DNA of 64,000 nt, taken from the NCBI GenBank assembly GCA_903813345.2, contig CAIIXF020000002.1:5434001-5498000 (forward strand). The letters run 5' to 3'. This document shows, piece after piece, positions 1 through 64,000 of the stretch. The notes beneath the pieces are model-generated. The model did no database searches. It was given only the letters and a program-made list of their open reading frames with translations, and was not told the origin of the DNA. A program made the translations under genes and the position numbers. The stretch is from Owenia fusiformis. Its lineage: Eukaryota; Annelida; Polychaeta; Sabellida; Oweniidae. Each line of letters begins with the position of its first letter. Position 1 is the stretch's first letter.

Positions 1-1780
1 GAAAACGTATCGACCTTTTGTAAATCGGGGAAGAGGGGGGGGGGCGCTTTTCAAAACAGTCAAAAAATAAGGGTGGGGGCACCTTTGAGAACTTTGGCCA
101 AAAATCACTGCATGCGTTTGTAACCAAGGGGAGCTGTAAGGGGATCGACCCCGGGCCTGCTATAAATGATACATAGTTTGAATGAATAAAATCCAGGGTT
201 GAAATATTACCATTGAGGAACAGCAAAGAAATTGCACATTTTAGGATCAAAGAAGTAACAGTACGTTATAATTAAATCTGTAATTGTATTATTCTACTTC
301 GCGATTTGGTAAATATGTACCTGGGGATTAGGGTCGTCTTGCTCTCTGACATAGAGGCATGTAATCCATTAAACGCTTTAAATGTATTACTGTTTTTACA
401 TCACTGGGAACTCGAGCACTTCGATATGTACACTCGTCCCTAAAAGGATGGAATAAAACGTATTTGCCCTTGAAACCCTTATTTTTCCCTTAACTAGGCA
501 ATCGAAGTCAAATTACAAAAATACAGTGCGTAATAGTAGAGAGATTTTGCATCTCACTTACAGCATATCTATTATTCCCATATAACGTATACGTAAGAAT
601 ATCACACTTTGTGTATAGAGCTGCGCAATAAATGATGACGTTATCAAATGCTTCATAAGTTGTACGTTGTGGGAGTAATAAACGTGCTATAAGTGAGTTA
701 CGAAATCTCTCTAATATAAGTTATTTTATACTATGAGCAATTTAGTAGGCTTTAAACAGTAATAACCTTGCGCTAATGAAGATAGTAAACATTATTAGAA
801 ATACCTCGACAGGTCCTTATAAATCACTACTATACATCAATATTATCTACTAATGGCGTATAGTTTTTATCCATAAATGACTGCAACAGAAGCCGTTTAA
901 TGATAAGTTAATAGAGTATATGCTTTACTTCATTGCATGATAAATGATTGGAGAATCGAATGAACAAAAGCCTCGAGTACTCTGAGCTAATATTGAGTTT
1001 CAGCAACGGATATCTTGATTAATAAATTGAATGGGTGTGCTCTCTGGAGATTATGATTTCCATTTATCAAAGACCATAACATACACATCTGGCGAAAGAT
1101 GCGTATTTGTGTTTTTAAGATTTGGAGTGTAACAAGTCTGATAAGCGTCGATGCACAGCATAATAGGGAGATTAAGTTATACGTCTTTAAGAGAATCTGT
1201 ACGTGGGCGTGTAGCATTTTGACCCCCGGGATTACCGTCTTCTAGGGACTTAATTACAATTATTTTCCATTCACTTTAATACTCGATCGGCCAAGTAAAC
1301 ACTACAAATGGAGGAACTAATCCATAGAGGACCATAATTCTACACGTTCAACGTACACGTTTAAAAACGTGTATCTTATATGAGATGCAAACACCTGCTA
1401 TTCCAAATATTATTGGCCAGCCCCGGTGGCATTTGGATAGTTGGGATTTATTTTACAACGTAAACCTAAAACAAGAGCGCTAAACATTATTGAATTAAAG
1501 TGTAGATTTACAGTATTAGTTGTTAGAGTTATGACTCTATAAATCCGAATACATTAATACTATTTCTATGACATTGAATACTGTTTTGAGATAAAAACCT
1601 GATTTCATTGATCGGAATATTTACTGATGGCCCTGAAACTGATTGAGCAATAAATTATCCTCAAGAATTGACAAGATCATATCACTGAAGAAAACCATAT
1701 TTTTATGTGTCTTGAATTCAAAGGATCTTGGTCAGATCAAGGAAATTCGAAAATGAGCCAATTTTCTCATATTCGATACA
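1..1780. other. No gene seen; G-rich repeat fragment at the left edge
   Basis: No exon or long ORF is supported here. Positions 1-160 are G/C-run-rich and end in a GGGCCTG motif like the end of the 7310-7522 foldback element, so this may be a degraded relative. The first exon or exons of the receptor gene, including the signal peptide, should lie here or left of the window, but I could not identify them. Confidence 0.4.
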
Positions 1781-1781
1781 T

Positions 1782-2056
1782 CACTCTCCATAAGTATGGC
1801 AACCACAAGTACCCATTATTGGATATATCTTGTATATGTTCGGACTTACAATATCCCAAAGATTAATGATTATAAATGTTGCGTAATCATGCTTTTGCGT
1901 GTTATAATGTTTGCGCAACATTATAATCTATCGTTTCTTTTTGATACGAGTACCTAAGCAAATTAAATGTGATGTTAAAATTGTCATATCTAAAGAGGCT
2001 TTTACATATATCCCGAAAGGAGATACCCAGTTGCCAAATTTTCGGAGGGTAGTGTA
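1782..2056. mobile_element. MITE family A, copy 1
   Basis: The left end (CACTCTCCATAAGTATGGCA at 1782) and right end (GTTGCCAAATTTTCGGAGGG at 2030, then TAGTGTA) are imperfect inverted copies of the family terminal repeat, whose consensus begins TACACTCCCCTCCATAAGTT and ends TTTGGCAAC. The outer TA and short non-coding interior suit a Tc1/mariner-type non-autonomous element. The autonomous parent is not in the window. Confidence 0.6.
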
Positions 2057-2121
2057 TATGTAAGTAGAAAATATGTATGTCGGAATCAAAATGATTTACA
2101 ATTATTTTGTTTTATTTTCAG

Positions 2122-5100
2122 ATCAACATTTATTACGACACTTTTGCATGACTATGCCGAAGATGTTCCTCCAAACTTTGACCAAGGTACGTATAATATA
2201 CACTCCCTTCCATAAGTTTGGCAACCAATGACTATGCCGAAGATGTTCCTCCAAACTTTGACCAAGGTACGTATAATATACACTCCCTTCCATAAGTTTG
2301 GCAACCAATGACTATGCCGAAGATGTTCCTCCAAACTTTGACCAAGGTACGTATAATATACACTCCCTTCCATAAGTTTGGCAACCAAGTATGTTTATTC
2401 TGCGATTAAAAATCAACTTTGTCATACATTTTCGAACTATTTCAATTAAAGAACAAAATTAAGATTCCATCATTTGCCAAACTTATAGAGGGAAGTGTAT
2501 TTACATTAAGAACCTTTAGATAGAGCTACTCTAAGTGTACAAAGCCATGGGAATGGACTGAATTGGTGCACGAGTTTGGCTCTGGAATTTAAATTCATTT
2601 TGATTGCCCACATCTTCTTTGAAAGGTTTCTAAAAATAAAAGGTTGCTAAATTGTATTCGAACTCACCTACCTTTGAGTGGGTTATCGCAATATCCGTAT
2701 TCTGAGTGCACCACTATAAGTACGACATTGTTCTAATATTATAAACAATTGTATTTAACATTTTTTCACTACTTTGGCGTGGTTTACAGTAACATACAGG
2801 GTGATTCAGGAGTAAGATCAAATATATTGCCATTGTTCTCTAAACATCGACGAGTTACTACCAGTCGAGATTACTTATTCAATTATTTGATTGAACCGAA
2901 TCGTTGTTACTGTGGTAACCTAATATAGCATCACTAACGTGTTTATATTTGTGTTAGTGTAATGAAATATTTCGAGGTTACTTTATATGGATCATCCTGT
3001 AGGTTGCCCCTGAAGCACAAAGCACTCGACGCACTTGAACAGTTCATGTTCCGGTGTATGGTCCAAGTGTATGGGCTTAAGGTATCACCCACGCACATGT
3101 AGTGGCATCCTGATCAGTCAAGGTATTTCTAGTATGGCCAAAAGGAATATATTTGTTGAACGGGGTATGCGTAATGGTACACTTAAAAATCCTTTTGGAG
3201 AACCAAGAGAACTAGGTTATATTGGCGAGACTATGATAAGTACATGTAATTAGGTACAACTTGCAAACCAATAGACCAATCTTGCATATCATGTCACACA
3301 ATGGGGTACCCTCCCATCAAAAAATTTGGTAATGAGAAGTCCCATTCCAATCCGATTTATTGTATTTTTGGAACAGAATTAAGCTCAAACATAAACGGGC
3401 TCCAAGCCTTATTAACGCTATGGAAACTTTTTGTTACCAGAGCCTTAAACACCCTCTGAAAACGTTTGCTAAATTTATGAGGGGATGTGTGCGTTTATAA
3501 ATCCCTCGATCCTTAATATAGATACACTTAACTGTTCTTTGCTCACTATATCCCAAATATAACGTTTTTGACTAGAAGCTTCAGAAATTTTACACATAAC
3601 AAGCTGATGCAAAAATGTGTTTCATATATTTTTCAATTAACACCACAGAATGAGTTCTATTGGGGTTTCTTGGTTTCGTTTACAACCTGTACGTTTAATT
3701 TACTATTAGGCGCCTGTGTTTCATCTCAAACTGTTTAACAACACACCTTTTGGAAAATAACTGGGCATCGATGCGTTTTTCCTTTGCTCTAAAATGCCAA
3801 TAAGATACGACAATATAAAAAAATCTTAAAAAGAACAGGTATTCGACCAAAAACCGAGATGATTTAATTTGCAGGTAGTACTTAACAAATATATAATTTA
3901 GAGCGTTACAAAAAGTGTTGTTTATTCATAGGAATATACATTGTAATAAAGTGTTAAATGCGACAGCTTTTATGCAAAACACAATATTTATTGGGATATT
4001 TACATAAATACTAAATAATCTCTCCGTAAATATCTTCGTAAAGGAAGTGTATACTTCTAAAAACGCAATTGTAAACTTAGACAATAGACGAAGAGCTGTT
4101 ACTTTTTCGTGTATGTTACAGAATGCTAAAACAACCCAAATATGAATAGTTTGTACAATTGCGACATTTGAAAGCTGAGATTATCTGCTATACCATGACC
4201 TCGGTGGTTGTCAATTTAATGATAGCTGTACCTTTTTCATGTTTTTGAAAAAAACAAAATATTATTGGCACAAGATTTGAAAGTTCAGATTCTCTGATCT
4301 ATCATGACGTCGATGATTGTCTTTCATTACCTTCTTCTAAGGCCATCAAGAATTGGCTAGAGACTTGAGTAAGTATTTCCAATGATGGTTTTACGGATTC
4401 AACAATGGGCGTTTGACATTCGACACACGTGACACAGGAAGTTGATGTTTCGTGTTAATTAATAAAATGACAATCTCAGTCTGAAATAGATGCTCATGTC
4501 CAACGAAGCCTTTTCTGCAATATTTTATATCACGTAGTATGACATTGTTTAACACATTAACTTCCATTTTACACGAGTCAGCCTCCTTGAAGCTTCCGAA
4601 GAGTAAGTTTTGTAAGCACTTAAAACCTTACTGGACTGAGACGCTGAAATCAATGATTAAACAAAAGAAAATCACATGGAAAAGATGGATACAAAATGGA
4701 AGACCACGCCAAGCTGGAAATGTCCATTGGGAATCTTATAAGCATGCAAAACGGTGTTTTAGGAAGGAATTTCGGAGATGCGAAAGGGAATACGAGATAC
4801 GGTGCCAAAAGGAAATTGATGAAATGGAAGATATATCTATTAACCAATTTTGGCACTTAGTTAAGATGCGAAAGTCAAAGATAGCCAATAATCTAGCTGT
4901 TCGATCGGAAAATGGTGTTATTTTAACTAATGTTACTGATGTTGTTAATGAATGGAGACAATACTTTAAGAATTTAGTCTCCTCAAATGGAAGCGACCAA
5001 TGTACTTATGATGATTTGTTTTATGCTGAGGTAAATGAAATGGTGTTAAAAATGGATGCTGATAGCCGCACCAATGATGATGGGTCTTTTAATGATCCAA

Positions 5101-8100
5101 TCACTGTGGATGAAATGGAACTGATATTGCGTAAACTACCAAACAACAAAGCGCCAGGTTGGGACATGATTTGTTCAGAGCACTTAGATAAAGGTGGCAG
5201 GTCGGTTTTAAGCGTACTGTTAAGGCTATTTAACATAGTGATTGATGCAGAGTTAATTCCCGCGAGTTTTAAACTTGGCGTACTGTTACCAATCTTTAAA
5301 GGTGGTAATAAAGATCAGCTTAACAAAGACCATCATCGTGGAATCACCTTAATGACAACATATATGAAGATGTTAGATCGTTTAATGCTGATGAGAAGTG
5401 AAAACTGCCCTCTGCTTGAGAAAAGGTCAACAATGCAAGGAGTAGGACTTGAGAAATGCTCAAGCCTCCATACGTCATTGCTTACACGAGAGACTATTGC
5501 TCACGGACTCGAACAGGGTAATGACGTCATAGTGACGTCATTAGACATCAGGAAGGCATTCGACAGCGTTTGGCACAATGGCCTCATGTATAAGCTATAC
5601 CAACAAGGCATCAACGGAAAACTGTGGCGACTTATCAAAATGGCATATGATGGATACGAATGTGCTGTTAAAGTGTCTCATGAAAAATTCAGATCCGTTC
5701 ACTGTAGGAAAGGGGGTCCACCAGGGAGGAATCTCATCTATGAATTACTACGCAAGATATACGAACGATTTACTTAATCAGATTGAGAATAGTAAGATAG
5801 GATGTACCGTCAGTTGTGTCCAAACAACTTGCCCCACATACGCTGATGATACTATACTTATAGCATATCATGCAACTTCAATGCAACGTATCCTGGATAT
5901 TATATATGATTAAAGTGTTAAGTGGCGTTTCCAATTCCACCCTGACAAATGTAAGTCGTTAATATTCAGTAACCATAGAAACGCGCCCAAACCATTTATC
6001 ACACTTGGAGGAAAACAGATTGAGGTTCTAGACTCGCTTCAACACGTTGGTTTACCGTTATGTCACAAGCCGAGCCCAGAATTCATTGATGGTGCGATTT
6101 CAAAAGGCAGACGGACAATGGCAGCATATATTGGAGTAACATCATCGTGTAACAACCCTACCAATCCACTCACTGCTTCTAGACTATATTGGTCCATATG
6201 TGTTCCGTCAATGACCTATGGGTTTGAACTTTTATCGTTGAGTGAGTCTGACTTAACAATCTTGAAGCAGGGCACAGATCTATCTCGAAGCGACTGCAAG
6301 GATTGCCTGATAATACACCGACACCAGCCTGCACATCCTCCATTGGATGGCAGTCCTTACCTGCTAAAGTGATAATTAGCAAGTTGATGCTCCTGTGGCA
6401 ACTATTAACATTACCTATGTCTAATGTCTACAAGAAAATAACTGTAATAAGACTTATATTTGCACAATACTTTACTCTCCATAGCCTTTCACCGTTAGGC
6501 GATTGTCTAAAAGTAGCAAAAGCTTATAGATTAGATGAGGCAATATATGGAATCCTAAATGGGGAAAGTGTGAGTAAATCCAGCTGGAAACGACAAGTAA
6601 AATTTGCGATAGAAGAATATGAAACCAACAAATGGAGACTGAACTGCTTAGCTTATGAAAACCTCACATTATTTAAAACAGTGCATCATTTCATTAAACC
6701 ACTTATTTGGTGGCAATTGGCAAAAAAGGATCCAGGGACTCTCCGGAACTGCAGATTAATGGTAATTTTGTTAACTGGAGGTGGCGCTCTTATGACAAAT
6801 GTTAAAAGGTGGTCGGGTGGTCTGGAATCAGATCTATGCATGGTATGCAAATTGGCTCCAGAAACGTTACAGCATTTAATTCTTGATTGTTCAGGACATG
6901 TTAATGAACGCATAGAAATATTAAATATCTGTAAAAAGTTATTTTCGAATCAACCCCTCCCCCCTAGTAGTGTATTGTTGCCAATTATATTTGGCGCGGA
7001 TTCGATACTTTGTGATGTAGAATATGATATTATATGTAAATCTGTATATAAAATGTATCTAAATAGGCCTAAAAACAGGTATTTTACATAGTAACTATAA
7101 GGCTTAAGCGGTAATCACCAATTGGTGATATTATAATTGAATGTGTTTTCCCCTTCTTAACCTGTATAGCTTAGTTTTATTTTCTATGATTTTATTATAA
7201 ATTATATGTATACACATCATTATTGGTGGATAAAATAAACATAAATAAAATGACAACTGACAATCTCAGTCTGGTGGTTAAACTAAATATTTGTCTTCTA
7301 CATAATCTCCAGGCCCGTAGCCGGGGGGGGGGGGGGGGGGGTTCGATGGGTTCGAGCACCCCCCCCCCCTGGCCAAAATTTCTTTCAAAATCATGCAGTT
7401 GTTCACCATTCTGAGCACGTTTTAAGTGATTTTGGCCATTTTTGGACCAAAATTGTCAAAAGTGAATCCCCCTGGAATTTTCCAAAAAGTGACCCCCTCG
7501 GCAAATCCTGGCTACGGGCCTGATCTCATTACGGAAAGCGATTAGGTACCCCCACATATATCAATACGATCTTAATACATGTAGATTTACAGTTACCGCG
7601 ATCTGATAAATTGCAAACGTCAAGCTATTAAGAAGAAAAAGTATATGCACAGGGATACACTGAAGTAGTTTCTGTTGTCCAATCAAGCCTTTGTTTGCTC
7701 GAACATGATTCTTGCTTTTAATAAATTGCAATTGTACTCGAGGAAGCAGTTTCCAATTAAAGTACACTCCCCTCCATAAGTTTGACAATTTGACAGGGGG
7801 AGATCTCGCAAAGTTCAGCCTTCGTATTCGATCACGTGGTACCCATGTGCTAGATCCATATACGGCATACATGACCATATAGGAATCCAACTGACCGTTG
7901 TCCGCCCTTTTGATAATCATGTGATAGATCCATATAAGGCTTGTATGACCATATAGGATGGCTAGGGGAAATCCCGAATACGAAAGAATATGATAGTATT
8001 ATGAGAGCTACTCACTTCTTCTGACAATTTGAAGTTTACATTGGATAGCATTTCAAAGCCTGACAATGTTTGAATTTTTTTCGGTAATTACAACAAAATT

Positions 8101-11100
8101 TTTCGCAAAAATATATTTTTCCGAATCGTCAAATACAAACAGTCTTTGATAAGTGATCAAAAGTGGATCACCCGGTTGCCAAACTTTTGGAGGGGAGTGT
8201 AAGAACATTGAAGAGCTGTTTTTTATCTTTTTGATTAATATCCGTTTCATGTCCAATTCTGCTAATACTTATGCTTTGATTTTTTGTATAGCTATTAATA
8301 ATAGAGTGATTTAGATGCTGGACATATAAATAACAGGTGATGAATGAGTGGACGAAATGCGAATATAGAACTAATGATAGAGGACTTCAAGGAGAAAGAA
8401 AGCTATGGACAGTTTATGTACATAGAGAAAATTATAACGTGAAAAAATTCGAATAACGTGTGAACATTCTGATAACGTCAACAATCATTTTGATATTCAT
8501 CATTTGTCCCCGTTTTCCGAGGCAAGATTCACTGATTCAATCAGACAAAATAAAGAAGATTTGAATGAATAAATAAAATAAATAAAAAATATACACATGA
8601 TCACTAGATCTCCAAGATCGATCGATATGTTTCATCATTCCTCGAATGTCCAAGTCTTGTCTTAAACAAACGTACGTGTTTCCAGAATGAACTTGGTGGA
8701 AGGCCGTTATTTCAACTTTTCACGATGTGCGCAAGTTAAGAGAATTCTCTTCGGTTCATAGGGAAATTAGTTTGTTTACAAAAACACACTTTTTATAACT
8801 TCACGCAAGCTGACAGCATTTCGAGTTTGATGTTGCTAAAATTGCGCTGTTATTGGCCACTTTAATCGGGCGTCTGATCAGGAATCGAAGCTCATTAAAT
8901 CATTATTTCCCCTGACTGGGAAGGGAAAGAGATGTCTTTTATTACCATGTCGATGTCAATACGGAAAGCAACGATATGCTAAGTGCCAACAATGATTTGG
9001 TACATGATTACCAAGTGACTATTACTTCGACCAGATAATATTTTCAATTTCTATCATAATTTACAGTAAACACTTCATTCCATTTCTTAATTTGTACTAA
9101 TAAGTTTCATTGAACCCATACGATTTAGTTTCACCATAGCATCTTTCATGTACTTAGGCATCGGCGATCGTATGCTTCATTACCAGGAAAATTGATATTG
9201 TTCCATTAGAGAAAATACGGTTATTGAGTCGTATCCGTATAACTAAATATAATCTGAGTTTATTTGATATCTGTTGATCTTTGCATGATTCTTCTGATAT
9301 TGAACAGAGGATGTCTATATACATAGTGGTATCACTGGGAATCGTGCTTGCCAGATGTGAAAGTGTTTTAAGGTGATATAGTTATGGATTAAGCGTACTT
9401 TTAATAATATTAATAGTAAATGTTCATAACAAACAAATCCAATGAAACAAATAATGTTGTGTTTATAAATAGATTAATAATGAAAGAATATTATCTACAA
9501 ATGATCTCCATGCCAAAAACGCATTAAAACACAATAAAAATTAATAATGGCACACGCTTCAATAATATATGAATATACAATAGATAAGTGCACTCGTATA
9601 TGATGTTTATAAGGTACCGTACCTGTTGACAGCATATCTGATGTTTTAATAAAAAAGTTATTTACACAGACGTTTCATTGCATTATTTTCAGGTGAGGCA
9701 ATCGAGGTTCGGTGTGCCATGCATATCAACACTTTTGACTCCATCAATGAATCCAGTATGGTAAGTGTGATATTACACCCCCCATGAAAAGTTTGGCAAC
9801 ACTAACTCCCATATTCTACCAAAAAACATTCTCCGATCACAGGGCTTGAAAATCCAGAATATATTCTTTTCTTTAGAAGGAGGTGCGGATTCTGGATACC
9901 TGCTAAGGAGGATGACCAAAACATAGTTTAAACTATGCCCGATTAAAAGATCATTAACGTAATCGAGCTGATGTAATTGATGAAATATTCAAGCTTTGAT
10001 CGAATGGAGACTTGTAGTGCGCGGGAGGGGGGGGGGGTGTACGCTCAAGAATAGTAATAAGGTTAGATATGTTCAGAAAACAATGGTACAGTAGCTTGCA
10101 ACGGAAATGCATCCACGATGCTTGTGGGGCCCGTGTGGATTGCATTATACGAGCACTGATAAACGCGAGGAGGATTGGCAGTCATGATTCTAACCGACGA
10201 TCCCCCGCTGCCTGACATGGAGCAATTTAAAAATGATATTTCAAAGCTTCATCTTTTCGGAACAAGTATCTAGTCGGACGATAAACATTACCTAGTGTTT
10301 GCGAGCATTTATGGTCATATTCAAGCTTCCGTGGCATTATGGGTAATATTGTTACCAGCTGCCAATCCCTTTGGATAAATTTGGATTAAATTTAATTCAT
10401 TAAATGCATCTATTTCACGAGAGAATCCATAAGAAATATCCGACAAGAATATAATAATCAACTGATGCGTTAATTGATTATTTTATTTTTATCAAATACT
10501 TTCTAAATTACCCTCACAATAAAAGTATAAAACATTTAGTTACACTGCACTGATGTATTTTTGGAGGCAAGAACTTAATATCAGTTACAGTAAATCACTG
10601 AAGTTGAATTGATTTCCATTATTTGGCATAACGCATCTAATAGAGGGAGTTGAATTGCGCAAACGTAGACTATACACGAATAAAAAACGTTTGAATTATG
10701 AGACATCTTCAAATTGTAGAATTGGTGTGGTCGTGCTGCTCTGATGAGTTCAATCTCAGACAAATGATAAATGTTCTCTGGTGAACTTTTAACAAGGAAA
10801 TAAATTGCTTCACTCAGGAAATGAAAGTCCCGGAGTATCCCCAAGTTGTACATCAGCTCCAGTAATTGTGAATAAAGGCAGATGGACCGTATGCGGTTGT
10901 TTGCTTGTTAGCCTTGTGGTTGTATGCTTGTTTCCTTGGAGATGTTGTTACCTTGGTGATAAACTAAACAGTTTCACTCTTTATATAAGAATGGGTTTCT
11001 TTCTTTGTTTTCTAGTATATTATACCCAATCAGAATTAAGTACTCTAAATATAAGTACCCTGTAGCTGGTAGTTATTTTACATTTCCATAAAAGGCAATC

Positions 11101-14100
11101 GATTGGAACCTATTTTTCAATTCGCGACATTTCAGATCTTATTAGTCTGTAGGTTGTCAGAGGGTAGTGTAGCCAAACAATGGTTGCAAGGGTCATTTTT
11201 ACTCGTCATAGGCACACCAAGGAGGATTGGCTCCCAGGATCGAAACTGATATTTTCGAACAATGAAAACGTCGAAATGTCGTTATTTTCTGAAATTATAA
11301 CCGAATATGAGTTCAAAATAAACAGTCGAAAAATAAGACCAAAAATGACGACTCAAATGTTGAAGTGAACTAAATGGCGACTGTTTGAATTGGAATTTTG
11401 TATCACGACATGGCCATATATATGGGACAATCGATTCGATTTTGCACTCTGGGAGCCAATCCTCCTTGGTACGTACCTAAGACTCGCAACAAAATGGAGA
11501 CACTTCTTCTTGCACCATGTTTTCCCCAAATACAAACCAATTCCAGTTTAGCCCGATTTAATTTTTTGCCACTATGCTGGAATCTATAAACAATTTTGAG
11601 AAATACTTATGTAACCGTTATACATCAGCTATTATGAATAAAATAATATTAAACTGGTCAACTACATGGGCAAATATGATTAAGAGATAGTTGTAAATTG
11701 GTTCTCTAGCACGGTAGCAAGATGTTCCCTAAAATATTCAAGATAGATGTCTGAATATTCCCTGATGTTGTTCTGCCATCATTAAAATGCGATGCTTATG
11801 TCTCTTACGATATAGTGGGGAGCAACCGGTGTAAGATTAATTGTTTTTGTGATCCTTCTAAATTGATAAATTGACAAGTCTTTAACGCCAGGGGTCACCT
11901 CGATCCCGTTTGTCTTAATTAATAAAATATTGTCTCAAATGTCTGTCTTACGCCTGGGTCACATTTTGCTCCAATTCATCGGCAGGCGCCGGCCGATTGA
12001 GTATTTTGTTCAAAAATTGTATTCAGTTTGAATATATTACTCAATCGGCCGTGAAAATTGGAGCAAATGTGACCAAAACATTACCAAGAACCATCTACCG
12101 GCTCATGAACTATACACGATAGATTTCGCTTCTCTAAAAGTAACCCCCATCTCTGTTCTTTGATATCTCACGAAAAACGAGAATTAGCGAGATTTCGAAA
12201 CTATATAGAAATTCCGCTTTTAGAATATTATAGGTCAAGGTAGATCAAAATCAAGCAATTCACTTGAAACTGACGCTTATTTTATATTCATTCTCTCATT
12301 CAAATCAATCACAGTTGATTTTGGTCTCGTTAGAATGTTATTAGCATATTCTCAACCTAATTTATTCCATTTTTACTTAGATATGTAGAGGATATCATGT
12401 AAAAGAACTGTTGAAACCTTTAAGACATCTCTTCAAGCAGAGCAAACCACAAGTGTTCATTTTTTATTTCAGGACTATGAACTGAATATCTTTATGCGAG
12501 AATACTGGACTGACCACCGGCTTGCCTACAACACGTCTATACCAGATGAATCCATTACGCTCGACCCAAGGATGATTGACCGAATATGGGTACCAGACAC
12601 GTTTTTCCACAACGAGAAGAAGGGCTCTTTCCATGACATAACTGTGCCTAATCGGTTGTTAAGAATTCGACAGGATGGCTCTATCGAGTACTCCATCAGG
12701 TAATGAGTGCTGAACTCCCCTAACCCTTATCGGTTGTTAAGAATACGACAGGATGGCTCTATCGAGAACTCCATCAGGTAATGAGTGCTTATCTCCCCTT
12801 GGCCCTAATCGGCTGTTAAGAATACGACAGGATGGCTCTATCGAGTACTCCATCAGGTAATGAGTGCTGAATTCCCCTAACCCTTATCGGTTGTTAAGAA
12901 TACGACAGGATGGCTCTATCGAGAACTCCATCAGGTAATGAGTGCTTATCTCCCCTTGGCCCTAATCGGCTGTTAAGAATACGACAGGATGGCTCTATCG
13001 AGTACTCCATCAGGTAATGAGTGCTGAATTCCCCTAACCCTAATCGGTTGTTAAGAATACGACAGGATGGCTCTATCGAGAACTCCATCAGGTAATGAGT
13101 GCTTATCTCCCCTTGGCCCTAATCGGCTGTTAAGAATACGACAGGATGGCTCTATCGAGTACTCCATCAGCTAGAGTGCTGAATTTTTGGTATTCAAGGG
13201 TTTTGCTTTTTAAAAGATGATTTCCGACACTTTGATTTTCCATGGAAAGACGTTTACTGATAATTATATAGTCTTATCTCAGTTTTTCCAACAGCGATTC
13301 ATCATTTATTAAACCATCAACTATAAGTGGTTTTACTTTCAATTGGAGTATATTTCAAACTTAAGGTATGATTTACACTCCCCTTAAAAGTTTGGTAACA
13401 ATAAAGTACCTTTGTCAGCTATAAAGGAATAGTACAATAATCCGACAAATCCTCCCATTTCCATCTATTTTCCATTTATACATGTATAGCAAGTCCTCTA
13501 TTACAATAGGTTCGTCCAAAGTATGGCGTTGATGAATCAGGTTTTATAACATGGTCTAATTAAGGGAAGTTCAGATTTTCATACATTTGGAGGAGAGTGT
13601 TGCAAGATATGCTAAGCTACTCTCAAGGTAACTGCTGACAAATAAAAATGGGTTCATTCGTTCACTAAATGTGAAGATGGATATTGAAAGCATATTCGTT
13701 CCATACCATTTTGAATCTGAAATAGCAGTATTTATGTCCAATTCTTAAATTATTATTCACACATAGGATGACATAGCTAGGCAAGGTGTGTCCGATTCCA
13801 GCCAATCCGAACAGAGTATTCACATAATGAACAGTGTGTGAAATGGCAATACCACATGCAAGGTTACTAGTTAAACAGTTGTCATGGTGATGAATGGATT
13901 TTTCACATTAGATTTGATGACTTTCCAACCTGACCCTTTCAAAAATTTCATTGAAAATATGTTCTTTTTGCAATTTCGTCCCTTTTAGATGATTTTATAG
14001 AAAAAATTGCAATGTGTGAAAAGAATTTAAACCCAAGATTCAATGCATTGTAGCTGCTTCATTCCACTTAGACTTTGTTTCCTGCGCGGTCATGCAAAGG

Positions 14101-17054
14101 TTTAGAAACAACACCTTCATGGTATGATTCAGCAAACAATGCATCGAGTCTTGGGCTTTAATCCTTTACTCAAGGGAGTCATATTGCTTGCATACCATGA
14201 AACATTAGGATTTGATCTCACTTAGTTCTCGAAGCTTATTTGATTACGTAATGCACAAGGTACTTTGGAAACAGATAATACCCTACCACATCCGGTACCA
14301 ACATCCCATACCAGCCAAGGTTCAAACAATTTTCGTCTCATTCTCATGCTGTTCATACACTATAAATCTTTTGTGTGTAATTACTACGTCCCAGACAAGC
14401 CATCAATCGGGGTTTCGTCTTAAATGAATTCCATCAAAACATGCGATGATTACATGGTCACAATGCCCTAAATCAGCAATTTATCAGAATCCATGTCTTC
14501 CTGAATTAAGCCATACGCTTGCACTGAAATTTATAGACACTCCGAAGGGCAACTTTTCGTGCTAGGATTAAAGTTATTGACCAGAGTGCTTTAGTTAACA
14601 ATCACCTTATTCATGTTTATCTTTTGATATATCCCATCTTGTAAGTTCAAACCTAAAGTATATTTACAACCTGGACACTAATTTGTAATAATTAAAGCTA
14701 ATCCTCCAAAGGAATGCGAAGTCAGTGAAAGTTGTGCTTTGATGAAAGTGAACTACATTGCAGAATATTTTACGGCCTGTGGTACACTCCCTCCATAAGT
14801 TTGGCAACTGGAAGTCTTGATTGGATACTATCAAAGCCTCTCAATGATTGAATCTTATTTGCTTTTGCCAAAATTATGGGGGAGTGTATTTCCTTTAGCG
14901 ATACATTTACATGTTCTATTGAGGATGTCCCCTGGACAAAGTTACAAATGATGACAATTACCAACCCTTAATCTTTAATGTAAATTACATACCAAAACTA
15001 AGTTTTTCTGTGAGTTTTAATTAAGAAAAGGTTAAATACTCCAAAATATGATTTGGGGTGAAACTTTTTCCATGGGATCGAATAAAAATGTGCCACGCCC
15101 ACTTTTGTCATATATTGACACTTTAGAAGGCTCTTGCTTAGAAAACCAGGGTTTTTAAATTATTTGAGAAAAAAATTAATAATATTTTCAAAACCTCTAG
15201 GGAACATTCTTGATATCGAATAGATATTTACAGTTAGTTTTACATTGATATTCTAGGCTGTCCCTCACGCTGTCTTGTCCTATGGTGCTCAACAAATTCC
15301 CAATGGACTCACAGATATGTTACGCTCAAATCGAAAGTTGTAAGTATTGCTTTTTGAATAAATCTAATACTATGCTGAAAAATAACTTAATACAGACGTT
15401 TTGGGTCATAATAACTTGTTTTATGTTCTAAAGATGTCTCTTCATCTGACACGACACTATTTAGAGTTGGTTTAAAAACAAACAAATTTTTACTTTGCCT
15501 GTACACTTAAAAATAAGTCATTTTTGTGTTCCAAAGACGCCTACACCACTGATAAGATACTGCTGCGTTGGGCCGAGAGGGACGCTGTAGAAATAGTACC
15601 CAACCTAGAACTTCCACAATTCCAACTAACTCGTCTGTCTTACGGGGAGTGCTATAGGAACTACTCAACTGGTACTGACGTGGCAGTTTATTTTCTGTCA
15701 TTTGTATTGGAAATTACAACGTTGCACCGGGGATCTTTTCTTGAAACATTCTAAACTAGGAAATTTAGAAGGTTCATTGCTTGAACATGGATACCGTAGC
15801 ACCAAATTTAAAGAAGATTTCGACTTTAAAAATTGCTTGTAAACGACAACCCCGTTGTGATATTTTAGATGCATGTCAGGTACATGCCAATCTCAGATCA
15901 AATTCAGCATCCTTTTAGCTACCATCCTCCTAAATTTGGCAACCGATCCCCCCCCCAGTTGGATTGCGTATTTACGTCTGAATGCTAACTTTGTTAAAAA
16001 TTACCCGGGAAAAATTACAGCTTTGAAAATCGTCAAATATGAACAAGCTTTGTATTTTAACTCTTGCCTCTTGACTTTTGGTGGGGATGTAATTGTAATG
16101 GTTACATTTAATTTTCAGGTAGCTTTCCCTGTCTGCAGATCAAACTTCTTCCTGGTTAGAGATGTGGGCTTCTACTTGATCCAAGTGTATGTTCCAAGCA
16201 TGCTCATCGTCATCCTCTCCTGGGTCTCGTTCTGGATCAACGTCGATGCAATTCCCGCGAGAATCTCGCTTGGCGTTCTCACGGTTCTCACCATGACAAC
16301 GCACGGTTCCGGTCTTCGAAGCACACTCCCGAAAGTATCATATGTTAAGGCGATAGATGTCTGGATGTCCACTTGTTTGTTGTTTGTATTTGCTGCATTG
16401 TTGGAATTTGCGGTCGTCAATGTACTTTCAAGAAAAGAAATTAGACGACTTGTTACCCTAAAAAGACAAAAAATTCCGAATTCTAAATTGGGGTTTAGGA
16501 GTAAAGAGGTATGTTTCAAAACTTAATTGTACTGTTGAGTATGTGTGTGAATAATGCATTGCCGTTTTATTAAGTACATATCATGCCATTGAGACATTTA
16601 TTTCGGGTTAATTGTTATTTCGGGTAAATTGGGACATTTTTCATGTGTTCTTGCATAACGCTCTCAATGCCAAATGCGTCCTTATAAATGTAGATCACTG
16701 TGCCAATCTTAAAAAGCTTGCCACGGATACAAAAATAAAAGAAGTATATAAACGCTTTATCTAAATATTTAATTTACATACCGCTTATTTCATAATTCTT
16801 TATTGTTGTCTTTTCAGTGCTATCGGGAATCAACAGGGAATGGACATTCAAGTGTTTTAGAGGAGCGAGTCTTGTGGGACGAGGAAGGCAGACAGAGAGG
16901 TCGCGATATAGATAAACTTTCAAGAAAAATATTTCCTACTTTATTCATAATATTCACTGGATTTTACTGGGTTATTTACCAGTTATCTCAAGAGGCTCAC
17001 GACATTCCAAAATACGTCGAAGTAAACAACACAGTACTCAACAGGAATACGTAA
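2122..17054 (+). CDS. Anion-selective Cys-loop receptor subunit (glycine receptor / GluCl-like), 5' end missing
   Basis: Subunit of a pentameric ligand-gated chloride channel of the plasma membrane. Exons seen: 2122-2186, 9693-9760 (68 bp), 12473-12699, 15257-15339 (83 bp), 15537-15671, 16119-16508, 16818-17054 (stop TAA); all have AG/GT borders and matching phases. The 68- and 83-bp exons have the lengths found in vertebrate glycine receptor genes. Visible parts: extracellular strands ([22 protein letters not shown]), the Cys-loop C-x13-C ([16 protein letters not shown]), a second C-x10-C loop ([12 protein letters not shown]) typical of GlyR/GluCl, M1 ([15 protein letters not shown]), M2 preceded by IPAR as in anion channels, M3, and M4 in the last exon ([16 protein letters not shown]). 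A one-base frameshift lies near 16142-16145. Signal peptide exons were not found. Ligand (glycine, glutamate or other) cannot be decided from sequence. Confidence 0.88.
2149..2388 (+). repeat. Three-copy 80-bp tandem repeat of an exon end plus its splice donor
   Basis: Copies start at 2149, 2229 and 2309 and are essentially identical. Each holds the last 38 bp of the receptor exon, the donor GTACGT, and the left terminal repeat of a family A MITE. The donor is therefore present three times in a row. Only the first copy follows an acceptor (AG at 2120-2121). Confidence 0.95.
2359..2499. mobile_element. MITE family A, copy 2
   Basis: The left terminal repeat at 2359-2387 (TACACTCCCTTCCATAAGTT) is matched by an inverted right end at 2474-2499 finishing in GAGGGAAGTGTA. 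The left end was copied by the 80-bp triplication, so extra solo left ends lie at about 2199 and 2279. Confidence 0.65.
2500..4467. other. Intron sequence without recognised features
   Basis: AT-rich intron DNA between the first visible receptor exon and the LINE. Short ORFs such as 3035-3253 have no recognisable domain. I see nothing supportable. Confidence 0.5.
4468..7273 (+). mobile_element. 5'-truncated non-LTR retrotransposon (LINE) with target-site duplication
   Basis: The element body (about 4484-7257) lies between two exact copies of TGACAATCTCAGTCTG at 4468-4483 and 7258-7273, a 16-bp target duplication as left by target-primed reverse transcription. The 3' tail is A-rich (AATAAAATGACAAC). 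Only the reverse transcriptase and C-terminal parts remain; no apurinic endonuclease domain is seen, consistent with 5' truncation on insertion. The element sits in a receptor intron in the sense direction. Clade not assigned. Confidence 0.88.
4539..7091 (+). pseudogene. LINE reverse transcriptase ORF, frameshifted
   Basis: Frame 1 (4539 to about 5725) carries the N-terminal part and RT palm motifs ([37 protein letters not shown]). Near 5720 the reading moves to another frame, which holds GVHQGGISS and the catalytic YADD box. A TAA at 5911-5913 interrupts this frame, after which thumb-like sequence ([17 protein letters not shown]) continues. Near 6300 a second frameshift leads to 6303-7091, which holds a C-terminal Cys/His motif (CMVC...HLILDC). 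Two frameshifts and one stop make this copy unable to code for an active enzyme. Confidence 0.88.
7310..7522. mobile_element. Short inverted-repeat element (GGCCCGTAGCC family), complete copy
   Basis: The 13-bp terminal repeats are perfect: CAGGCCCGTAGCC at 7310-7322 and GGCTACGGGCCTG at 7510-7522. They are flanked by ATCTC on both sides (7305-7309 and 7523-7527), a likely 5-bp target duplication. The interior is non-coding with long G and C runs. A related right half lies at 54898-55022. Confidence 0.75.
7763..8201. mobile_element. MITE family A, copy 3 (longest)
   Basis: The left end TACACTCCCCTCCATAAGTT at 7763 and inverted right end at 8175-8201 (GTTGCCAAAC...GGGGAGTGTA) bound 439 bp. 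Interior sequence near 8040-8080 (TTGGATAGCATTTCAAAGCC) recurs in copy 6, showing that the copies share more than their ends. ORFs inside are not recognisable. Confidence 0.75.
8202..9692. other. Intron sequence without recognised features
   Basis: AT-rich intron DNA of the receptor gene. No ORF, RNA gene or clear repeat was found. Confidence 0.5.
9774..9800. repeat. Solo left end of MITE family A
   Basis: TACACCCCCCATGAAAAG followed by TTTGGCAAC starts 13 bp after the donor of the 68-bp receptor exon. No right end was found nearby, so this is a truncated or diverged copy. Confidence 0.5.
9801..11215. other. Intron sequence without recognised features
   Basis: Intron DNA with a short G run near 10025-10040. 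No supportable gene or repeat. Confidence 0.45.
11216..11470. repeat. Pair of perfect 22-bp inverted repeats
   Basis: The arm at 11216-11237 (core CCAAGGAGGATTGGCTCCCA) has its exact reverse complement at 11449-11470, with a 211-bp non-coding interior. This may be a MITE or foldback element; no target duplication is evident. Confidence 0.7.
11957..12074. mobile_element. Foldback element family B, copy 1
   Basis: The outer arms GGTCACATTTTGCTCCAATT and its inverted match (AATTGGAGCAAATGTGACC) fold over almost the whole 118 bp, with a second palindromic core around GGCCGATTGAG/CTCAATCGGCC. It lies in a receptor intron. A second copy lies at 17251-17363. Confidence 0.75.
12651..13185 (+). repeat. 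Seven-copy tandem repeat of a receptor exon end plus splice donor
   Basis: Copies begin at 12651, 12729, 12808, 12886, 12965, 13043 and 13122, so the period alternates 78 and 79 bp. Two unit types alternate: odd copies have GAGTACTCC and even copies GAGAACTCC, giving a 157-bp dimer. Each unit holds the last ~49 bp of exon 12473-12699 and the start of the intron. Copies 1-6 keep the donor CAG|GTAATG; copy 7 has CAGCTAGAG and has lost it. Only copy 1 is joined to the exon body. Confidence 0.95.
13374..13601. mobile_element. MITE family A, copy 5
   Basis: The left end TACACTCCCCTTAAAAGTTT at 13374 is matched by a decayed right end ACATTTGGAGGAGAGTGT at 13583. It is more diverged than copies 3 and 6. 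Confidence 0.5.
13602..14782. other. Intron sequence without recognised features
   Basis: AT-rich receptor intron. The short ORF at 14212-14427 shows no domain. Nothing supportable. Confidence 0.45.
14783..14888. mobile_element. MITE family A, copy 6 (shortest)
   Basis: The left end TACACTCCCTCCATAAGTTT at 14783 and inverted right end finishing GGGGGAGTGTA at 14888 bound 106 bp. The interior (GGATACTATCAAAGCC) matches part of copy 3, so this is an internal-deletion derivative. Confidence 0.7.
16142..16159 (+). other. One-base frameshift in the receptor exon before M1
   Basis: Exon 16119-16508 enters in phase 1 and reads GSFPCLQIK, as expected for the second Cys loop, but that frame stops at TAG 16157-16159. 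The next conserved segment ([15 protein letters not shown], then M1) lies in the +1 frame from 16146. The run AAA at 16142-16144 has one base too many for a continuous frame. No other acceptor or donor nearby gives the right phase. It is either a real lesion or an assembly indel. Confidence 0.8.
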
Positions 17055-17250
17055 AACGTCGCTGAAACGGAACATGCTCAATTTTTTCATAAAACGAAGT
17101 TATCTACTGTTCAAGACATTGATAAAAAGGAATGATTTCGAAAGATAGTTTCAGTCTGGTTTTCCCCAAACAGATAAAACAGGGTGAGAGAATCGTCCAA
17201 AAGAAATGAAATTATGATACAGGTCACACTTCACGCATCTCAGTTGTATG

Positions 17251-17363
17251 CCTCACATTTGTCCCGATTCATCAGCCGGCGCCCGGCCGATTGTGTACTT
17301 TGAATATCGAACAAAATGCTCAATCGGCCGGGTGCCGGCCGATGAATCGGGGCAAATGTGACT
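17251..17363. mobile_element. Foldback element family B, copy 2
   Basis: The arms CACATTTGTCCCGATTCATC and GATGAATCGGGGCAAATGTG are inverted around a GGCCGATTG/CAATCGGCC core, giving a nearly full-length hairpin downstream of the receptor stop codon. It differs from copy 1 in the outer arms but shares the core. A weaker half-copy may lie at 59286-59330. Confidence 0.75.
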
Positions 17364-19247
17364 CATGCATTTGGGACATAACCTTGGACACAAACTATAG
17401 TCCATGGTATGACTTCCGAATATGAAGGATCCGTAGCACACTTTTGCGCAGCAACATTTGAAGCAATATTTATGAAGGTGTACATGTCTTGATTCTTTTA
17501 AAATACCATTTGCTGAAAAAACTTCCGGCTTTCGGGTCGAAAAACGTCTTTCATCACAAGGGGTCAAAAAACGTAAATATTTTGATTCGAACTTTTATAC
17601 ATTTTATAAGATATAGACCGTTATTCTAAGCATACGAACAAAAATAAATTATCATAATTTAAAAATATACTATTTAATTTTACCGTATATGTCGGTGTTT
17701 AATTAGTGTAATTATGCAAGTGTGTTTTTCAGATTTTGTTTGATTTTTCAAATATGAGCCAAGCCGATTCAACAAAATTATGTGGAATATTTAGGTAATT
17801 TATGATTGGGAACATATTAGTTTTCTTACCATTTAAAACATTTTATTTCCAGAATTTTTCCATATAATCGCAAGGGGTCTAATAGCAAATTATTGTGCAT
17901 GTTTTAAAACACATAATAAAATAACAAATAGGTAAGATTTACCTCTAATTAAATGTTACAGAGGTATTGGAATGTTCATATATTCCAAGTGCATGTCTAA
18001 TTATCAATTAGAGTCATATGCAATCGAACACATCGAAATTATTCCTCGACGTTACTTGTGGCTATCATTAAGTTTTCTGATGGCTGTTTGTTCTTTGACC
18101 TTACCGATGGATACAATCAAATTTTAGGAAGATAGTGATAACGATTTTTCTCAATTATTCATGAATTCGATAAAGTCTTGATGGTTGTTTTATAAGCAAC
18201 TGAGCTATATCTAACCATGGGAAATAGAATTTTAGCTGTAGTCCCAATTAGTCAAGGAATAGCAATGGGACCGCCTTTATTGATAATTTTTATGGCTGAA
18301 GAAAAGTCAATATCTCAAAACGTATTGAGACCCCGTTTGTGAAAAACTAGCATAATTTAAACATTTGTCATTCCAATATAAAAGTGATTCATTTGTAGCA
18401 TTTATCTCTTTAATACCTGAGAAACAATACAAAACTCTGATACACTGATTACATATTTTTGGGTATTGATAAGAAAAATAATCTCGAACTTATAGCTTAG
18501 AAACCTAAATCATATATTTAAAATCATTTTGTATTATTTTCTGTTGCATTGTGTACTCCAAATTGTAAAAAATTGGGATTTTATTTTTTTGGTGATTTTT
18601 TGACCTCTGTTAATGGCAGGCATAATTCAGCCTAAAAGCCGGAAGTATATTGAACAGTTATAATAAAAATTATTAGGGGACATATGTAGGTATGTTAATG
18701 TAAGGTCAAATATTGCTGCGCTATAGTGTGCTACCAACTCCTTTATTAGATGTCCTAGAGATTTCATACCATGGACTACTACTGGGAATGGCAAAGTTAC
18801 TGGATATTGTATCTGAACGAGGGACAAAATGTAATATGCTCGATATGTGCATCGTTTTTTCTTCCATTTGCGCAATACTAATATCTTGTCTTTGACAAAT
18901 CAATGGAGAACGTTTTCTTATCTTTGCATTTTTTTTTATTGTACCACAACACAAAAATAAAGCAGAAACTTTGGTATTACTCTCTTTTTTTAAATGACTC
19001 ATACTCCCCCAAAATAAAAGTGTTACAAATTATGTAAAATTAAAGCATGCAAAGTTTCACAAGCCAACCCCTCTGGGAATCTTTTTTTTTACAATGCATC
19101 AACGTATGTGACTTAAAGTCTAGGATATGTTGGACATTGCAGTGATGATTAAAAACTCACCATATAAGTCCAGGAATACTCCCTTGTATAGAGTTTATTC
19201 AATTCAATTTATTTCAATGCAGTTTATTAAATAAACTTTATTTCATG
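17364..19247. other. Intergenic DNA between convergent genes
   Basis: AT-rich spacer between the end of the receptor (plus) and the end of the M15-type gene (minus). An AATAAA near 17644 could serve the receptor mRNA, but this is uncertain. No further gene seen. Confidence 0.4.
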
Positions 19248-19248
19248 A

Positions 19249-19254
19249 TTTATT
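19249..19254 (-). promoter_or_regulatory. Polyadenylation signal of the M15-type gene
   Basis: TTTATT on the plus strand (AATAAA on minus) lies 54 bp past the stop codon; further AATAAA copies follow at about 19237, 19222 and 19208. Confidence 0.5.
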
Positions 19255-19307
19255 TTCATAAAACATTTTCTATAAATCAATGGATTGCGGACAAATGGAG
19301 AAATATC

Positions 19308-21633
19308 TTAGTAGTATGTGTTGTCCCAATGGTTCCCCTCCTTAACATAGTCGTTCCCAGATGGGGACCGGTAAACCGCGTCACTCCCTCTCCAACGGTT
19401 GAACGGAAACGTAGTTGTGATATAACTATCCAGACAACTGTTCAGTCTCAGATCGATCTTATATCCGTTCCAGTGACTATAGGTCCCGCTTGAGTGCCCT
19501 GTTTCAGTCCCACCTGTCACCGTAACTGAGCATCTAAAACATGTATTTACACTTAATAAGTTAAATTATAACCCAGTATTTAGCATGCAAAATATCACCA
19601 CCACCACCATAGGTTACAGACGCCGAACAACAAACACCAACTGCCACAACAAAAGTGTTGGAGGCTATAACTATGGCATAACTTGTGGTGGTGACATAAC
19701 AAGAGAATTAGAGAAACAGAACTAAAAACTATTACCCGCTTGGTATCTTAATCTCATTGATGGTTCCCGTGATAGTGGCGCGTCTTATCTGCTCAAGACT
19801 TGTGCAGGTTCCATCGTACCTATAATGAAACAATAACTGTGTTAAATACAATATGTACATACACCCCATTATGCCTCAATAGGAACATATGTGATGATGC
19901 AATATTTCAGCTAAATATCTTTTGGCACTTCATCATTTTGGTACACTCATTTCTCACAAAATCGTATTTCTCCATAGTTGCAATCCTTCGACATAAAGAA
20001 AAAATTCATCTTCGAGTAGCCTACACCAGGCACAAAGAAAACAAACCCTAACTTTTCCGAACCATAATCCAACTTTTTAATCCAAATTGCCGAACCAAAA
20101 ATGGAACCTTACCTAGATTGCCCCAATTAGAGTATTCTATAGACGTAAACGGTGTTGATTTACATACCTGTCGGAGCATCCCCCACTAGAGCTGATACTA
20201 ATGCCCGTATCGGAGAGCATCGAAGCAGCCTCGGAGTGGCTCAGTTTATCTGTAAAGAATAAGCATACTATATTTGAAGATACTAATACTACCTTTGGAG
20301 CGAATCCCATGGGAAGATCTCTGATATGATGAGTGATGTTATAATAAGTAGAACGTTCAAATGAAATAAAACTATAACATTTTTATAAAATGAAATTATA
20401 ATTAATGTATTCAATTATTCCATCACTCCAAAAATGACCCTTTAATATTAAGTCATTTTTCAAATATCTGTTTCCTCTGGAATCACATGAAAACCATGAA
20501 TTCTTTATATTAATTGTGTACCTTCACCGTTATTCTGAACACAGCATCTCCTGTCTGTGGGTCCAGAACAGAGTCCAGTCATCGATGTACCACTGCATGC
20601 CGTTGTTTGACAAGTTCCTCCCGCGTCTATACACGCACTATCCTCTAAAAGTAAAGGTGTATCAGTACAATTAGACACCTGGGGGTCGGGCTATTGAAAT
20701 TCACAAATTGGTCGCTTAATATTTAGTCAGTTTAAAAAAAATCGTATTGCCCCATTTGGGTTCAATTCTTCAAATAATTGTCTAGCTTATCGTCTACCCC
20801 CAGGTTTCTAGAACACTACCCCCAAGATATACACACCACTGCAGTATTTAGTTCCCTCTTAAGGAGGTAAGGTGTGTATAGAAAGACGAGTAGGTTAACA
20901 GCACATTGACATTTGATTAAAAATATAAGTAGGCCCAGGCTCTAGGTTGTAACACACTCTCCAAATGGGAATGCCAGTTATCACGTAGGGCATTGTACTT
21001 ACGTAAGCAACATCTTCTATCGACAGGTCCAGCGCAAAGACCGCTTTGAAAGACTCCGCTGCAGGTCGTTGTCTGGCAGTTACCTCCGGCACTTGTACAT
21101 TCACTATCTCCAGCAGTGTCTACAATATTAGGCGAGAGTTTAAATTGTCTTTGTGAGCGTTGAAAATGTAAGAACTATAAGCTTGTAGTTTAGAACTTTT
21201 CCTATCTAAGATATTCTTTAATTCACCACACAGACTGCATCCCTGTCACAACTATGATTGAGAAAAATATTTCTCCTAATTATACACTACCCTCAAAAAG
21301 TATAGCATCATCATCATCATCTCACCCTATTTAGACCATGTCTTAAAAGATAAGTCATCCTTGTTATATGTTTTAGGGAAATACATTCAAAATATATCAA
21401 ATGTTTTTAAAAACGCCATGAAAGTTTTAGCGAGAGTTGCCATTCTTTTACTGAAGAGTTTACATTTACCTACCGATGCAGCATCTTCTCTCTGCCGGAC
21501 CATAGCAAAGGCCGCTCTTCCAGAATCCACCACAGGATCCAGTATGACAGTACCCTCCTTGGTCCGTACATGCAGTATCGGCCTTCACAAATAATGCACG
21601 CCCCAACACCCATAATACTATAGCCACCTTCAT
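19308..21633 (-). CDS. Secreted M15-type metallopeptidase (putative peptidoglycan hydrolase) with three cysteine-rich modules
   Basis: Complete six-exon gene, 263 residues. Exons on minus: 21633-21474, 21119-21003, 20644-20522, 20249-20168, 19819-19736, 19533-19308; every junction is AG/GT and every phase fits. Residues 1-18 are a signal peptide (MKVAIVLWVLGRALFVKA). Three modules of about 35 residues follow (near 19-53, 57-91, 93-127), each with C..GG.C....C......GLC.GP..RRCC spacing, one per exon. The C-terminal domain (about 135-263) contains SHWNGYKID, the M15 motif SxHxxGxxxD (H209, D216), and EGNHWD, the M15 ExxH pair (E254, H257). All metal ligands and the catalytic acid seen in VanX-like enzymes are present. 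M15 enzymes cleave D-Ala-containing peptides of bacterial cell walls; a digestive or immune role against bacteria is inferred. It is convergent with the receptor gene. Confidence 0.86.
19582..19700. mobile_element. Short repeat family C, copy 1 (in an intron of the M15-type gene)
   Basis: The segment starts AAAATATCACCACCACCACC and ends GGTGGTGACATAAC, giving imperfect inverted ends. It shares about 110 bp with 51899-52022 (TTACAGAC.CCGAAC, CAACAAAAGTGTTGGAG). It lies wholly within the intron between the last two exons. Confidence 0.65.
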
Positions 21634-22220
21634 TGTCTAAATAGATGCATTTAATTGTCCATGTAGAGAGATCAACGCGGAAATTGTCAAGACTTTTGTT
21701 GACTTTTTTAAATAGACAATGAAGACTTTTGACTCTTTATATCGAACGATACATTTTCCCATGGCGCTCCCCTTTCATTTCTAAAACCTCCCATCCCATA
21801 TCCTTCATTGTTCAACTTATAATCATGCGATTTCATTCTGGCTTTGCTTGACGATTGCTTGACGATTTAGATTGATGCACTACATTATTCAATTCTCATG
21901 TGTTGGGGTATAAGGATCAGCACATGTAGTGCCACCTATTATCAACAATATTTTCAGACTAATAATTTCAAAAGGCACGTGCCCAACAAACTTTAATCCC
22001 AAGCCATACAAGACTAATTTTCAAAAAGTTCTACGAAAACTTAAAAGGGTTGTAGTGGGGCGAAACTTATCAAAAATCAGAAACAGTCTTCAATACACAG
22101 TTCCAGGAATAGAACGTATTAAGAATCTACTGCGAACTTTAATAAACGTCTAGAAATGTGTTGTCGAGTCTTTTAGAAATACCTGTTTAACTTTGCAAAC
22201 GTCTAGTTTTTCGTCGCTCA
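21634..22220. other. Upstream region of the M15-type gene; no further gene seen
   Basis: Probable promoter-side sequence of the minus-strand gene. No clear TATA box or other gene is supported. The ORF at 21929-22153 is short and not recognisable. Confidence 0.35.
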
Positions 22221-22390
22221 TAATAAAGATACAATATATTTCTATGTATCTCATACTTGAGTGGGTTTGGGGTAGATATCATCCGGGAATATATTTCATA
22301 TCTGAGGAGCGGACAGGATATATTGCATATGTCCCGCTCCAGGACAAATGCGGGCAGATATAATATATCCATCCCGCTCCCGAGATTTTT
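22221..22390. repeat. Palindromic GCGGGCAGATATA-type repeat, copy 1
   Basis: The motifs GGACAGGATATATTG, GTCCCGCTCC and GCGGGCAGATATAATATATC form overlapping inverted repeats. Related sequence recurs at 24941-25010, so this is a dispersed family. Confidence 0.55.
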
Positions 22391-23394
22391 TTCAGAAGTT
22401 TAAAAAGTCTAAAAATTTTAAGTTTTAAATTTTAAAAGTTTAATTTTTTTAAGTTTAAATGTTAAAATTTTACTGTATTGAACTAAAGGAATATTACGAA
22501 AATGTGAAATATAACTTGTGCTTCTCAGTAGAGGCGTCATTTGAAAAAGTTGGAAAATGTTATATCTACCCCCAAACCCACTTAAGGATGCAGTACCGGG
22601 TCAGCGTAACTTAAGTCGCAGACGTTAGATTTTGCTCATATTTTTTACAATGTATCACTATGATTTTATCATCATCCAAGTGCAATATGAAGAGGATTGA
22701 CCGTCTGGTTATTTCAATATAAAATTTTCTTTTACCCATCCAAAATGTTCCTTTTTACATGTAAATCTATCAGAAAGTAACATAATCTGCTACCCTAATT
22801 AATATGAAAATCCTCCCATGTGGACATTTTATAAATATAATTTGTTTCACAAGATCAAAGTTAACAATAAGTCTTTTCTTTTCCTATTTGTTTTTACCAT
22901 GCACCATTTTTCAAAGATGTGAGTACCGTTGCCATGGTAACTGAGTTATACCAAAACCTGGTCAGACCGACAGGCAGATGGAAACGCCATTTCAAATCTG
23001 TGGTGATCAAAATATGTCACCTATTGGGTGGTGACATGATAAATAATAAAGAAAAGTATTATAGAAAACATCACAGATGCGTAGTTGGGTGGGGATTATC
23101 GGACCCCCCCCCCCCCATGCTGGAATCTTCAAAATCATTAATTTATCCTTTTTAATTTTCTCATTATTTTTGTTAGACATACATTTTTGTAGTAAATGAA
23201 AAATTATGCTTTTTGTGTATTCAAGCCCCCTTCAGAAAAATAGGGATCCTGAGCCCCCCCCCCCCCCCCTTAGTAACACATCAACATCATTTTAAAAATA
23301 AATCTTGGGATTTTTCATTTGCGGGTCGCAGTTTCGTCACAAATATTGACTATGTTCAAAAGTAATTTCATCTACAGACAGAAATATAAGAATT
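22391..23394. other. No gene seen; two C runs
   Basis: AT-rich DNA with poly-C tracts near 23104-23116 and 23256-23269, each within AGCCCCCC-like sequence that may belong to a decayed repeat. The ORF at 22919-23155 has no recognisable domain. Confidence 0.4.
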
Positions 23395-23815
23395 GGTGTT
23401 CACCAGACATAGGTGTTCACTAGACAAAGGTATTCACTAGACACAGGTGTTCACATTAGAAAGGTGCTCACTAGATACAGGTTTTATTGCACTGCAGTCA
23501 GTGGATTATGTGCTAAGAATTGGTGTTCACCAAACTCGGGTGTTCACATTATAAAGATGCTTATTAGATACAGGTTTTACTGCACTGCAGTCTGTGGATT
23601 ATGTGCTGAGTATTGGTGTTCACTAGAAAAAGGTGTTCTTGAGACACAGGTGTTCATAAGAGAAAAGTGTTCACTAGATATACAGGTTTTGCTGCACTGC
23701 AATAAGTTGATAATGTACTAAGAATTGGTGTTCACTAGTCACAGGTGTTCACTAGATACAGGTGTTCTCTAGACACGGGTGTTCACTTGATACATGTGTT
23801 CACTAGAGAGAGTAG
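23395..23815 (+). repeat. Composite minisatellite (GGTGTTCACTAGA)
   Basis: Short units of about 17-19 bp built on AGGTGTTCACTAGACAC are interleaved with three copies of a longer unit (ACAGGTTTTATTGCACTGCA and following bases) near 23477, 23569 and 23680. The open frame 23413-23721 is a by-product of the repeat. Confidence 0.8.
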
Positions 23816-24224
23816 TCCAAGATATATGAGAATACCATGACAGTGCCTGTGTTCTATATTAGTGAGTAGCCAAAATTAGTTCTAACACGTATATAATATA
23901 GATAGATGATGCTGACTGTGAACAAAATTAGCTATAGCGAGTTAATTAACAACAGTCTTGGCTGTGCTTGTATGAAAACCACCGGTTATATTTAGAGAAG
24001 TTTTTGCACAATTCTAGCTATAAGATCATCAACTATGACCTTAGGAAGAAACAAAAATCATTTTATTAAGTATACATTGCTCTCTTGATATATTTCGAAA
24101 GCATTTGAAGCAGAACTATGGGACAATATAAAAATGCGAAACTGACTTTCTTTGGAGCTAGCTCTACTCGAACCGGAAGTAAAACCTGCGCAAACAGAGG
24201 TGAAAATAGACCCGGTACTGCATC

Positions 24225-25140
24225 CTTAAGTATGAAATACACCAGTTATGCCTGGTCGGTTTTGAATATAAGGTATATCCCTCGGGAAATATGGATATCT
24301 CCCTTTGGTCCCTTCGGTCCCTCGGGGAGATATAAATATATCCCTCAGGATATACCCTATATCCTGCAAAACCTCCCAGTAAATAACCCTTATATGAAAT
24401 ACACCAGTTATGCACGGTCGGTTTTGTATGTACACTGTAGGGTATATCCATCGGGAAATATTGGTATCTCTCTTTGGTCCCTCCAGTCCCTCTGGGAGAT
24501 ATAGAGATTATCCTATATGAGGTCCAGGATATTGGGACTATCCCGAGGCAAATATAATATATCTGCCCGAGGGCCGCAGGTCCCGAGGGAAAATATAATA
24601 TATTATATTGGCCAAGGGATAATCCCAATATCCTGAACCGACTATAGGATAATATGTTTATCCCATACCAATCTTGGTCATCTGGTTCACATTGTTCAAT
24701 CGTGGAAACATTTAAGAATATTCATGTCCAGTTTTGTTTTCTTGGCCGTGGGCAGATTTTCCTGTTCTCTCAAATATCCCCACATTTATTTTCTCGAATT
24801 TTTGATTGATTAAGTGGATGCTCCTTCCCTTTTTAAACCATCAAACAGATCCCGATTGCCTGTGTTTTTTCCATTGTCGTAAACAGTCATTACGCGAACG
24901 TTACAAATTATGAACAAATATGCGAGCGGCGATTATGACGTAGCGGGCAGATATACTATATCTGTCCGCTCAGAGCGGGACGTAAAGCTATATCTGCCCG
25001 CTGATGAAAATATAAGTTTTTACAAACAGGCTTTATGTACCTGTAACACGTCCAAGTATGGGATGAATAAATTTATCCCTCAGGATATACCCTATATTCA
25101 AAACCTCACAGTACGTAACCCTTTTATATCGTTCAGATAC
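24225..25140. repeat. Palindromic duplicated repeat block (GATATACC / GGTATATC)
   Basis: A segment starting TATGAAATACACCAGTTATG occurs at about 24231 and again at about 24393, followed in both by GGTATATCC and tandem GGTCCCT motifs. Inverted matches (ATCCCTCAGGATATACCC) recur near 24343 and 25074, and a GCGGGCAGATATACTATATC palindrome lies at 24942. ORFs here on both strands (for example 24164-24628 minus) come from the inverted repeats. Confidence 0.7.
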
Positions 25141-25305
25141 TGAAATAAAACTTACCTTCGATATATGTTACATCAATTAGTGTTAAATTCTCTTTGTGTC
25201 TTAATATTGGGCGTTCGTGAAATAAACAGTTACTTATATCAATAATAATATTGTAGAATCAACAGATTAAACACAGCTGGAAATAATAAGTTTTCACATG
25301 TTTTG

Positions 25306-25700
25306 TTATTAGGAGGCCCTTCAAGGGGCCTCCTATCATTTTTGTAGTTATTCTTCTTTATTTATTTATTAGGAGGCCCTTCCAGGGGGCCTCCTATAGT
25401 TTTTGTAGTTATTCTTCTTCTTCTTCTTCTTCTTCTTATTAGACTCCAGATTGAAAATCTGGAGTCTATTGTTCTCGTCAGTTTTCTTATTCTTCTTCTT
25501 CTTATTAGACTCCAGATATCAATCTGGAGTCTATTGTTTTTGCCAGTATTCTTCTTCTTTATTATTAGACTCCAGATGAAATCTGGAGTCTATTGTTTTC
25601 GTCAGTTTTCTTATTATTCTTTTTCTTCTTCTTCTTCTTCTTATTATTAGACTCCAGATTGAAAATCTGGAGTCTATTGTTTTTGCCTCTTTTCTTATTC
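25306..25700 (+). repeat. Hairpin cluster 1 (AGGAGGCCC and AGACTCCAGAT hairpins)
   Basis: Two hairpins of the AGGAGGCCC...GGGCCTCCT type (about 25311 and 25371) are followed by four AGACTCCAGAT...ATCTGGAGTCT hairpins (about 25440, 25507, 25566, 25649). They are spaced by TTGTTTTCGTCAGTTTTCTT and TTCTTC runs. The cluster marks the left border of the tandem array. Confidence 0.9.
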
Positions 25701-25729
25701 TTATTCTTATTATTATTCTTATACTGATC

Positions 25730-27408
25730 AAGTTTTCTCAACAACTATAAGGTATCTTTTCAAGACTATTATATAGTCAATTTAGGTATAGTATCTAGTT
25801 GGTGGGAAATGGGGTCAAATTTTTATCTAGGTCAAAGGTCAAGAACTAGGTCAAATCCAGTACTTTGTCACTTTTTCCCATTATCTTGGTCGTCCTTCAA
25901 TATTTTTGATCCAGGTTTTTTTCATTGTGTTCCTCATATAAAAGTAGAAAAACGCAATATGATTTAGATTTTTGATATCTCGAACCGATTTCTAGATATC
26001 AGTGTCCGAAAACGAGGTCCAAAAAAAGTTATCCGAATCCAATGTCTAGGATATTGGTCTTATAGGAAATTTTCTCAGGATTCCGAATCTGAAAACAAAA
26101 TTGAAATCCGACTTCCGGTTTAAGAGTTATGACGTTTTGAAAATTCGAGAAAAATCGATCTGATGGTACCCTTACAGAAAGTCAAGAAAAGTGAAAAAAT
26201 GAAAAAATACCAGTCCAGTCCATTTCCAGGTCCAAGTCAAGCTCCAGTCCGGGTCCAAGTCCAGTGTTGGTGCAGGTCCAAGTCAAGTCTAGGTCTAAAT
26301 CCAGTTCAGGGCCTAGGTAAAAATCTAGGTCAAAATCAAAGTTTTTCCTTATTTTTGCGATTCTGACACTACACTTTAATCATATTTTTCGAAATTTTGT
26401 ATACATGTAGCCAAGAATGTGCTAATAGTGTTAGCCTTTTGCCGTCAGAAAGTATTTTGACCCACTTTTGAGATATGGTGTCCGAAAAGTAGGTCAAAAT
26501 AAAAAGTTACCCAAATTCATTTTTTTTGAAGTGTAAAATACAAGATATTGACTGAATACAGCTTAATATAATGAAAGCTTTTAAAAGAAGAAGACCTCAA
26601 AGCCACCTAGAATCAAAATTTGGTCAGCAAAATGCCTAGGTCAAAATCTAGGTCAAATTCATAGTTTTTAGTTTTACAATTCTGACACTATATTTCAATG
26701 ATTTGCTTCAAAATTGTGTATACAGGTAGGAAAGAGTGTGCTCATAGTGTTAGCTTTTTGCCGTCATAAAGTATTTCAACCCACTTTTGAGATATGGTGT
26801 CCAAAATGTAGGTCAAAATAAAAAGTTCTCCAAATTGAACGTATGAGTTATGAATTAAGGGTAGAATTTCCCCAGGAATCTGAATCTGCAAATCAAATTT
26901 CAATTCGATTTCCGGTTCGAAAGTTATGGCGTTTTGAAATTTCAGGAAAAATCGATCTGATGGTATCCTGATAGAGTCGAGAGTAGCGAAGAAAATATTG
27001 AAAAATGCACCCGTCCTTCCTTCCTATCCTGTCTGATCCTATCTACCCTTCCTTCCTATCCTATCCTTCCTTCCTATTCTATCCTATCGTTCCTTCCTAT
27101 TCTTTCCTATCCCTTCTATCTATCCTTCCTTCTCATCATTTCCTTCCTATCCTTCATAACCTACCCTATCCTTCTTTCTTATTCTATCCTATCCTATCCT
27201 TCTTTCCTATTCTATCCTATTTTTCCTTCCTATTCTATCCTATTCTTCCTTCATATTCAATCCACCCATCCATCTTTTTCTGGATGACTCAGCTTATTTT
27301 TGATGACTCAGCTTATTCTGGATGACTCGGCTTATTCTGTATGACTGGGCTTAAAAAAGTCTCGATCTGGAGTCTGAAATTGAACTTCGTTCAATTTCCA
27401 AAGTCTAG
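25730..27408 (+). mobile_element. Array unit 1 (family 1)
   Basis: First unit. Compared with the others it has extra CCAGTCCAGTCC/GGTCCAAGTC minisatellite sequence at about 26205-26310, and its left half is more diverged. The pyrimidine tract is at 27004-27270 and the terminal CTAG at 27405-27408. Confidence 0.65.
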
Positions 27409-28378
27409 TTATTATTCTAAGCACGTTTTCTCAATAACCGTAAGGTTTTCAGTAAAGTCAGTTATTTGGTCAATTTAGGTCCAGAATCTAGTTCCTCGGA
27501 AATTGGGTCAAATTTTTATCTAGGTCAAAGGTCAAGAACTAGGTCAAATCCAGTACTTTGTCACTTTTTTCGATTTTCTCGGTCGTCCTTCAATATTTTC
27601 GATCCGGGTTTTTTTCATTGTGTTCCTTATAAAAAAGTAGGAAACCTAGGGTCGATTTAGTTTTTTGATATCTCAAACCGATTTCGAGATATCAGTGTCC
27701 GAAAACGAGGTCCAAAAAAAAGTTCTCCGAATCAAATGTCCAGGATATTATTCTTATAGGGAATTATCTCAGGATTCCGAATCTGAAAACAAAATTTGGA
27801 TCTGACTTCCGGTTCGGAAGTTATGGCGTTTTGAAAACCCCAAATTCGCTAAATTTGGTGCCCATGTTAAGTCAATGGGAAAAAATATTTTTTTGAAGTG
27901 AAAAATACGGAATATAGACTGAGTTCAGCTTCATATAATCAAAGCCTTTAAAAGAAGGGGACCTCAAAAGCCATCTAGCTTCACAATTTTGACACCGAAA
28001 TGCCTAGGTCAAAATCTAGGTCAAATTCATAGGTTTTTCTTATTTTTTCGATTCTGACACTACACTTTAATTATATTCTTCGAAATTGTGTATACATGTA
28101 GCCAAGAATATGCTAATAGTGTTAGCCTCTTGCCGTCAGAAAGTATTTTGACCCACTTTTGAGATATGGTGTCCGAAAAGTAGGTCAAAATAAAAAGTTC
28201 TCCAAATTTAATATATGAGTTATGAATTAAGGGTAGAATTCTGTCAGGAATCCGAATCTGCAAACTAAATTTCGATCCGACTTCCGGTTCGGAAGTTATG
28301 GCGTGTCCGAAAAGTAGGTCAAAATAAAAAAGCTCCAAATTTAACGTATGAGTTATGAATTAGGGGTAGAATTTTGTC

Positions 28379-28427
28379 CACACCATCCCCAGAATGGCTT
28401 TAATGCTACACTTAGTTAGAAGCCTCA
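28379..28427 (+). repeat. Left terminal inverted repeat, long spacer
   Basis: Block 1 CACACCATCCCCAGA (28379-28393), 13-bp spacer, block 2 TACACTTAGTT (28407-28417), one base, block 3 GAAGCCTCA (28419-28427). Confidence 0.88.
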
Positions 28428-28926
28428 GCGTAACTTGATCATAATGGGCAACTGCAGTTGAACCATGTTGCTTAGCAATTAGAACAACAAGATGGCTGAC
28501 AGTCTTCTTGTAAAAAATGAGGGTGTGTTATAAAATCTTGAAGTCCTCTCATGTAAAGTTGGTATAAATTATCAGAAATCAGCTGAATGTGCGGTTGATA
28601 AGTGCATGTTGCTGGCTGCTTTTATCTATCATTCTAGATGGGGTGATATCTGTACTTATGTAAGAACTAGTAGGGATGAGAAATTAATTGCTTTTCCACA
28701 GATAACTACCAACCCATTAACTTTTAACCCTCAATTAAACCAGATTTTGCCATATAGACCCAAATGAAAGTCACATATTATTTTTCTTCAGAGTGTCCTC
28801 TTTAAGCCAATATGTTTTTCACTTGGGAGGCATGGTTACTTTCTGAGATATTTAATTTTCAATCTTCGTAGTATTTCAAGTTAGGTTGTACAGTTTAACA
28901 CATTAGAACTTATCAATCACCTGAAA

Positions 28927-31818
28927 ATGGATCATTTGGAAAGTCATAAAAAAGCTCTCAATGCATTATGTAGATTGTGTGCCTCAAAAACAACATTTAG
29001 TAAAAGGAAAGTAAAGAAGAGGCCTTGTATTTTGATACAATTGGAGTTATTAAAATATTCAGAAATCAATTTGGATAATGATAATCCGGATTTACATCCA
29101 AGTTTAGTTTGCAGCAAATGCTACCAGTTTCTAAAGGACACCAATAAACCAAACAGAACAATCACTGAAAGTACAATAAAAGAGAGGATTAATGTATTTG
29201 AAAAGGTAAACAAACATTGGACTGAGAATGAGAGTGAAATCGAGGCATGTTGGCCATGTCAAAAACACAAACAGAACAATGCATTTGGAAAATGTACTCA
29301 ATCAATTGATATGGATATAAGTATCGAAAGTGATTTCAGTAATTGCCTTACTAGTACACCAGTGAAAAATAGAAAAAGTTTTGATATAAGTACAACTGAT
29401 GCAGACACCTGTATGACTCCAAATCGGGAAAATAATACCGCATTTAAAGAAATATTGGATAAACCAAACAATGCACCTCTAAATTCGCTAGAGGAAAAAC
29501 TCCTTACCAAACTCATGCGTAGGAAAATAGCAACATCAGACTCAAAACAAGGTGAAGTTTACTTAAAAACTGGAGGAAAGGTAAATAATATTTAATATTT
29601 TTATGCCCTTGATTAAGACAAAGGGTGATTATTTTATACATATTTGCTTCAAACATTAGCTTTCTTGAGACTCTAAATTCATAATAACACATACAGAATT
29701 ACTATTCAAGTAAGCTTAGATCATTAAAATGATTTTGAATGATAAATAATCACCATGGCCACTTAAGAGGTTTCAATGGCCGTATCTAATTGTTATTGCC
29801 CTTAACTACTTAGTATTATCTCTTTATTACAGCCACTTGTTTTCATCAGAATTGAAAAGGCTCAAATTCAAAGCAATACAGCATCATCTCCTTTAAAGAG
29901 AAAACGTGCAAAAATTGTGGAAAAATGTAGACAAACATTAAGTGGGGGTAAAGATGATTCATTTTTAAATCAAATGTCTAAGGAATTCCGTTTAAAGGCC
30001 CGACAGAAGCAGAATAAAGACAAACTATTAAATCTCTTAAAGATAAAAGCGGGGATTGTTACTAAAAAACAAGCTCTTGCAATGAAATCTGCTGCCCGCT
30101 TATCTCTTGGTCAGATGAAAGTTATTGCAAGGCAATTGAAACAAAGTAATGTTAACATTGAAAGTCAAAATAAACAACGCGAATACAGAAAAAAACTCCT
30201 AGAAAAGATAAAACTTAAAGGAAAGCTTAGACTCCTTGGGAAGCGTGACCTAATATCCCCTAAAGGAAAACAAGGAAAGGTATATGAAAAAATGCCTATT
30301 GGCTTCATTGACAACTTACCAATTCACATAAAAAACCACCTAGACAAAATGGAAAAATATAATCTACTTAACTTTGATAGTCCAGTTATTCCACACAATG
30401 AAATATGGGTGAAGGTCGGCGGAGATGCTGGTGGTGGTAGTTTCAAAATGTGCTTTCAGATTTTGAATACACCCAATCCAAACAAAACCAAGAATTGCCT
30501 TGTGTTTGCTGCTTTTTGTGCGAAGGATACCAGAGAAAACTTAGAAGTACTTCTTCGGAGATTTACCCCCCAAATTGATGAATTGAAAAATGCAACTTGG
30601 AATGGTAAAGAGATAAAATTATGTATGTGTGGGGACTATGAATATCTGTGCAAGTGTATGGGACTGTCTGGCGCTGCAAGCATTCATCCATGCCTATATT
30701 GCCATATCCACACTGACCTTATAAGCATAACACAAAGGAATAACAGGATCAAATCAAAGCCAAGGACTTTAGGATCACTTGAAAAAGACTATGACAAATT
30801 TTGTAAAGAAGGCAAGTGTAATTTGAAAACAGCAAAGCTGCACAATAATGTTATAAACCCTCCCCTACTGAACATTGACATTGACCACATTTGTCCCCCA
30901 TGGTTGCACATATTGTTAGGTATTGTTAAGAAACATCATGACCTCCTACTGATATTTTGTAACAAAATTGATATTGCTATAGCAGATAGCATAGCAAAGG
31001 AAGAAAAGTTGAGGTCTGAAAAAAAGGATACGCCATATGGAAAATATATAAGAGAGTTGGAAAAAATCGAAAAATTAAAGGATCAATTAAGAAACACAAA
31101 GAGTATTGCTAAAAAGGAAGCAATTGAAGAGGAAATCAAAGAAAAATCTTCCAAAAATAAACTCCACCTTGAAGCAGGAACAGTTGCCAATGTTTTAGAT
31201 GAGGTGCTAAAAAGGCACAATATTCACAGAGCCCCATACCATGGAAAATCAATGGTCGGAAATCATTGTGTAAAATACCTGCAGACAGATGTATATACAG
31301 ATTTGTGTGACCAGGTCGTTTTATCCACCAGAGAAATAGCAAAAGGCCTTGCTATTGAGAACAAAATCATCAAAAAAGCAAAAAAGATTGCAAAGGTGTT
31401 CAAGGAAATTAACAACTTATTCTCCAAGGTACACAGATCAGTGGGGCATAGCGAGAAAATTGAAGAATCTGAAATTGAAACAATACAAAATGATATAGAA
31501 AATTACCTTCAAAAGTTCAGAGAGTCATTTCCAAAAACCAAATTAACTGTCAAACAACATATTATGGAAGATCATGTCACAGAATGGATGAGGAAATACA
31601 AATGTGGACTTGGATTACAATCTGAACATGCCATTGAAAGTATCCATAGTGTTTTTAATGACCTGAATCGAAAGATGTTTGGCATAAGGAATCCCTTGAA
31701 TAGACTATTGGCGACAATGACAGAGCACATCATCTCATGTGAGCCTGAAATCATGACAGGAAATCCAATTGTTAAGAAACGGATCAAGAAAACAGAGGAT
31801 CCTGTAAAGATGCAGTAA
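28927..31818 (+). CDS. DDE transposase, RAG1-like N-terminus, CMC/Chapaev-like core
   Basis: Exons 28927-29580 and 29833-31818; intron 29581-29832 has GT..AG borders and phase 0, giving an 879-residue protein with no stop or frameshift. N-terminus: C15-C18, then HPSLVCSKC (H57, C62, C65), W98, then C108-C111, the CxxC / HPxxxCxxC / CxxC layout of the RAG1 N-terminal zinc region and of the Aplysia N-RAG-TP family. A basic stretch (KRKRAK, about 238-243) may be a nuclear signal. Core: first Asp in VKVGGDAGGGSFK (D416), second in LCMCGDYEYL (D486), CLYC (C505, C508), a H-x6-H pair (H570, H577), and the Glu in LGLQSEHAIESIHS (E816 or E820). CxxC...H..H between the second Asp and Glu is shared by CMC and RAG1/Transib enzymes. 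A charged coiled-coil-like insert lies near 603-661. It likely cuts and joins the element ends. Confidence 0.87.
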
Positions 31819-32329
31819 TTGTGAGTAGAAACCCCTTACTATAAAATTGGAACGAGTTTGCATGAGTTCCTTTCAACAATGCATACATCAAAACACACCA
31901 TGTTTTCCAAGATAAATAAGCCCACACTACACCTTACTTTTCAGGTACATTGTTGCAGTCTTTTTTGAAATGGAGATTTTGGATTCAGGTCTATAAGGTA
32001 TAGAGACCCTGTGCTGGAAAGAAAGGATATTTGATGGATAGTGTTGTGTTTAACAGTGTAAAATACACATTATAAATTGTGCCTCCCAATAAGTTTTTAT
32101 ACCAATTAGAAGATAAGATTCTATATTTGACAAAACTTTTCATAAAAATTAATTTCATATGGCCAATAGCTAAAAAAACAAGCTCAAACTTTGCATTTTA
32201 GCATAACATTAATCTGAGATAATGACTTCATAACTGCACTGATGTATTTCTGCTAGGCGCTTAATTAGTGCTAGTGCCATATGTAAGATAAACAGCTGGT
32301 GTCAGATTTCCAGCCATGAGATTTCTAAG

Positions 32330-32369
32330 TGAAGCTTCAGAACTAAGTGTACTCTCTGGGGCTGGTGTG
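32330..32369 (-). repeat. Right terminal inverted repeat, short spacer
   Basis: Read on minus: block 1 CACACCAGCCCCAGA (32369-32355), 3-bp spacer GAG, block 2 TACACTTAGTT (32351-32341), two bases, block 3 GAAGCTTCA. The spacer is 10 bp shorter than at the left end. Confidence 0.88.
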
Positions 32370-32830
32370 TGTCAGGAATCCGAATCTTTCAATCAAATTT
32401 CGATCCGACTTCCGCTTCGGAAGTTATGGCGTTTTGAAATTTCGGAAAATCGATCTGATGGTATCCTGATAGAAAGTCAAGAGTAGAGAAGAAAATGTTG
32501 AAAAATTCATCCATCCTTCCTATCTGATCTTATCCTATCCTTCCTTTCTATCCTTTCTTCGTATCTTTTCTATCCTTTCTTCGTATCTTTTCCTTCCTAT
32601 CCTTCCTATCCTATCCTTTCTTCCTATTCTATTCTATCCTATCCTTCTTTCTTATTCTATCCTATCGTTCGTTCCTATTCTATCCTATCCCACCTTCCTA
32701 TTTTATTTATCCATCTCTTTGTAGATGACTCAGCTTATTCTGGATGACTCGGCTTATTCTGGATGACTCGGCTAAAAAAAGTCTAGATCTGGAGTCTGAA
32801 ATTGAACTTCGTTCAATTTCCAAAATCTAG

Positions 32831-33029
32831 TTATTATTAGACTCCAGATGAAATCTGGAGTCTATTGTTTTCGTCAGTTTTCTTATTATTCTTTTTCTTC
32901 TTATTATTAGACTCCAGATTGAAAATCTGGAGTCTATTGTTTTCGTCAGTTTTCTTATTATTAGACTCCAGATTGAAAATCTGGAGTCTATTGTTCTCGT
33001 CAGTTTTCTTATTCTTCTTCTTCTTATTA
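32831..33029 (+). repeat. Hairpin cluster 2 (AGACTCCAGAT)
   Basis: Three AGACTCCAGAT...ATCTGGAGTCT hairpins (about 32839, 32909, 32964), each followed by ATTGTT.TCGTCAGTTTTC, lie between two array units. Confidence 0.88.
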
Positions 33030-34440
33030 TTATTATTCTAAACCAGTTTTCTCAATAACCATAAAATGTTCAGTAAAGTCAGTCATTTGGTCAATTTAGG
33101 TCCAGAATCTAGTTCCTCGGAAATTGGGTCAAATTTTTATCTAGGTCAAAAGTCAAGAACTAGGTCAAATCCAGTACTTTGTCACTTTTTTCGATTTTCT
33201 CGGTCGTCCTTCAATATTTTCGATCCGGGTTTTTTTCATTGTGTTCCTAATAAAAAAGTAGGAAACCTAGGGTCGATTTAGTTTTTTGATATCTCAAACC
33301 GATTTCGAGATGTCAGTGTCCGAAAACGAGGTCCAAAAAAAAGTTCTCCGAATCAAATGTCCAGGATATTAGTCTTATAGGAAATTTTCTGAGGATTCCG
33401 AATCTGAAAACGAAATTTGGATCTGACTTCCAGTTCGGAAGTTATGGCGTTTTGAAAACTCAAAAATCGCTAAATTTGGTGCCCATGTTAAGTCAATGGG
33501 AAAAAATATTTTTTTGAAGTGAAAAATACGGAATATAGACTGAGTTCAGCTTCATATAATCAAAGCCTTTAAAAGAAGGGGACCTCAAAAGCCATCTAGC
33601 TTCACAATTTGGACACCGAAATGCCTAGGTCAAAATCTAGGTCAAATTCATAGGTTTTCCTTATTTTTTCGATTCTGACACTACACTTTAATTATATTCT
33701 TCGAAATTGTGTATACATGTAGCCAAGAATATGCTTATAGTGTTAGCCTTTTGCCGTCAGAAAGTATTTTGACCCACTTTTGAGATATGGTGTCCGAAAA
33801 GTAGGTCAAAATAAAAAGTTCTCCAAATTGAATATATGAGTTATGAATTAAGGGTAGAATTTTGTCAGGAATCCGAATCTGCAAACTAAATTTCGATCCG
33901 ATTTCCGGTTCGGAAGTTATGGCGTATCCGAAAAGTAGGTCAAAATAAAAAATCTCCAAATTTAACGTATGAGTTATGAATTAGGGGTAGAATTTTGTCA
34001 GGAATCCGAATCTGCAAACCAAATTTCGATCCGACTTCCGGTTCGGAAGTGATAGCGTTTTGAAATTTCGAGAAAAATCGATCTGATGGTATCCTGATAG
34101 AAAGTCAAGAGTAGAGAAGAAAATATTGAAAAATTCATCCATCCTCCTATCTCATCCTACCCTATCCTTCCTATCTATCCTTCCTTCATATCTTTTCCTT
34201 CCTATCCTTCCTATCCTATCCTATCCTATCCTTTCTTCCTATTCTATTCTATCCTATCCTTCTTTCTTATTTTATCCTATCGTTCTTTCCTATTCTATCC
34301 TACCTTCCTATTTTATTTATCCATCTCTTTCTAGATGACTCAGCTTATTCTGGATGACTCGGCTTATTCTGGATGACTCGGCTAAAAAAAGTCTAGATCT
34401 GGAGTCTGAAATTGAACTTCGTTCAATTTCCAAAATCTAG
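33030..34440 (+). mobile_element. Array unit 3 (family 1)
   Basis: About 1.41 kb; typical unit, CTAG at 34437-34440. The DR1-like motif is changed (AGGTCAAAAGTCA). Confidence 0.75.
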
Positions 34441-35878
34441 TTATTCTTATTCTTATTATTCTAAGCAAGTTTTCTCAATAACCATAAGGTCTTCAGTAAA
34501 GTCAATCATTTGGTCAATTTAGGTTCAGTATCTAGTTCCTCGGAAATTGGGTCAAATTTTTATCTAGGTCAAAGGTCAAGAACTAGGTCAAATCCAGTAC
34601 TTTGTCACTTTTTTCGATTTTCTCGGTCGTCCTTCAATATTTTCGATCCTGGTTTTTTTCATTGTGTTCCTTATAAAAAAGTAGGAAACCTAGGGTCGAT
34701 TTAGTTTTTTGATATCTCAAACCGATTTCGAGATATCAGTGTCCGAAAACGAGGTCCAAAAAAAAGTTCTCTGAATCAAATGTCCAGAATATTAGTCTTA
34801 TAGGAAATTTTCTCAGGATTCCGAATCTGAAAACGAAATTTTGATCCGACTTCCGGTTCGGAAGTTATGGCGTTTTGAAAACTCAAAAATCGCTAAATTT
34901 GGTGCCCATGTTAAGTCAATGGGAAAAAATATTTTTTTGAAGTGAAAAATACGGAATAAAGACTGAGTTCAGCTTCATATAATCAAAGCCTTGAAAAGAA
35001 GGGGACCTCAAAAGCCATCTAGCTTCAAAATTTGAACACCGAAATGCCTAGGTCAAAATCTAGGTCAAATTCATAGGTTTTCCTTATTTTTTCGATTCTG
35101 ACACTACACTTTAATTATATTCTTCGAAATTGTGTATACATGTAGCCAAGAATATGCTAATAGTGTTAGCCTTTTGCCGTCAGAAAGTATTTTGACCCAC
35201 TTTTGAGATATGGTGTCCGAAAAGTAGGTCAAAATAAAAAGTTCTCCAAATTTAATATATGAGTTATGAATTAAGAGTAGAATTCTGTCAGGAATCCGGA
35301 TATGCAAACCAAATTTCGATCCGACTTCCGATTCGGAAGTTATGGCGTGTCCGAAAAGTAGGTCAAAATAAAAAATCTCCAAATTTAACGTATGAGTTAT
35401 GAATTAGGGGTAGAATTTTGTCAGGAATCCGAATCTGCAAACCAAATTTCGATCCGACTTCCGGTTCGGAAGTTATAGCGTTTTGAAATTTCGAGAAAAA
35501 TCGATCTGATGGTATCCTGATAGAAAGTCAAGAGTAGAGAAGAAAATATTGAAAAATTCATCCATCCTTCCTATCTGATCTTACCCTATCCTATCCTATC
35601 CTATCCTTCCTATCTATCCTTCCTTCGTATCATTTCCTTCCTATCCTTCCTATCCTATCCTCTCCTATCATATCCTTTCTTCCTATTCTGTTCTATCCTA
35701 TCCTTCTTTCTTATTCTATCCTATCGTTCCTTCCTATTCTATCCTATCCTACCTTCCTATTTTATCCATCCATCTTTTTCTTGTCATTTTGGATGACTCG
35801 GCTTATTCTGGATGACTCGGCTAAAAAAAGTCTAGATCTGGAGTCTGAAATTGAACTCGTTCAATTTCCAAAATCTAG
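34441..35878 (+). mobile_element. Array unit 4 (family 1)
   Basis: 1.44 kb; typical unit, terminal CTAG at 35875-35878. The hairpin loop has lost one base (GAAC-TC-GTTC). Confidence 0.75.
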
Positions 35879-37289
35879 TTATTCTTATTATTCTAACCCA
35901 GTTTTCTCAATAACCATAAGGTTTTCAGTAAAGTCAGTCATTTGGTCAATTTAGGTCCAGAATCTAGTTCCTCGGAAATTGGGTCAAATTTTTAGCTAGG
36001 TCAAAGGTCAAGAACTAGGTCAAATCCAGTACTTTGTCACTTTTTTCGATTTTCTCGGTTGTCCTTCAATATTTTCGATCCGGGTTTTTTTCATTGTGTT
36101 CCTTATAAAAAAGTAGAAAACCTAGGGTCGATTTAGTTTTTTGATATCTCAAACCGATTTCGAGATATCAGTGTCCGAAAACAAGGTCCAAAAAAAAGTT
36201 CTTCGAATCAAATGTCCAGGATATTAGTCATATAGGAAATTTTCTCAGGATTCCGAATCTGAAAACGAAATTTCGATCCGACTGCCGGTTCGGAAGTTAT
36301 GGCGTTTTGAAAACTCAAAAATCGCTAAATTTGGTGCCCATGTTAAGTCAATGGGAAAAAATATTTTTTTGAAGTGAAAAATACGGAATAAAGACTGAGT
36401 TCAGCTTCATATAATCAAAGCCTTTAAAAGAAGGGGACCTCAAAAGCCATCTAGCTTTAAAATTTGGACACCGAAATGCCTAGGTCAAAATCTAGGTCAA
36501 ATTCATAGGTTTTCCTTATTTTTTCGATTCTGACACTACACTCTAATTATATTCTTCGAAATTGTGTATACATGTAGCCAAGAATATGCTAATAGTGTTA
36601 GCCTTTTGCCGTCAGAAAGTATTTTGACCCACTTTTGAGATATGGTGTCCGAAAAGTAGGTCAAAATAAAAAAAAAATCCAAATTTAATATATGAGTTAT
36701 GAATTAAGGGTAGAATTCAGTCAGGAATCCGAATCTGCAAACCAAATTTCGATCCGACTTCCAGTTCGGAAGTTATGGCGTGTCCGAAAAGTAGGTCAAA
36801 ATAAAAAATCTCCAAATTTAACGTATGAGTTATGAATTAGGGGTAGAATTTTGTCAGGAATCCGAATCTTTCAATCGAATTTCGATCCGACTTCCGGTTT
36901 GGAAGTTATGGCGTTTTGAAATTTCGGAAAATCGATCTGATGTTATCCTGATAGAAAGTCAAGAGTAGAGAAGAAAATGTTGAAAAATTCATCCATCCTT
37001 CCTATCTGATCTTATCCTATCCTTCCTTTCTATCCTTTCTTCGTATCTTTTCCTTCCTATCCTTTCTTCGTATATTTTCCTTCCTATCCTATCCTATCCT
37101 TTCTTCCTATTCTATTCTATCCTATCCTTCTTTCCTATTCTATCCTATCCTACCTTCCTATTTTATTAATCCATCTATTTCTAGATGACTCAGCTTATTC
37201 TGGATGACTTGGCTTATTCTGGATGACTCGGCTAAAAAAAGTCTAGATCTGGAGTCTGAAATTGAACTCGTTCAATTTCCAAAATCTAG
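35879..37289 (+). mobile_element. Array unit 5 (family 1), carries the empty site
   Basis: 1.41 kb. At 36840-36875 it keeps the uninterrupted sequence GTAGAATTTTGTCAGGAATC, matching both flanks of the transposon in unit 2, including the following CGAATCTTTCAATC. Confidence 0.78.
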
Positions 37290-39165
37290 TTATTATTCTA
37301 AGCAAGTTTTCTCAATAACTGTAAAATCTTCAGTTAAGACAATCATTTGGTCAATTTAGGTTCAGAATGTAGTTCCTCGGAAATTGGGTCAAATTTTTAT
37401 CTAGGTCAAAGGTCGAGAAGTAGGTCAAATCCAGTACTTTGTCACTTTTTGCGATTTTCTCGGTCGTCCTTCAATATTTTCGATCCGGGTTTTTTTCATT
37501 GAGTTCCTTATAAAAAAGTAGAAAATCTAGGGTCGATTTAGTTTTTTGATATCTCAAACCGATTTCGAGATATCAGTGTCCGAAAACGAGGTCCAAAAAA
37601 AGGTTCTTCGAATTAAATGTCCAGGGTATTAGTCTTATAGGAAATTTTCTCAGGATTCCGAATCTGAAAACGAAATTTGGATCAGACTTCCGGTTCTGAA
37701 GTTATGGCGTTTTGAAAGCTCAAAAATCGCTAAATTTGGAGCCCATGTTAAGTCAATGGGAAAAAAGATTTTATTGAAGTGAAAAATACGAAATATAGAC
37801 TGAGTTCAGCTAAATATAATGAAAGCTTTTAAAAGAATGGGACCTCAAAAGCCATCTAGCTTTAAAATTTGGAAACCAAAATGCCTAGGTCAAAATCTAG
37901 GTCAAATTCAAAGTTTTTCCTTATTTTTGCGATTCTGACACTACAGATTAATTATATTCTTCGAAATTTTGTATACATGTAGCCAAGAGTATGCTAATAG
38001 TGTGAGCCTTTTGCCGTCAGAAAGTATTTTGCCCCACTTTTGAGATATGGTGTCCGAAAAGTAGGTCAAAATAAAAAATTCTCCAAATTTAACGTATGAG
38101 TTATGAACTAAGTATAGAATTTTCCCAGGAATCTGAATCTACAAACCAAATTTCGATCCGACTTCCGGTTCGGAAGTAATGTCATTTTGAAAGCTCAAAA
38201 ATCGCTAAATTTGGTGCCCCATGTTATGTCAATGGGAAAAAAGATTTTTTTTGAAGTGTAAAATACGAGATATAGACTAAGTACAGCTTAAAATAATGAA
38301 AGCCTATGAAAGAAGGGAACCTCGAAGGCTACCTAACTTCAAAATTTGGACACCAAAATCCCTAGGTCAAAATCTAGGTCAAATTCATAGTTTATCCTTA
38401 TTTTTGCCATTCTGACACTACACTTTAATTATATTCCTCAAAATTGTGTATACATGTAGCCAAGAGTGTGCTAATAGCGTTAGCCTTTTGCCGTCAGAAA
38501 GTATTTTGACCCACTTTTGAGATATGGTATCCGAAAAGTAGGTCAAAATAAAAAGTTCTCCAAATTTAACGTTTGAGTTATGAATTAAAAATAAAATTTT
38601 CTCAGAAATCCGAATCTGCAAACTAAATTTCAATCCGACTTCCGGTTCCGAAGTTATGGCGTGTCCGAAAAGTGGGTCAAAATAAAAATTCGCCAAATTT
38701 AAAGTTTGAGTTATGAATTAGAGGTAGAATTTTGTCAGGAATCCGAATCTGCAAATCAAATTTCGATCCGACTTCCGGTTCGAAAGTTATGGCGTTTTGA
38801 AATTTCAAGAAAAATCGATCTGATGGTATCCTGATAGAAAGTCAAGAATAGAGAAGAAAATATTGAAAATCCATCCATCCTTCCTTTCTGATCCTATCCT
38901 ATCCTTCCTATCTACCCTTGCTTCGTATCCTCTCCTTCCTATTCTATCCCTTCTTCCTATTCTATTCTATCCTTCTTTCCTATTCTATCCTATCGTTCCT
39001 TCCTATTCTATCCTATCCTTCCTTTTTTATCCATCCATCCATCCATCCTTCTTTTTCTTAATGACTTAGCTTATTTTGGATGACTTGGTTTATTCTGGAT
39101 GACTCGGCTAAAAAAAGTCTAGATCTGGAGTCTGAAATTGAACTCGTTCAATTTCCAAAATCTAG
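37290..39165 (+). mobile_element. Array unit 6 (family 1, long form)
   Basis: 1.88 kb; longer by extra internal subrepeats (additional GTGCCCCATGTTATGTCAAT and CGACTTCCGGTTC segments). CTAG at 39162-39165. Confidence 0.72.
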
Positions 39166-40704
39166 TTATTATTCTACCCCCATTTTCTCCTTAACTAGAA
39201 GACATTGAGTCAAGTCCTGTATATGGTCGATTTAGGTCCAGTATCTAGTTTCTCGGAAATTGGGTCAATTTTTTATCTAGGTCAAAGGTCAAGAACTAGG
39301 TCAAATCCAGTACTTTGTCACTTTTTTCAATTTTCTCAGTCGTCCTTCAATATTTTCGATCCAGGTTTTTTTCATTGTGTTCCTCATAAAAAAGTAGGAA
39401 AGCTAGGGTCGATTTAGTTTTTTGATATCTTAAACCGATTTTGAGATATGGCGTCCAGAAAGTAGGTCACACCAAAACGTGCTCCAAATTCAATGTATGA
39501 GTTATGAATTAGGGGTAGAATTTTGTCAGGAATCCGAATCTACAAACCAAATTTCGATCCGACTTCTGTATCGGAAGTTATGGCGTTTTGAAAACTCAAA
39601 AATCGCTAAATTTTGTGCCCATGTTAAGTCAATGGGAAAAAAGATTTTTTTGAAGTGAAAAATACGAAATATAGACTGAGTTCAGCTTAATTTAATGAAA
39701 ACCTTCGGAAGAAGGGGACCTCAAAAGCCATCTAGCTTAAGAATTTGGACACCAAAATTCCTAGGTCAAAATCTAGGTCAAATTCAAAGGTTTTCCTTAT
39801 TTTTGTGATTCTGACACTACACTTCAATTATATTCTTCGAAATTGTGTATACATGTAGCCAAGAGTGTGCTAATAGTGTTAGCCTTTTGCCGTCAGAAAG
39901 TATTTTGACCCACTTTTGAGATATGGTGTCCGAAAAGTAGGTCAAAATAAAAAGTTCTTCAAATTTAACGTTTGAGTTATGAATTAGGAGTAGAATTTTG
40001 TCAGAAATCCGAATCTGCAAACCAAATTTCGATCCAACTTCCGGTTCGGAAGTTATGGCGTGTCCAAAAAGTAGGTCAAAATAAGAAATTTCCAAATTTA
40101 ATGTATGAGCTATGAATTAGGGGTAGAATTTTGTCAGGAATCCGAATCTGCAAACCAAATTTCGATCGGACTTCCGGTTCCAAAGTTATGGCGTGTCCAA
40201 AAAGTAGGTCAAAATAAAAATTCGCCAAATTTAACGTATGAGTTATGAATAAGGGGTAGAATTTTGTCAGGAATCCGAATCTTTAAATGAAATTTTGATC
40301 CGACTTCCGGTTCGGATGTTATGGCGTTTTGAAATTTCGGAAAATCGATCTGATGGTATTCTGATAGAAAGTCAAGAGTAGAGAAGAAAATATTGAAAAA
40401 TTCATCCATCCTTCCTATCTGATCCTATCCTATCCTTCCTATCTATCCTTCCTTCGTATCCTTTCCTTCCTATCCTCTCCTATCATATCCTTTCTTCCTA
40501 TTTTGTTCTATCCTATCCTTCTTTCTTATTCTATCCTATCGTTCCTTCCCATTCTATCCTACCATACCTTCCTATTTTATCCATCCATCTTATTCTGGAT
40601 GACTCAGCTTATTCTGGATGACTCGGCTTATTTTAGATGACTGGGCTTAAAAAAGTCTAGATCTGGAGTCTGAAATTGAACTTCGTTCAATTTCCAAAGT
40701 CTAG
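39166..40704 (+). mobile_element. Array unit 7 (family 1)
   Basis: 1.54 kb; the left border differs (CTACCCCCATTTTCTCCTTA) and internal subrepeats near 39950-40330 are expanded. CTAG at 40701-40704. Confidence 0.72.
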
Positions 40705-42101
40705 TTATTATTATTCTAAACCAGTTTTCTCAATAATCATAAAATGTTCAGTAAAGTCAGTCATTTGGTCAATTTAGGTCCAGAATCTAGTTCCTCGGAA
40801 ATTGGGTCAAATTTTTATCTAGGTCAAAGGTCAAGAACTAGGTCAAATCCAGTACTTTGTCACTTTTTTCGATTTTCTCGGTCGTCCTTTAATATTTTCG
40901 ATCCGGTTTTTTTTCATTGTGTTCCTTATAAAAAAGTAGGAAACCTAGGGTCGATTTAGTTTTTTGATATCTCAAACCGATTTCGAGATATCAGTGTCCG
41001 AAAACGAGGTCCAAAACAAAGTTCTCCGAATCAAATGTCCAGGATATTATTCTTATAGAAAATTTTCTCAGGATTCCGAATCTGAAAACGAAATTTGGAT
41101 CTGACTTCCAGTTCGGAAGTTATGGCGTTTTGAAAACTCAAAAATCGCTAAATTTGGTGCCCATGTTAAGTCAATGGGAAAAAATATTTTTTTGAAGTGA
41201 AAAATACGGAATATAGACTGAGTTCAGCTTCATATAATCAAAGCCTTTAAAAGAAGGGGACCTCAAAAGCCATCTAGCTTCACAATTTGGACACCCAAAT
41301 GCCTAGGTCAAAATCTAGGTCAAATTCATAGGTTTTCCTTATTTTTTCGATTCTGACACTACACTTTAATTATATTCTTCGAAATTGTGTATACATGTAG
41401 CCAAGAATATGCTAATAGTGTTAGCCTTTTGCCGTCAGAAAGTATTTTGACCCACTTTTGAGATATGGTGTCCGAAAAGTAGGTCAAAATAAAAAGTTCT
41501 CCAAATTGAATATATGAGTTATGAATTAAGGGTAGAATTCTGTCAGGAATCCGAATCTGCAAACCAAATTTCGATCCAACTTCCGGTTCGGAAGTTATGG
41601 CGTGTCAAAATAAAAAATCTCCAAATTTAACGTATGAGTTATGAATTAGGGGTAGAATTTTGTCAGGAATCCGAATCTGCAAACCAAATTTCGATCCGAC
41701 TTCCGGTTCGGAAGTGATAGCGTTTTGAAATTTCGAGAAAAATCGATCTGATGGTATCCTGATAGAAAGTCAAGAGTAGAGAAGAAAATATTGAAAAATT
41801 CATCCATCCTTCCTATCTCATCCTACCCTATCCTTCCTATCTATCCTTCCTTCATATCTTTTCCTTCCTATCCATCCTATCCTATCCTTTCTTCCTATTC
41901 TATTCTATCCTATCCTTCTTTCTTATTCTATCCTATCGTTCTTTCCTATTCTATCCTATCCTACCTTCCTATTTTATTTATCCATCTCTTTCTAGATGAC
42001 TCAGCTTATTCTGGATGACTCGGCTTATTCTGGATGACTCGGCTAAAAAAAGTCTTGATCTGGAGTCTGAAATTGAACTTCGTTCAATTTCCAAAATCTA
42101 G
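40705..42101 (+). mobile_element. Array unit 8 (family 1)
   Basis: 1.40 kb; very close to units 2 and 3 over its full length. CTAG at 42098-42101. Confidence 0.75.
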
Positions 42102-43625
42102 TTATTCTTTTTAGCATTTTTTCTCCTACTTCTAGCTAGGTCTGAATTAACTCTTATATGCTCCTACTAGGGACATGAGCTGGACTTGTCGGGAAATTAG
42201 TTCATATCTAGGTCAAGGTCAAAGGTCAAAATCTAGGTCAAATCTAAGTTTTTTTTAAGTTTCTCAGATTTCGTCCTCATACTTCATTATTTCTTGCGAT
42301 GAATTAAAATGTAACTAGATATAAGCATTCTCTACAAATTGCCCACTATATGTACGCGTTAATTTTTTACCGTTTTTGAGATATTTGACGTCAAAAAACG
42401 GTCAAAAAAGGTCATTTTTCAACTTGCTTCAATTTGACCAAATTTTTTTTTAAAAAGCATCTACAAAGTCTCAGGAGTTCAAATCTGACCTCAGATTTGA
42501 CCTTTGACCTTTAGTTGACCTTCTGTGACCTTCAAAAGGTCAAAAAAGTTGATTTTTCAAATTGATTTTTTGGATTCAAATTTAGGTCAGCTTAATCACA
42601 AAAGACATACTGAGCTCTGAAAAAGTAAAATTTTCAAGGTCAAAGGTCAAGGTCATCAAATAAGATAACAAACTGTGCTATCTAAGTTTCTCAAAATTCG
42701 AGACTACAAATCAATATTTTTGGTTGAAAGTCAGAATATATATTCCTCTAGAGGTACTACACATATTAGCAATTGACTATCTATTAAAATTTTACACCAG
42801 TTTTGAGATATAAGAGCTCAAGAACTGAAAAAGGTCAAATTTCGAAAATTTTGAAGGTCAAATTTCAACTTGCTTCAAATTGACCAAATGTTTTTTTAAA
42901 AAGCATCTACAAAGTCTCAGGAGTTCAAATTTGACCTAAGATTTGACCTTTGACCTTTACTTGACCTTCTGTGACCTTCGAAAGGTCAAAAATGTTGATT
43001 TTTCAAATTGATTTTTTGGATTCAAATTTAGGTCAGCTTAATCACAAAGGACATACTGAGCTCTGAAAAAGTACAATTTTTAAGGTCAAAGGTCAAGGTC
43101 ATCAAATTAGGTCACAAACTGTGCTATCTAAGTTTCTCAGAATTCAAGACTACAAATCAATATTTTTGGTTGAAAGTCAGGATATATATTCCTCTAGAGG
43201 TACTTCACATATTAGGAATTGACTATCCATTAAAATTTTGCACCACTTTTGAGATATAAGAGCTCAAGGACTGAAAAAAGGTCAAATTTCGAAAATTTTC
43301 AAGGTCAAATTTCAACTTGCTTCAAATTGACCAAATGTTTTTTAAAAAAGCATCTACAAAGTCTCAGGAGTTCAAATCTGACCTCAAATTTGGCCTTTGA
43401 CCTTTAGTTGACCTTCTGTGACCTTCGAAAGGTAAAAAAAGTTGATTTTTCAAATTGACTTTTTGGATTCAAATTTAAGTCAGCTTAATCACAAAAGACA
43501 TACTGAGCTCTGAAAAAGTAAAATTTTCAAGGTCAAAGGTCAATGTCATCAAATTAGGTGACAAACTGTGGTATCTACGGGGCCTCCGTAAGATTGCTTG
43601 CAATCTTAGATCGTTAGATCTCTAG
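42102..43625 (+). mobile_element. Array unit 9 (family 2)
   Basis: 1.52 kb. Built of three tandem subrepeats of about 447 bp (TTCAACTTGCTTCAA at about 42417, 42866, 43312) rich in AGGTCAAAGGTCAAGGTCA. It ends in a stem TAAGATTGC hairpin, a second small hairpin AGATCGTTAGATCT, then CTAG at 43622-43625. Confidence 0.75.
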
Positions 43626-43729
43626 TTTATTAGACTCCAGATGAAATCTGGAGTCTATTGTTTTCGTCAGTTTTCTTATTAGACTCCAGATGTCAATCTG
43701 GAGTCTATTGTTTTTGCCAGTATTCTTCT
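43626..43729 (+). repeat. Hairpin cluster 3 (AGACTCCAGAT)
   Basis: Two AGACTCCAGAT-type hairpins (about 43632 and 43681) between a family 2 and a family 1 unit. Confidence 0.85.
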
Positions 43730-45633
43730 TATTATTCTTATTCTTATTATTCTTTAGGAGTTTTTTCAATAACTATGAGGTATCCAGTAAGGACCATAAT
43801 ACAGTTTATTTAGGTTCAGTATCTAGTTGGTGGGAAATTGGGTCAATTTTTTATCTAGGTCAAAGGTCAAGAACTAGGTCAAATCCAGTACTTTGTCACT
43901 TTTTTCGATTTTCTCGGTCGTCCTTCAATATTTTGGATCTGGGTTTTTTTCATTGTGTTCCTCATAAAAAAGTAGAAAATCTAGGGTCGATTTAGTTTTT
44001 TGGTATCTCAAACCGATTTCGAGATATCAGTGTCCGAAAACGAGGTCCAAAAAAAAGTTCTCCGAATCCAATGTCCAGGATATCAGTCTTATAGGAGATT
44101 TTCTCAGGATTTCGAATCTGAAAACTAAATTTCGATCTGACTTCCGGTTCAAAAGTTATGGCGTTTTGAAAATTCAAAAATCGCTAAATTTGGTGCCCCA
44201 TGTTAATTCAATGGGAAAAAATATTTTTTGAAGTGTAAAATACGAGATATAGACTAAGCACAGCTAAACATAATGGAAGCCCATAGAAGAAACGGACCTC
44301 AAAACCTTCTTTTCATAAAAATTTGGACACCAAAATGCCTAGGTCAAAATCTAGGTCAAATTCAAAGTTTTTCCTTATTTTTGCGATTCTGACACTACAG
44401 ATTAACTATATTCTTCGAAATTTTGTATACATGTAGCCAAGAGTGTGCTAATAGTGTTAGCCTTTTGCCGTCAGAAAGTATTTTGACCCACTTTTGAGAT
44501 ATGGTGTCCGAAAAGTAGGTCAAAATAAAACATTCTCCAAATTTAACATTTGAGTTCTGAATTAAGTATAGAATTTTCTCAGGAATCAGAATCTGCAAAC
44601 CAAATTTCGATCAGACTTCCGGTTCGAAAGTTATGACATTTTGAAAGCTCACAAATCATTAAATTTGGTGCCCCATGTTATGTCAATGGGATAAAAGATT
44701 TTTTGAAGTGTAAAATACGAGATATAGACTAAGTACAGCTTAAAATAATGAAAGCCTATGAAAGAAGGGGACCTCGAAGGCTACCCAACTTCAAAATTTG
44801 GACACCAAAATCCCTAGGTCAAAATCTAGGTCAAATTCATAGTTTTTCCTTATTTTTGCCATTCTGACACTATATTTAAATGATTTGCTTCAAAATTTTA
44901 TATACAGGTAGGAAAAAGTGTGCTAATAGTGTTAGCCTTTTGCCGTCAGAAAGTATTTCTACCCACTTTTGAGATATGGTGTCCGAAAAGTAGGTCAAAA
45001 TAAAAAGTTCTCCAAATTTAGCATATGAGTTATGAATTAAGGGTAGAATTTTCTCAAGAATCCGAGTCTGCAAACCAAATTTCGATCCGACTTCTGGTTC
45101 CGAAGTAATGGCGTGTCCAAAAAGTAGGTCAAAATAAAAATTCGCCCAATTTAACGTATGAGTTATAAATTAGGGGTAGAATCATGTCAGGAATCCGAAA
45201 CTTTAAATCAAATTTAGATCCGACTTCCAGTTCGGAAGTTATGGCGTTTTGAAATTTCGGAAAATCGATCTGATGGTATCCTGATAGAAAGTCAAGAGTA
45301 GAGAAGAAAATATTGAAAAATTCATCCATCCTTCCTATCTGATCCTATCCTATCCTTCCTATCTATCCTTCCTTTGTATCCTTTCCTTCCTATCCTTCCT
45401 ATCCTCTCCTATCATATCCTTTCTTCATATTCTGTTCTATCCTATTCTTCTTTCTTATTCTATCCTATCGTTCCTTCCCATTCTATCCTATCCTACCTTC
45501 CTATTTTATCCATCCATCTTATTCTGGATGACTCAGCTTATTCTGGATGACTCGGCTTATTTTAGATGACTGGGCTTAAAAAAGTCTAGATCTGGAGTCT
45601 GAAATTGAACTTCGTTCAATTTCCAAAGTCTAG
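43730..45633 (+). mobile_element. Array unit 10 (family 1, variant)
   Basis: 1.9 kb; the left part has GTATCTAGTTGGTGGGAAAT, as in units 1 and 11, marking a subfamily. CTAG at 45630-45633. Confidence 0.7.
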
Positions 45634-47484
45634 TTCTTCTTCTTATTATTCTTTTTATTAGACTCCAGATGTCAATCTGGAGTCTATTGTTTTTGCCAGT
45701 ATTCTTCTTCTTCTTCTTATTATTTTTCTTTAAGAGTTTTTTCAATAACTATAAGGTATCCAGTAAAGACCATTATACAGTTCATTTAGGTTCAGTATCT
45801 AGTTGGTGGGAAATTGGGTCAAATTTTTATCTAGGTCAAAGGTCAAGAACTAGGTCAAATCCAGTACTTTGTCACTTTTTTCGATTTTCTCGGTCGTCCT
45901 TCAATATTTTTGATCTGGGTTTTTTTCATTGTGTTCCTCATAAAAAAGTAGAAAATCTAGGATCGATTTAGTTTTTTGGTATCTCAAACCAATTTCGAGA
46001 TATCAGTGTCCGAAAACGAGGTCCAAAAAAAAGTTCTTCGAATCCAATGTCCAGGATATCAGTCCTATAGGAGATTTTCTCAGGATTCCGAATCTGAAAA
46101 CCAAATTTCGATTTGACTTCCGGTTCAGAAGTTATGGCGTTTTGAAAATTCAAAAATCGCTAAATTTGGTACCCCATGTTAATTCAATGGGAAAAAATAT
46201 TTATTTGAAGTGTAAAATACGAGATACAGACTAAGCACAGCTAAACATAATGGAAGCCCATAAAAGAAAGGGACCTCAAAACCTTCTTTTCATAAAAATT
46301 TGGACACCAAAATGCCTAGGTCAAAATCTAGGTCAAATTCAAAGTTTTTCCTTATTTTTGCGATTCTGACACTACAGATTAATTATATTCTTCAAAATTT
46401 TGTATACATGTAGCCAAGAGTGTGCTAATAGTGTTAGCCTTTTGCCGTCAGAAAGTATTTTGCCCCACTTTTGAAATATGGTGTCCGAAAAGTAGGTCAA
46501 AATAAAAAATTCTCCAAATTTAACGTTTGAGTTATGAATTAAGTATAGAATTTTCTCAGAAATCCGAATCTGCAAATCAAATTTCGATCCGACTTTTGGT
46601 TCGGAAGTTATGACATTTTGAAAGCTCAAAAATTGCTAAATTTGGTGCCCCATGTTATGTCAATGGGAAAAAAGATTTTTTTGAAGTGTAAAATTCGAGA
46701 TATAGACTAAGCACAGCTTAAAATAATGAAAGCCTATGAAAGAAAGGGACCTCGAAGGCTACCTAACTTCAAAATTTGGACACCAAAATCCCCAGGTCAA
46801 AATCTAGGTCAAATTCATAGTTTTTCCTTATTTTTGCGATTCTGACACTATGTTTCAATGATTTGCTTCAAAATTTTATATACAGGTAGGAAAAAGTGTG
46901 CTAATAGTGTTAGCCTTTTGCCGTCAGAAAGTATTTCTACCCACTTTTGAGATATGGTGTCCGAAAAGTAGGTCAAAATAAAAAGTTCTCCAAATTTAGC
47001 ATATGAGTTATGAATTAAGGGTAGAATTTTCTCAGGAATCCGAGTCTGCAAACCAAATTTCGATCCGACTTCCGATTCGAAAGTTATGGCGTTTTGAAAT
47101 TTCGAGAAAAATCGATCTGATGGTATCCTGATAGAAAGTCAAGAGTAGAGAAGAAAATATTGAAAAATGCATCCATCCTTCCTTTGTGATCCTATCGTAT
47201 CCTTCTTATCTACCTTTCCTTCATATCCTCTCTTTCCTATCCTTCCTATTCTATTCCTTCTTCATATTCTATTCTATCATTCTTTCCTATTCTATCCTAT
47301 CGTTCCTTCCTATTCTAGCCTATCCTTCCTTCCTTTTTCATCCATCCATCTTTTTATGGATGACTCAGCTTATTTTGGATGACTCAGCTTATTTTGGATG
47401 ACTCGGCTTATTCTGGATGACTCGGCCAAAAAAAGTCTAGATCTGGAGTCTGAAATTGAACTTCGTTCAATTTCAAAAGTCTAG
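45634..47484 (+). mobile_element. Array unit 11 (family 1, variant) with one hairpin
   Basis: Starts with one AGACTCCAGATGTCAATCTG hairpin (45659), then a unit close to unit 10 over its whole length. CTAG at 47481-47484. Confidence 0.7.
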
Positions 47485-49361
47485 TTATTCTTATTCTAAC
47501 CCAGTTTTCTCAATAACCATAAGGTTTTCAGTAAAGTCAGTCATTTGGTCAATTTAGGTCCAGAATTTAGTTCCTCGGAAATTGGGTCAAATTTTTATCT
47601 AGGTCAGAGGTCAAGAACTAGGTCAAATCCAGTACTTTGTCACTTTTTTCGATTTTCTCGGTCGTCCTTCAATATTTTCGATCCGGGTTTTTTTCATTGT
47701 GTTCCTTTTAAAAAAGTAGGAAACTTAGGGTCGATTTAGTTTTTTGATATCTCAAACCGATTTCGAGATATCAGTGTCCGAAAACGAGGTCTAAAAAAAA
47801 GTTCTTCGAATCAAATATCCAGGATATTAGTCTTATGGGAAATTTTCTCAGGATTCCGAATCTGAAAACCAAATTTGAATCGGACTTCCGGTTAGGAAGT
47901 TATGGCGTTTTGAAAGCTCAAAAATCGCTAGATTTGGTGCCCATGTTAAGTCAATGGGAAAAAAGATTTTTTTGAAGTGAAAAATACGAAATATAGACTG
48001 AGTTCAGCTAAATATAATGAAAGCTTTTAAAAGAATGGGACCTCAAAATTCATCTAGCTTTAAAATTTGGACATCAAAATGCCTAGGTCAGAATCTAGGT
48101 CAAATTCAAAGTTTTTCCTTATTTTTGAGATTCTGACACTACAGATTAATTATATTCTTCGAAATTTTGTATACATGTAGCCAAGAGTGTGCTAATAGTG
48201 TTTGACTTTTGCCGTCAGAAAGTATTTTGCCCCACTTTTGAGATATGGTGTCCGAAAAGTAGGTCAAAATAAAAAATTCTCCAAATTTGACGTTTGAGTT
48301 ATGAATTAAGTATAGAATTTTATCGGGAATCCGAATCTGCAAACCAAATTTCAATCCGACTTCTGGTTCGGAAGTTATGACATTTTGAAAGCTCAAAAAT
48401 CGCTAAATTTGGTCCCCCATGTTATGTCAATGGGAAAAAATATTTTTTTGAAGTGTAAAATACAAGATATAGACTAATTACAGCTTAAAATAATGAAAGC
48501 CTATGAAAGAAGGGAACCTCGAAGGCTACCTAATTTCAAAATTTGGACACCAAAATCCCTAGGTCAAAATCTAGGTCAAATTCATAGTTTATCCTTATTT
48601 TTGCGATTCTGACACTACACTTTAATTATATTCCTCGAAATTGTGTATACATGTAGCCAAGAGTGTGCTAATAGCGTAAGCCTTTTGCCGTCAGAAAGTA
48701 TTTTGACCCACTTTTGAGATATGGTGTCCGAGAAGTAGGTCAAAATAAAAATTTCACCAAATTTAACGTTTGAGTTATGAATTAAGAATAGAATTTTCCC
48801 AGAAAACCAAATCTGCTAACCAAATTTCGATTCGACTACCGGTTCCGAAGTTATGGCGTGTCCGAAAAGTAGGTCAAAATAAAAATTCGCCAAATTTAAC
48901 GTATGAGTTATGAATTAGGGGTACAATTTTGTCAGGAATCCGAATCTGCAAATCAAATTTCGATCCGACTTCCGGTTCGGAAGTTATGGCGTTTTGAAAT
49001 TTCAAGAAAAATCGATCTGATGGTATCCTGATAGAAAGTCAAGAGTAGAGAAGAAAATATTGAAAAATGCATCCATCCTTCCTTTCTGATCCTATCCTTC
49101 CCTTCCTATCTAGCTACCCTTGCTTCGTATCCTCTCCTTCCTATCCTTCCTATTCTATTCTATCCTTCTTTCCTATTCTATCCTATCGTTCCTTCCTATT
49201 CTATCGTATCCTTCCTTCCCTTTTCATCCATCCATCCATCCATCCATCTTTTTCTGGATGACTTAGCTTATTTTGGATGACTTGGCTTATTCTGGATGAC
49301 TCGGCTAAAAAAGTCTAGATCTGGAGTCTGAAATTGAACTCGTTCAATTTCCAAAATCTAG
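47485..49361 (+). mobile_element. Array unit 12 (family 1, long form)
   Basis: 1.88 kb, the same length as unit 6 and sharing its extra internal block, which suggests duplication of a larger array segment. CTAG at 49358-49361. Confidence 0.72.
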
Positions 49362-50744
49362 TTATTCTTTTTAGCATTTTTTCTCCAACTTCCAGCTAGC
49401 TTTGACTTATCTCATATATAGTCCTATTAGGGACCTGGGCTGGACTTGTCGGGAAATTAGTTCATATCTAGGTCAAGGTCAAAGGTCAAAATCTAGGTCA
49501 AATCTAAGTTTTTTTCAAGTTTCTCAAATCCTGACACTACACTTCAATATTTTTGGCTGAATTTTTGCATACAGATAGCTATTAGTATTCTATTAGTCAA
49601 AGCCTTTTGCCGTCTAGGAAAATTTTGCCTTGATTTTGAGATATTGAAGGTCAAAAAAAGGTTAAAAAGGGTCTTTTTTCAACTTGCTTCAAATTGACCA
49701 AATTTTTTTTTAAAACTCATCTACAAGTTCTCAGGATTCCAAATCTGACCTTACTTTTGACCTTTGACCTTTTGTTGACCTTCAGTGACCTCCGAAAGGT
49801 CAAAAAAGTTGATTTTTCAAATCAATTTTCTGGATTCAAATTTAGGTGCATTTAATCACAAAAGACCCCAAGAGATCCAAAAAAGTAAAATTTGCAAGGT
49901 CAAAGGTCAAGGTCATCAAACTAAATCACAAACTGTGTTTTCTAAGTTTCTCAAAATTGGAGACTACAAATCAATATTTTTTCATGAAAGTCAGGATATA
50001 TATTCCTCTATAGGTTCTACACATATTAGCAATTGACTATTTATTAAAATTGTGTACCAGTTTTGAGATATTGGAACTCAAAACTGAAAAAAGGTCAAAT
50101 TTCGAAACTTTTCAAGACTAAATTTGAACTTGCTTCAAATTGACCAATTTTTTTTTAAAACTCATCTACAAGTTCTCAGGATTCCAAATCTAACCTTACT
50201 TTTGACGTTTGACCTTTGGTTGACCTTCAGTGACCTCCGAAAGGTCAAAAAAGTTGATTTTTCAAATCGATTTTCTGGATTCAAATTTAGGTATATTTAT
50301 TCACAAAAGACCTTCTGAGGTCAAAAAAAGTAAAATTTGCAAGGTCAAAGGTCAAGGTCATCAAACGAAATCACAAACTGTGTTTTCTAAGTTTCTCAAA
50401 ATTGGAGACTACAAATCAATATTTTGAAATGAAAGTCAGAATATATATTCCTCTACTAAAGGTTCTACACATATTAGCAATTGATTATCTATTAAAATTT
50501 GGCTCCAGTTTTGAGATATTATAGCTCAAAAACTGAAAAAAGGTCAAATTTCGGAATTTTTCAAGGTCAAATTTCAACTTGCATTAATTCGACCAAACCT
50601 TTTTTAAAAATCATCTGCAAGTTGTCTGGAGTTCATATATGACCTTGTATTAGAGATTTGACCTTTGGCTGGCCTTTGAATGTTCAGAAACGAATATAGG
50701 GCCTCCGTAAGATTGCTTGCAATCTTAGATCGTTCGATCTCTAG
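49362..50744 (+). mobile_element. Array unit 13 (family 2)
   Basis: 1.38 kb; three subrepeats of about 450 bp (about 49678, 50127, 50573). The end is the TAAGATTGC hairpin, then AGATCGTTCGATCT, then CTAG at 50741-50744. It closes the array. Confidence 0.75.
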
Positions 50745-51865
50745 TTATTTAAATTAATTCCTGGTCGACCTGGCGTAAAATACAAAATCAATACAATCAT
50801 TCTACATCATTCTTAAATGTGCCCCTGTATGTACACGGTTTGCTATACTATGGCAGTTCTAACTTATGTGTTCAAAATGTGATTCTTTTTGGAACTTGTA
50901 TAGATCATTGAGGTTCATTTTCGAAAGTGAGGCAGTTAAAACAGTTACTTGAAGCTTAGGGGCGCTCTGAAAATATTCCATATGATCAATTAATAATGTA
51001 TACCCTTCTGCTAAAACCTGGATTATTGATGCTTTTGCCATCTGCGGGCTGATCCTGATAAGGCCTCAAACTTAACATTTTTATTCAACAAGCCAATTAA
51101 ACATAATTCAGTATTTGGTGTATGTATTGAGTGCGAGGATAGTAGTGAGGGAGAGATGACCCGGTGTGAAAGAAATGAATGGTCCCCCAGGTATTATGGT
51201 CCCCTTTCTTAACGGCCCTTACTGGCCCTGATTGCGTATAAGATAATGAGGGAAAGAGTTGTATTTAGGTCACCATATAAATCAATGGAGAGTAGGACCA
51301 TAATTTGATAGGACCACACCTACCCTTTTACACACCGGCACCGGCAGGCTTTGCAAAACCCTCCCCGAATTACTATGAAAAATGAACTCCATTTGTAAGC
51401 AGCTTTGGGTTTTCCTTCAATATTCAGCAAGACATAGGCAGCAAAATGTGTCTGTAAATATAGCAATTACAAATATCAATTTATGATTTAAGATGTAATA
51501 GTGATGCCAGAACATTGAATAAAGTCCTGCATCAAAATAATGAATATTACATATTTTACACATTTAAGTTTTTTCAAACAATTAAAGCATGTAAATATTT
51601 GTCCAACGACAAGCCCCTTTACATAAAAGCATTTCATGGGGTCGTAAAACCTGGGAGGGCATTTGTTTATTTGGATCACCTAACCCATTCTTAATTCTGA
51701 ATAAATGATAGTTTGCACTACATGTCTGGCCATTATTTTTAGCATCTGGTCTTTCCTGTCTTTTATTTTTCCCATGGGAGAGTTGACTTAGGTGACTAAA
51801 GATTAAGTCAATAAAAATTCAAACGTAAAGAGGCTTTTAACACGTAGTTCAATAGGGGAGCTAAG
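50745..51865. other. Unique DNA right of the array; no gene seen
   Basis: AT-rich sequence; short ORFs on minus (50859-51041, 51488-51679) have no domain. Nothing supportable. Confidence 0.45.
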
Positions 51866-51892
51866 GTTGCCAAACTTATGAAGGGGAGTGTA
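51866..51892. repeat. Solo right end of MITE family A
   Basis: GTTGCCAAACTTATGAAGGG followed by GAGTGTA is a well-kept right terminal repeat; no left partner was found nearby. Confidence 0.6.
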
Positions 51893-51898
51893 GTATTA

Positions 51899-52022
51899 AC
51901 AATGCAAAATATCACCACCTACCATTTGTTACAGACACCGAACGCCGAACTCCGAACACAAACCGACGCCACAAAAATGTTGGAGACTATAACAATATCT
52001 CATCACTTGCGATGGTAATATA
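51899..52022. mobile_element. Short repeat family C, copy 2
   Basis: Begins GCAAAATATCACCACCTACC and shares the order of motifs with 19582-19700 (GTTACAGAC.CCGAAC, GCCACAAAA, TGTTGGAG, ACTATAAC). It lies 7 bp after a family A end. Confidence 0.65.
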
Positions 52023-52685
52023 AAAATGATGATGATAATGATGAGATAATGTCGCTGATGTGTGTAAGTGATTCATATACTCCTTACGCCAACATGTATG
52101 TACATAGACAACTGAACGGGTCTGGGTAAAATTTATGGTATTTGAAATGATCTTTAACTGGTTTCAATGCTCCGAGCCAAATGAGTGATGGATATGGAAA
52201 AAAAAACCAATTATTCATTAGGTGAGACATAAAATGTGACCATCTGTCAGAATAATACTGAGTTCTACTTTCTTTAATGTTATATAACGATAGCCTACTT
52301 TCCTACTAGCCTAGCCTACTAGAAAAACAGTTATAATACGGTCAAAACGGTTCCATCGCATTTGTTTTCGAATGGATTATTAACTTAACGTAAAAGTAAT
52401 AAACCTTTGTGGCAATTTTTTACGCTGGGAAAGTTGACGACTAGAATTGGCCTGTTTTTTCCGACTTGCTCATCTTGTTATAATAGTAGCATTTTAAGGG
52501 GGGGGGGGGGGGTGAGTGCCCAATAATTCCCTTTGACAGATTGTGAAATCAGATATTTGGGGGGATAGATGCTTCGAGCTTGGTTTGGCACTCTATGAAC
52601 GTTTAACGATTCAAGAAGTTTTCGGCCCACTCTGTATTTAACTGTGTCAGACTGTAACAGTTACGTCTACAGTTTTACTTTTAAC
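52023..52685. other. Upstream region of the glycosyltransferase-like gene
   Basis: Contains a G run (52498-52512). Probable promoter side of the gene at 52686; no definite TATA box or exon recognised. The reading frame is open from 52644, but the first ATG is at 52686. Confidence 0.4.
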
Positions 52686-53846
52686 ATGAAAGTCAGTAAT
52701 TTAACACGCAATACGTTATTGGTAGGACTTGTTGTCTTCATAATGAGCCAAACTATACTGATATCAATTTTTCTCAATAGACGGGATACTCCCTACATGT
52801 ACAATGGTGAAGAGGACAAAGTGAATTGGACAAGCTATAAATATCTGCACGATAGGGGCACGCATCAGGATAGTAAAATTAAAATGCCCAGTCAGAAAAA
52901 TTTCGCACAAAAGTTTTTAACAATCTTTACAACATTTTCAGAAAGGGAACACACTCGTTTCCAAATACAGAATAATACACTTTGTAACTATGAACAGTTT
53001 CCAAATGATTTGACAGAGAGAGTCATATTCGCAAGCGATACGTTCCATTTGCGAGAAGATGGGCCTTGCGGAAAAAAGGCAAAAAATGGTAGGGATTTTG
53101 AATGGAATTTTGTTACACTAAGACCCAACATGACTGCTGCTGGAAGGCCAGTTCTAAGACAAATGTTCATAGAGTCACAAAGTCGATTCAATAGCGACCT
53201 CTACATGTACACCAACGGAGATATTTTGTTTAATTTTAGAAAATTAATGGGCTCTCTCAAAGCAATAGAACGATTCACAAAAGTTCGTAACATCAAGCGA
53301 TATATAATATTCGGAGGGAGACGTGAACTAAATTTTTATCACACTGACAATAAGACGGTTGAACAAATCGAAATTGGCTCCGATGAAGAAATTGATGCAT
53401 ACGCTCTTGTTTCGAAATCGGGACGGATAGACGCACAGGATTACATCATAACAAGCAAATCAAGTTTCCCCTGGGAAGTCGTGCCCGATTACGTTGTTAG
53501 TCTCCCCGCCTTTGACAACTGGCTCCTAATGTATAGTAACAAGGCGAACATCGCGACATTTGACATCACACTCACAACAGTAGCTTTACACCAGGCAGGG
53601 GTACCAAAACTCGTAGATAAAAACTACAACGAATCTGCGAAAATAAATCTACAAATATTGCGAAATTCAATCGAAAATGGCGTTGGAATACGTAATACAT
53701 TTAAATGTTGCAAATGGAAAACAATGTATCATCTAAACCAGGTCAAAATTATTAAAAGTTTAACCTACAGATCATGGAAGTGTATATCAGAATTAAAAAT
53801 ACCAGTGTTTAATTTAATGGATAACAATAAGATTGAAGAACAATAG
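52686..53846 (+). CDS. Type II membrane, glycosyltransferase-like protein, intronless
   Basis: 386 residues from the first ATG. A short cytoplasmic tail is followed by one membrane segment (LLVGLVVFIMSQTILISIFL, about 11-30) and a luminal domain, the layout of Golgi glycosyltransferases. Motifs of a family common in aquatic invertebrates: LTIFTTFSER (about 78-87), YMYTNGDILF (173-182; NGD stands where a DxD-like metal site is expected), DYIITSKSSFPWEVVPD (252-268), FDNWLL (276-281) and VALHQ (299-303). Five N-glycosylation sequons are visible (N47, N96, N148, N222, N315). AATAAA follows at 53890-53895, 44 bp past the stop. The single-exon structure suggests a retrocopy or an expanded intronless family. 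The sugar substrate cannot be inferred. Confidence 0.78.
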   Translation: MKVSNLTRNTLLVGLVVFIMSQTILISIFLNRRDTPYMYNGEEDKVNWTSYKYLHDRGTHQDSKIKMPSQKNFAQKFLTIFTTFSEREHTRFQIQNNTLCNYEQFPNDLTERVIFASDTFHLREDGPCGKKAKNGRDFEWNFVTLRPNMTAAGRPVLRQMFIESQSRFNSDLYMYTNGDILFNFRKLMGSLKAIERFTKVRNIKRYIIFGGRRELNFYHTDNKTVEQIEIGSDEEIDAYALVSKSGRIDAQDYIITSKSSFPWEVVPDYVVSLPAFDNWLLMYSNKANIATFDITLTTVALHQAGVPKLVDKNYNESAKINLQILRNSIENGVGIRNTFKCCKWKTMYHLNQVKIIKSLTYRSWKCISELKIPVFNLMDNNKIEEQ

Positions 53847-53889
53847 ATACTCATCACCCTGTATATAGTATAATCAAAATGAAGCCCAG

Positions 53890-53895
53890 AATAAA
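53890..53895 (+). promoter_or_regulatory. Polyadenylation signal of the glycosyltransferase-like gene
   Basis: Canonical AATAAA 44 bp after the TAG stop codon. Confidence 0.6.
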
Positions 53896-54897
53896 CTGTG
53901 GTATGTTTACTTTACGATTAACGTGTTTTTTGATTTTATATTAAAATGATCATGGCATAATTATGTTCATAATCATGAACTTTTTTAGTTGAAGCTAGAA
54001 AACATTTTTATTCTCAGCTCCGTGATAGAGAATGGGAGAGTTGTCGATTAAGAGAGACTGTTTTTATGAACGTAATGTCGGAACTTTTTTGCGCACTGGA
54101 AAGTTTAAACATTAAGAGTTAAAACTTCGCCCACTTTGTTTTTTATTATTGTTCTTCGAAAAGATACAATTTTGTATGTTTTTTGTCAAATATGATGCTA
54201 ACCAAAAGAGCCACAAAATACATTAATCGGAACTAATCAATCATTTTATGGAGCCATATATTTCCATGATACACCTGAACGAGCCAAATGATTTTTAATC
54301 GTGATGGTATAAAATATTTTTTTTCTTAATATATAGATGTCGCCTATATGACGGCATTTAATATTTGAATATAGATGGCACACTCGTTTAATATAGATAC
54401 CTTTATATTGTGTGATCATGTCCGTTGTTGAGAACGCATTCAGCGTTCGCATTGAAATTGCCTCACAGAACAAAGGGGAGCTTTTCCCAGGGGGGTGCAT
54501 TTTACAGCAAAAATCATGCTAACGGGCATAACTACGGGCATGGATATGTCACTAGTGCTAACCTTATACTAGCACAAAAGGAGTTAAATTCTATTTAAGC
54601 TTGGCTCTATGGTCGATTTGTGAATATACGGTAGTTTGTTGTAATAATGTAGAAAGTACAGAGTTGTTTATGTTTACTCCATTTGCAGTGTCGGGGTATA
54701 ACTTACGTGACTTATAAAACCGTTATTTCAGAGGGCAGCTGACAGGGGATTTGCATTAAACTTCAAATCCACTAAAAGAATTAAAAAACATTGGATCGAA
54801 TCTGCGTTCTCCATGTATACCTGAAGAACAATACTGGAACATGTATAGAAAAACATACTGTAAAAATAAAAACATACATAAAAGCAATCCTAAATGA
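53896..54897. other. Intergenic DNA, no gene seen
   Basis: AT-rich; the minus ORF at 54246-54500 is not recognisable. Confidence 0.4.
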
Positions 54898-55022
54898 CGA
54901 GATTGTTTTCACCATTTTGAGCACCTTTCGAGTAATTTTTGGCCAAAGATGTTAAATGAGACCCCCTTGAATATTTTGTAAAATGAGCCCCCTCCCCTTC
55001 ACAAAAGCTGACTACGGGCCTG
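54898..55022. mobile_element. GGCCCGTAGCC-family element, right-half copy
   Basis: Aligns by eye with the right part of 7310-7522 (CACCATTTTGAGCACCTTTC; TTGGCCA; GACCCCCTTGAAT; GACTACGGGCCTG). The left half is missing. Confidence 0.6.
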
Positions 55023-56275
55023 TTAATCACCACAACGAACCAAAACATTCCATTTCTTCATAGTATTTAGTTTTTTTGCGTCTTTCCTCATCTTAAGCTG
55101 CTTCTTCGATCTTCTTTCTCTTCATTCCCTAAATGTAACAATGTAATCATGCTTTCTACTAATTAAAATTCTATTTAGTCCCAGCCCTGCCATCATTCTG
55201 TCATCATCGCTTGAAATTTGATCTAAGCAAGATTTATGCCCTTTAACAATTAAATTAGTGAAGTATTATTAATTTATGTTTGATAGAAAGTATGAGGGGT
55301 GTCGATGACCCGTGCGTGAAATGTAGTGTTGATATGCTTGTCACTTTAAGAAAGGGCAACTTTAATCAAGAGGTAGAAACAAAAGCAGGGAAATAATTGT
55401 TATGTGATAACAGTTACTTTTAATAAACAAATGATATATATCCATGTTACAAATGAAATGTGTACAATGAAAGATTTTTGTCTGGTGTTTGGTACATATT
55501 TGGTTTGACCAATGAAGTTAAAGTTAGGCCTAAAAGTTAATGTATTTTAATTTTTATTTATCGTGTACATAAAATCGAAACGCCAACCTGTATGTATCAC
55601 CGATCGCCCATACAAATGCGTCGCTTAAATATTTTCCTTTAACGTTTAGGTTGTGAAAAACATTGCAGGCTTAAACTCCCTAATTTCTAAAAATTACAAT
55701 TGACAGAATACATGAAATAACGTACTGTTGTCTAGGCTGTTTTTAACATTGCCATTAATACTTTTGAAATATCCATGATGAAAAGAAATGTGTTTACATC
55801 GGGATATTTCACTTATTTTCTTGTTTCTCTTAATATGCATGTAGTGTTTTGTATTGGGTTTATACATTTGTACAAGTACTATATACACACAGAATTGATT
55901 ATATTACAGTAACCCTTTGATTTTGTAATCTGCGTTTGCCAAATTGACAGAAAATGTAAATACTTTCGACTCCACTATCGTTTATAAAACACTTTTAAAC
56001 AATTATCGTCCGGTCTTTCTGACCACGCATTCTACCATAACTAATGCAAAATCCTGGTTTGTATCTGTAATTTAAGTGGACGTTTTGAAGGTTTGAAACA
56101 TTAGATTATACAATACTAGACTGAGTGGCGGGTCAAACAAGCAACCAACGTGGTAAACATATTTGAATGTATGATATAACATCAATATGCAACGTGTAGA
56201 CGCATACACAGAAAATATAGTAAATTTTCAAAAATAATTTTGTCCTTTGTAATGATTTTCTAGAAAAATTCATAT
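55023..56275. other. Intergenic DNA, no gene seen
   Basis: AT-rich; the short minus ORF at 55694-55888 is not recognisable. Confidence 0.4.
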
Positions 56276-56635
56276 CTTTAACAAAGGATAAATGTACAAA
56301 GGTGTTTGTGGTAATGAAGTATGTTTCTGAGATGTCAGAAATAAAATCAGGACTGTATTGTATTGTATTGTATTGTATTGTATTGTATTGTAAAGCATTG
56401 CATTGATTGCATTGTATTAGTGTATTGTACAACATTAACCAAGGTTAAATGTGTAAAGGGATGTTTTGGTATTGAAGTATATTTCTGTGATGTTAGAAAT
56501 AAAATCGCATTGTATTATATTGTATTGTATTGTATTGTATTGTATTGCATTAAATTGTAGTGTATTGTATTTTATTGTATTGCATTGCATTGTATTATGT
56601 CGTATCGTATCGTATCATATCGTATTGTATTGCTC
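56276..56635. repeat. (TATTG)n microsatellite in a duplicated unit
   Basis: Pentanucleotide runs at about 56354-56392 and 56508-56627 each follow a copy of GAAGTAT.TTTCTG.GATGT and AGAAATAAAATC (from about 56317 and 56475), so a roughly 157-bp segment including the microsatellite was duplicated. Stop-free frames across it are a result of the repeat. Confidence 0.85.
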
Positions 56636-59600
56636 ACCGAACTCCATCTATTTAAAAAGCTACATTGCCGTAGCCGGCGAGGGATATTGAAATAGGTATA
56701 CAAAAACTATGGTCAAAGGGGTTACAAATTGTATTGTTGGAGTTGATTTCATAATATATTTTACAAGTGGATTTTTTGGTAACAACTAGCGAAGCTGTTT
56801 TCTACTTCGCCTTCCCCGTGTCTAACTACACTTAATTATTGTTTTTCACGTATATAAAATATAATTTTTTCAGACGCCATCTCGCCATCCTGACAAATAT
56901 GAAGACTTTTAGAAAACCAACATCTGCAGTTTTAGAGTTAATACCAACATCCAGTCTTATTATGCAGATGCAAGTACGGTGGATATATAATATCAAGACT
57001 ACAAAATATAATATAGATTCTAGGGACATAACAGAAGACCCGACTAATATATTTTCAGGGATAGGCTATCTCCTGGGAATCCTTGCATTGCCACCTAACA
57101 AATTGCAGCCTTATATGAGCTGACATTTTCTGCATCTAATTTCCATTCCAGCGAAATTACGTCGACGTTTGATGAGTTAGGAGACGCAATACTTTTGCAG
57201 TTCGAAGCACGCCTTCTTCAATTCTCGGATTTGGATTTTTAAATATCATGAACAAAAATTAGTATAAAAAAGTATTTTTCCTTAGAATCTTTGATATTTC
57301 TTGGAGTTCGAAAAACCCCAAAATATGAGAAAAATGTGGAATATAGAATAAACTAATGTGATGCTTTGTGTATATGATTTTAGCACCTGGTCGGGTATAT
57401 GTCAGCCGAGAATAAGCTTAAGTATTAAATACCACGTATCAACATACATTGTTGAATACAAATAAATTTGGTAATTTTTATATCTCAGATGAATTTTTTC
57501 TTCAACAACATAAAATATTGATGAATGCGATATATCAATATTCACGTGCAACATTCTGTATCGTCTAATTGCATAGAATAATCTTTGTGCAATATATAGT
57601 GTTATTGCAATGTATTGCCCTAGTACGATATTGCATAGTCTTAGTGCAATCTAGACTAATATTAGCGCAAAATATAATTTTAGTACAATGTACGTTAAGT
57701 CTTAAGAGTGAAGAAAATCTCAGCAGATAAAATGTTGGGCTTTCAAACGCGAAAACACTGAAGAGTCTATAACCGGTAAATAATATAAAAGAGATTGCAT
57801 ATCGTTTAAGTATCAATGGCAGTAACATATACTTATTTTCATTAAAATAATATAAAATAAAATGAGATACGATATTGGAGTTTACAATTCATGTATTCTG
57901 CACACTGTTACCATTGTCAACTAATATATTATTTTCCCTTAACAAAATATACACATCAACACATTTAATAAACAATCCTATTTAAAAAGTCCTTCGGTCA
58001 GAATACAAAATTCAAAGTTGAGTTAAGATAATTGTCTAGATCTTGATCATATGTTTCGTGTACATTCGTTATATCATGAAAATGCCCCAAAATTAAAGAC
58101 CCCATTCGCATTTGTCGAGAAAATGACGAAATAAGCCCGTTTATGGTAACATTTTAGGGATGGGAGGGTTCCGTATCACCTGTCAAGGTACCAATTAAAC
58201 CCCAGTGAATGTTTTTCAAATATATATTAAGATACTTAAAAGTCAAGTCGGGGTGTAAAGGTCAATGCGCGATAATTTGGCGCTGTTTAAAATTGAAATA
58301 AAAGTGGGCAAACACGCATAAAGGCACGGCAACTTGTCAATCAAAAGTTAATCATTTATATTTTAATTGAAAATGAAAGACAGAATGGTGACTTCTACAT
58401 TATGAGAATAATGATAGCTAATAAAAATATTATCATTTTAATCAATTTTATTATTTAAGTTTTGTATTCTATTTACAAAAAGTTGATTCTGATGGTATTT
58501 GAAATTACTTTCATTGTGCTCTTTTGAATACGGATCCTGTTTGGTTTTATTGACTTTCTGCTCGCTAACAGTGGCAGAATTGAAAAATGCTGGAATTTGG
58601 CAAAACATGCCAACTTTAATTTTTTCCTTTTGATTAAACAGATTTAATATGTGAAATAATCTGAGATCAAAAATAAAAATATGATTTTAAGATGCAGAAA
58701 CGTTCAAATTAATTCAATCAAGAATAGGAAGAAAAAAGAATGCATAAAATTGTTTGATCAGAAACTGTATTTCTATTTTATATATATCTATTTATTGGAA
58801 TCGTCTTTGATACAGCTGAACGATAGTACAAGGTAAATGCAACTTTCCGACATTACCATTAAACGTACAAATTTTGAATCTGTTATAGACATAAAAATAT
58901 TAAAACATTTAATGTCAAAGAAACTAAAACTGCGCAAGTATCATACGTACTTTTTGTCAGCTCTGAACAAAACAGTGCGCATTTGCAACTGTGCACATTT
59001 GCGACTGTGCCTATACTGCCACATGAGCATCAGGGATCCCTTTGGTTATTGTCGTGGTTCGATTTTCTATTCTTAGGGAGATATCAATTATACGCACCAT
59101 TGCATAATTTACAGATAGATGATGTATATGAGACATATGGGATGATGAGGCTTTCCCTTGAGGCGCATAATCAACTGGCAAATTCCTTTATGTCAAACAA
59201 AAACGCAACGATGCGTGTTATAATCATTATGTCCTCGAAAGTCACATGGCTAGATTGATAGCAAAATTAAGGTCATTAAAGCCTCAGTCACATTTGCTTG
59301 ACGGCGGTCGTAGGGCGGCCGTAGATTTATCCGGGAGCTTCGCAAAATGGATATAGAAAATGTACATATACTGCTTATCCCGATATTTTATGCTGCATAT
59401 TTCTCTCGATTTTAAGCTATGAGCGATACCGTTGCCGTAGATCAAACATGACTGAAGTTTTTGATCCGATAAGCGTCGAAACTAGAAATTTGTCTATTCT
59501 TGTGAGAGGGTACTACTATTATCTTAGCCACAGGGTAGTATCGAGCCATAATGTCTTCCCTGTTTCGGAGATGACGATTTCTGGCAAAATTAAGAGGCAA

Positions 59601-61447
59601 GATGCAAACTTAATATGAACTAAGAATTATAGAATGATACGATAGTCGAGTGGTTAGTGTTAAAATCTAATTTAAACAAGTTGAAAATCAAGTAGAAATA
59701 ACTAAGTAAACTATGACATTAAGAGTCCTGTTGTTTTAGTGCTAAATTAATTCAGTTAGGATGCTCCCATAATGACAGGGGAGGCCAATTGTGCTTCTAC
59801 TTGAACAATAATTGCTTTTAGAACGGCAATATGTTCGATTGTTGAGAGGGGCATGTTTAATTTACATTTTATATTGCAAGTGATTTAGACTGAAACATCC
59901 ATCGGTTGTATACATCCGTAATATATGTACTTTAATATTTTAATTCAGAAGAATTGAATATTCTCTAAATGCAAACAAATGTTCCGTTCATCGCCCCTCT
60001 TGTGCAAGTGGAAAGACGACCACATGGCTTTGTGGCATAATGAAGATTGTGAAGGTTTACATTTTGAAACCGTCTAGAATAGTCGATACACTAGGGGTGC
60101 ATTTCATCGACATTTTGAATCATTTTCGGCAAACGAAATTGAAATCTTATATCTTGGATTAATAATTAATTTACGATAATTGTAATCATATTTTAATAAC
60201 CCTGTCATTACGCTCCGTGCTGCTGCGGGTGAGAACTTAAAACCATACGACTACCCCGGAGCGACCAACCGGTGAATAGAATTGCACAACGTCGAATGAC
60301 CTTAAAAGCTGATCACGAAGGAATTGAATTAGTGAAAAATACAGTAAAACGCTATTTGAATTGAATATTACAAATTGAGAACATTTTTAGAATAATTTTG
60401 AAAGTGAGACAACTCAATGAACATTGAAGCAGGATGAGATGTTTTGCACAGGCTTGAGAGCCTCTAATCAAAACTACACGGCAGTGCGGTTTAAACATAA
60501 ACCACTATTTACTCAAAGTTTGCCCAATTTTTTCTATTTACCTCAATTTAAAACACAGAGAGGGGTCCTCGAAATCCGACCGCTCAATTTGAAGGAATAA
60601 TTGTGTCTCCTTGTTCGCTATCAAACGTCTAGTCTTACGTGGAAAGAGTCCAGATTTGTAAAGCTCCCGGGGGGAAAATCAGTTACTTCACGATATATTG
60701 AATACGACCAATTTGGTGAATATAATTACGCTGATTTAAAAAGTCACATTGGATTAAAAGTAGCTTTATTGGTGCTTGTCAGAAGTTCGGATTTAACTCA
60801 CGTTGGCATCACAAACAGCTCACATTTAACCCAAAGAATAAATGAAACTCAAATTTATTTACGTTTTTCCCTCTTGGTTCATTACATTCAAACAGGGCTC
60901 GAATAGATATAGATACTAATACGACTTTATTAACATCATTCTAGTGATGGACAATGAGACACTATCGTATTTCTGTGTCCGAAGGCAATAGAAACTGTAT
61001 ATGTCTGAGAGACATCAAAGAGAAATTTAGTTATAATGAGTTTCTCTATTTAATTTAGCTATTTTTTGAAATACAGAATAGAAAATTTTAAGGGTTTTAA
61101 TGTTTTGGGCAAATAAAGTTTCACCAATGGTAAATTTTAAATTCATGGATTTCATAATCTCGTTCGTATTAATAAAACTGGTTATATTTCAAAATTCCAA
61201 TATTTCATTTTTAATGAAAACAAAGTTTAATCGAGTTTTCTATTCAGAAAATACTTATATTGTATCTATTGACGGTATTTATTGAAGTATATGTTGAAAT
61301 ATAATTTTTCTCTGCCACCGAACTGTTCCCGAGTAGAGCTACTTCACTGGAGCACTTATATCCTGATTGGTGCCATCAACACATCTTGTCTTAGGATCTT
61401 ACTTCATGAGAACAAAAATGGGAGAGTTCCGATGTATCACGACTGGA
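56636..61447. other. Long AT-rich stretch without a supported gene
   Basis: ORFs at 56839-57123, 58837-59076, 58983-59258, 60601-60906 and 61100-61285 show no domain or splice context that I recognise. A half-copy of foldback family B may lie at 59286-59330 (CAGTCACATTTGCTTGACGG). An imperfect TAGTGCAAT-type short repeat occurs near 57580-57690. Confidence 0.4.
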
Positions 61448-62250
61448 AATGTTTATATCACGAAGATGGCCGAAGATGTTTATATCAATTGCAAGAAGAT
61501 GGCCGAATATGTTTATATCACGAAGATGGCTGAAGATGTTTATATCACGAAGATGGCCGAAGATGCCTATATCACGAAGATGGCCGAAGATGTCTATATC
61601 ACGAAGATGGCTGAAGATGTTTATATCACGAAGATGGCCGAATATGTTTATATCACGAAGATGGCTGAAGATGTTTATATCAATTGCAAGAAGATGGCCG
61701 AATATGTTTATATCACGAAGATGGCTGAAGATGTTTATATCACGAAGATGGCCGAAGATGTTTATATCAATTGCAAGAAGATGGCCGAATATGTTTATAT
61801 CACGAAGATGGCTGAAGATGTTTATATCACGAAGATGGTTGAAGATGTTTATATCACGAAGATGGCCGAAGATGCTTACATGTATATCACGAAGATGACC
61901 GAAGATGTTTATATCAATTGCAAGAAGATGGCCGAATATGTTTATATCACGAAGATGGCCGAAGATGTTTATATCAATTGCAAGAAGATGGCCGAATATG
62001 TTTATATCACGAAGATGGCCGAAGATGTTTATATCACGAAGATGGCCGAAGATGTTTATATCACGAAGATGGCCGAAGATGCCTATATCACGAAGATGGC
62101 CGAATATGCTTATATCACGAAGATGGCCGAAGATGTTTATATCACGAAGATGGCCGAAGATGCTTATATCACGAAGATGGCCGAAGATGCTTATATCACG
62201 AAGATGGCCGAAGATGTTTATATCACGAAGATGGCCGAAGATACTTCAAT
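61448..62250 (+). repeat. 27-bp minisatellite (GAAGATGGCCGAAGATG)
   Basis: About 30 tandem units of 27 bp, some with a 6-bp TTGCAA-containing insertion (33-bp variant). Because unit lengths are multiples of three, all three plus frames stay open for most of it; the longest ORF is 61367-62311 with peptide ITKMAEDVY repeated. After the array, TCTTCGGCCATCTTCGG at 62285-62301 is an inverted piece of the unit. Coding is not supported. Confidence 0.88.
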
Positions 62251-62311
62251 GGACCAATCAAATTCCTTGGAGGTTTCAAGTTCGATCTTCGGCCATCTTC
62301 GGTTGAGATAA

Positions 62312-64000
62312 AAAAAATTGTTACCCTCTTTTCTTAGAATGTTTCTTCATGAGAAAAAATAACAATTTGAGTTCAAGTTGAGAAATTTAATTATACATAT
62401 TTAATCATCATTAAGAGTGAAAGGAGTACAGCCGGGGAGTACAGTTTAATACATTTACTAAAATCGGCTGAGCTCTAATCTCAAATAGCCAGAGGAAATA
62501 AAGAAATTACGATTTTCGACATTTTGTAAATTGTTCGCTTATTTTATGTGCACATTAGTATGCAATTTAGAATTTAAAGCGATTGCAATTTTCTCATTCT
62601 ACAGACGTCTTCAAGTGGGAATCACTCAGAATGACACAGGATTTTTCACCCCCAGTTAATACCCTTCTTGAAATACTTATGATTTAGAGACTGTGATGAG
62701 AAGTAGAGCTCTTAACACAATTGCCGTTATCCGAAAACTGTTAATTTATGTCACTTCTTCATTCTGTTGAGAACTTGAATAGTCAAGTTCCTATTTCACG
62801 CTAACCTCTCTCTTTTACAATTTTTAGAAGTTGATACTGCATCTTTTAGAAAGATAACTCGACTCTGACAGTAGCCTACACGCAGACTCTAGTTACAAGC
62901 ATTGTTTTCTAGTTATGAAGATGAAGCTCACTTTTAAGAAGCGAAGTCAAACGAATGTAAAGTGTATTCTGACACTCGGAATATGAAGAACTAATAAACA
63001 TTCATTAAAATATTTCTACATTACACTTATCACATTTTAAATAAAAGCTTCATCTCAACTATTACTTGTTTCTGAGCTCAAAGTAAATATCTTTCATTTC
63101 CTTTTTAAATACTTTATTAGGAGGCTCTTCTTCACCTAATTCGAAAATATCATTCGTACCTGTTCTCCGGGTAATTTTCAAAAATGATATCTAATGATAT
63201 CTTATGGCCTAGATAGCTGAATATCATTTTTTAAACTTGATATACAGGAGATGATTTCAAAAATTAGCAGGATTCTATTAAAACACCGCTATACGTATCT
63301 ATCAAAATACTCCGTCTAGGATATCCCCGTTCAGGAGTCGAACTACAAGCCCTTGTGACACAAGTGTGCTGTATAGATACCTGTTTAAATGTATAAAACA
63401 ACTTTTATTATTTGATTTTACTCTTACAAATAATTGATTTTCAAAGATAATTGCTTATCTTAGTTTACATCATTATTTTGCAGTGATGTTATTTCAGGCC
63501 TCGATTTTGCCTTTTGAAATATGTTTATGTCCCGGTTTATGTCTGTATTTTGATAATGTTATGCATGTCAGAATACATGATGGAGAACTATATTGCGCCT
63601 GAAAGTAGAGGTATTAGAACATATTGTTACGGAACATTGCAAGAAAATCTCACTCCAATAGGAAACCGATTGAAAGTAAGTTAATGTACATAGAAAGCTT
63701 CAATTGCGTATGCGTATAAAGTTCTGAGAACTTATTACAGAAGATTGCAAGTGAATGTGATACGTTCGGAGCAATAAAACTCAAAAAGTTAAGTGACCAC
63801 TTAGAGCTTAGTAAAATAGAACTTATCGTTATATAATAAAATAACATATCCGATTCTGTCTAGCCTTGTATTGTTACAATGCAAAGATAAGAGGCATATT
63901 AAACTTATATTTTCAAACTTGATTAACTAAGCAGGACTCATAAGGGGCCCTTAAGCTTCTGGGTCTGTCTTTATAATTAGTTTATACTGTCAGAAGTTCT
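62312..64000. other. Right edge, no gene seen
   Basis: AT-rich DNA; no ORF, RNA gene or repeat family recognised. Confidence 0.4.

Follow-up and report, generated by a model that had tools for sequence, protein, structure and literature searches.

A coding-intact Chapaev superfamily transposon in Owenia fusiformis joining a Chapa zinc domain to a predicted RAG1/Transib-fold DDE core

The window analysed here, a stretch of 64,000 nucleotides from Owenia fusiformis, carries a mobile element of 3,991 bp at positions 28379-32369, whose outermost bases, read directly, are CAC...GTG and which is bordered by an exact 4-bp target duplication (TSD), TGTC, on both sides. A two-exon gene within it encodes a protein of 879 residues, its spliced frame having a single stop, at the end. 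The features of the locus are as follows.

28375..28378, no strand: left TSD, TGTC; a paralogous site with a single TGTC lies at about 28162-28300
28379..28394, plus strand: left terminal inverted repeat, CACACCATCCCCAGA.., with 14/16 bases matching the right end; a deletion derivative on C8 (L055) has identical first 15 bases
28927..29580, plus strand: exon 1, 218 codons; putative zinc domain of Chapa / RAG1 type spanning approximately residues 3-115, followed by a linker of low model confidence
29581..29832, plus strand: phase-0 GT..AG intron, matched in position and phase in 13/17 copies, the window copy included
29833..31818, plus strand: exon 2, 661 codons plus the stop; matches DUF1280 and forms a predicted RNase H DDE core like that of RAG1, bearing the C(2)C, LH and H(4)H motifs
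32354..32369, minus strand: right terminal inverted repeat, ..TCTGGGGCTGGTGTG; end sequence read directly
32370..32373, no strand: right TSD, TGTC; sequence read

The element opens with CACACCA and closes with TGGTGTG, and of the 16 outermost bases at either end, 14 match in inverted orientation. A related repeat at about 28162-28300, approximately 0.1 kb from the insertion, represents the empty form of the site with a single unduplicated TGTC. Coordinates, exact duplication and an open two-exon frame of 879 residues had all been proposed in the initial annotation and agree with our findings. Ends were resolved in 13 of 19 copies examined; four of the remaining six lacked a near-identical partner, and the other two (L045 and L046) gave no ends as their left bound fell inside the element. 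The duplication was 4 bp in 12 of the 13 resolved copies and 5 bp, within a G run, in the other, and its sequence differed in every one of them. All 13 terminated in CAC/GTG, which was itself a search condition (CAC/GTG at most 15 bp from the alignment-defined bounds, together with a TSD of at least 2 bp). In a deletion derivative of the window copy's own family the duplication, read by eye, is AGGT. The junction KTGGK/PLVF, or close variants of it, placed the intron at the same position and phase in 13/17 compared copies including the window copy, consistent with the intron first proposed, albeit in a comparison biased towards the window position since phase-0 GT..AG pairs were chosen by likeness to its junction.

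The core contains the motif residues D416, D486, C505xxC508, L576H577, H794x4H799 and E820, where the second D, both C residues and the L and H are invariant in 13/13 core rows, and the first D, both later H residues and the E in all 12 rows that reach those columns. Of the CxxC...HxxxxxxH insert described initially, the cysteine pair (C505xxC508) was recovered, but the histidine pair is H-x4-H (H794/H799) and agrees with the H(3-4)H / H(4)H motif given in the available text of PMC12730594 and PMC4079192. Pfam DUF1280, which corresponds to Chapaev transposases according to the accessible part of PMC3985635, matched the core with E=4.9e-17 (62.7 bits; cut-off 25) and was found in 12/13 core sequences. 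The Chapaev hallmarks listed in the text available from PMC4079192, namely a 3-4-bp duplication, CAC/GTG ends, DDE, C(2)C, LH and H(4)H, are all present in the window copy, with 4 bp as its duplication length. The element is thus almost certainly a complete, coding-intact Chapaev superfamily element of the cut-and-paste type (CMC/CMCT group), with a two-exon transposase made of a Chapa zinc domain and a predicted RAG1/Transib-fold DDE core, an assignment that rests on Pfam, the literature and these hallmarks.

Compared by description, Chapaev transposons resemble the window element in the Chapa domain placed before the DDE core, CAC..GTG ends, the 4-bp TSD, C(2)C, LH, H(4)H and DUF1280. Two published Chapaev subgroups carry a RING finger, whereas no RING finger family was among the Pfam matches of the 879-residue protein at E<=10. 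The superfamily hallmarks are also common to the Chapaev3 elements Merrow, Conan and Garfield, and Merrow and Garfield share the two-exon structure, but the Chapaev3 duplication is given as 3 bp (TWA) in the part of PMC4079192 available, in contrast to 4-bp TGTC here and varied sequences among relatives. That Chapaev transposases combine the Chapa domain and a DDE core was described by Kapitonov and Koonin (2015; PMC4411706), so that the earlier view of the pairing as unusual, with N-RAG-TP as its main precedent, was not sustained. N-RAG-TP of Aplysia (Panchin and Moroz 2008), compared by description, is likewise a mobile element with a domain resembling the RAG1 N-terminus, but as presented in the accessible text of PMC8355894 it is composed entirely of that part, whereas the window element has domain and core in one gene.

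Structural comparison of the modelled core in Foldseek gave 39 matches at E<=0.001, every one being RAG1, BbRAGL (ProtoRAG) or HzTransib. VIA aligned the model with mouse RAG1 (6oep_A; Z 27.1, 462 residues, rmsd 4.1, 15% identity), HzTransib (6pqx_A; Z 23.8, 409 residues, rmsd 3.7, 14% identity) and BbRAGL (Z 23.4, 13% identity over the aligned core), and the next transposase was the P element at Z 10.8. At the sequence level, neither the core itself nor its profile retrieved RAG1 or Transib from the PDB. On the strength of the model, the core fold groups with these three enzymes and not with an unrelated superfamily, the outcome that would have refuted the initial annotation.

This likeness, together with ends that begin CAC and a RAG1-type N-terminus in the element family, could be interpreted as a Transib or ProtoRAG-like (RAGL) element closely related to the RAG transposon, a reading that we consider extremely improbable. 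Transib and RAGL duplications are 5 bp (PMC4411706, PMC7204232), as in RAG1, against 4 bp in the window copy and in 12/13 resolved copies. RAGL has a convergent RAG2-like gene (PMC7204232), and RAG1 and ProtoRAG both have a RAG2 partner; in the window element no ORF of at least 60 aa is listed in the 551 bp separating the stop from the right end, indicating that it has no RAG2-like partner. The core matched DUF1280, and the RAG1 core model PF12940 was absent from its Pfam matches; PF12940 also had no match in the host genome, a result that does not establish absence as control genomes gave none either.

The N-terminal zinc-ligand layout that had been noted as CxxC / HPxxxCxxC / CxxC is present as C15xxC18, H57P58xxxC62xxC65 and C108xxC111, and is common to vertebrate RAG1; H57 is replaced by Y in 2/14 aligned rows. 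A 14-row exon-1 profile matched the RAG1 N-terminal domain with E=7.8e-11, although this search was partly circular, having taken in two relatives (L032, L033) recruited by the RAG1 Pfam model PF12560. It was therefore repeated with eight rows, the window copy and seven relatives reached via the window protein only, and none via RAG1. The 8-row profile matched the RAG1 N-terminal domain with a whole-sequence E=9.5e-5, the next best match being 0.074, while the two stretches of this match scored singly only 8.2 and 0.092, neither significant alone, and the full-length RAG1 chains matched by the 14-row profile were absent from its listing. PF12560 matched 7/14 family members at E<=10, and its cut-off was passed by three of the seven scanned singly, L047, L032 and L033, the last two having been found by PF12560 and L047 also independently by the core search. 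Exon 1 of relative L044 alone listed the RAG1 N-terminal domain first (E=0.081). Exon 1 of the window copy alone matched no RAG1 Pfam model or PDB chain at E<=10, and exons 1 and 2 taken singly had no credible match in the PDB. Profile comparison thus indicates that the exon-1 family is related to the RAG1 N-terminal domain, in keeping with the initial annotation, which a lack of any significant match to RAG1 N-termini would have refuted, and the Chapa designation applies to the family and not to the window copy alone.

Two relatives, L044 (33.7 bits) and L045 (30.6), passed the curated Pfam cut-off for the ZAD (zf-AD) model (28 bits), which may be a new observation, whereas the window copy fell below it (15.6 and 16.9 bits, the latter for exon 1). 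This suggests a shared origin of Chapa, the RAG1 N-terminus and ZAD. In VIA the three best rows for the N-terminal model were ZADs (Z 4.7, 4.0 and 3.8; next 3.0), all under the tool's safe level, and Foldseek gave no match at E<=0.001; RAG1 appeared in neither listing, and its entry 21wb may postdate the structure library. Other treble clefs were also weakly matched: FYVE in 6/14 members (best 0.022), and Fin (0.074) and FYVE (0.17) ranked above a ZAD chain (0.76) with the 8-row profile. L034 and L047 scanned singly had no zf-AD match at E<=1, and exon 1 of L044 alone retrieved no ZAD chain from the PDB at E<=10. A non-exhaustive literature search found no tie of ZAD to RAG1 or Chapaev; in the available portions of PMC4999995 and PMC9810180, RAG1 and ZAD are treated apart or not at all, and ZAD proteins are host regulators in those of PMC9810180 and PMC7655104. 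That the RAG1 N-terminal domain, Chapa and the ZAD of insect C2H2 regulators form a single domain family, with the transposon lineage supplying intermediates, is a proposition we hold at slightly under even chances.

The search of the host genome for further copies, suggested with the initial annotation, turned up many relatives, among them six groups whose members at different loci are 98.8-99.7% identical, a closeness that implies recent movement of the lineage. The window copy had no such near-identical twin among the relatives found, and the closest DNA kin found for it were, on C9, a copy with a broken frame and a truncated 5' end (94.8-96.5% identical in pieces), on C11 a 5' fragment (92% identical over 194 bases) and on C8 a copy with an internal deletion (82-87%). 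The recent activity proposed earlier is consequently shown for the relatives but not for the window copy. That the window copy is structurally intact but no longer moves has somewhat less than even chances and is compatible with the preferred assignment; the state of its kin favours it, against which stand a frame of 879 codons, splice sites, motifs and TSD that are all intact and the near-identity of the related groups. The intact frame and the failure to find a near-identical second copy of the window copy's subfamily would also accord with a host gene domesticated from a Chapaev transposase, but this is very unlikely given the ends and exact TSD kept at a site also present in empty form nearby in the window, and the many relatives of like structure, some near-identical at different places.

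For the Chapaev transposon, the most likely mechanism is one in which a transposase multimer would pair both CAC..GTG ends and a D416/D486/E820 site, as read from conserved motifs, would cut them, zinc held by C505/C508 and H794/H799 presumably bracing this active site. The fold behind such catalysis is that of a structure model. Joining of the cut ends at target positions staggered by 4 bp would account for the 4-bp duplications; both this duplication length and the positions of the terminal cuts are shown by the sequence. The reaction may include a hairpin step of the kind used by RAG1/Transib. The N-terminal domain could have a pairing or regulatory role.

In summary, the element is a well-preserved new example of a known animal family, Chapaev, and not a new kind, since its kinship with RAG1 had been published before. 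RAG1 is the enzyme that rearranges antibody genes, and a RAG1-type front domain joined to a predicted RAG1-fold core in one intact gene provides material for testing the first role of the RAG1 N-terminus in transposition, to which the near-identical groups of relatives in the same genome add usefulness. Such elements also supply intermediate sequences that may connect the RAG1 N-terminus to ZAD. If this connection is true, the RAG1 N-terminus would be a ZAD-type treble clef, perhaps dimer-forming, and the origin of the large ZAD-ZNF family of insects may lie in the front end of a transposase.

The transposon in the window, whose transposase gene is split over two exons, starts CACACCATCCCCAGA on the left and reads CACACCAGCCCCAGA inwards from the right end, with 14 of the first 16 bases matching between the two ends. 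Its features are:

28375-28378 and 32370-32373, flanking TGTC, one copy on each side
28379-32369, element, 3,991 bp
28927-29580, + strand, exon 1 of the transposase gene (N-terminal zinc domain)
between the exons, intron of 252 bp, GT..AG
29833-31818, + strand, exon 2 of the transposase gene (DDE core)

The spliced frame encodes 879 residues without an internal stop. The flanks belong to a local repeat and, when joined without the element, align over ~140 bp with a few mismatches and small gaps to window 28162-28300, a paralogous empty site ~0.1 kb upstream of the element. This site carries a single TGTC, which shows that the TGTC duplication arrived with the insertion. The initial annotation had described the ends, the target site duplication (TSD) and the two-exon 879-residue frame, and its description was correct in nearly all parts.

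The core matched Pfam DUF1280 (E = 4.9e-17), a model matched in 12 of 13 core sequences from this genome and, according to PMC3985635, the counterpart of Chapaev transposases. The motifs that mark Chapaev according to PMC4079192, C(2)C, LH and H(4)H, were located at C505 and C508, 576-577, and 794 and 799, together with D416, D486 and E820. D486, both cysteines, L and H were identical in all 13 rows of the core alignment, and D416, H794, H799 and E820 in all 12 rows reaching those columns. In a tree of the 13 cores, all from this genome, the window copy was sister to L034 (99/98 support, 58% identity). The 4-bp TSD argues against a Transib/RAGL element, for which 5 bp is reported (PMC4411706, PMC7204232), and against Chapaev3, for which PMC4079192 gives a 3-bp TWA. 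The window element is genuine and well preserved, and adds a new member to Chapaev.

In searches of this genome, which spans 498 Mb in 525 contigs, the core protein had at least 71 matching stretches and the N-terminal exon at least 49 (E≤0.001), these counts being lower bounds on stretches, of which one copy may hold several. Eighteen loci were retrieved by position. A splice script, which chose among phase-0 GT..AG pairs by resemblance to the window junction, placed the intron at the same position and phase in 13 of 17 copies including the window (L046 and L049 were outside this set); L048 lacked an intron there and had a single 904-residue frame, and the junctions for L047, L050 and L051 were not credible.

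Ends were sought as CAC and GTG near alignment-defined bounds with a TSD no shorter than 2 bp, candidates being ranked by how well their termini matched, and were resolved in 13 of 19 copies (the 18 loci and the window). Twelve of these 13 had an exact 4-bp TSD, every one different in sequence; that of L050 reads 5 bp within a G run, and its 99.1% identical twin L051 has 4 bp. The search gave no ends for L034, L044, L047 and L048, which have no near-identical partner, nor for L045 and L046, because their left bound lies inside the element. L050 and L051 (C2:5073300-5079600 and C10:35779500-35785800) are a distant Chapaev-like pair with an in-frame tandem repeat downstream of the zinc domain. 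Their ends start CACAGTACTG, a sequence similar to the RSS heptamer CACAGTG.

Alignment of the fetched loci identified six groups of near-identical copies:

L035, L036, L037 and L049, 99.4-99.6% over ~3.86 kb
L038 and L039, 99.7%
L040 and L041, 98.8%
L042 and L043, 98.9%
L045 and L046, 99.2 and 99.6% in two pieces, with ~1.1 kb between them in L046 only
L050 and L051, 99.1%

In five of the six groups the alignment ends at or near the element ends, the left edge of L045 and L046 lying beyond the fetched stretch; the wider lineage was therefore mobile recently. For the window copy itself, recent activity, as suggested in the initial annotation, is plausible, but the genome search yielded no near-identical twin of it. 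The closest relatives located for the window copy are a broken-frame copy on contig C9 that is truncated at its 5' end (94.8-96.5% identical in pieces; of 584 codons compared, those with a single change comprise 14 synonymous and 25 replacement ones), a 5' fragment on C11 (92% identical across 194 bases) adjoining an exon-1 match with stops, and third, L055 on C8, a deletion derivative. L055 is a shorter element that retains both window-family ends (82% across 514 bases and 87% across 344) and has the TSD AGGT, read by eye. Short 75-85% matches to both window-element ends also cluster within 25 kb at C1:13901200-13925632, possibly through local amplification of deletion derivatives.

Elsewhere in the window, broken frames at 4485-7091 resemble by eye a non-LTR retrotransposon reverse transcriptase. 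The frame at 15861-16526 may be a host exon, as its product looks by eye like the transmembrane region of a Cys-loop ligand-gated channel. A tandem repeat at 61367-62337 (unit of about ten codons, ITKMAEDVY) holds several open frames on both strands.

For exon 2, AlphaFold predicted a structure with a mean pLDDT of 83.4 and pTM 0.77. With this model Foldseek listed 39 matches of E≤0.001, and every one was RAG1, BbRAGL (ProtoRAG) or HzTransib (Transib). VIA-align matched the model to mouse RAG1 6oep_A (Z 27.1, 462 residues, rmsd 4.1), HzTransib 6pqx_A (Z 23.8, 409 residues, rmsd 3.7) and BbRAGL 6b40_A (Z 23.4, 466 residues, rmsd 5.9), the next being the P element (Z 10.8). Searches of the PDB with the core sequence and core profile revealed no likeness to RAG1/Transib at the sequence level.

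Nine residues, including C15, C18, P58, C62, C65 and C111, were invariant in 14 exon-1 rows. The RAG1-type N-terminus claimed in the initial annotation holds for the family and not for the lone window sequence, since profiles matched RAG1 whereas window exon 1 alone matched no RAG1 model. A profile of eight rows, the window and seven relatives, none of them found via RAG1, matched the RAG1 N-terminal domain 21wb with E=9.5e-5 (next, an unrelated chain at 0.074), neither of the two matching stretches being significant by itself; a 14-row profile gave a partly circular E = 7.8e-11. PF12560 (RAG1 importin binding) was matched by 7 of 14 family members at E≤10, and four genomic sites scored over its cut-off, the best being exon 1 of L047; L047, L032 and L033 passed among seven members scanned singly. 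L033 and L054 carry zinc domains of the RAG1/ZAD type within short frames of 106 and 84 codons, and by eye no core was present in the other frames listed at either locus; the two may represent solo domains like N-RAG-TP, single exons or broken copies. The link to RAG1 has support from the N-terminal domain as well as the core, but it was anticipated in print, the Chapa and DDE core architecture being already known from Kapitonov and Koonin 2015 (PMC4411706).

The curated model of zf-AD (ZAD), a domain of insect C2H2 zinc-finger regulators, had three matches in the whole genome at E≤0.001, each over its cut-off: exon 1 of L044 and of L045, both of the window lineage, and L054, which was also among the genome matches of window exon 1. 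At E≤10 it was matched by 13 of 14 members; L034 and L047, scanned singly, had no zf-AD match at E≤1. The mouse RAG1 domain matched the same portion of the model weakly (0.0045), and weak matches of the exon-1 family extended to other treble clefs, FYVE among them. When exon 1 was modelled with AlphaFold (mean pLDDT 71.9, pTM 0.51; pLDDT near 90 across most of residues 1-100), the best three VIA rows were ZADs (Z 4.7, 4.0 and 3.8), scores that are no more than suggestive. No published statement of a Chapa/RAG1-ZAD link was found in the literature searched; it is this possible unification with ZAD that merits following up.
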